A stretch of 35,034 nt of DNA from positions 1 through 35,034 of the forward strand of contig VGDZ01000029.1 in assembly GCA_016869515.1 (NCBI GenBank), given 5' to 3'. The position numbers were made by a program, and so were the translations under genes. Below are positions 1-35,034 of the stretch, piece after piece (within the stretch, counting starts at the first letter, position 1; each line of letters opens with the position of its first letter). The notes beneath the pieces were generated by a model that saw only the letters and a list, made by a program, of their open reading frames with translations, did not search any database and had not been told where the DNA came from. The stretch is from Alphaproteobacteria bacterium (lineage in GTDB: Bacteria; Pseudomonadota; Alphaproteobacteria; VGDZ01).

Positions 1-249
1 GACGCCCGCCCCCGCATCCGCAACAATGCTGAGGCCGACGGCGAGGTGCTGGCGCGCGTCGCCGATCCCGACGCCGCCGGCCGCAAGCTGCTGGCCGAGG
101 CGGCGGATCGGCTGCGCTTCTCGGCCCGCGGCTATCACCGCGTGCTGCGCGTCGCCCGCACCCTGGCCGATCTCGACGGCAGCGAAAGCGTCGGCCGCAT
201 CCACATCGCCGAGGCGGTCAGCTACCGCCAACTTCCGGCCGGGCGGTAA
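1..249 (+). CDS. comM: ComM / YifB-family Mg-chelatase-like AAA ATPase, C-terminal fragment
   Basis: The last 82 codons of a gene entering from the left edge, ending at TAA. The residues include FSARGYHRVLRVARTLADL and a late IHIAEAVSYR, the typical C-terminal Mg-chelatase subunit domain of ComM/YifB. This family is a hexameric helicase that aids branch migration during natural transformation; that role is family knowledge. The N-terminal part and Walker motifs lie outside the window. The end is complete. A second, slightly diverged copy of the last 53 codons lies at 1384-1545, beyond an inserted cassette. Left and right copies differ by conservative changes (A/N, R/K) and silent ones, so both look like the end of a once-functional comM. 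Confidence 0.88.
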   Translation, partial: DARPRIRNNAEADGEVLARVADPDAAGRKLLAEAADRLRFSARGYHRVLRVARTLADLDGSESVGRIHIAEAVSYRQLPAGR

Positions 250-388
250 TTCCCCCGCCGCGCTACACTGGCGCCATGACGATTCGGGACTGGGCGTGAG
301 CGCGCTGGCGGCGGCGCTGCTGCCCTTCGGGCGGCCGCGCGTGCTGGCGGTACTGGCGATGGGCTTCGCCAGCGGCCTGCCGCTGGCG
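88..388 (+). repeat. Left copy of 301-bp imperfect direct repeat (comM end plus ampG start)
   Basis: This segment aligns without gaps to 1384-1684, at a constant offset of 1296 bp. By eye there are 14 mismatches: nine in the first 33 bp and five in the remaining 268 bp. It spans the last codons of comM, the short intergenic gap and the first 31 codons of ampG. Similarity stops abruptly at 388/389, where the low-GC cassette begins. Confidence 0.93.
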
Positions 389-394
389 GAATAG
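296..394 (+). pseudogene. Truncated ampG 5' fragment
   Basis: GTG start, 32 codons, then TAG at 392-394. The first 31 codons match the start of the intact ampG at 1592 except for one silent change (GTA/GTG). After the codons for GLPLA the sequence leaves ampG and runs into the inserted cassette, where a glutamate codon and a stop follow. It would encode only the first membrane segment and is not expected to function. It marks the left junction of the cassette. Confidence 0.88.
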
Positions 395-445
395 GGTAGA
401 GTGCCGGGTCGGCACCTGCTGAAGGTTCTCACCTATTTGCGCCGC

Positions 446-1249
446 CTATCGAAGTTCGTGGCCGAACACTACTTCATTGGACACTTCGCGAGTGACGCTG
501 TCGATCAGCATGAAGCGAACACGATGTTTCGGAACGCAATGAAATACTGACTTGAAACGCTGTGTGACTCCAGATTCTCCTTCTCGAAACCTTCGGGCCA
601 TAGAGCCAGCAGCATTCGCAATGAAGTCGGCGACCTCAAGGCCTGGTTCCTTAGCCCGCTTTGTCATCAGGCAATGGTCCACCGCAATTCGCCGCCCGCC
701 CTCCTCAATATCCAATTGGCCAAAGTACTGTTGGATAAATGGGTCGGCCCGCTCAGAGCTCTCAAATATCAAGGCGATTGACCGAAATGGCGTCTGTGCG
801 GCGAGTTGAATCAACTGCTTCTTTACCATCTCGAAAACCGGCTGCATGAGAATGAGGTCGGACGGATAAGAAGTTTTATCGGTCACTACAGTCGCAAATC
901 GATGGAATACGTGCGTCGCGAAGAACCGAGACATCGCATTCATTCCTTCCGCAGACGCTTTCGTGCTGAATTCACTCGCATGTAGTGGCGCGTCATGATC
1001 GCCGTTGATCATCTCTCGCAATTTACGCCATGCCGGGACTAGAACATTCACATATACATTCGACATGATGCAAAGGCCGCCGAGTCCATAGAACTGCTGG
1101 TTTCCCGCAAGTCGCTCGTGACCTGTGTCGTCCACGAAGATCAAGAGACAGTCATTGCTAGGTTTAAGTTCCGTGCTCGAGATCAATACACGCTCCCAAT
1201 TTTCCTTTGTAAGTCGGTGCCGCTTCTGCGTTCGGACTTTAGTGTCCAA
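446..1249 (-). CDS. DUF3800-like protein (cassette cargo)
   Basis: 267 residues from a TTG start; no ATG precedes residue 62 and the core motif begins near residue 39, so an upstream start is needed. An N-terminal IFVDDTG (37-43) corresponds to the D-E-S/T-G motif that opens DUF3800 proteins. PLHASEF (88-94) matches their Leu-His motif, and LEVADFIANAAGSMARR (204-220) matches the C-terminal LQ-x-AD-hydrophobic motif. Acidic residues at D40, D41, D171-like and D208 would suit an RNase-H-like metal site, which is inference. DUF3800 genes are often found in accessory and defence regions, but no function is established. Codon use and GC differ from all other genes in the window. The ORF stays open upstream to 1294 but offers no better start. 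Confidence 0.75.
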   Translation of the reverse strand: MDTKVRTQKRHRLTKENWERVLISSTELKPSNDCLLIFVDDTGHERLAGNQQFYGLGGLCIMSNVYVNVLVPAWRKLREMINGDHDAPLHASEFSTKASAEGMNAMSRFFATHVFHRFATVVTDKTSYPSDLILMQPVFEMVKKQLIQLAAQTPFRSIALIFESSERADPFIQQYFGQLDIEEGGRRIAVDHCLMTKRAKEPGLEVADFIANAAGSMARRFREGESGVTQRFKSVFHCVPKHRVRFMLIDSVTREVSNEVVFGHELR

Positions 1250-1304
1250 AATCTTGAGGCTCGTGCCCCGGCCCCTCGTTAAGGCGACTCGATGTCAATG
1301 GACC

Positions 1305-1313
1305 ATTATATCA
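1305..1313 (-). promoter_or_regulatory. Candidate extended -10 promoter for the DUF3800-like gene
   Basis: Read on the minus strand the sequence is TGATATAAT: a perfect -10 hexamer with the TGn extension. It lies about 55 bp before the TTG start. No convincing -35 is seen, which is acceptable for extended -10 promoters. It lies inside the cassette, so the cargo could be transcribed independently of host genes. Confidence 0.5.
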
Positions 1314-1383
1314 TTCGGCTGCCGACACTTTTTGTATGTAGAAGATCACTGGCCACCACCTAAGTGGTAGACGCGTATTGATA

Positions 1384-1545
1384 CTGCTTAACGAGGCCGC
1401 CGATCGCCTGAAATTCTCGGCCCGCGGCTATCACCGCGTGCTGCGCGTCGCCCGCACCCTGGCCGATCTCGACGGCAGCGAAAGCGTCGGCCGCATTCAC
1501 ATCGCCGAAGCGGTCAGCTACCGCCAACTTCCGGCCGGGCGGTAG
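1384..1545 (+). pseudogene. Duplicated comM 3' fragment
   Basis: 53 codons in the comM frame, from LLNEAADRLKFSARGY to the TAG at 1543-1545, with no start codon or upstream part. It is a remnant of the comM end on the far side of the cassette. Its amino-acid differences from the left copy are conservative, consistent with descent from a functional comM of a related strain. Confidence 0.85.
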
Positions 1546-1571
1546 CTCCCCCGCCGCGCTACACTGGCGCC

Positions 1572-1595
1572 ATGACGATTCGGGACTGGGCGTGA
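1572..1595 (+). other. Seven-codon upstream ORF overlapping the ampG start
   Basis: ATG ACG ATT CGG GAC TGG GCG TGA. Its stop overlaps the ampG GTG start as GTGA, a layout used for translational coupling. An identical small frame precedes the truncated ampG copy at 276-299, so the arrangement predates the duplication. The peptide resembles the start of longer AmpG proteins, so an old frameshift is an alternative. Confidence 0.4.
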
Positions 1596-2848
1596 GCGCG
1601 CTGGCGGCGGCGCTGCTGCCCTTCGGGCGGCCGCGCGTGCTGGCGGTGCTGGCGATGGGCTTCGCCAGCGGCCTGCCGCTGGCGCTGGGCGCGGGCACGC
1701 TGTCGGTGTGGCTGGCGGAAAGCGGCGTCAGCCGCGCCACCATCGGCCTGTTCGCCGCCATCGGCACGCCCTATGCGCTCAAGTTCCTGTGGGCGCCGTT
1801 GGTCGACCGGCTGCCGCTGCCGCTCTTGGGCAGGCTGCTGGGAAGGCGCCGGTCCTGGCTGCTCCTGACGCAAGCCGCGGTGATCGTCTGCATGATCGGC
1901 CTCGGCCAAGCCGATCCCCGGATCGATCCGCTGCTGACGGCCACCTGGGCGGTCGCGTTGGCGATTTCGTCCGCCAGCCAGGACATCGTGGTCGATGCCT
2001 GGCGGGTCGAGATCCTGGAGCGCGAGCTGCTGCCGGCCGGCGCGACCTCGGTGCAACTCGGTTATCGCATCGCCATGCTGACCTCGGGCGCGGGCGCGCT
2101 CTATCTCGCCAGCGCCTTGCCATGGGCCACGGTCTACGCCGTCATGGCCGGGCTGATGGCGATCGGCGTGGCGACGACGCTGCTGGGGCCCGAGCCCGAG
2201 GCGCCGGCCGATCCCGGCGGCGGCATCGGCCAGCGCATCGTCCGCGCCGTGGTCCATCCCTTCGTCGAATTCGCCGGCCGGCCGGGCTGGCCGGTGCTGC
2301 TGGCCTTCGTGCTGTTCTACAAGTTCGGCGATGCCTTCGCCGGCGTGATGACCAATCCCTTCCTGGTCGACATCGGCTTTTCCAAGATCGACATCGCCAA
2401 CGTCGCCAAGGTGTTCGGCTTCGGCGCCTCGCTGGCCGGCCTGGCCTTGGGCGGCGTCTTGATGAACGCGGTCGGCGTGACGCGCGCGCTGTGGATCTGC
2501 GGCATTCTGCAATTGCTCACCAATCTGATGTTCGTCGTCCAGGCCCGCGCCGGCGCCGATCTCGGCCTGTTGGCGCTGACCATCGGCCTCGAGAACCTGG
2601 CCGGCGGCATGGGCTCGGCGGCCTTCGTCGCCTATATCTCGGGGCTGTGCGCGCTGTCCTACACCGCCACCCAATACGCGCTGCTGTCGGCGCTGGCGGC
2701 GGTCGGGCGCACGCTGCTGTCGACCAGCTCGGGCTGGATCGCGCAGCAGCTGGGCTGGGAGTTGTTCTTCGTCGCCAGCGCCGTCGCCGCAATTCCCGGG
2801 CTCTTGCTGCTGGCCTGGGTCGGCCGGATCGAGCGCGCCGGGCGATGA
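1592..2848 (+). CDS. ampG: AmpG-family MFS permease
   Basis: 418 residues and about 12 hydrophobic segments, the usual MFS size. The N-terminal stretch [19 protein letters not shown] and the following [13 protein letters not shown] are characteristic of AmpG, the inner-membrane permease that imports anhydro-muropeptides for cell-wall recycling. [10 protein letters not shown] and [15 protein letters not shown] open the second half, as in AmpG. The start is GTG at 1592: the ATG at 1572 opens only a 7-codon frame (MTIRDWA) whose TGA overlaps this GTG as GTGA. The gene overlaps the following macrodomain gene by ATGA. Substrate is inferred from family; other AmpG/PucC-like permeases exist, so specificity is less certain than fold. 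Confidence 0.82.
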
Positions 2849-3360
2849 GCGTCGAGATCGTCGCCGGCGACATCACGCGGCTCGTGGTCGACGCCATCGT
2901 CAACGCCGCCAATGAGACCTTGCTGGGCGGCGGCGGAGTCGACGGCGCCATCCATCGCGCCGCCGGGCCCGACCTCTTGGCAGAATGCCGGACCCTGGGC
3001 GGCTGCCCGACCGGCCAGGCCAAGATCACGCGCGGCTATCGTCTCAAGGCGCGGCATGTCATCCACACCGTCGGCCCGATCTGGCAGGGCGGCGGCGCGG
3101 GCGAGGCGCGGCTGTTGGAATCCTGCTATCGCCGCTCGCTCGAACTGGCGGCCGAGCATGCGCTCGGCTCGATCGCCTTTCCGGCGATCTCGACCGGGGT
3201 CTACGGCTATCCGCTCGAGGCCGCGACCGAGATCGCGCTGGGCGTGGCCGAGGACTGGCTGGCGACCGGCCGCGCGCCCGCGCGGCTGGTGTTCGTCTGT
3301 TTCGGCGATGCCGCGCTGGCGACCTATCGCCGCATCTGGGCTGCCCGCGCCCGGGCATGA
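2845..3360 (+). CDS. Macrodomain protein, O-acetyl-ADP-ribose deacetylase-like
   Basis: 171 residues forming one macrodomain. VEIVAGDIT at the start, [20 protein letters not shown] around residues 23-42 (ADP-ribose binding, with catalytic-type Asn/Asp) and [12 protein letters not shown] in the second half are hallmark macrodomain motifs of the YmdB/MacroD type. These enzymes hydrolyse O-acetyl-ADP-ribose and remove ADP-ribose from proteins. The ATG overlaps the ampG stop (ATGA), and the gene's own TGA overlaps the rsmB start, so it is in a translationally coupled run. Link to cell-wall recycling or rRNA methylation is unknown. Confidence 0.9.
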
Positions 3361-4634
3361 GCCGCGCCGATCCCGCCCGCGACAAGGCGTTGGCGATCCT
3401 GGCGGCGGTGCTGGAACGCCGCCAGCCGCTAGATGCCTGGATGGGCGTGGCCGACGATCTGCCGGCGCGCGATCGTGCCTTTGTCCGGCTGATGGTGCTG
3501 ACGGTGCTGCGGCGGCTGGGGCAGATCGACGCCGCGCTGGCGGCGGCGTTGGATCGGCCGGATCGGAGGTTGCCGACCTCGGCGCGCCTGGCGCTGCGGC
3601 TGGGCGCCGCGCAACTGCTTTATCTCGGCACGCCGGCCCATGCCGCGGTCGATGCCGCCGCGGCCCAGGCCGGGCGGGTCAAGGCGATGCGAGGACTGGT
3701 CAACGCCGTGCTGCGGCGCATCGCCGGCAAGCCGCCGGCCGAGGCCGATGCGCTGCTCAATCTGCCGGACTGGCTGCGGGCGCGTTGGCTTGCGCATTAT
3801 GGCGAGGATGCGACCCGCGCCATTCTGGCGGTGCATCGCGCCGAGCCGCCGCTCGATCTCTCGGTCAAGCAGGATGCCGCCGGCTGGGCGGCGCGGCTGG
3901 GCGGCCGGGTGTTGGCCTCGGGCACGGTACGGATCGAGCGCGCGGGCGCGATCGAGGCGCTGGCTGGCTTTGCCGAGGGCGCGTGGTGGGTGCAGGATGC
4001 GGCAGCAGCACTGCCGGCCGCGCTGCTGGGCGATGTCGCGGGCAAGCGGGTGTTGGATCTGTGCGCCGCACCGGGCGGAAAGACCGCGCAATTGGCCGCG
4101 GCGGGCGCGCGGGTCACGGCGCTGGATCGGTCCGAGCCGCGCATGGCGCTGCTGCGGGCCAATCTCGAACGCTTGAATCTGGCGGCGGAGTGCGTCGTCG
4201 CCGATGCCGAAAGCTGGCGAGCGAGCGAGCCCTTTCCGATGGTGCTGCTGGACGCGCCTTGCAGCGCCACCGGCACCGTGCGCCGCCATCCCGACATTCC
4301 CTGGACCAAGCGGGCCGAGGACATCGTTCGGCTGGTGGCGCTGCAAGAGCGGCTGCTGGAGGCGGCGGTCGAATCGCTCGCGCCGGGCGGAACGCTGGTC
4401 TATGCGGTGTGCTCGCTCGAACCCGAGGAGGGACCGGAACGCATCGCCGCGCTGTTGGCGCGCAGGCCCGATCTGGCCCTGGACCCGATCGCGACGCTGC
4501 CTTTGGCGGTGACGCTGCGGCAGGGCGAGCTGCGCAGCCTGCCCAGCGACCTTGCCGTCGAGGGCGGAGTCGACGGCTTCTATGCGGCGCGGCTCAAGCG
4601 CGATACCAGGGCATCGAAGCTGACAAAAAGTTGA
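3357..4634 (+). CDS. rsmB: 16S rRNA m5C methyltransferase RsmB/Sun
   Basis: 425 residues, the usual length. The N-terminal part (about 8-135) is a NusB-like RNA-binding domain; the C-terminal part is a Rossmann methyltransferase. [11 protein letters not shown] (about 233-243) is the SAM-binding motif, [16 protein letters not shown] carries the motif IV Cys (near 302), and [12 protein letters not shown] the catalytic Cys (near 352). The two-cysteine arrangement is typical of RNA m5C methyltransferases; E. coli RsmB modifies C967 of 16S rRNA. The start overlaps the macrodomain stop by ATGA. In many alphaproteobacteria rsmB neighbours other genes, so this pairing may be local. Confidence 0.93.
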
Positions 4635-4664
4635 TTGTGAGCACGCACCGGACCGGTTCATAAT
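4635..4664 (+). promoter_or_regulatory. Candidate promoter of the cytochrome gene
   Basis: TTGTGA (4635-4640), 18-bp spacer, CATAAT (4659-4664), directly after the rsmB stop. It precedes the cytochrome ATG at 4704 and a strong Shine-Dalgarno stretch GGGGGAGA about 5 bp before that ATG. Confidence 0.45.
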
Positions 4665-4703
4665 CCTTTCCATCGGCCGGTCGGTCGGCCGGGGGAGACG
4701 ACA

Positions 4704-5522
4704 ATGCAGCGATTCCACGCGCTCGTTCTGGGCGCTCTGGCCATGGCCGCGATCGAGGCCCAGGCCCAGGCGCCGGCGCCCGATCTGGCGGCGGGCAAGG
4801 CCCGTGCCGAGCAGATCTGCGCCGCCTGCCATGGCGCCAACGGCGTCAGCGTCGGCCCCGCCATTCCCAATCTGGCTGGGCAGAAGGCGGCCTATCTGGC
4901 GGCGCAGTTGCGCGACTTCAGGTCAGGGGCGCGCAAGAACGCGATCATGAATCCGATCGCGGCCCAAATCGGCCCGGCCGACGCCGCCAACATCGCCGCG
5001 TTCTACGCCAGCTTGCAGGGCGCGGCGCGCGCCGCCGACACCTCGCCCATGTTCCCCTCGCTGGCGATGACCAAGGTCAAGCTGCCGGCCGACTACAAGC
5101 GCGACTTCGTGCACTACACCACGGTCAACTATCCCGAGCGTCCGCAGGTCCGGCATCTTTACGCCAACCGGACCGCGGTCGACGCCGCCAAGACCACCGG
5201 CATGCTGCCCAACGGCTCGGTGCTGATCATCGAGGTCTATGTCCCCAAGCTCGACGCCAATCGCAAGCCGGTCGCCGGCAGCGACGGCAATCTGGTTCCC
5301 GACACCCTGTCCTTCGTCACGGTGATGGAGAAGCAGCCGGGCTGGGGCGCGGACGTGCCCGAGATCCTGCGCAACGGCGATTGGCTGTATGGCGCCTACA
5401 ATCCCGACCGCTCGATGCGCGCCGCCAACCAGGCCGAATGCCTGGCCTGCCACAAGCCGTTGGCGGCCGACGACTACCTGTTCTCGCTCAAGCCACTGCG
5501 CGAGTTCGCGCAGAAGCGGTGA
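4704..5522 (+). CDS. Periplasmic cytochrome c fused to a cytochrome P460 domain
   Basis: 272 residues. Residues 1-22 form a signal peptide ending in AQAQA. A class I cytochrome c domain follows, with CAACH at 39-43 and later Met residues that could be the axial ligand. From about residue 125 the sequence matches the cytochrome P460 fold: DFVHYTTVNYPERPQVRHLYAN, then GSVLIIEVY, and the second haem motif CLACH at 246-250. P460 proteins include hydroxylamine- or NO-oxidising haem enzymes, but many family members have unknown substrates. The c domain could pass electrons to or from the P460 haem. The SD is strong (GGGGGAGA). The last seven codons are also the first unit of a 28-bp tandem repeat. 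Confidence 0.82.
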   Translation: MQRFHALVLGALAMAAIEAQAQAPAPDLAAGKARAEQICAACHGANGVSVGPAIPNLAGQKAAYLAAQLRDFRSGARKNAIMNPIAAQIGPADAANIAAFYASLQGAARAADTSPMFPSLAMTKVKLPADYKRDFVHYTTVNYPERPQVRHLYANRTAVDAAKTTGMLPNGSVLIIEVYVPKLDANRKPVAGSDGNLVPDTLSFVTVMEKQPGWGADVPEILRNGDWLYGAYNPDRSMRAANQAECLACHKPLAADDYLFSLKPLREFAQKR

Positions 5523-5630
5523 GGGAAGCGAGTTCGCGCAGAAGCGGTGAGGGAAGCGAGTTCGCGCAGAAGCGGTGAGGGAAGCGAATTCGCGCAGAAG
5601 CGGTGAGGGAAGCGAATTCGCGCAGAAGCG
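5501..5630. repeat. 28-bp tandem repeat, 4.6 copies
   Basis: Contiguous units start at 5501, 5529, 5557, 5585 and 5613; the last covers only 18 bp. Units begin CGAGTTCGCGCAGAAGCG in copies 1-3 and CGAATTCGCGCAGAAGCG in copies 4-5, a single G-to-A change. Unit 1 encodes the end of the cytochrome (EFAQKR and TGA), so the array grew from the 3' end of that gene. Confidence 0.95.
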
Positions 5631-5655
5631 CGCAGGATGGTGCATGTTCGGATCG

Positions 5656-5689
5656 CCTCGTAGGCAGGCGGGGGAGCCCGCCCGCGAGG
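5656..5689. terminator. GC-rich hairpin between converging genes
   Basis: Nested inverted repeat: CCTCG (5656-5660) with CGAGG (5685-5689), and GGCGGG (5667-5672) with CCCGCC (5677-5682) around a GGAG loop. It lies between the cytochrome and the end of manC, which converge. No T-run follows on either strand, so a terminator role is tentative. Confidence 0.4.
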
Positions 5690-5750
5690 AGAAGGACAGC
5701 CGGAGGCGGATTACGCCCTTTGGGTCGGGGGTTGCCGCCTTGCGAGTCGA

Positions 5751-7190
5751 TCAGTCGCGCCCGTAGCTATCCTCGACTCGGACGATATCGTCCTCGCCCA
5801 AGTAGTCGCCGGACTGAATCTCGATCAGGCGGAGCGGGGTACTTTGGGGGTTTTCCAGCCGGTGGTGCGTGCCTGCCGGAATGAAGGTCGACTGGTTTTC
5901 CTCCAGCGTGAAGACCCGCTGGCCGACCGTCACTTGCGCGCGTCCTTGGACCACCACCCAATGTTCGGCGCGATGGGCGTGATATTGGAGCGAAAGCCGG
6001 CCGCCGGGTTTGACGACGATCTGTTTGACTTGGAAACGGTCTCCCGATTCGAGCCTTTGGAAAATGCCCCAGGGACGATGCGCCACCGGCGGGACGTCCG
6101 GTTCGTCATGACCCGTTTCTTTCAACCGTGCCACCAGGCGGCGGACATCCTGCGTGCGTTCGCGATCGGCGACCATGACGCTGTCGTCGGTGCAGACGAC
6201 CACCAGGTTGTTCACGCCCAGAACCGCCAACAGCCTGCGCTCGGAATGAAGATAATTGCCGCGACCGTCTTCGACCGTCACCTTGCCGACGACGACATTG
6301 CCGGTCGAGTCCTTGGCGCCGATGTGCCAGAGCTGATCGAAAGAGCCGACGTCGTTCCAGCCGAAATCCGCCGGCACCACCGCGGCGCGGTCGGTGCGCT
6401 CCATCACGGCGTAGTCGATTGACTGCGAGGGGCACGCATCCATCGCGGCCGAGTCGAGACGGACGAAATCGAGATCGCGTTTGGCGCGGTCGATCGCATC
6501 TTGGCATCGCCGCGCCATTTCCGGCTCGTAGCGCGCCAATGTGTCGAGATAACGCCGCGCCCGGAAGACGAACATGCCGCTGTTCCAGAGATGTTTGCGT
6601 TCGGCGACATAGCGCTCGGCCGTGGCGCGGTCGGGCTTTTCGACGAATTTGACGACTTCGAGGCAGTCACCGGCTTCGGCCAGGGGCGGGCCGGGCAGGA
6701 CATAGCCGTATCCGGTCTCGGCGCGGTCGGGGACGACGCCGAAGGTCACCAGAAAACCGCGATCGGCGCCGACCCGGGCCTTCTCCAACGCCGCCAGGAA
6801 GGCATCGGAGTTCCGGATCAGATGGTCGGTCGGCATCACCGCCAGCAGGGGATCGGCTTCCGCCTGCAAAGCGGCCAGGGCCGCAGCCGCGATCGCCGGC
6901 GCAGTGTTGCGACCGACCGGCTCAAGCACCAAGGCCGCCGGCCGCACGCCGATCTGATCGAGTTGCTCGGCGACGGCGAATCGATGCGCCGCGCTCGCCA
7001 CCACGATTGGCGGCCGAAATCGGGCCGGATCGGATACCCGCATCGCCGTCAGCTGAAGCAAGGTCGACTTGCCGGTCAGCGCCAGAAGTTGCTTGGGATA
7101 ATGCGTGCGCGACAACGGCCACAATCGGGTCCCGGCGCCGCCCGAGAGCAGCACGGGCGTGAACTTGTCCGCAGTCGATGGGCGCGTCAT
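5751..7190 (-). CDS. manC: Mannose-1-phosphate guanylyltransferase / mannose-6-phosphate isomerase
   Basis: About 479 residues, typical for the bifunctional type II enzymes (ManC/CpsB/AlgA). The N-terminal nucleotidyltransferase has LLSGGAGTRLWPLSR near residue 14 and VKFVEKPD in the middle. The C-terminal cupin has RPWGIF, FQVKQIVVKPGG and LQYHAHRAEHWVV with the metal-binding His residues. It makes GDP-mannose for polysaccharides or lipopolysaccharide. I chose ATG at 7190 because it gives the usual N-terminus; the frame stays open to a TTG at 7259 but the extra residues are not family-like. No other polysaccharide genes flank it except the WecA-like gene about 2 kb away. Confidence 0.93.
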   Translation of the reverse strand: MTRPSTADKFTPVLLSGGAGTRLWPLSRTHYPKQLLALTGKSTLLQLTAMRVSDPARFRPPIVVASAAHRFAVAEQLDQIGVRPAALVLEPVGRNTAPAIAAAALAALQAEADPLLAVMPTDHLIRNSDAFLAALEKARVGADRGFLVTFGVVPDRAETGYGYVLPGPPLAEAGDCLEVVKFVEKPDRATAERYVAERKHLWNSGMFVFRARRYLDTLARYEPEMARRCQDAIDRAKRDLDFVRLDSAAMDACPSQSIDYAVMERTDRAAVVPADFGWNDVGSFDQLWHIGAKDSTGNVVVGKVTVEDGRGNYLHSERRLLAVLGVNNLVVVCTDDSVMVADRERTQDVRRLVARLKETGHDEPDVPPVAHRPWGIFQRLESGDRFQVKQIVVKPGGRLSLQYHAHRAEHWVVVQGRAQVTVGQRVFTLEENQSTFIPAGTHHRLENPQSTPLRLIEIQSGDYLGEDDIVRVEDSYGRD

Positions 7191-7228
7191 GGGCGATGTC
7201 GGAGCGTATCGCTTCGGGCGTGGTGCCC

Positions 7229-7259
7229 TGTATACATGATTTCCTGAAGCGTCGGACAA
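7229..7259 (-). promoter_or_regulatory. Weak candidate promoter for manC
   Basis: On the minus strand, TTGTCC (7254-7259) and TATACA (7229-7234) are separated by 19 bp, longer than ideal. It sits about 40 bp before the chosen manC start. Readthrough from the tRNA gene upstream is an alternative. Confidence 0.3.
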
Positions 7260-7301
7260 TTGGCTGGTGCCATCGGCACGTGCAGGCGGGCGGAGGGAGA
7301 G

Positions 7302-7376
7302 TGGCTGGGGCGGGAGGATTCGAACCTCCGTATGGCGGAATCAAAATCCGCTGCCTTACCGCTTGGCGACGCCCCA
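7302..7376 (-). tRNA. tRNA-Gln (anticodon TTG)
   Basis: A 75-nt cloverleaf on the minus strand. The acceptor stem is TGGGGCG with CGCCCCA, followed by discriminator G and an encoded CCA. The anticodon stem is GCGGA/TCCGC around the loop TTTTGAT, giving anticodon TTG (plus-strand 7342-7344), which reads CAA glutamine codons. The T arm contains GGTTCGAATCC. Confidence 0.96.
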
Positions 7377-7390
7377 GCGGGAGGCGCCTG

Positions 7391-7396
7391 ATTACA
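7391..7396 (-). promoter_or_regulatory. Candidate -10 box for tRNA-Gln
   Basis: Minus-strand TGTAAT, five of six matching the -10 consensus, 14 bp before the mature 5' end of the tRNA. No good -35 is visible at the right distance. Confidence 0.35.
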
Positions 7397-7483
7397 CGGA
7401 ACGCATGCTTCCGTCGAGCCGGGTCCGGGGCAAGATGGTTCGGTCTCGGGCCATGCGATTCGCGACCGGAGCGAGTTCGAGCA

Positions 7484-9547
7484 TCAGACCCCATCCCGGT
7501 CGATCGCGCTCTTGCCGTCGAGCGTGGCACGCACCGCCGGCCCCAGGCTCGAGGCAATCATCGGCTTGAGCACCACCGCGCCGATGCCGAGCGCGCGGGC
7601 GCGTTCCGCGTCGGGCGTGCCGGCGCCGCCGGTGCACAGCACCGCGCGCAGATCGGGACGGATGCGCCGCGCCGCCTCGACCAGGGCCTCGCCCGAAAGC
7701 TCGGGGCCGACCGCATCGCAGATCAAGAGATCGATCTTGGGCTCGGCATGCCGGAGGATCGAAAGCGCCTCGCTGGCGAGCCCGGCCGAGCTGACGCTGT
7801 AGCCCAGGCGCACCAGCACGCGTTCGGCCAGGCGGCGGATGGCAGGTTCGTCCTCGACCAGCAATAGATGCTCGCTGCCGCGGGCCTCGACCTCGGTCTG
7901 GGTCTCGGCCGTCCCGCCGGCGCCGCGATGCGCCGGCAAGAAGACGTCGAACGCAGCGCCCTGGCCCGGGCGCGAGTCGACTTCGATCGCGCCGCCGTGG
8001 TCGCGCACCACGCCATGCACCACCGCCAGCCCCAGCCCGGTTCCCGTGCCGACCGGCTTGGTGGTGAAGAAGGGCTCGAACAGCCGCTCGCGGGTGCTGG
8101 CATCCATGCCCTGGCCGGTGTCGCGCACCGACAGCCGGACGTAATCGCCCATGGCCAGGCCGGTGCGCACGGCAGCCGACTGATCGAGGGCCGCGGGCTC
8201 GATCGTCACCGTGACTTCGCCCGCGCGTTCGCCGATCGCCTGGACGGCGTTGCGGCAAAGGTTCATCAGCACCTGGTGCATCTGCGCCGCGTCGGCCGCC
8301 ACCATCGCCGGCCGCTCGGGCAGGCGGGTCGTGAGCCGCACGGTCTCGGGCACCGTCGTGCGCAGGCCCTTGACCACTTCCTTGGCCAGCGGCACCAGAT
8401 CGAACGGGCGGCGATCGGACTGGCCGCCGCGGGCGAAGGACAGGATCTGCGTCACCAGATCCTTGCCGCGCATTGCCGCCTGCTCGATCGCCTGCAGATT
8501 GTCGTCGAGTTCGCTCTGGCCCGCCGCCAGGTCCGAGCGGCTGAGATTGGCGTAGCCCAGCACGATCGCCAGCAGATTGTTGAAGTCGTGGGCGATGCCG
8601 CCGGCCAGCGTGCCGATCGCCTCCAGCTTCTGCGCCCGGCGCAGGCGCTGCTCGAGTTCGCGCTGGCGGGTGAGGTCGCGGATGGTGCCGATGAAGCCGC
8701 GGCGACGGCGGGCGCGGCGCTCGATCCCGCTCCAGCCGATGTCGAGCGTGCCGAGCGCGATGTCGACCGGAAACTCGCCGCCGTCGCGCCGCAGCGCGGT
8801 CAGCGCGCGGGGCTCGGCGCGCGGTCGGCCGTCGCGCCCGGCCAGGCGCGCGACGTGACCGGCGTGCTCCTCGCGCATCGCCTCGGGCATCAACAGGCCG
8901 ACATCGCGGCCGAGGATGTCGTCACGCCGCCAGCCGAACATGGTCTCGGCGGCGGCGTTGAAGCGCTCGATGCGACCGCGCTCGTCGACGATCACCACCG
9001 CATCGGCGATGGCTTCGAGGATGGCCTGGCCGCGCTCCTGCGCCGCCGCCAGCGCGGCCTCGCGCTGGTGCCGGTCGGTGACGTCGCGCACCGCCAACGC
9101 CAGCTCTCGGCCATCGCGGGTCCACAGTTCCAGCGCCACCAGCCGGCCGTCCTTGAGGGTCTCGGTCACCACCGCGCCGCCATGCAACTTGCCCAGCGTC
9201 GCCGCCGCCCACAACGCGGGCCCGCCCTCGGCACGTTCGAGCCGCTCGGCCAAAAGCTCGAGCAATTGGCCTCGGCCGAGCCCCTGCCAGGGCTGCTGGC
9301 GGTCGGGCGCGACGCGCTCGCGAAAGCGCGGATTGCAGCGTGCCAGCCGTCCCGCGGCGTCGAACAGGGCGATGCCGTCGTCGATGCGGTCGAACGCTTC
9401 CGCCAGCGCAGACGCCAGGTCGAGATGGTCCGGCGAGGAAGTCGCGAGCGCCGCCGATGCGCTGCGCCGGCGTCCGGCCCACAGCGCGCCGATCGCGGCA
9501 CCGGCCAGCGCGGCGGCGAGCAAGGCCAGGGCCTGGAGCGGCGTCAC
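7484..9547 (-). CDS. PAS-containing hybrid histidine kinase with C-terminal receiver
   Basis: 687 residues from a GTG whose first bases overlap the stop of the upstream WecA-like gene (GTGA). One membrane segment (about 3-25) precedes two PAS-like domains (about 45-155 and 170-295). HisKA has the phosphoacceptor in GGIAHDFNNLL (His near 320). HATPase_c follows with N-box NLCRNAVQAI, DTGQGMD and GTGTGLGLAVVHG. A receiver domain near the end has VEDEP, the phospho-Asp in LLICDAVGPELSG, LCTGG and LKP. The HDFNN H-box is common in soluble NtrB/CckA/FixL-like kinases. No response regulator gene is adjacent, so its output partner is unknown. The frame runs far upstream through the neighbouring gene, but that part is a shadow. 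Confidence 0.87.
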   Translation of the reverse strand: MTPLQALALLAAALAGAAIGALWAGRRRSASAALATSSPDHLDLASALAEAFDRIDDGIALFDAAGRLARCNPRFRERVAPDRQQPWQGLGRGQLLELLAERLERAEGGPALWAAATLGKLHGGAVVTETLKDGRLVALELWTRDGRELALAVRDVTDRHQREAALAAAQERGQAILEAIADAVVIVDERGRIERFNAAAETMFGWRRDDILGRDVGLLMPEAMREEHAGHVARLAGRDGRPRAEPRALTALRRDGGEFPVDIALGTLDIGWSGIERRARRRRGFIGTIRDLTRQRELEQRLRRAQKLEAIGTLAGGIAHDFNNLLAIVLGYANLSRSDLAAGQSELDDNLQAIEQAAMRGKDLVTQILSFARGGQSDRRPFDLVPLAKEVVKGLRTTVPETVRLTTRLPERPAMVAADAAQMHQVLMNLCRNAVQAIGERAGEVTVTIEPAALDQSAAVRTGLAMGDYVRLSVRDTGQGMDASTRERLFEPFFTTKPVGTGTGLGLAVVHGVVRDHGGAIEVDSRPGQGAAFDVFLPAHRGAGGTAETQTEVEARGSEHLLLVEDEPAIRRLAERVLVRLGYSVSSAGLASEALSILRHAEPKIDLLICDAVGPELSGEALVEAARRIRPDLRAVLCTGGAGTPDAERARALGIGAVVLKPMIASSLGPAVRATLDGKSAIDRDGV

Positions 9548-10560
9548 GCGTCGCCCGCACGCGCCCGCGCCGCCGCCGGCGGCAGCAGGCGAAGGCCGAG
9601 GCAGGCGAGGTAGCTCAGCACCGCGATCGCCACCCACCAGCGCGCCCGGGTCGGATGCAGTTCGGCCAGGAACGCCGGCGCCGCCACCAACGCCAGGTAG
9701 ATCGCCAGCCCGTAGCGCCAACGCATGCGGTCGAACAGGATGTGGTGCAGATGGCCGCGATCGGAATCGAACGGCGAGCGCCCGTTCAGCACCCGCCAGC
9801 CCATCAGCCGCAGGCAATCCAGCACCGGCACCAGGAACCACAGCATCACCCGATCCGAAGGCAGGCGGTCGAAACCGACGCCGTGCAGGTAGATCGCCAG
9901 CAGCGCGAACAGGCAACCGAGGCCGTAGGTGCCGGCATCGCCCAGGAAGAGCTGGCCGCGCAGATTGAAGACGAACGCCACCGCCAAGGCGGCGATCAGG
10001 GTCTCGGCCAAAGGCAGCAGCGGATCGGGCAGATGCAGCGCGATCAGCGTGCTCCAGATAAGGCCGAGCCCGATCGCCAGGCCGTTCTTGCCGTCGGCCA
10101 TGTTGTAGGCGTTGACCAGGCCGATCACGCACAAGAGGGTGAACGGCAATGCGAACCAATCGAGGAAAAAGGGCAGCGGAATCCAGGTGAATTTGAGGAA
10201 ATCGACCGCCAGCATCGGCACCGCCGCCACCGCGCCCAGCACCGCCACCAGCGCCAACCCCAGGCGGACCGCCGGCTTGATATGCCGGCGGTCGTCGGCC
10301 AAGCCGATCAGGCTGAAGCCGAGCGCGACCCCCGCCAACCCGATCAGCAACGGCCCCACTTCTTCGGTCGCGGCCAGCCAAACCAGCATGACCAGCACCG
10401 GCGGCATCACCGCTATGCCGCCGAGCAGCGGCGTCGGCCGATCGTGGATCTTGCGCCTGCCGTCGGGCAGATCCATCAGCCCGAGGCGCCGCGCGATCGG
10501 GCGCGCCCGCAGGCACACCGCCAAGGTGATCAGGGCCAAGGCCAGGGGTTGCCAGTTCAT
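9544..10560 (-). CDS. WecA/MraY-family polyprenyl-phosphate glycan-1-phosphate transferase
   Basis: 338 residues with about ten hydrophobic segments. Family motifs appear in order: LPDGRRKIHDRPTPLLGG near 31-48, the Asp pair of GLADD (89-90), NAYNMADGKNGLA (150-162), FLGDAGTYGLG, and HLHHIL in the large cytoplasmic loop. These enzymes transfer a sugar-1-phosphate from a UDP-sugar to undecaprenyl phosphate at the inner membrane and start polysaccharide synthesis. The second acidic position of the DGxDGL motif is Asn (159) here. The gene heads a two-gene unit with the hybrid kinase, joined by GTGA. Sugar specificity cannot be told from sequence. Confidence 0.86.
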   Translation of the reverse strand: MNWQPLALALITLAVCLRARPIARRLGLMDLPDGRRKIHDRPTPLLGGIAVMPPVLVMLVWLAATEEVGPLLIGLAGVALGFSLIGLADDRRHIKPAVRLGLALVAVLGAVAAVPMLAVDFLKFTWIPLPFFLDWFALPFTLLCVIGLVNAYNMADGKNGLAIGLGLIWSTLIALHLPDPLLPLAETLIAALAVAFVFNLRGQLFLGDAGTYGLGCLFALLAIYLHGVGFDRLPSDRVMLWFLVPVLDCLRLMGWRVLNGRSPFDSDRGHLHHILFDRMRWRYGLAIYLALVAAPAFLAELHPTRARWWVAIAVLSYLACLGLRLLPPAAARARAGDA

Positions 10561-10595
10561 GCTTGCACTTGCGGGGTCTTCGGATCTCGACCGGG

Positions 10596-10623
10596 ATTAT
10601 AGCCATGGGGTCCGGACCGGCAA
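10596..10623 (-). promoter_or_regulatory. Promoter of the WecA-like gene and hybrid kinase
   Basis: On the minus strand, TTGCCG (10618-10623), 16-bp spacer and a perfect TATAAT (10596-10601). The predicted transcript start is about 29 bp before the ATG at 10560. Confidence 0.55.
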
Positions 10624-10668
10624 TCGGCCGCGCTTTCGCGCCGACCCGGGGATTGGTATCCTGTCGCC

Positions 10669-11064
10669 ATGCGTCTGGTGACAGCCCTCCTGGCGGCCCT
10701 GCTGGTGCTCGTCCCGCTCTGCGGTGCCGAGGCACAAGCGCCGCCGCCCCCGCCGCTGATCGAGATTCCGACCTTCAACGTGCCGATCATCGCCGGCGGC
10801 AAGCCGACCGGCACCGCCCAGATCCGCTTGCGCATCCGGGTCAACGAGCAGCCGGCGGTGGCCAAGGTCAACAAGGATCTGGCCAAGCTGCAATCGGCCT
10901 TCAACAAATTCCTCTACGACTATCTCGGCAAGCGCAAGCCCGACGAGGCCGTGCTCAATCTCGAGGAGATCAAGGCCGGGCTGGAGAAGGAGGCACGGCA
11001 GGTGTTCGGCGACAAGACCATCGTCGCCGTGCTGTTCCGCCAGGCCCAGCTCATCCGCCGCTGA
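10669..11064 (+). CDS. Secreted or membrane-anchored FliL-like protein of unknown function
   Basis: 131 residues. Residues 1-23 are a signal peptide or anchor (hydrophobic core, then GAEAQA), followed by a Pro-rich linker. The rest has an alternating strand/helix pattern beginning FNVPIIAGGKPTGTAQIRLRIRV and ending in a helix. This resembles the periplasmic domain of FliL-type proteins, but no flagellar gene is in the window and the match is only by pattern. A candidate -10 TATCCT (10657-10662) lies 6 bp before the ATG with no SD. The 3' end overlaps the converging amidotransferase gene by 14 bp. Confidence 0.6.
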   Translation: MRLVTALLAALLVLVPLCGAEAQAPPPPPLIEIPTFNVPIIAGGKPTGTAQIRLRIRVNEQPAVAKVNKDLAKLQSAFNKFLYDYLGKRKPDEAVLNLEEIKAGLEKEARQVFGDKTIVAVLFRQAQLIRR

Positions 11065-11767
11065 TCCATTTGGCGAGGAAGCGCCGCGCCCAGCGGCGGA
11101 TCGCGCCCTCGAAGCGGCGCTGATCTTCCAGTTGTGCCGCGCGCGGCTGGGCGCCGGGCATCGACAGCCGATGCGCCGCCAGGCGCAGCCAGCGCCGGCG
11201 CATGGCGTTGGTCACCTCGCAATGGAACTGCAGCCCATAGGCGTGGCGACCGTGGCGAAAGGCCTGATGGCGGAAGATCGCGCCTTCGGCCAAGATCTCC
11301 GTGCCGGCCGGCGCCTCGAAGCCCTCGCGGTGCCAGTGATAGACGTGGTCGAGACCCTCGAATATGTCCCGTCCCGACGCGGTCGGGGTCAGCTTGTAAT
11401 ACCCGATTTCGGCCTTGCCCTCGGGGTGCAGGAACACCCGCCCGCCCAGCGCGCGCGCCAGCATCTGCCCGCCCAGGCAGAGGCCGAGATAGGGCTTGCC
11501 GGATTCGACCGCGCGCGGAATCCAATCGAGCTCCTGCTTGATGTAGTCGTGGGTGCAATCGTCATTGGCGCTTTGCGGCCCGCCGAACACCACCGCGCCG
11601 GCGTGATGCGCCATGCTGTCCGGCAGCGCCTGGCCGAGGCAGGGCCGACGGATGTCGAGGCGATAGCCCATCTCGCGCAGGAGATGGCCGACGCGACCGG
11701 GGCGCGATTGGCGCTGGTGCAGCACGATCAGGACCGGATCGCGGTCGGCGTGGGCGGGGGGCGTCAC
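11051..11767 (-). CDS. Class I glutamine amidotransferase-like protein
   Basis: 238 residues from a GTG start; no ATG is available nearby, so the N-terminus is uncertain. The triad is visible: the nucleophile Cys in YLGLCLGGQML and the His in GLQFHCEVT, with a downstream acidic residue. GAVVFGGPQSAND is the oxyanion strand. It belongs to the stand-alone GMP-synthase-like GATase group, whose substrates are mostly undefined (some act on gamma-glutamyl compounds). It follows ptsI by about 50 bp on the same strand and may be at the tail of the PTS operon. Confidence 0.82.
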   Translation of the reverse strand: MTPPAHADRDPVLIVLHQRQSRPGRVGHLLREMGYRLDIRRPCLGQALPDSMAHHAGAVVFGGPQSANDDCTHDYIKQELDWIPRAVESGKPYLGLCLGGQMLARALGGRVFLHPEGKAEIGYYKLTPTASGRDIFEGLDHVYHWHREGFEAPAGTEILAEGAIFRHQAFRHGRHAYGLQFHCEVTNAMRRRWLRLAAHRLSMPGAQPRAAQLEDQRRFEGAIRRWARRFLAKWISGG

Positions 11768-11817
11768 GGCGTCCGATTGCTATTGCGGATCGGTCGCCGG
11801 CACAAGCCGCAATTTCG

Positions 11818-13587
11818 TCATAGCAGGGCTTCGAGATCGTCGAGCCGGGCGGCGATGCTGCCGGAATCGGTCAATTGCAGCACTTCGGCCGCCCGGCGCG
11901 CGGCGGCGGCGGCATCGAGCGCCAGCAGCCGCCGCTTGACTCGCGGCAGCGCCGGCGCGCTCATCGACAACTCGCGCAGGCCGAGACCGACCAAAAGCGC
12001 GGTCATGCGCGGATCGCCCGCCATCTCGCCGCACAGATTGACCGGCCGGCCCGCGGCCAAGGCCGCCCGCACCGCGAAATCGATCAGCCGCAGCACCGCC
12101 GGATGCAGCGGATCGTAGAGCGCCGCCACCTGCTCGTCGGCCCGGTCGACCGCCAGCGCGTACATGGTCAAGTCGTTGGTGCCGATCGAAAAGAAGTCAG
12201 ACACTCGCGCCAGCGCGTCCGCCGCCAGCGCCGCGGCCGGGATCTCGATCATCGCCCCCAGCGCCGGCAGCGCCTTGGGCAGGCGGAAGCCGGCGCGCTT
12301 CAGCCGCCTTGCGGTCTTCGCCAGATGGCGGCGCACCGCCAGCATCTCGGCCGGCGCGGCGATCATCGGCACCAGGATGCGGGTCGGTCCGTGGACGCTG
12401 GCGCGCAGGATCGCGGCCAACTGCGTGGTCAGGATCTCGGGCCGGCGCAAGGCCAAGCGGATGGCGCGCAGGCCAAGGGCCGGATTGAAGCCCGACTGCG
12501 CCTGGGCGCCCAATGCCGAGGCCAGCTTGTCGCCGCCGAGGTCGAGCGTGCGGATGGTGACCGGCTTGCCGTCCAGCCCTTCGATCACGCGGCGATAGGC
12601 TTCGTACTGCTCGTCCTCGCCCGGCAGGTCGGGTCGGTTCATGAACAGGAATTCGCTGCGAAACAGGCCGACGCCCTCGGCGCCGACCCCGCGCGCCGCC
12701 GCCAATTCGGCCGGCAGGTCGATGTTGACCTTGAGCGACACCGCGACCCCGTCGCGGCTGATCGCCGGCCGGTCCTTGAGCGCGCGCAAGGCGCGCTCGC
12801 CGCGCAGCTGCTCTTGGCGGCGCGCGCGCAGCCGCGCCAGCACGGCCGCGGTCGGGCGCAGATAGATCCGGCCGGCCTCGCCGTCGATCGCCACCACATC
12901 GCCCGGCGCTGCCGCGCCTCTTAGGCCGGTCGCACCCAGCACCGCCGGAATGCCCAACGAGCGCGCCATGATCGCGGTGTGACCCTCGGCGCCGCCCAGC
13001 TCGGCGGCGATGCCTGCCACCGCTTGCGGGTTCAAAAGCGCGGTGTCGGCCGGCGTCAACTCGTCGGCCAGCACCACCGAACCCGGCGGCAGGTCGCGCA
13101 GGCCCTGATAGGGACGTTGGGTGAGCTGGCGCAGGATGCGCCGGCCGACATCGTGGACGTCGCCGACGCGGCCGGCGAGATAGGGATCGTCGATCGCCGC
13201 CAGGGTCGCCGCCAGGTTCGCGGTCTCGCGTTCGACCGCGGCCTCGGCGTTGATGCGCTCGGCCGAGATGCGGGCGCGGGTGCCGCGCACCAGGCGCGAA
13301 TCCGCCAGCATCTGGCGGTGCACCTCGATCAGGCCGGCGAATTCCTCGGCCGCGGCGCCGGCCAGTCGCGCGGTCTTGTCGCCCAGCCGGTCGAGCTGGC
13401 CGCGGGCGGCGGCGATGGCCCGCTCCAGGCGTTCCAGTTCGGCGGCGATTTCGCTCTCGGCCAGGCTGCGGCTGGGCACCGCGCCGAGATGGGATTCGGC
13501 CAGCTGCGCCGGGCCGACGGCGATGCCGGGCGAGACGCCGATGCCGGCCAGGATGCGCTGGCCGCGCCCGGCGCTAGTCCTCTTCAT
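11818..13587 (-). CDS. ptsI: Phosphoenolpyruvate-protein phosphotransferase (Enzyme I)
   Basis: 589 residues. It starts with ILAGIGVSPGIAVGPA, has the phosphorylated His in GGAEGHTAIMARSLGIPAV (His203), and the C-terminal PEP-binding barrel with GVGLFRSEFLFM, SIGTNDLTMYAL and the catalytic Cys in NLCGEMAGD. No N-terminal GAF domain is present, so this is EI rather than PtsP/EI-Ntr. It passes phosphate from PEP to HPr. Its ATG lies inside the end of ptsH (14-bp overlap). With no EIIB/EIIC in the window, the chain probably ends at the EIIA-Man protein and regulatory targets. Confidence 0.95.
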   Translation of the reverse strand: MKRTSAGRGQRILAGIGVSPGIAVGPAQLAESHLGAVPSRSLAESEIAAELERLERAIAAARGQLDRLGDKTARLAGAAAEEFAGLIEVHRQMLADSRLVRGTRARISAERINAEAAVERETANLAATLAAIDDPYLAGRVGDVHDVGRRILRQLTQRPYQGLRDLPPGSVVLADELTPADTALLNPQAVAGIAAELGGAEGHTAIMARSLGIPAVLGATGLRGAAAPGDVVAIDGEAGRIYLRPTAAVLARLRARRQEQLRGERALRALKDRPAISRDGVAVSLKVNIDLPAELAAARGVGAEGVGLFRSEFLFMNRPDLPGEDEQYEAYRRVIEGLDGKPVTIRTLDLGGDKLASALGAQAQSGFNPALGLRAIRLALRRPEILTTQLAAILRASVHGPTRILVPMIAAPAEMLAVRRHLAKTARRLKRAGFRLPKALPALGAMIEIPAAALAADALARVSDFFSIGTNDLTMYALAVDRADEQVAALYDPLHPAVLRLIDFAVRAALAAGRPVNLCGEMAGDPRMTALLVGLGLRELSMSAPALPRVKRRLLALDAAAAARRAAEVLQLTDSGSIAARLDDLEALL

Positions 13588-13861
13588 CGAAGCGCCGTTC
13601 CAGCAGCTTGGTCAGCGCCTCCAGCGCCTGAGCCGCCTCGCGTCCGCTGGCGCTGACCTGGATGGTCGCGCCCTGGGCCGCGGCCAACATCATCAGGCCC
13701 ATGATCGAAGTGCCCGAGACCTCGATCCCGTCCTTGGCGACCTTGATCTCGGCGGCGAAGGCGGCGGCGGTCTTGACGAAGCGCGCCGCGGCGCGGGCGT
13801 GCAGCCCGCGGCGATTGCGGATGGTCAGTTCGCGCGCCCGCCCGGGCTCGGCGGCGTTCAT
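13574..13861 (-). CDS. ptsH: Phosphocarrier protein HPr
   Basis: 95 residues. The active His is His21 in NRRGLHARAAARFV, and the regulatory serine is Ser52 in GTSIMGLMML, the site phosphorylated by HprK. It accepts phosphate from Enzyme I and gives it to the EIIA-Man protein encoded 1 bp upstream. Overlap with ptsI is 14 bp. Confidence 0.95.
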   Translation of the reverse strand: MNAAEPGRARELTIRNRRGLHARAAARFVKTAAAFAAEIKVAKDGIEVSGTSIMGLMMLAAAQGATIQVSASGREAAQALEALTKLLERRFDEED

Positions 13862-13862
13862 G

Positions 13863-14291
13863 TCAGCTTCCGGCGTGCTTTTTCCTGGCCTCGGCCGGCA
13901 GCATCTCGGACACCACGGCGATGTATTTGCGTCCGGCCTCCTGCGCTGCCTTGACGGCCTCGGCCGCCGAGCAGCGCTTGCGCACTTCCAGCAGCTTGAT
14001 CAGTGCCGGCAGATTGACCCCGGCCAGCACCTCGACCCCCTCGCCGTCGAGCAGCGAGATGGCGAGGTTGGACGGCGTGCCGCCGAACATGTCGGTCAGC
14101 ACCACCGTGCCGCGGCCGGAATCGACCGCGCGCGCGGCCTCGGCGATCTCGCCCCGGCGGCGTTCCATGTCGTCCTCGGCGCCGATGCAGATGGCGCGGA
14201 TCGCGGTCTGCGGACCGACCACGTGCTCGGCGGCGCGGATGAACTCCTCGGCCAGCCTGCCATGGCTGACGATGACGACGCCGATGGTCAT
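13863..14291 (-). CDS. PTS EIIA of the mannose family
   Basis: 142 residues from the ATG at 14291, which overlaps the rapZ stop (ATGA). IGVVIVSHGRLAEEF places the phospho-His at residue 10, and VLTDMFGGTPSN is the conserved EIIA-Man motif. In alphaproteobacteria this protein is part of a regulatory PTS without sugar transporter; that is family knowledge consistent with the absence of EIIB/C here. The frame is open further upstream within rapZ but has no family-like residues. Confidence 0.94.
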   Translation of the reverse strand: MTIGVVIVSHGRLAEEFIRAAEHVVGPQTAIRAICIGAEDDMERRRGEIAEAARAVDSGRGTVVLTDMFGGTPSNLAISLLDGEGVEVLAGVNLPALIKLLEVRKRCSAAEAVKAAQEAGRKYIAVVSEMLPAEARKKHAGS

Positions 14292-15205
14292 GCGATGCGC
14301 TCCTCGGTAGGCAGGCCCTGGTTGAGATCGCGGTGCCGGATGGTGACGCGCCAGCCGGCCTGGTGGATGGCGGCGGCCAGGCACTCGGCGACATAGACCG
14401 AGCGATGGCGGCCGCCGGTGCAGCCGATGGCGATGGCGAGGTAGCTCTTGCCCTCGCGGCCATAGCCCGGCAGGAGACTTAGCACCAGGCCGCTCAGCCG
14501 TTCGAGGAAAGGGGCGAATGCGGGATCGGCGGCGATATAGGCTCCGACTTCGGATTCGAGCCCGGTGCGCTGCCGCAGCGCCGGATCGTAATGCGGATTG
14601 CGCAACAGCCGCACGTCCAGCACCAGATCGGCCTCGTGCGGCAGGCCGCGGCGATAGGCGAAGCTGGTGACCGAGATCGCCAGCCGCTGGCCGCGGCGGC
14701 GCTCGAAATGCCCCGACAGCAGCGCCCGGAAATCGACGATGTTCAGCCGGCTGGTGTCGATCACCAGATCGGCGCGATCGCGCAGGGCCGAGATCATCGC
14801 CCGTTCGGCGGCGATGCCCTCGCTCACCGGCCGGTCGCCGGCCAGCGGATGGCGCCGCCGGGTCTCGGTGAAGCGCCGCTGCAAGGTGTCGTCGTCGGCG
14901 TCGACGAAGATCAGCTGCAGCGCCAAGTCCGCGCGCCCGCGCTGGCGCAGGATGCGCTCGATCTCCTCGGGGGCGAAGTCGCGGGTGCGGATGTCGATGC
15001 CCAGCGCCAGCGGCCGGCGCTCGACCGTGCCCGGGGTCAGCAGCGCCTCGATGAAATGCACCGGCATGTTGTCGATCGCCTCGAAGCCGAGATCCTCCAG
15101 CACCCGCAAGGCCGAGGACTTGCCCGCCCCCGACATGCCGGTGATCAGGATCACCCGCACCGGTTCGTCGCCGCGGGCGCCGCGCGCGGATGAATCGTCG
15201 CTCAT
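14288..15205 (-). CDS. rapZ: RNase adaptor / nucleotide-binding protein RapZ (YvcJ)
   Basis: 305 residues. Walker A GMSGAGKS is at 23-30, and the C-terminal domain has NPHYDPALR and IGCTGGRHRSV, the RapZ signature. E. coli RapZ binds the small RNAs GlmY/GlmZ and regulates glucosamine-6-phosphate synthesis; the role in alphaproteobacteria is less clear. The ATG at 15205 overlaps the hprK stop by ATGA, and the stop overlaps the EIIA start by ATGA. Confidence 0.94.
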   Translation of the reverse strand: MSDDSSARGARGDEPVRVILITGMSGAGKSSALRVLEDLGFEAIDNMPVHFIEALLTPGTVERRPLALGIDIRTRDFAPEEIERILRQRGRADLALQLIFVDADDDTLQRRFTETRRRHPLAGDRPVSEGIAAERAMISALRDRADLVIDTSRLNIVDFRALLSGHFERRRGQRLAISVTSFAYRRGLPHEADLVLDVRLLRNPHYDPALRQRTGLESEVGAYIAADPAFAPFLERLSGLVLSLLPGYGREGKSYLAIAIGCTGGRHRSVYVAECLAAAIHQAGWRVTIRHRDLNQGLPTEERIA

Positions 15206-15630
15206 GGCGAATTCATTATAGCGCCGCGCAACCACAGCCGCAGCTTGGTCACCGCCGCCGGGTCGTGGGCCGAAAGCCGGATCGCCGGCAGTTCGATGCC
15301 TTCGATCACGACCGTGCGCGCCGGCGGCAGGCGTTCGATCGCGCCGCCGGGCGGGATCAATTCGACCAGCCGGGCGATGGCCGCTTCGGGGCGATGGCGG
15401 ATGCCGGCGATACCGACGCCATAGGCCTCGATCCGGCCGGCGATGGCCGGCGGGCAACGCGCCAACAGCCGGCCGGACTCGACCGTCACCTCGACCCCGT
15501 CGTCGGCCACCAGCAGGGCACCGGCCTCGATCAGCCGCAGCGCCAGGGTCGACTTGCCGGCGCCCGAGGGCCCGGTCAGCAGGACGCCCAGGCCCTCGAA
15601 CGCCACGGCGGAAGCGTGCAGCACGCTCAT
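15202..15630 (-). CDS. hprK: Short HPr kinase/phosphorylase
   Basis: 142 residues, equal to only the C-terminal catalytic domain of Gram-positive HprK, as usual in alphaproteobacteria. It begins LHASAVAFEGLGVLL and has Walker A GPSGAGKST (20-28), then VADDGVEV and GIAGIRHRPEA. It phosphorylates or dephosphorylates a serine of HPr. ATGA overlaps on both sides place it between chvG and rapZ and imply coupled translation. Confidence 0.93.
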   Translation of the reverse strand: MSVLHASAVAFEGLGVLLTGPSGAGKSTLALRLIEAGALLVADDGVEVTVESGRLLARCPPAIAGRIEAYGVGIAGIRHRPEAAIARLVELIPPGGAIERLPPARTVVIEGIELPAIRLSAHDPAAVTKLRLWLRGAIMNSP

Positions 15631-17183
15631 GGCGCGGCCGGCAGGCGCAATTCCAGCCGCGCACCGACGACGCGGCCGTCAGCGTCGCGGCGGTTGGCGG
15701 CGGACAGGCTGCCGCCATGGGCCTCGATCACGCGCCTTGCGATGGCCAGGCCGAGGCCGGAATGATGGCCGAAGGCCTCGCCTTCGGGCCTTCGGGTGTG
15801 GAAGCGCTCGAAGACTTTTTCCAGTTCGTCGTCGGGGATACCCGGCCCCTGGTCGTCGACCGTCAGCAGGATATCGGAGTCCGCGCGGGCCAAGGCGATG
15901 CGCACCGTGCCGCCGGGCGGGCTGAAGGAACACGCATTGTCGATCAGGTTGGCCAGCGCGCGGCCCAGGCGTTCGGGCCGGCCCGGCACGACAGCGGCGC
16001 GATCGGGCGCCGCGAATTCGAAGCGCAGCCCGCGATCGGCGAAGGCCTCGATCACGCCCTGCACCAGCGCCGCCAGGTCGACCGGCTGCAAGTCCTCGCG
16101 GGTGATTTCGGCGTCCAGCCGCGAGGCCTCGGCGATGTCGCCGATCAGCCGGTCGAGCCGCGCCACGTCCTCGGCGGCGATGCGCAACAGGCGTTCGCGC
16201 TGCGCCGGATCGGCGGTCAGCGGCAGGGTCTCGATCGCGCTGCGCAACGAAGACAGCGGATTGCGGATCTCGTGGGCGACATCGGCGGCGAAGGCCTCGG
16301 TGGCATCCAGCCGGCGATAAAGCTCGCGCGTCATCCCGGCCAGCGCGGTCGACAGCGCGCCGATCTCGTCGCCGCGCCGGGCCAGATCGGGAATCGCGAC
16401 CTTGCGTCCGGCGCCCAGCCGCACCGCATCCGCCGCCGCCGCCAGCCGCACCAGCGGCCGGGCGATGGTCGCCGCCAGCAGCAAGGACAGCGCCACCGTC
16501 ACCGCCAGCGTCCAGCCGAAATAGCGCAGGATGTCGCGGCGCTCGGCGGCGAGGCGGCGTTCGATCGCGGTGTCGCGCTCGATCAGCAGAAGGACGGCGC
16601 TGAGCTGGCGCAGGCGCTGCACCGGCAGCGCCACGGTCAGCACGATGGTGCCGTCGCCGCCCAGTCGCGCCGCGCTGGCGGCCTCGCCCGCCAGGGCCTG
16701 GCGCAACTCGGCCAGGCTTTCGATCGCGCTGGGAAAGGCCTCCAGCGGCGGATCGCGCGCCAGCGCCGCCGCCAGCCGATCCCACAACCCCATCAGCCGC
16801 TCGCCCAGACCCGGTCCTTCGCCCGGCGGGGGCAGGGGCGCGGCCTCGACCGCGCGCACGCCGCCGGCCAGGCGGCGCGAATCCGCCACCAGCACGCCCG
16901 AGGGATCGTAAAGCCGCACCGCCACGTCGCCGGCCGATCCCAGGCGCTGCAGGATGGCGATGGCGGCGGCGCGGTCCAGTCGCTGCGCCAGGTTTTCGTC
17001 GCGCGTGGCGGCTTCGCCCAGCGCGCCGGCGATGACCTGGCCGCGGGCCTCCAGCGTCTCCAGCCGGGCGGCGATCAGCCCGTCGCGGAACGGATCCAGG
17101 GTCAGCAGCCCGATCACCAGCAGGGCCGGCGCGATCAGGTTCAGCGCCAGGATGCGCCGGGTCAGGCGCCCGCGCGCGGTCAT
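15627..17183 (-). CDS. chvG: ChvG/ExoS-type sensor histidine kinase
   Basis: 518 residues. Membrane segments are near 11-30 and 219-242, with a periplasmic domain of about 190 residues between them. A HAMP linker follows, then HisKA with ADVAHEIRNPLSS (His304) and HATPase_c with NLIDNACSFSPP, DDQGPGIP and HHSGLGLAIARRVIEAHGG. ChvG-ChvI systems sense acid or envelope stress and control surface polysaccharide and virulence genes in relatives. The ATG overlaps the chvI stop, and its stop overlaps the hprK start, both as ATGA. Confidence 0.92.
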   Translation of the reverse strand: MTARGRLTRRILALNLIAPALLVIGLLTLDPFRDGLIAARLETLEARGQVIAGALGEAATRDENLAQRLDRAAAIAILQRLGSAGDVAVRLYDPSGVLVADSRRLAGGVRAVEAAPLPPPGEGPGLGERLMGLWDRLAAALARDPPLEAFPSAIESLAELRQALAGEAASAARLGGDGTIVLTVALPVQRLRQLSAVLLLIERDTAIERRLAAERRDILRYFGWTLAVTVALSLLLAATIARPLVRLAAAADAVRLGAGRKVAIPDLARRGDEIGALSTALAGMTRELYRRLDATEAFAADVAHEIRNPLSSLRSAIETLPLTADPAQRERLLRIAAEDVARLDRLIGDIAEASRLDAEITREDLQPVDLAALVQGVIEAFADRGLRFEFAAPDRAAVVPGRPERLGRALANLIDNACSFSPPGGTVRIALARADSDILLTVDDQGPGIPDDELEKVFERFHTRRPEGEAFGHHSGLGLAIARRVIEAHGGSLSAANRRDADGRVVGARLELRLPAAP

Positions 17184-17881
17184 TCCGAAAACTTGTAGCC
17201 GACGCCGTAAAGCGTGGCGATGGAGTCGAACTTGGGATCGACCGCGCGGAACTTCTTGCGCAGGCGCTTGACGTGGCTGTCGATCGAGCGGTCGTCGACC
17301 GGCTCGCCCGCGCCGTAGGCGACGTCGATCAGCTGGTCGCGGGTCTTGACGTGGCCCGGCCGCTCGGCCAGCGCCTTGAGCAGCAGAAATTCGGACACCG
17401 TCACCGCCACCGGCTTGTCGTCCCAGCGGCAGGCATAGGTCTCGGGTTCCAGCACCAGCCGGCCGCGGCGCAGCGCCGCTTCGGCCGGCTTGTCCCGCGG
17501 CGCGGCCTCGGGCGCATCGGCGGAGCGGCGCAGCAGCGCGCGGATGCGCTCGATCAGCAGCCGGGTCGAGAACGGCTTGCGGATGTAGTCGTCGGCGCCG
17601 CGCTTGAGGCCTTCGACCTCGTCGATCTCGGCGTCCTTGGAGGTGAGGAAGATCACCGGCACCCGGCTTTCGGCGCGGATCGCGCGCAGCACGGCATGCC
17701 CGTCCATGCCCGGCATCTTGATGTCGAGCACGATCAGGTCCGCCGGCCGCTCGGCCAGCGCCTTGACCGCCTGCGCGCCGTCGCCGAATGCAAGCACGCG
17801 GAACCCCGCCGCCTCGAGCGCGATCGCGAGCGAGGCCAGGATGTTGCGGTCGTCGTCGATCAGCGCGACCGTGGCCGGCAT
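17180..17881 (-). CDS. chvI: ChvI-type OmpR-family response regulator
   Basis: 233 residues. The receiver domain has acidic IDDD (8-11), phospho-Asp53 in VLDIKMPGMDG, FLTSKD and the Lys of IRKPFS. The C-terminal winged helix has VSEFLLLKAL, VKTRDQLIDVAYG, SIDSHVKRLRKKF and YGVGYKFSE. It pairs with ChvG. Nine bp separate its start from the end of the upstream MATE gene, so it may be transcribed from there as well as from a promoter inside that gene. Confidence 0.94.
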   Translation of the reverse strand: MPATVALIDDDRNILASLAIALEAAGFRVLAFGDGAQAVKALAERPADLIVLDIKMPGMDGHAVLRAIRAESRVPVIFLTSKDAEIDEVEGLKRGADDYIRKPFSTRLLIERIRALLRRSADAPEAAPRDKPAEAALRRGRLVLEPETYACRWDDKPVAVTVSEFLLLKALAERPGHVKTRDQLIDVAYGAGEPVDDRSIDSHVKRLRKKFRAVDPKFDSIATLYGVGYKFSE

Positions 17882-17890
17882 GGCGCCAGT

Positions 17891-19234
17891 CTACAGCCGA
17901 ATCGCGGGCTTGTTCAGCACGCGCCTGAGCCTGAGCCCGAAGCCCAGGCTGGCGGCCAGCACGCCCGCCAGCGCACCCCCCAGCAGCCCGGCCGGACCCA
18001 ATTCGAGGGCGAAGGCCAGCACCAGCGCGGTCGGGATCATCACCGCCCAGAACGCCAGCACCGCCAGCGCGGTCGTGGTCCAGATGTCGCCGGCGCCGCG
18101 CAGCGCCGAGGACAAGGCGGCCTGGGCGCCGTCGAAGGGTAAAAGGAAACAGGCCACCGCCATCGGCGCCATTGCCGCCGCGCGCAAGCCCGCATCCGGA
18201 GTGTAAAGCGCCATCAGCCCATCGGGAATCGATGCGAACAGGACCGAGAACAGCGCCATGGCGCCGAAGGTCATGGCAACCCCGGTCCAGGCCGCGGCGT
18301 TGCGTCCGGCGCGGTCGCCGGCGCCGACCGCATTGCCGACCCGGACCGCGGTCGCGGTCGAAAGCCCGATCGCCACCATGAACACCAGGATCACCAGGTT
18401 CATGACGATCTGATACGAGGCCACTGCCTCGGTGCCGAGATAGCCCGCGGCGATCACCAAACCTTGGAAGGCGATGGTCTCGCTGCCGAAGGCGACGCCA
18501 TAGGGATAACCGAGGCGGCGCAGCCTTCGCCCGACCTCGGTCGAGATGTCGAAGCTGCGTACGCCGAAGCGCGCACCCTCGGCCATCACCAGCACATAGG
18601 CGATCAGACCCAGCGCGATCAGCCAGCGGACGATGGTGGTGGCCCACACCGCGCCGGCCGCGCCCATGGCCGGAAAGCCGGCCTCGCCGTAGATCAGCAG
18701 CCAGTTCAGGCCGACATTGACCAGATTGCCCAGCAGCATGGCGATCATGCCGGGGGTGGGGCGATGCACCGCCTCGAGGAAGAAGGTGGTGGCCACCGCC
18801 AGCAGAATCGCCGGCATGCCGATGGCCGAGGCGGTCAGCACCTCGCCCGCGCCCTTGGCCAGCGCCTCGGGATAGCCGATGGCCAGGAACAGCGCCTCGC
18901 CGAAGGGGCACAGCGCCGCGGCGCCAAGCCCGATCACCAGCCCGTGCAGCAGCGCCGTGCGCCAGATCGCGCCGCAGCGCCCGGCCTCGCCCGCGCCATA
19001 GGCCTGGGCGGTCAGCACGGCAGTGCCGAACAACAGCCCCAGCACCACCATCTGCACCATCAGCTGCGGCGCCATGCCGATGCCGAGATGAGCCAGCGCC
19101 TCGACCCCGGCGCGGCCGGTCATGACGGTATCGACCGTGACCAGCATCAGGCTGCCGGCGCGCTGCATCATCACCGGCCCGGCCAGACGCAGCGTCGGCC
19201 AGGCATGGGCGGCAAGGGCGGCCGGGATCGACAT
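17891..19234 (-). CDS. MATE-family efflux transporter (NorM-like)
   Basis: 447 residues and 12 hydrophobic segments. It has the two-fold repeated MATE pattern: an N-half beginning LAGPVMMQRAGSLMLVTVDTVM and a C-half beginning RLGYPYGVAFGSETIAFQGLV. Family members expel cationic drugs or metabolites using Na+ or H+ gradients; substrate here is unknown. It directly precedes chvI on the same strand, an unusual neighbour since relatives often carry pckA near chvI. I saw no convincing promoter in the gap before its ATG. Confidence 0.9.
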   Translation of the reverse strand: MSIPAALAAHAWPTLRLAGPVMMQRAGSLMLVTVDTVMTGRAGVEALAHLGIGMAPQLMVQMVVLGLLFGTAVLTAQAYGAGEAGRCGAIWRTALLHGLVIGLGAAALCPFGEALFLAIGYPEALAKGAGEVLTASAIGMPAILLAVATTFFLEAVHRPTPGMIAMLLGNLVNVGLNWLLIYGEAGFPAMGAAGAVWATTIVRWLIALGLIAYVLVMAEGARFGVRSFDISTEVGRRLRRLGYPYGVAFGSETIAFQGLVIAAGYLGTEAVASYQIVMNLVILVFMVAIGLSTATAVRVGNAVGAGDRAGRNAAAWTGVAMTFGAMALFSVLFASIPDGLMALYTPDAGLRAAAMAPMAVACFLLPFDGAQAALSSALRGAGDIWTTTALAVLAFWAVMIPTALVLAFALELGPAGLLGGALAGVLAASLGFGLRLRRVLNKPAIRL

Positions 19235-19282
19235 GGCGGGCGACCTTACTCAGCGGCCGGCGCGGGGTCGAGACGTTAGCAA

Positions 19283-19311
19283 TTGACCCGTCGGCGGCGA
19301 TGCCGTAGCTG
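19283..19311 (+). promoter_or_regulatory. Candidate promoter of the HugZ-like gene
   Basis: TTGACC (19283-19288), 17-bp spacer, TAGCTG (19306-19311), ending 7 bp before the ATG. The -35 is good and the -10 is weak. No SD is seen, so the transcript may be leaderless. Confidence 0.35.
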
Positions 19312-19318
19312 AATCGCC

Positions 19319-20041
19319 ATGGATCAAGCCGCCGCCGCCCCGCCCGCGCTGCTGGCCCGCCGCCTGGTGCGCCGCGCCGTGACGGCGACCTTGGCGACGC
19401 GGCTCAAGGGCCAGGAGGGCTGGCCCTATGCCTCGCTGGTGCTGCTGGCGGTGGATCACGACGGCAGCCCGCTTTTGCTGATGTCGCGGCTGGCCGAGCA
19501 CACCCGCAATCTCGATGCCGATTCGCGCGTCAGCCTGCTGGTGACCGGCGATTTCGGCGGCGAGGACCCGCTGACCTCGACCCGCGTCACCATCCAGGGC
19601 CGCGCCAGCCCCTCGGCCGAGGCGCGGCACCGCGCCCGCTTCGTCGCCCGCCATCCCTCGGCCCAGGGCTATGCCGGCTTCGGCGATTTCTCGGTCTGGC
19701 GGGTGGCGGTCGAGCGGGTGCACCTGGTGGCGGGCTTCGGGCGCATCCATTGGATCGACGGCCAGGCCTTCCGCGCCGAGGCGCCCTTGGCGCTGGCGAT
19801 GCGCGAGACCGACATCGTCAGCCACATGAATTCGGACCATCCCGATGCGGTGCAGCTTTACGCCACGCGGCTGCTGGGCCTGGGCGAGGGCGCGTGGCGC
19901 ATGATCGGCATCGATCCCGAAGGGGTCGACCTGCACGCCGATGGGCGGCTCGGGCGGCTCGATTTCGAACAGCCGGTGGCCGACGCCGACCAGGCGCGGG
20001 CCGAACTGGTCAAGCTGGCCAAGGACGCAAGGCGAGGTTAA
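19319..20041 (+). CDS. HugZ-like FMN-split-barrel protein with DUF2470 domain
   Basis: 240 residues. The N-terminal part (about 10-150) is a pyridoxamine-phosphate-oxidase-like split barrel with LATRLKGQEGWPYASLV, SLLVTG and RVTIQGRA. The C-terminal part is a DUF2470 domain with IVSHMNSDHPDAVQLYA. This architecture is found in HugZ/HutZ haem-degrading or haem-utilisation proteins, though many members are uncharacterised. It is near no haem transport genes. Its TAA shares the palindrome TTAA with the stop of the converging DUF1272 gene. Confidence 0.82.
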   Translation: MDQAAAAPPALLARRLVRRAVTATLATRLKGQEGWPYASLVLLAVDHDGSPLLLMSRLAEHTRNLDADSRVSLLVTGDFGGEDPLTSTRVTIQGRASPSAEARHRARFVARHPSAQGYAGFGDFSVWRVAVERVHLVAGFGRIHWIDGQAFRAEAPLALAMRETDIVSHMNSDHPDAVQLYATRLLGLGEGAWRMIGIDPEGVDLHADGRLGRLDFEQPVADADQARAELVKLAKDARRG

Positions 20042-20286
20042 GCCGCGCGGCCGCAGCCTTTCGGTTTATGCACGCGCGTGGTCGAAGCCGGGAATTTGGC
20101 CAGCTTTTCGGTCGGCCGGCGCGGCCGCGGCACCAATTCGCCGCCGCAATTCGGGCACTTGCCGCCCAGCGCGCCCTCGGCGCAGTCGCGGCAGAAGGTG
20201 CATTCGAACGAGCAGATCCGCGCTTCGGCCGAGTCCGGCGGCAGGTCGCGATCGCAACATTCGCATCCGGGACGAAGCTGCAGCAT
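20038..20286 (-). CDS. DUF1272 zinc-ribbon protein
   Basis: 82 residues, nine cysteines in the N-terminal half: C8, C10, C11, C25, C29, C32, C35, C44 and C47. LRPGCECCDRDLPPDS followed by ICSFECTFCRDC and GKCPNCGGELVPRP is the DUF1272 signature. The Cys pairs suggest two zinc-binding knuckles. Function is unknown. It starts 16 bp after the tyrC stop on the same strand and may be cotranscribed with the aromatic amino-acid genes. Confidence 0.87.
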   Translation of the reverse strand: MLQLRPGCECCDRDLPPDSAEARICSFECTFCRDCAEGALGGKCPNCGGELVPRPRRPTEKLAKFPASTTRVHKPKGCGRAA

Positions 20287-20302
20287 GGCGATGCTTCTCG
20301 CC

Positions 20303-21190
20303 TCACGCCTGCTTGGCGTCGATGATGCCGCGGCGGATGGCGCGGGTGCGGACGAACAGCTCCTCCAGCGCCTTGCCGTCGCCGTAGCGAATCGCGCGCT
20401 GCAGCGCGGTCAGGTCCTCGGTGAAGCGGCCCAGCATCTCCAGCACCGCGTCGCGGTTGTTGAGGAACACGTCGCGCCACATCACCGGGTCCGAAGCGGC
20501 GATGCGGGTGAAGTCGCGGAAGCCGCCGGCCGAATAGTTGATGACTTCCGAGCGCGTGACGTTGCCCAGGTCGGCCGCCGTGCCGACGATGGTGTAGGCG
20601 ATCAGATGCGGCAGATGCGAGGTCACGGCCAGCACCAGATCGTGATGCGCCGGGTCCATGATCTCGACCTTCGAGCCGGCGCCGCGCCAGAACGCGGCCA
20701 GCCGATCGACCGCCGCCGGGTCGGTGCCGGCGGGCGGGGTCAGGATCGCCCAGCGGCCCTCGAACAGCTCGGCGAAGCCGGCATCGGGGCCGGAATGCTC
20801 GGTGCCGGCGATGGGATGGCCGGGGATCAGGTGCACGCCCGGCGGCAGCAAGGGCGCGAGGTCGCGGGCGACGCAGCTCTTGACCGAGCCGACGTCGCTG
20901 AGGATCGCGCCCGGGCGAAGCGCGCCCCGCAGCGCCTCGACCGCGGGGCGATAGGCCGAAAGCGGCGTGCACAGCAGCACCAGATCGGCACCCTCGGCCG
21001 CGCGCGCCGGATCGGCTTCGACCGCGTCGGCGATGCCGAGTTCGACCACGCGCTTGCGCACCGCCTCGCTGGCATCGCTGACGGCGATACGCCCGGCCAG
21101 ATTCTGGCGGCGGACGACGCGCGCCAGCGACGAGCCGATCAGCCCGCAGCCGATCAGCGCCAGGCGCGCGAACACGGGCGTTGCGCTCAA
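20303..21190 (-). CDS. tyrC: Prephenate/arogenate dehydrogenase
   Basis: 295 residues. The Rossmann motif is [14 protein letters not shown], followed by SDVGSVK and the active-site region [12 protein letters not shown]; later [11 protein letters not shown]. It makes the tyrosine precursor by oxidative decarboxylation of prephenate or arogenate. I chose a TTG start at 21190: its TTGA overlaps the hisC stop, and AAGGAG lies 8 bp before it. A GTG five codons later (21175) would be too far from this SD. Confidence 0.9.
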
Positions 21191-22275
21191 GCCAGGAACT
21201 CCTTGAGGCCGGCGATCGCGGCGCGGTTCTCCTCTTCCGTGCCGACGGTGGCGCGCAGGCAGTCGGGCAGGCCATAGGCCGCGACCGCGCGCAGCACCAC
21301 GCCGCGAGACTTCAGGTGCGCGTCCGCCGCCTGGGCTTGGCCGGCGCCCTTGGCAAAGCGGATCAGGACGAAATTGCCGACCGAGGGCACGGCCTCGAGC
21401 CCGAGCGCCGCGACCTCCTTCTCCAGCCAGGGCCGCCAGATGTCGTTGTGGGTGCGGGCGCGGTCGGTATGGGCGATGTCGGCCAGCGCGGCGATGGCCG
21501 CGGCCTGGGCCGGCATCGCGGTGTTGAACGGCCCGCGCACCCGGTTCAGCACGTCGGCGATCTCGGCCGGACAATAGGCCCAGCCCAGCCGCAGCGCGGC
21601 CAGGCCGTAGATCTTGCTGAAGGTGCGCAGCATGACGACATTGCCCTTGTCGACCAGCTCGACGCCCGAGGAATAGTCGTTGCGGGCGACATATTCGGCA
21701 TAGGCGGCGTCGACCGCCAACAGGCAATTGCCCGGCAAGGCGGCGCGCAGGCGTTCGAGTTCGGCGCCGGAGTTGTGGCTGCCGGTCGGATTGTTGGGAT
21801 TGGCGACGAACACCAGCCGCGTGCGCGGGGTGACGGCGCGGATCAGGGCGTCGATGTCGGTGCGAAGCTTGGGCTCCGGCGCGGCCACCGGCGTGGCGCC
21901 GGCGGCCAGCGCCGACAGCCGATACATCAAGAATCCGTGCTGGCTGAACAGCACCTCGTCGCCGGGGCCGGCATAGGCCTTGACCAAAAGCGCGATCAGC
22001 TCGTCCGATCCCGCGCCGCAGACGATGCGCGCCGGATCGAGACCGTGATGCTTGCCCAGCGCCTGGCGCAGCGCCACCGCGCCGCCGTCGGGATAGCGGT
22101 GCAGCTCGCCGGCCAGGGCGCGGTAGGCGTCGATCGCCTTGGGGCTGGGGCCGAGCGGGCTTTCGTTCGACGACAACTTGTGGGTGCGCGCGGCACCCGC
22201 GGCCTTGGACTCGCCCGGCACATAGGGCGCGATGTCGAGAATGCCGGGACGCGGCTTGAGGCTGGACACGGTCAC
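21187..22275 (-). CDS. hisC: HisC-family aminotransferase
   Basis: 362 residues, PLP fold type [13 protein letters not shown] near the start, ANPNNPTG, and the PLP-lysine in [15 protein letters not shown] are HisC motifs. Family members act on histidinol phosphate, and many also on aromatic amino acids. Placement between chorismate mutase and tyrC suggests a role on prephenate or phenylpyruvate/hydroxyphenylpyruvate, which is inference. The GTG start at 22275 overlaps the previous stop as GTGA; an in-frame GTG two codons on has better SD spacing. Confidence 0.9.
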
Positions 22276-23105
22276 GAACTCCCAAGCTTGGAGGGATCGA
22301 CGGGTTGGGCGAAGGCGCCGATGACCTGGGCCTGGCCGAGACGCGCCAGCTTGACGTCGTCGCCGGCCACGAAACCGCTGACGACGTAGAGATGGCGGTT
22401 CAGCGCGCCCTGCTTGACCGAGTCCAGCAGCTGACCCGACAGCCCGGCATCGGCCAGCCGTTGCGCCAGCCAGCCGCGGCTGACGTCGACATCGGTGGTC
22501 AGCGCCACCAGGCTATCGTCGGCCCCCGAAGCCTCGGGCGCGATCGGCGCCACCACCAGCGCGATCGTGCCGTCGGCGCGCGCCAGGAAGGGCAGGCGCA
22601 CGATCGCCCGCGCCGCGTTGGGCGAAAGCAATTGTGGCCACCACGCCTCCTGCCCTTCGTCGCCGGGCCAAGGCAAGACCGCCACCGTGCCGGGAGCCTG
22701 TTCGACTTGGCTCAGCGCGGCGCCGGCCGAGCGCTGAACCGTCACGGCCACCGCCGCGCCGAAATGATCGCGCGCCAGTTCGGTCAGCGCCGCCAGGCGC
22801 TCGGCTGGACCGGCCAGCGCCACCGCCAGCGGACCCTGGCGCAGCGTGTTGGCGCACATGATCTCGCGCCAGACACGGGCCAGCGTGGCGCGCGGCACCA
22901 ACTTGTCGGGCTGGCCCAGCACGCGCCGCAGCACCTGGGCCTCGCGGCCCGGGCGCAGGAAAGGCGGCCGCGCGCCGGCCTCGCGCTTGGCGGCGGCGAT
23001 GTCGCCCGCCAATGCCGCGCGCCGGCGCACCAGTTCCAGCAACTGGTCGTCGATGCGGTCGATCTCCTCGCGGATCGCGGTCAGCGGGCGCGGACGGTCG
23101 TTCAT
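22272..23105 (-). CDS. Chorismate mutase with uncharacterised C-terminal domain
   Basis: 277 residues. Residues 8-95 are an AroQ-type chorismate mutase: [30 protein letters not shown], then the later helices. Residues about 100-277 form a second alpha/beta domain that resembles the position of a prephenate dehydratase domain, but I do not find the TRF motif of that enzyme. The protein converts chorismate to prephenate; the second half may be a regulatory or degenerate dehydratase-like domain. It heads the unit with hisC and tyrC and is divergent from metX across 81 bp. Confidence 0.83.
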
Positions 23106-23149
23106 GGCCGCATCCCTAATCCGCGGCCGCTCCGAAAGCAAAGAAAACG

Positions 23150-23178
23150 TTGACAGCCCGCGCCGCCGCCGCCATCTA
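23150..23178 (+). promoter_or_regulatory. Candidate metX promoter, possibly leaderless
   Basis: A perfect TTGACA (23150-23155), 17-bp spacer and CATCTA (23173-23178). Transcription would begin near the ATG at 23187, and no SD precedes that ATG. The -10 is weak. Confidence 0.4.
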
Positions 23179-23186
23179 GCGCTGCC

Positions 23187-24347
23187 ATGGATCGGGAATC
23201 TCCCCGCGGGCCCGCCTTTCCGGTCGCCGATGCGGTCGCTTCGCTCGGGCGCGAGCGCAAGCTGCGGCTGGATTGCGGCGTCGAGCTGGGCCCCTATGCC
23301 GTCGGCTATCAGACCTATGGCCGGTTGGCGCCCGACCGCAACAACGCGATCCTGATCTGCCACGCCCTGACCGGCGACCAGTACGTCGCCACCGACCATC
23401 CCATCACCGGCAAGCCGGGCTGGTGGATCGACATGATCGGCCCCGGCCGGCCGCTCGACACCGATCGCTATTTCGTGATCTGCGCCAACGTGCTGGGCGG
23501 CTGCATGGGATCGACCGGGCCGAAGGACATCGACCCCGCCACCGGCAAGCCGTGGGGGCTGTCGTTCCCGGTCATCACCATCGGCGACATGGTGCGGGCG
23601 CAGGCCATGCTGCTGGACCATCTCGGCATCGACCAGCTGTTTTGCGTCATCGGCGGCTCGATGGGCGGGATGCAGGTGCTGCAATGGGCCTCGGCCTATC
23701 CGGCGCGCGTGTTCGCGGCGATCTGCATCGCCGCCTCGGCGCGGCACAGCGCCCAGAACATCGCCTTCAACGAGGTCGGCCGGCAGGCGATCATGGCCGA
23801 TCCGGAATGGCGCGGCGGCGACTACCACAGCCACGGCGTCAAGCCGGCGGCGGGCCTGGCGGTGGCGCGCATGGCGGCGCACATCACCTATCTGTCGGAA
23901 GCCGCGCTGCACCGCAAGTTCGGCCGCAACCTGCAGGACCGCGACCAGCTCAGCTTCGGCTTCGAAGCCGATTTCCAGGTCGAAAGCTATCTGCGCCACC
24001 AGGGCTCGAGCTTCGTCGAGCGCTTCGATGCCAATTCCTATCTCTACATCACCCGCGCCATGGACTATTTCGATCTGGCGGCCGAGCACGGCGGGGTGCT
24101 GGCCAATGCCTTCAAGGACACGCGCACGCGCTATTGCATCGTCTCCTTCACCAGCGACTGGCTGTTCCCGACCCGCGAGTCGAAGGAACTGGTGCGGGCG
24201 CTGAACGGCGTCGCCGCCAATGTCAGCTTCGTCGAGATCGAGACCGACAAGGGCCACGACGCCTTCCTGCTCGACGAGCCGCAATTCGAGGCCACCATCC
24301 GCGGCTTCCTCGCCGGCGCGGCCGAGCATCGGGGCCTCGGGCGATGA
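23187..24347 (+). CDS. metX: Homoserine O-acyltransferase MetX
   Basis: 386 residues, alpha/beta hydrolase fold. The nucleophile is Ser158 in [10 protein letters not shown], the Asp is in FTSDWLFP and the His in [18 protein letters not shown] and [12 protein letters not shown] are the acyl-CoA/homoserine-binding motifs. It activates homoserine for methionine synthesis. Acetyl versus succinyl preference is not decided here. The TGA overlaps the metW start (ATGA), the standard alphaproteobacterial metXW pair. Confidence 0.95.
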
Positions 24348-24973
24348 GCGCGGCCGAGATCCAATCGGCGCCGATCGGCATCGAGCTTAGGCTGATCGCC
24401 GAGATGGTGGCGGCCGAGTCGCGCATCCTCGACATCGGCTGCGGCGACGGCGAACTGCTCAAATACCTGACCGCGCACAAGCGGGTCGACGGCCGCGGCA
24501 TCGAACTCGATCCGGCGCAGGTGGCGCGCGCGGTGGCGCACGGGCTGTCGGTCATCCAGGGCGACGCCGACACCGATCTCAAGGACTTTCCCGATCGGGC
24601 CTTCGACTACGTCATCCTCAGCCAGACCTTGCCGGCCTTGCGCCGGCCGCGCGAGGTGCTGGAGCATCTCTTGCGCATCGGCCGCCACGCCATCGTCTCG
24701 ATCCCGAATCTGGCCTACTGGCGGCTGCGCTGGCGGCTGATGACCCGCGGCCGGGTGCCGATGACCCGGGTCTTCCGCGATCCCTGGTATTCGACGCCGA
24801 TCATCCATCCCTGCTCGATCGAGGATTTCCTCAGCCTGTGCGGCGATCTCGGCATCAGGGTCGAACGCTCCGAAGTGCTGACCCGCGACGGCCGCCAATC
24901 GCGCTTCGCCGCCTCGGGCGCCTGGGCCAATCTGTTCGGCGAATTGGCGGTGTTCCTGCTGGCGCGGCGCTGA
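24344..24973 (+). CDS. metW: Methionine biosynthesis protein MetW
   Basis: 209 residues of a methyltransferase-like fold. [16 protein letters not shown] is motif I, then [15 protein letters not shown] and the MetW-specific stretch [12 protein letters not shown] followed by [16 protein letters not shown]. It works with MetX in homoserine acylation in relatives. Coupled to metX by ATGA. Its end is 5 bp from the end of the converging methyltransferase gene. Confidence 0.94.
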
Positions 24974-24978
24974 GAGTT

Positions 24979-25701
24979 TCAGCTTTCGGTGGCCGGGATC
25001 GCCGCCGGCCGGGCGCGGGCACGAGCGCCCGAGCGCGCCGGGGTGGCGGCGTAGATCTGCTTGGTGGCCTCGACCATCAGCACGCCGGCGAAAGTGCCGA
25101 AAAGCCGGTCGCCCAGGTCCTCGATCGCGCCCGCGGCGCGCAGCGCGAAGCCCCAATCCCAAGGCGGGACGTAGAGCGCGCGTTGCCAGGCGATCGGCGC
25201 GAACAGCGTGTCGCGCAACAGCCGCGTCACCTGCGTCATCGAATAGGGCGAACCGTGGGCGAAGGGCGTGGTCTCGGCCCGCGCCCACAATCCGCGGCGG
25301 TTGGGGACCACCACCATCATCCGGCCGCCCGATGCCAGCACCCGCCAGCATTCGCGCAGCATCGGCCGCAGCTCCTCGGCGTTTTCGAGCGCGTGCACCA
25401 GCAGCACGCGATCGAAGGTGGCGTCGGGCAAGGGCAGCTCGGCCTCCTCGGCCAGCGCCACCAGGTTCGGCCCCGTTCCCGGCCAGGGCCGCACGCCTTG
25501 CGCCGCCGGCATCATGGCGACGACGCGCTGGGCCTCGTCGAGGAAGGGCCGCAAATACGGGATGGCGTAGCCCAGGCCCAGCACGTTCAGCCCGGCGACG
25601 CTGGGCCACTGCGCCCGCAGCCGCCGCCGGATCAGGCGACGCGCGACTTGACCCAGCCGGCTGGCGTAGAATTGATTGAGTTCGCTGACCTCGGGACGCA
25701 T
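24979..25701 (-). CDS. SAM-dependent methyltransferase-like protein
   Basis: 240 residues. LNVLGLGYAIPYL stands where motif I should be but lacks the usual GxGxG, so SAM binding may be altered. LPDATFDRVLLVHALENAE and RMMVVVPNRRGLWAR are the later methyltransferase strands, followed by TPFAHGSPYS. The C-terminal tail is rich in Arg/Ala. Homologues are commonly next to gloB in alphaproteobacteria, as here, but the substrate is unknown. Its ATG is 14 bp from the gloB ATG on the other strand. Confidence 0.75.
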   Translation of the reverse strand: MRPEVSELNQFYASRLGQVARRLIRRRLRAQWPSVAGLNVLGLGYAIPYLRPFLDEAQRVVAMMPAAQGVRPWPGTGPNLVALAEEAELPLPDATFDRVLLVHALENAEELRPMLRECWRVLASGGRMMVVVPNRRGLWARAETTPFAHGSPYSMTQVTRLLRDTLFAPIAWQRALYVPPWDWGFALRAAGAIEDLGDRLFGTFAGVLMVEATKQIYAATPARSGARARARPAAIPATES

Positions 25702-25715
25702 GGAGGAATGCTAGC

Positions 25716-26486
25716 ATGACGCGCTTGGTTATCGAGGCCGTGCCGGCCCTCAAGGACAACTACGTCTGGCTGGCGCGCGAGCCGGGGGCGGGCGTGACCG
25801 CGGTGGTCGATCCGGCCGAGCCCGGCCCGGTGGTGGCGGCGCTGGAACGGCACGGCTGGCGGCTGGACGTCATCCTCAACACCCATCATCACGGCGACCA
25901 TGTCGGCGGCAACCGCGCGCTGAAGGAGAAATACGGCTGCAAGATCGTCGGCCCGGCCGCCGACCGCGAGCGCATTCCGCTGATCGACCAGGCGGTGGCC
26001 GAGGGCGAGCGCGTCGCGCTGGGCGATCAGCAGGCCGAGGTGTTCGACATCCCCGGCCATACCCGCGGCCACATCGCCTACTGGTTCGCCGCAAGCGAGG
26101 CGCTGTTCTGCGGCGATACCATCTTCAGCCTCGGCTGCGGCCGGCTGTTCGAGGGCGATCCCAAGACCATGTGGCATTCGATCGGCAAGCTGCGGCGGTT
26201 GCCGGATGCGACCCGCGTCTTCTGCGCCCACGAATACACCCAGTCCAATGCCCGCTTCGCGCTGACGGTCGATCCCGACAATCCGGCGCTGCGGGCGCGC
26301 GTGGCCGAGGTCGATCGCCTGCGCGCTGCCGGGCAATCGACCGTGCCTTCGCTGCTGGGGGTGGAGAAGGCGGCCAATCCCTTCCTGCGCGCCGACGATC
26401 CCGTGCTGGCGCGCAATGTCGGCCTGGCCGGGGCCGATGCGGTGGCGGTGTTCGGCGAAGTGCGCGGCCGCAAGGACCGCTTCTGA
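25716..26486 (+). CDS. gloB: Hydroxyacylglutathione hydrolase (glyoxalase II)
   Basis: 256 residues. The metallo-beta-lactamase motif THHHGDHVGG is at 56-65; GHTRGHIAY, the Asp of FCGDTIFSLGCGRLFEG and CAHEYTQSNARFAL give the other metal and glutathione-binding residues. It hydrolyses S-lactoylglutathione in methylglyoxal detoxification. A GGAGG SD lies about 10 bp before the ATG. The promoter must lie within the divergent methyltransferase gene because only 14 bp separate the starts. Confidence 0.96.
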   Translation: MTRLVIEAVPALKDNYVWLAREPGAGVTAVVDPAEPGPVVAALERHGWRLDVILNTHHHGDHVGGNRALKEKYGCKIVGPAADRERIPLIDQAVAEGERVALGDQQAEVFDIPGHTRGHIAYWFAASEALFCGDTIFSLGCGRLFEGDPKTMWHSIGKLRRLPDATRVFCAHEYTQSNARFALTVDPDNPALRARVAEVDRLRAAGQSTVPSLLGVEKAANPFLRADDPVLARNVGLAGADAVAVFGEVRGRKDRF

Positions 26487-26492
26487 GGCGCC

Positions 26493-26580
26493 GAACCGAT
26501 CGCGGTCCAGAGCGGGATGCGAGGGCATGATTCACGATCTGTCTTGAACCACATGGTTCAAGACAGATCGATCATGCCCT
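26493..26580. repeat. Palindromic intergenic repeat, gloB-upp side
   Basis: It starts with a stretch containing ATCGCGGTCCAGAGC, followed by a nested hairpin. Outer arms AGGGCATGAT (26522-26531) pair with ATCATGCCCT (26571-26580); inner arms GATCTGTCTTGAACC (26536-26550) pair with GGTTCAAGACAGATC (26555-26569) around ACAT. Twenty-five base pairs are perfect. It ends in the upp stop codon. It may stop transcription in both directions. A related copy lies on the other side of upp. Confidence 0.9.
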
Positions 26581-27211
26581 ATCGCGTGCCGTAAAGCCGG
26601 TCGCCGGCGTCGCCCAGGCCGGGCAGGATATAGCCGTGGTCGTTGAGTTCGCGGTCCAGGCCGGCGGCGTAGATCGGCACGTCGGGATGGGCCTCGCCGA
26701 AGGCGCGCACGCCCTCGGGCGCCGCCACCAGGCAGACGAAGCGCAGCGACAAGGGCTTCAGTTCCTTCAGCCGTTCGATCGCGGCGATGGCCGAATTGGC
26801 GGTGGCCAGCATCGGATCGGCGACGATGGTGTGGCGCTGGGCGATGTCGAACGGCATCTTGAAATAGTATTCGACCGCCTGCAGCGTCTTGGGATCGCGA
26901 TAGAGGCCGATATGGCCGACCTTGGCGGTGGGGATGAGGTCGAGCAGCCCGTCGACCAGGCCGTTGCCGGCGCGCAAGATCGAGATCAGGCAGGGCTCGG
27001 GGCCGGCCAGCACCGGCGCCTCCATCGGCTCCAGCGGCGTCTCGATGCGGGCGGTGGCGGTGGGCAGGTCGCGCGTCACCTCGTAGCCCAACAGCAGCGC
27101 CACCTCGCGCAGCAGCCGGCGGAATTCGGGCGTCGGCGTGTCGCGCCGGCGCATCGCCGTCAGCTTGTGGCGCACCAGCGGATGATCGACCACCTTGAAA
27201 CGCGGATTCAT
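26579..27211 (-). CDS. upp: Uracil phosphoribosyltransferase
   Basis: 210 residues from ATG 27211, which follows GGGAGG by about 6 bp; the longer frame upstream lacks family residues. [13 protein letters not shown] opens the protein, [17 protein letters not shown] is mid-protein, and [12 protein letters not shown] is the PRPP-binding loop. [31 protein letters not shown] ends it. It makes UMP from uracil and PRPP. Together with urc4 and urc1 downstream-oriented neighbours it suggests the URC pathway, in which uracil first becomes UMP-linked. Palindromic repeats sit on both sides. Confidence 0.96.
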
Positions 27212-27224
27212 CGCTCCCTCCCTT

Positions 27225-27327
27225 AGGGCATGATCGTTCATGCCCTCGTATCCTGCTCTGGACCGCGATTCACGGTTCATAGGTAATCGCGGCCGCGATT
27301 CCCTATGAACCGATCGCGGTCTAGAAC
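27225..27327. repeat. Palindromic intergenic repeat, upp-urc4 side
   Basis: A hairpin AGGGCATGA/TCATGCCCT (27225-27246) is followed by a stretch that in reverse complement matches the other side of upp (ATCGCGGTCCAGAGC and CGAGGGCATGA). Then comes a 40-bp near-perfect palindrome at 27273-27312 (one mismatched pair) centred on CGCGGCCGCG. A final plus-strand copy of the GAACCGATCGCGGTC motif (27307-27327, two mismatches to 26493-26513) supplies the urc4 stop codon. Confidence 0.88.
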
Positions 27328-28496
27328 ACCGTGCCGTCGCTGCGCACCGTCAGCGGCGGTCCGCCATCGCGCCGCCGCTCGGCCGCGAGCCTGCGCCCGA
27401 CCGCCCAGGTTCCGCCTTGCAGCATCTCGGCCAGGGTCATCGCCGGCCGGCCGAGACGCGCCCGCACCAACGCCAACAGCGCGTCCAGCAACGCGACGGT
27501 CAGCGCCCGCCATTCCACCACCACGCTCGAATCGACGCCGTGGGTGGCGTCCAGCAGCACCGGCTCGCGCGGCACGACGATGCCGAGATCGATCAGCATG
27601 CCGCCATTGCGGTATTCGGCCAGGCCGGTCAGGGCATCGATGCGCTCGACCGCGACCCCGGCCCATTGCAGAGGTTCGAGCAGCGAATAGCTCAGCCATT
27701 GCGACAGCTTGTGGAAGGCGACCAGGCCGCCGGGCACGGCCGGATGCGGCCAGACGTCGCCGAGTTCGATCCCGGCCCGCACCATGCGCCCGGGCCAGAT
27801 CCGACCCAGCCGCCGCAACAGTTCCGCCAGCACGTCGTCGGCGCCGACGCGGCCGGTGCGGGCGAGACGGTCGAACAGATTGCCTAGCCGCGATTCGCGT
27901 CCGAAGACCTCGGGCTGGGCGGCAACGGCCGCGGCCAGCGCCCGCAGCAATTCCGCCCGGCCGTCGAGTCCGACCAGGCGATTGTCGGGACCGACCTGGA
28001 AGGCGCGCGCCAAGTCGGAGGCCGTAACTCGGTCCAGCGCCGCGGCATCGACCTGCCAGGGCTTGGCCGAGTCCGAGGACAGCGCGCCCGAGGCGACGAA
28101 ATCCAGGCTGGCGATGGCCAGGCCTTCCGAGCGCGCCAATTCCCGTCCGCTGCGATCGCGGTAGCGCCACTCGGCGCCGGCGCCGGCATCGACCAGTACC
28201 GAGACGATGGCCAGTTCGAAGGCGGCGCGGGCGCGTTCGGACGCATCGCCGGCGACGGCATCGAGATGGGCGCGGCCGAGATCCTGGCCATCGACCACAA
28301 AATGCCGCCAGCGGCTGTGATAGGGCACGACCAGATCGGGATAGGCTTGGCGCGTGCAGGCGGCCACGGCATCGGCGGCCAGCGCCAGCCGATCCTCGGC
28401 CACGTCGAAATGCAGCCTTCGGCCGGTCAGCACGGCGCGGCAGGTCTCGCGCACCGCGCGCGCGGTCAGCAGGCCCTCGGCGGCGGCGCGATCCAT
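27321..28496 (-). CDS. urc4: URC4/Urg3-family (DUF1688) uracil catabolism protein
   Basis: 391 residues. [14 protein letters not shown] near the start, [25 protein letters not shown], and [17 protein letters not shown] are family-typical stretches of DUF1688. URC4 is required for uracil breakdown in the yeast URC pathway, with homologues in bacteria; its reaction is not clearly established. It follows urc1 by a 2-bp gap and precedes upp. Its stop codon lies within the palindromic repeat at 27307-27327. Confidence 0.85.
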
Positions 28497-28498
28497 GC

Positions 28499-29764
28499 TC
28501 AGTCTTCGAGCCGGCGCCCCTTGGCGCGCGCCAGGTCGGCGCGGCCGGGCGCGCCTTCGGGGGCGTAGTAGCCGGCGGCCTTCTTGGCGTCCATCTCGAC
28601 CGCGGCGTCGGCCGGGATCAGCTCGGCCGGGATCGGCACGCGCTCGACGATGGTGATGCCCTGCTTGGCCATGGCGCCGTGCTTCATGTTGGACATCGAG
28701 GCCAGGCGGTCGATGCGGCGGATGCCCAGCCAGGACAGCACGTCCGGCATCAGCTCCTGGAAGCGCATGTCCTCGACCCCGGCGACGCATTCGGTGCGCT
28801 CGAAATAGGTCTCGGCGCGGTCGCCGCCCTGCTGGCGCTTGCGGGCGTTGTAGACCAGGAACTTGGTGACCTCGCCCAGCGCGCGGCCCTCCTTGCGGTT
28901 GTAGACCACGACGCCGACGCCGCCGGCCTGCGCGGTCTCGATGCACAGCTCGACGCCGTGGGCCAGATAGGGCCGGCAGGTGCAGATGTCCGATCCGAAC
29001 ACGTCCGAGCCGTTGCATTCGTCGTGGACGCGGCAGGCGATGGCGGTGTCCTCGCCGCCCAGCTTGGCCGGATCGCCGAACAGATAGACCGTGTGGCCGC
29101 CGATCGGCGGCAGGAAGACCGCGAGATCGGGCCGCGTCACCAGCTCGGGGTACATGCCGCCGGTGTGCTCGAACAGGCCGCGGCGCAGCTCGGCCTCCTC
29201 GATCTCGAAGCGCGCCGCCACGCCGGGCAGGTGCCAGACCGGATCGATCGCGATCTTGGTGACGCGCGCCTTGCCCGTGGGGCCCAGCACGCGGTTGTCC
29301 GAGCGCAGCCGGCCCGCGGCCATGGCCTGGACCAGTTCGGGCATTTCGATATGGGCCTTGGTGACGGCGATGGTCGGGCGGATGTCGATGCCGGAGGCGA
29401 TCTCCGCGGCGAAGACCTCGGCGACGCGGTGGCCCCACGGATCCAGCGAGACGATCGCGCCCGGCGCGGACCATTGCGGGAAGGGCCCGATCGGCTCGGC
29501 CGGGGCGGTGTCGGTCAGGTCGGCGACATGGTCGCGATCCAGCCGGCCGGCGGCGATCGCCAGCGCGCGGTAGAGCGCATAGGCGCCGGCATGGCTGCCG
29601 ATGGCGTTGCGGCGCTGGGGGTCGCTCAGCGTCGCCACCACCGGGCCGCGGCGGCGCGGATCGGCCTCGCCCCAGCGCAGCGCGGGCGCGCGTTCGGCGC
29701 GCTGGCCCGGATGCGAGGTCAGCACGATGTGACGCGAGCGGGACTTGGACTTGCTTTCGGCCAT
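28499..29764 (-). CDS. urc1: URC1-type GTP cyclohydrolase II-like protein
   Basis: 421 residues. The C-terminal half has the GTP cyclohydrolase II fold: CRVHDECNGSDVFGSDICTC with the zinc Cys residues, YNRKEGRALGEVTKFLVYN, and RIDRLASMSNMKHGAM. The N-terminal 200 residues are an extra domain found in URC1/Urg1 and not in riboflavin RibA. In yeast URC1 acts on uracil catabolism. Position next to urc4 and upp fits this rather than riboflavin synthesis. It heads the unit and has its own promoter at 29795-29822. Confidence 0.87.
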   Translation of the reverse strand: MAESKSKSRSRHIVLTSHPGQRAERAPALRWGEADPRRRGPVVATLSDPQRRNAIGSHAGAYALYRALAIAAGRLDRDHVADLTDTAPAEPIGPFPQWSAPGAIVSLDPWGHRVAEVFAAEIASGIDIRPTIAVTKAHIEMPELVQAMAAGRLRSDNRVLGPTGKARVTKIAIDPVWHLPGVAARFEIEEAELRRGLFEHTGGMYPELVTRPDLAVFLPPIGGHTVYLFGDPAKLGGEDTAIACRVHDECNGSDVFGSDICTCRPYLAHGVELCIETAQAGGVGVVVYNRKEGRALGEVTKFLVYNARKRQQGGDRAETYFERTECVAGVEDMRFQELMPDVLSWLGIRRIDRLASMSNMKHGAMAKQGITIVERVPIPAELIPADAAVEMDAKKAAGYYAPEGAPGRADLARAKGRRLED

Positions 29765-29794
29765 GATCCGGTCGTCCGTGGCGGAAAGCGCCGG

Positions 29795-29822
29795 ATTGTC
29801 GCCCCTTGGCGGCGGATGTCAA
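29795..29822 (-). promoter_or_regulatory. Promoter of the urc1-urc4(-upp) unit
   Basis: On the minus strand, perfect TTGACA (29817-29822), 16-bp spacer, GACAAT (29795-29800). A 14-bp palindrome CCGCCCGCGGGCGG (29824-29837) abuts the -35 and could be an operator or the end of the DUF3501 unit. Confidence 0.55.
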
Positions 29823-29844
29823 GCCGCCCGCGGGCGGGGAAAAG

Positions 29845-30435
29845 TCAGTCCAAGTCCTCCGCCAGTTCGGCGCGGACGGTTTCGGGCAGCATCGCCATGT
29901 GGCCGTAGTTGGCGTGGCCGAAGCCCAGCACCACCCGCGTCCCCGCGGCCTTGAACTTGGCGGCCTGGGCCGGGGTGAAAGGGAAATGCAGGAAATGCAC
30001 CGCCGAGGTCTTGCCGCTTTCGTCGGTGCGTTCCTGGTCGGATTCGGGCCGGGCGCGCACGCTCTCGCCGGCGAATTCGAGCGCGACGGTGTCCTCGATC
30101 CGGCCCAGCGTCGCCAGCGCGCGCGCGCGCTGGTCGGGGTCCTCGATTTCCAGCATCAGCGTCGCGGTCAATTCGCCGCCGTTGGGGATCATCGGATTGT
30201 AGGCCGCCAGTTCGTCCGCGATCTGCGCCTCGCCGCCCTTTTCGATGTAGAGCATTTCCTGCACCTGCATCAGCATGGTGTCGAAGCTCTCGAAAAAGAA
30301 GGTGGCGAAGGGACCGACCGCGACCCGCCGGCGCTTTTTCAGTTCGACCACGGCGGCGCGGCGCGCCTTGCGCTCGGCGGCATAGGCGGCGAGATCGACC
30401 AGGTCGGAACGCTCGATGGTCTTGCGGCGTGCCAT
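29845..30435 (-). CDS. DUF3501 protein
   Basis: 196 residues. The N-terminal helix-rich part ([18 protein letters not shown]) is followed by [25 protein letters not shown], the DUF3501 signature, then [14 protein letters not shown] and [12 protein letters not shown]. No Cys cluster or membrane segment is seen. Its function is unknown. It begins 1 bp after the Fe-S protein gene ends; together with rubrerythrin the three genes form a conserved-looking run. Confidence 0.85.
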
Positions 30436-30436
30436 C

Positions 30437-31801
30437 TCAGCCTCCGAGCCCGTAGGCCAGTGCGAAAAGCTGGATCGGATGCAGCGCGTGCTCGGGCGCG
30501 GCCGCGGCCGGCTCGGGCAGGCGCTCGACGCCTTGCAGGATGTGCTCGCCGGCCAGCGGGCATTCGCTGGCGAGATAGCGCTTGCCCTCGATCAACGCGG
30601 CATTGGCCTGGCGCGCCACCGGCCGTCCCTGCTTGATCGCCACCGGGAAGTTGTCGGATGTGATGCCCCAGCTGCCGCCATGGCCCGAGCAGCGTTCGAT
30701 CACGCTCAACTCGGCGCCCGGAATCAGCTTGAGCATTTCGGCCGCCTTGGGGCCGAGATTCTGGGCGCGGGCATGGCAGGCGAGATGCAGCGCGACCCCG
30801 CCCGGCAGCGGCTTGAGACCGGGCGGCAGCCCTTCCTTGCGCGCGATCTCGACCACGTACTGGGCGATGTCGCGCGTCGCCTTGGACAGCTTCGCGATCG
30901 CCGCGTCGCCCGGCAGGATCAGCGGCCATTCGAACTTGAGCATCAGCGCGCAGGACGGCACCAGGGCGACGACGTCGTAGCCCCGCTCGATCCAGGACCC
31001 AAGCGCCGCGGAGACCTTGCGCGCCTTGGCGGCGACGGATTCGAGATCTCCATGTTCCAATTGCGGCATGCCGCAGCAGGCGGGATAGACCACCTCGGTC
31101 TCGACGCCGAGATGGGCCAGCACGGCGCGAGTGGCCATGCCGATCTCGGGGTTGTTGTAGTTGCAGAAGCAGGTGGCGTAGAGCACCGCCTTGCGGCCGA
31201 AAGCCGGGGCGGTGCGGTTGAGCGCGGGCGGCTCCTGCGCCGCCTGGACGGCGAAGGTGCGGCCGGCGAAACGCGGCAACGCGGCTTCGCGGTGCACGTC
31301 GGCGGCGGCTTGCAGCACGCCGCGGCCGAGCGCATTGCCGCGGTCGGTCGCCCAGTTGGCGAGAGTCGAGACCAGGCTGGCGGCGGTGCCGTTGCGGTCG
31401 GTCGCGGTCAGCTGGCGGGCGGCGAAGGGCGTCTCGCCCTTGCTGTGGGCGATGGCGCGGGCGCGCAGCACCAGATGCGGGAAGTCGAGATCGAAATCGT
31501 GCGGCGGCACATAGGGGCACACCGTCATGAAGCACAGATCGCACAGCGTGCAGGCGTCGATCGCCGGCTTGAAGTCGGCGCTCTTGACCTCGTCGAGTTC
31601 GCCCGTCGGGCTGGCATCGACCAAATCGAACAGCCGCGGGAAGGAATCGCACAGATTGAAGCAGCGCCGGCAGCCATGGCAGAGGTCGAACACCCGCCGC
31701 AGCTCGGCGTCGAGCTTGGCCTCGTCCCAGAACTCGGCGCTTTGCCACGCCAAGGGGCGGCGCACCGGCGCTTCGGTCGAACCTTCTTTGACGACAGCCA
31801 T
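30437..31801 (-). CDS. HdrD/GlpC-like Fe-S protein with two CCG domains
   Basis: 454 residues. Two four-cysteine clusters: C41, C44, C47, C51 ([11 protein letters not shown]) and C84, C87, C90, C95 ([12 protein letters not shown]). The second has one more residue than the usual CxxCxxCxxxC. Two cysteine-rich CCG motifs follow: [11 protein letters not shown] with [12 protein letters not shown], and [12 protein letters not shown] with CSGHGGSWG. This is the heterodisulfide-reductase D/GlpC type of electron-transfer protein. No membrane anchor is evident. It lies between rubrerythrin and DUF3501. Confidence 0.87.
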
Positions 31802-31843
31802 CGCTGGCAGGCCTCCCTGCGCCTAACCCGCAATTGTAGAAAT

Positions 31844-31870
31844 CGGGCGGAGGGGGTCGCCCTCCGCCCG
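31844..31870 (-). terminator. Hairpin after rubrerythrin
   Basis: Eleven-bp perfect stem: CGGGCGGAGGG with CCCTCCGCCCG around a 5-nt loop, then ATTTCTACAATT on the minus strand. It sits between rubrerythrin and the Fe-S gene; partial readthrough would allow lower expression of the two downstream genes. Confidence 0.65.
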
Positions 31871-31881
31871 CGATGCCCGAC

Positions 31882-32301
<420 letters not shown>

Positions 32302-32340
32302 GATCCTTCTCCTCTCGAAAACGATGCCGTGACGCGAGGG

Positions 32341-32369
32341 AATATGGTCGCCGCCGGCGCCGCTGTCAA
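32341..32369 (-). promoter_or_regulatory. Promoter of rubrerythrin
   Basis: On the minus strand, perfect TTGACA (32364-32369), 17-bp spacer, CATATT (32341-32346). The transcript would begin about 35 bp before the ATG. Confidence 0.65.
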
Positions 32370-32372
32370 TAG

Positions 32373-32389
32373 TTTAGAACAGTTATAAA
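32373..32389. promoter_or_regulatory. ICE-box-like Irr operator
   Basis: TTTAGAACAGTTATAAA, an imperfect dyad matching the Irr consensus TTTAGAAnnnTTCTAAA except one base. It lies 3 bp upstream of the rubrerythrin -35, between irr and rubrerythrin. Position upstream of -35 is more often linked to activation by Irr than repression; direction here is unproven. Confidence 0.65.
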
Positions 32390-32414
32390 CAAGAAAGATT
32401 GTCGCAGGCCGCGA

Positions 32415-32834
32415 TCACGCCTTCTTCAGCCGCACCACCACGTCGATGCGGTCGATCGCCAGGCCCTCGGGCGGGCGCGGCAGGCCCTGCACGCGCAGGC
32501 CCTCGGCCGGGATGTCGGTCAGTTCGCGACCCCGGTGGTCGTAGAAATGATGGTGCCGGCTGGTGTTGGTGTCGAAATAGGACCGGCCGGTGTCGACCGC
32601 CACCTCGCGCAACAGGCCGGCGGCGGTGAACTGGTTGAGGGTGTTGTAGACCGTGGCCAGCGACACCCGCACGCCGTCGGCCTGGGCCTCGTCGTGCAGC
32701 ATCTCGGCGGTGACGTGGCGATCGCCCTTGGCGAACAGGATGCGCCCGAGCGACAGCCGCTGGCGGGTCGGCCGCAGGCCGACGCCGCGCAGGCGCTCGG
32801 CGATGCGGGCGAAAGGACGGGCGATCGGAATCAT
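32415..32834 (-). CDS. irr: Iron response regulator Irr (Fur family)
   Basis: 139 residues. The winged helix has GLRPTRQRLSLGRILF and VSLATVYNTLNQF; the histidine-rich site RHHHFYD is at 93-99. The stretch RELTDIPAEGLRVQGLPRPPEG distinguishes Irr from Fur, Zur and PerR. The N-terminal haem regulatory Cys-Pro motif of the Bradyrhizobium type is absent. Irr controls iron and haem genes when haem is scarce. Its -10 box lies 6 bp before the ATG, and no SD is seen. Confidence 0.93.
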   Translation of the reverse strand: MIPIARPFARIAERLRGVGLRPTRQRLSLGRILFAKGDRHVTAEMLHDEAQADGVRVSLATVYNTLNQFTAAGLLREVAVDTGRSYFDTNTSRHHHFYDHRGRELTDIPAEGLRVQGLPRPPEGLAIDRIDVVVRLKKA

Positions 32835-32840
32835 GGCGCG

Positions 32841-32868
32841 AATGTAGGGATTGCCCGGCCGATGTCAA
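32841..32868 (-). promoter_or_regulatory. Promoter of irr, probably leaderless
   Basis: On the minus strand, perfect TTGACA (32863-32868), 16-bp spacer, TACATT (32841-32846). Only six bases separate the -10 from the ATG, so the RNA would start at or next to it. Confidence 0.5.
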
Positions 32869-32873
32869 AGGCG

Positions 32874-32902
32874 TTGTCGTCGCACGCGGCCGAGGGCATG
32901 AT
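32874..32902 (+). promoter_or_regulatory. Candidate promoter of the phosphotransferase gene
   Basis: TTGTCG (32874-32879), 17-bp spacer, CATGAT (32897-32902), nine bp before the ATG at 32912. It overlaps an AGGGCATGATCG stretch also present in the upp repeats. Confidence 0.35.
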
Positions 32903-32911
32903 CGCTCCGTC

Positions 32912-33970
32912 ATGACCGCCTCGTCCGCGCCGATCCTGGTTCCGGTCCGACCCAATCACCGCATCGACGAGGCGGCGCTGGCGGCTTATGTCCGCGACCG
33001 GGTCCACGCCTTCGACGGGCCGATGACCGTGCGCCAATTCCAGGGCGGGCAGTCGAACCCGACCTATCACCTCCAGGCCGGCGACCGGCAACTGGTGGTG
33101 CGCAAGAAGCCGCCGGGCAAGCTTCTGCCCTCGGCCCACGCGGTCGACCGCGAATACCAGGTGATGAAGGCGCTGTGGGGGTCGGGCGTGCCGGTGCCCA
33201 AGGTGCATGTGCTGTGCACCGACGAAGCCGTGCTGGGCCAGTGGTTCTACGTCATGGACTATGTCGAGGGCCGGGTCTTCGCCGACCCGCTGGCGCCCGA
33301 CGCCGGCAAGGACGAGCGCGCCGCCATGTACCGCGAGATGGCCACGGTCATGGCCAAGCTGCACCAGGTCGATTACCGCGCCGTCGGGCTGTCGGAGTTC
33401 GGCAAGCCGACCGCCTACATCGCCCGCCAGGTGGCGCGCTGGTCCAAGCAATACGACGCCTCCAAGACCGACGACGTGCCGTCGATGACCAAGCTGATGG
33501 CCTGGCTGCCCGAGCACATCCCGCCGGGCGATGAAAGCGCCATCGTCCATGGCGACTATCGCCTGGGCAATCTGCTGATCCACCCCGCCGAGCCGCGGGT
33601 GGTGGCGGTGCTGGATTGGGAGCTGGCGACCATCGGCCATCCGCTGGCCGATCTGGCCTATAACTGCATGTCCTATCACTTGAAGCGCGGCACCAGCCGC
33701 GGCTTCGCCGATCTCGATCTAGCCAGCTACGGCATCCCCGGCGAGACCGACTATGTCGGGCTCTATTGCAAATTGACCGGGCGCGGCGACATCCCGCATT
33801 GGGAGTTCTACGTCGCCTACGCCCTGTTCCGCATCGCCGCCATCCTGCAAGGCGTCTACAAGCGCGGCCTCGACGGCAACGCCTCGGACGCGGGCGCGGT
33901 GCAGGTCGGCGGCACCTTCCGCGCCATCGCCGATCACGCCTGGTCGCTGGTCGAGCGCGCCCGGGGCTGA
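32912..33970 (+). CDS. APH-fold phosphotransferase family protein
   Basis: 352 residues. FQGGQSNPTYHLQ is the glycine-rich loop, VVRKKPPGKLL carries the ATP-binding Lys, AIVHGDYRLGNLL is the catalytic Brenner motif, and AVLDWELATIGHPLADL the metal-binding Asp. The closest type is the kinase domain of ACAD10/11, which acts on 4-hydroxyacids before acyl-CoA dehydrogenation. No acyl-CoA dehydrogenase is next to it in the window, so substrate is unknown. Resistance to aminoglycosides is unlikely. Confidence 0.87.
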   Translation: MTASSAPILVPVRPNHRIDEAALAAYVRDRVHAFDGPMTVRQFQGGQSNPTYHLQAGDRQLVVRKKPPGKLLPSAHAVDREYQVMKALWGSGVPVPKVHVLCTDEAVLGQWFYVMDYVEGRVFADPLAPDAGKDERAAMYREMATVMAKLHQVDYRAVGLSEFGKPTAYIARQVARWSKQYDASKTDDVPSMTKLMAWLPEHIPPGDESAIVHGDYRLGNLLIHPAEPRVVAVLDWELATIGHPLADLAYNCMSYHLKRGTSRGFADLDLASYGIPGETDYVGLYCKLTGRGDIPHWEFYVAYALFRIAAILQGVYKRGLDGNASDAGAVQVGGTFRAIADHAWSLVERARG

Positions 33971-33972
33971 GC

Positions 33973-34731
33973 ATGCTGGCGCGGCCGGTCCTGGCGCTGG
34001 CGCTGCTTTGGGCCGGCGCGGCCGCGGCCGAAGCCCCGATCGTCAAGAGCGTGATCGACGGCGACACCGTCCTGCTCAGCACCGGCAAGGAGGTGCGTTT
34101 CGTCGGCATCCAGGCACCGAAGCTGCCCTTGGGTCGGCGCGGCTTTCCGACCTGGCCGCTGGCGCCCGAGGCCAAGGCGGCATTGGAGGGGCTGGCGCTC
34201 GGCCGCGCGGTCGAACTGGCCTGCCTGCAGGCTTGCGAGGACCGCCACGGCCGGCTGCTGATGCACCTGACCAGCGATCGCGGCGTCTGGCTGCAGGGCG
34301 AGATGCTGCGGCTGGGGCTGGCGCGGGTCTACACCTTCGCCGACAACCGGGCGCGCGCGGCCGAGATGCTGGCGATCGAGGCCGACGCGCGCGCGGCGCG
34401 GCGCGGCATCTGGGCGCTGGATTACTACGCCGTGCGCACGCCCGAGCAGGCCGGCGGCTTCGTCGGCCGCTACGAACTGGTCGAGGGCAAGGTGCTGGCG
34501 GTGGCCAGCGCCCAGGGCACCACCTTCCTCAATTTCGGGCCCGACCACCGCACCGATTTCACCATCGGCATCGATGCCGCCGCCCGCAAGCTGTTCCGCG
34601 AGGCCAAGCGCGATCCGAAGGCGCTGGCCGGCCAAACCGTCCGCGTGCGCGGCTGGATCAAATCCCGCGGCGGCCCCTTCATCGAGGCCAGCCACCCCGA
34701 ACAGATCGAATCGCTAGATCCGGGTCGATAG
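33973..34731 (+). CDS. Secreted staphylococcal-nuclease-like protein
   Basis: 252 residues. Signal peptide 1-20 (ends AAAAEA), then an SNase-type beta barrel with VIDGDTVLL, VRFVGIQAPK, EDRHGRLLMHL and LLRLG-like helix. Arg42 and Arg94 match the catalytic arginines of the nuclease, but the positions of Asp40, Thr41 and Glu43 are Gln47, Ala48 and Lys50. Nuclease activity may be lost or changed. About 90 further residues after residue 160 form an extra domain. It starts 2 bp after the phosphotransferase gene, and its 3' end overlaps COQ7 by 18 bp. Confidence 0.78.
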   Translation: MLARPVLALALLWAGAAAAEAPIVKSVIDGDTVLLSTGKEVRFVGIQAPKLPLGRRGFPTWPLAPEAKAALEGLALGRAVELACLQACEDRHGRLLMHLTSDRGVWLQGEMLRLGLARVYTFADNRARAAEMLAIEADARAARRGIWALDYYAVRTPEQAGGFVGRYELVEGKVLAVASAQGTTFLNFGPDHRTDFTIGIDAAARKLFREAKRDPKALAGQTVRVRGWIKSRGGPFIEASHPEQIESLDPGR

Positions 34732-35034
34732 GGCGATGGCCAGGCGCGAGGCGGCGCCGATCGCGGCCGACAGCACGCCATAGCCTGGTGCCGCCTCGGC
34801 GCCGTGATCCAGCGCGGTCTTTCCGTGCGCGATTTCCTCGGCGCGGAAGCGGGCGATGCGCTTGCGCAGCTTCGACTCGCCGGCCGGCAGCCGCGCCAGT
34901 TGTTCGGCGTAGTGCCGGTCGATCACCGCCTCGACCGCGACCGTGCAGGCCATGGCGGCCTTCTCGCCCAGCGCCGCCGTGGCCGCGCCCAGCGCCCAGC
35001 CGGCCGCGCGCCACACCGGCTCCAGCGCTGTCGG
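34714..35034 (-). CDS. coq7: COQ7-type demethoxyubiquinone hydroxylase, C-terminal part
   Basis: 107 codons up to the window edge; the N-terminus lies beyond 35034. ACTVAVEAVIDRHYAEQLARL, then RFRAEEIAHGKTALDHGAEAAPGY and SRLAIALSTRI, match the second half of COQ7, including the ExxH diiron ligands. It hydroxylates the ring of ubiquinone intermediates at the inner membrane. It converges with the nuclease-like gene and overlaps it by 18 bp. Confidence 0.9.
   Translation of the reverse strand, partial: PTALEPVWRAAGWALGAATAALGEKAAMACTVAVEAVIDRHYAEQLARLPAGESKLRKRIARFRAEEIAHGKTALDHGAEAAPGYGVLSAAIGAASRLAIALSTRI

Follow-up and report, generated by a model that had tools for sequence, protein, structure and literature searches.

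How could a single low-GC gene have entered the interval between comM and ampG with both neighbours remaining apparently unbroken? The question is raised by the left end of the window, i.e. the whole 35,034-nt stretch analysed, which represents an entire contig (C29), one of 166 in a draft alphaproteobacterial genome assembly (3.69 Mb; completeness 97%, estimated contamination 0.3%). We consider it roughly 45% probable that the cassette arose through an insertion-duplication in which foreign DNA, already bearing a 3' fragment of comM, recombined by homology with the host comM at one end only. The locus resembles a rare side product of recombination with incoming DNA more than a new mobile system. 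Its features are collected in Table 1.

Table 1. Features at the comM-ampG interval of the window
Feature	Position	Strand	Evidence or remarks
comM 3' end, 82 codons and TAA	1..249	+	PF13335, E 1.2e-23; TIGR00368 positions 428-499
Left repeat copy, from the final 53 comM codons with stop through intergenic DNA to ampG codon 31	88..388	+	
Cassette left end; GC-rich hairpin at 401-415, downstream of DUF3800 stop	389..448	.	
DUF3800 gene, 267 aa from TTG 1249	446..1249	-	PF12686; D40, G43, D208 kept; predicted RNase H-like fold
Extended -10 promoter-like site, TGATATAAT, for DUF3800 gene	1305..1313	-	Consensus match only
33-bp foreign comM piece (LLNEAADRLKF)	1384..1416	+	24/33 bases as left copy; 4/6 changed codons silent, two conservative
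Right repeat copy, from a comM 3' remnant (stop TAG at 1543-1545) through intergenic DNA to the native start of ampG	1384..1684	+	
Complete ampG-type MFS permease gene (418 aa, starting with GTG)	1592..2848	+	PF13000, PF07690

The cassette (389-1380) is of foreign composition, with a GC content of 51.5% against 70.3% at 1701-35034 of the window, and a GC3 of 0.56, compared with 0.89-0.93 in ampG, in the macro-domain gene and in the part of comM located on contig C69. The DUF3800 gene is the sole long ORF between the repeats, so that the low-GC single-gene cassette of the initial annotation was recovered, as was its family assignment (PF12686, E 1.1e-6, 29.9 bits against a curated cut-off of 21). 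D40, G43 and D208, forming a D-x-x-G near the N-terminus and a late AD, were invariant in 19 aligned proteins (that of the window and 18 from 31 other DUF3800 loci). A structure model of modest quality (pLDDT 73) had RNase HII as its best PDB match (E 7e-5, TM 0.42 and 0.49), and the cargo protein is predicted to be nuclease-like. Passages of PMC10910872 describe DUF3800 proteins that occur next to a Cas12a2 branch and combine an RNase H fold with a rearranged catalytic site; the protein considered here shares family and fold with these, whereas its gene stands alone between repeats and no Rfam DUF3800 RNA was matched at 240-1700. PADLOC returned no defence system for the window, and no homologues of the protein were found in plasmids, phages and IMG/VR at the limits used. 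Neither ORFs nor profile searches revealed an integrase or transposition gene between the repeats, in accordance with the earlier remark that no mobility gene was visible. The proposal of an own promoter held in part: the minus strand at 1313-1305 carries a perfect extended -10 by consensus, whereas a two-hexamer scan found no site for the DUF3800 gene. It should be added that the hairpin at the cassette's left end lacks a T tail and that its fold was not clearly better than those of shuffled sequences.

A homologue of the DUF3800 gene was detected in one of 95 other class members searched, and the family is patchy in the class (64/385 genomes). In relatives, whose comM-ampG intervals had been proposed initially as a check, the gap contents vary. 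None of 12 comM-ampG intervals of other genomes matched the cassette, and the ten of those genomes that were within the 385-genome search had no match to the family either. These data support a foreign, single-gene, non-ancestral cassette. We also considered whether DUF3800 cassettes are generally bracketed by repeats; among the 30 of 31 other loci with enough flank for scoring (gene limits being approximate for nine of the 31), L297 scored 71 and L276 scored 44, the 99th percentile of the controls being 45, which was not convincing.

The imperfect direct repeats around the cassette are real and amount to a duplication of 301 bp of host DNA (95.3% identity over 301 nt, E 2e-136, spacing 1296). 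The clustering of mismatches was exactly as claimed: by left-copy positions, nine occur in the first 33 bp (93, 94, 95, 102, 105, 111, 115, 116 and 117) and five over the other 268 bp (201, 213, 249, 250 and 352), with a longest common exact run of 101 bp. The right copy retains the comM frame (LLNEAADRLKF against LLAEAADRLRF) and contains the native ampG start, as previously annotated; the ampG fragment of the left copy stays open after its retained codons until it meets a stop at 394. The five late mismatches consist of transitions throughout: three are silent, one is stop-for-stop and one falls just past the stop. At 201, 213 and 352 the AT allele invariably belongs to the copy in which that half of the gene is unused. 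Since a GC-to-AT change would be silent at 40 of the 94 comM sites and at 37 of the 75 ampG sites, this silence is weak evidence. The relatives used for comparison were all labelled 'same class', too distant to polarise these five mismatches.

An identical repeat filter applied to 400 kb of the 3.69-Mb host genome, from contigs 1-5, yielded three further pairs. From ORFs and alignments, these were read as permease paralogues, as lipoyl domains and as a dispersed repeat of 141 bp. In none of them did we recognise an insert between two copies of host DNA, and on these 400 kb a genome-wide insertion-duplication habit was rejected.

The contig opens inside comM, the remainder of which forms the end of contig C69: TIGR00368 positions 1-416 lie at C69:18762-19991, approximately 11 profile positions fall into the gap, and no exact overlap of at least 10 bases was found between the two contig ends. 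The left repeat would thus complete comM, as stated initially, only if C69 and C29 adjoin. With that proviso, the duplication leaving both neighbours whole is supported; such an outcome is automatic with any long target duplication.

The diverged 33 bp at 1384-1416 are real comM coding sequence left over from a foreign comM, and positions 1394-1429 are 91.7% identical over 36 nt to comM of another genome, G034, against 30/36 bases for host comM. Because the G034 gene fits better than that of the host, a foreign comM probably flanked the cassette on arrival. One end thus has a homology anchor, the foreign comM piece running into host comM; at the left junction the host-side sequence reads CTGGCG. 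The diverged stretch is explained more simply as the leftover of a foreign homology arm than as a mosaic donor segment.

Under one-sided recombination, the DUF3800 gene would have arrived on foreign DNA with the adjoining comM 3' fragment, which may have paired with host comM at its most conserved stretch (FSARGYHRVLRVARTLADL), with a crossover near 1417 in one chromosome copy. The other end of the incoming DNA would have been joined, without long homology, inside ampG (388) of another chromosome copy, giving the order host comM, ampG start, cassette, comM end and ampG, with both genes whole. The repeat copies could later have gathered a few GC-to-AT changes, and the repeats would allow RecA to delete the cassette again; a dedicated recombinase would not be required. 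We favour this reading because of the repeat layout and mismatch pattern, the G034-like junction, the composition of the cassette and the patchiness of DUF3800, and because of the cases in G025/G156 and G014 presented below. DprA had no match in the host genome (97% complete) and the ComEC-like match was partial and below cut-off; uptake by natural transformation is therefore not supported, and another entry route would be needed.

Homology-facilitated illegitimate recombination, or insertion-duplication, is known from transformation work, where one end of the incoming DNA is joined by homology and the other without long homology; laboratory cases mostly delete host DNA. The window resembles these in its one-end homology and added foreign DNA, whereas it duplicates 301 bp, and competence is unsupported.

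Comparable arrangements exist elsewhere. Within one genus, a single gene has been inserted between comM and ampG in G025 (L157) and lies between the two copies (88% identical) of a 117-137-bp stretch of host DNA, whereas G156 (L158) is empty and has the sequence once. The G025 copies have 14 differences from G156 in common, and 5 and 6 sites at which one copy alone agrees with G156; the common differences indicate that the duplication arose after the two genomes split. As in the window, the duplication covers the start of the next gene; unlike in the window, the cargo is a PEMT/ICMT-type methyltransferase, next to which a HicB-like ORF scoring below the family cut-off has been inserted. G014, a 3-contig genome, has a 142-bp repeat (98.6%) around an insert with a 190-aa ORF that had no Pfam match, and in G226 a 561-bp comM-end repeat (94%) surrounds an insert with a serine-resolvase-type gene. 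In G078 (L221) a one-gene stretch occurs twice in succession, and both times a further C-terminal end of comM, complete and diverged, comes after it; G039 (L226) has one decayed additional end. Repeat boundaries vary, from the last 53 comM codons in the window to ~160 in G226 and ~27-30 in G014.

The initial annotation had called comM an insertion hotspot for genomic islands in other bacteria and had suggested that the site here could serve for cassette exchange. An exchange hotspot at comM is not established in the class, and the counts, suggestive at most, lean to a weak excess. Among 312 of 385 genomes with a comM C-terminus match, six had two: in tandem on one contig in G000, G014 and G226, on different contigs in G099 and G349, and overlapping in different frames in G245. 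The RapZ control had two matches in 1 of 224 genomes (G020) and hence at most one tandem case, giving a Fisher p of 0.64 for the tandem counts, or 0.27 if G020 is not tandem. From 120 comM neighbourhoods taken in list order down to G034, 116 were testable; G123, G098, G219 and G043, with contig ends too close, were left out within that range. A comM 3'-end remnant was present in two (G039, G078), against 3/629 control genes under the same filter (p 0.17). The control genes were taken from 80 ampG loci (some of them outside the Alphaproteobacteria), from 15 random stretches and from 20 stretches of G000. After putting back seven genomes of the range, initially left out as fetched earlier for synteny (G156, G025, G115, G280, G358, G186 and G193), G186 passed too, making 3/123 against 3/629, a roughly fivefold, non-significant excess (Fisher p 0.06); p was 0.03 without the control gene L268, which lies in the lipoyl-domain repeat of pyruvate dehydrogenase genes and was read as being on the wrong strand. 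A short comM-end pattern downstream of comM gave five same-strand matches (with at most 2 mismatches) and no antisense ones at 75 loci, three of the four loci with the pattern having been chosen for their repeats.

A more general proposal, which we regard as very doubtful, is that in some Alphaproteobacteria the comM 3' flank is a recombinase-free capture site: accessory genes would travel with a comM 3' fragment that serves as a portable homology arm, insert next to whichever host comM they meet, keep that gene whole and regenerate a usable arm each time, so that one-gene cassettes could accumulate as in G078. The weak remnant excess raised our estimate for it slightly.

Long direct repeats of host DNA around an insert are also the expected outcome of a Campbell-type single crossover, in which RecA integrates a circle or excised cassette with a comM-ampG segment from a related strain at the corresponding host junction. 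In that case the late mismatches would be strain alleles, and they do resemble alleles of working genes; the G226 repeat would fit as well. Such an origin is nevertheless unlikely, since it needs a mosaic donor (73% identity over 33 bp, then 98% over 268 bp), a circle-forming gene was not seen in the insert, and the derived sites common to both G025 copies point to duplication of native DNA. Strain mixing, too, would produce silent mismatches, and the contig of this fragmented draft begins only 87 bp before the repeat, with its break inside comM, so that strain variants could have been misjoined near its end. We find an assembly chimera of this kind quite improbable: the 101-bp exact run is resolvable by longer assembly words, estimated contamination is low, mixing strains of one species leaves the foreign 33-bp comM piece unexplained, and the G025/G156 pair demonstrates that such loci occur.

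Least probable is a site-specific element without its own integrase, whose attachment site would be the 3' end of comM, restored on insertion. The complete diverged comM ends of G078, the decayed one of G039 and the remnant excess are in line with such an element, but the boundaries differ between genomes, no integrase is present here, and the repeat extends past the comM end into ampG. With integrative genomic islands that sit at the 3' end of a gene, the locus shares the regenerated host 3' end, but no integrase gene was seen between the repeats.

Passages of PMC10293859 describe Tn6022 and Tsy as targeting the comM Walker B motif and interrupting the gene. Tn6022/AbaR islands and Tsy, as described there and in parts of PMC11472951, share with the window the comM locus and cargo that can comprise accessory or defence genes; Tn6022 and Tsy have their own transposition genes and interrupt comM, in contrast to the window, where the insert occupies the 3' flank of an apparently intact comM and has no such gene. 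A comM-targeting Tn7-like/Tsy transposon was rejected, the insert lying past the comM stop and within the ampG start, with no transposition genes.

The locus can be regarded as a readable scar of the entry of a single accessory gene, with no visible mobile element and with unbroken neighbours, in which the homology arm can be recognised by the foreign comM residue and the unequal join by the duplicated host DNA. With an empty and a filled example of this interval in one genus, the process becomes testable. Should the flank of comM prove to be a preferred capture site, this would explain the occurrence of accessory genes beside comM without transposases.

The direct repeats around the DUF3800 gene were recovered at exactly the coordinates of the initial annotation (Table), and the clustering of their mismatches was reproduced, with nine lying within positions 93-117 and five at 201, 213, 249, 250 and 352. 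Between the copies there is no long ORF other than the minus-strand DUF3800 gene, which bears out the description as a single-gene cassette, and its low GC was likewise confirmed (51.5% against 70.3%; GC3 0.56 against approximately 0.9), so that the composition of the cassette is foreign. The proposal that it carries its own promoter held in part: an extended -10 lies upstream of the gene, but a two-hexamer scan returned no site.

Coordinates of features in the window and in loci of other genomes or contigs
Feature	Position or sequence	Location	Remark
Direct-repeat copies	88-388 / 1384-1684	window	95.3% identity, spacing 1296
Extended -10, promoter-like	TGATATAAT	precedes minus-strand DUF3800 gene	predicted from sequence
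comM C-terminal ends	2309-2368, 3329-3392, 4471-4543	L221 (C108:28557-34557)	from G078
Decayed comM C-terminal end	~2105-2155	L226 (G039, C2:153045-159045)	IAKALLYRRFTVRR
63-bp direct repeat	1190-1252 / 2164-2226	L297 (G052:C75)	82.5% identity
141-bp palindrome-rich repeat	2364-2504 / 6828-6968	L270 (G000:C5:60001-80000)	96% identity
comM-ampG gap	3777-5638	L067 (OY282368.1)	
Duplication of comM 3' part	5200-11500 (region)	L155 (G226, C239)	561 bp, 94% identity

Sequence comparison shows that the DUF3800 gene is not ancestral at this locus. Among 95 other members of the class, a search for homologues of its product gave a hit in one, G055 (35% identity), the relatives compared all being labelled only as of the same class, and the family occurs in 64 of 385 genomes including the host genome, G000. 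comM and ampG lie on the same strand and less than 5 kb apart in at least 10 other genomes, picked by eye, and in L057 and L067 from a set of 80 ampG loci, with gaps from 136 bp (G051) to approximately 4.9 kb (G193, G286). Comparison of these intervals, as the initial annotation had proposed, revealed variable contents and no match to the window's DUF3800 protein in any of 12. In the L067 gap, a gene for an N6_N4 DNA methyltransferase is accompanied by an oppositely oriented 216-aa ORF that has no Pfam match and may be a restriction partner; L057 carries a metallo-beta-lactamase-fold gene and a membrane protein (GPDPase_memb match below cut-off), and G280 an alpha/beta hydrolase gene.

The cargo protein scores above the curated cut-off of PF12686 (E 1.1e-6) and keeps D40, G43 and D208, which are invariant in an alignment of 19 proteins. 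Its structure model (pLDDT 73) is similar to class II RNase H (E 7e-5, TM 0.42 and 0.49), which agrees with the report of an RNase H fold for DUF3800 (PMC10910872). Defence-model and phage-family searches gave no match for the locus, plasmid, phage and IMG/VR searches no relative of the protein, and a DUF3800 RNA search found none at the locus; that the protein is a nuclease, acting in defence or selfishly, is our guess. In L297, a direct repeat brackets another DUF3800 gene, its right copy overlapping the 3' end of the adjoining ORF.

The diverged 33 bp at the right junction are informative about the origin of the cassette. Since the nine differences fall in eleven codons with four codons silent, two changed conservatively (A to N via two base changes, R to K via three) and the comM frame kept, they look like divergence between orthologues rather than decay. 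comM of G034 is 91.7% identical to positions 1394-1429 (36 nt) and that of G104 91.4% identical to 1396-1430 (35 nt), whereas the host left copy differs from 1394-1429 at six positions. This better match is independent support, so the cassette carried part of a different organism's comM on its right side when it arrived, which places the switch to host comM at 1417 or later, in a stretch of the gene that is conserved.

A parallel case was found in two genomes assigned by the tool's labels to one genus. In G156 (L158, C49), approximately 235 bp separate comM from a 418-aa gene, beyond which lies ampG; the interval in G025 (L157, C117) has two insertions, a HicB-like ORF, whose match is below cut-off, and a PEMT-type methyltransferase gene (E 3.1e-15), the latter bracketed by a 117-137-bp host duplication that spans the start of the next gene and occurs once in G156. 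Because 14 differences from G156 are common to both copies, while one copy alone agrees with G156 at 5 sites and the other alone at 6, the duplication arose within the G025 lineage, and the insertion is an event of the kind seen in the window. Other comM 3' ends carry a 142-bp, 98.6% duplication that also includes the 3' terminus of a GNAT-type gene in convergent orientation, around an insert with a 190-aa ORF without Pfam match (G014), the duplication in G226 around a low-GC insert with serine-resolvase-type and helix-turn-helix genes, and an 89-bp, 79% repeat touching the comM 3' end around a low-GC insert (G186). The duplication boundaries differ among these cases, which makes a single fixed attachment site less likely. 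Both copies in G226 end in a 50-bp palindrome-like repeat.

Based on the observed layout, on the foreign comM left at the junction and on the G025/G156 pair, the best-supported reading of the window locus is insertion-duplication through one-sided homologous recombination in comM and end-joining in ampG. We infer the two steps: incoming DNA would cross over with host comM by homology at one end, and its other end would be joined in ampG. Uptake by transformation is not supported by the gene content of G000, since DprA gave no match and the ComEC match was partial and below cut-off. A single crossover of a circle, proposed initially, is possible but would require a mosaic donor segment. Each of the five late mismatches is a transition. 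Those at 201, 213 and 352 fall on silent third positions, where the AT allele sits in the copy with the unused gene half, 249 is TAA versus TAG, and 250 lies just past the stop. Such placement of the AT alleles would be expected of an initially identical duplication in slow decay; strain alleles would explain it nearly as well, because a random GC-to-AT change is silent at 40 of 94 comM and 37 of 75 ampG sites. A chimera of strains made in assembly is a less probable rival. The window is a complete contig (C29, 35,034 bp) of a draft genome of 166 contigs (97.1% complete, 0.3% contaminated), and comM is split, profile positions 1-416 of 499 ending C69 and C29 resuming at 428, with approximately 11 codons missing between the C69 end (L006) and window 1-88 and no exact overlap of the two ends; this break may, for example, be due to strain variation at the locus.

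The Tn6022 and Tsy elements interrupt comM by inserting at its Walker B motif (PMC10293859), and in Acinetobacter baumannii comM is frequently interrupted, in some cases with defence genes (PMC11472951); from Tn6022 and Tsy, as described there, the window locus differs in position, in outcome and in having no transposition genes. A literature search for repeat-flanked comM islands in Alphaproteobacteria found none, and we do not claim that they are unpublished.

The counts are at most a hint that comM is special as an insertion site. Remnants of the 3' end occurred in 2 of the 116 comM neighbourhoods that could be tested, following the order of the list, versus 3 of 629 control genes under the same filter, and in 3 of 123 versus 3 of 629 (Fisher p 0.06) once seven genomes, initially outside because they had been fetched earlier, were put back. 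Of the 312 genomes with a comM C-terminus match, 3 (G000 included) have a tandem second one, versus at most 1 of 224 for the RapZ control. Direct-repeat scans were positive for 3 of 80 ampG loci (913 kb), 1 of the first 60 comM neighbourhoods and none of 15 random stretches (281 kb). The L270 repeat is probably a dispersed REP/MITE-like element. The comM remnant in G039 lies approximately 2.3 kb downstream of comM, past glutaminase and DUF2252 genes.

One comM hit, that in G078, stands out. Two genes running opposite to comM, one for a papain-type peptidase (PF00112) and one for an SDR protein, each have behind them a further comM C-terminal end that is complete but diverged and has a stop codon of its own. 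This arrangement looks like serial integration at the comM 3' end, and the tandem ends are the basis for the boldest, rather unlikely reading, in which the comM 3' flank would be a recombinase-free capture site.
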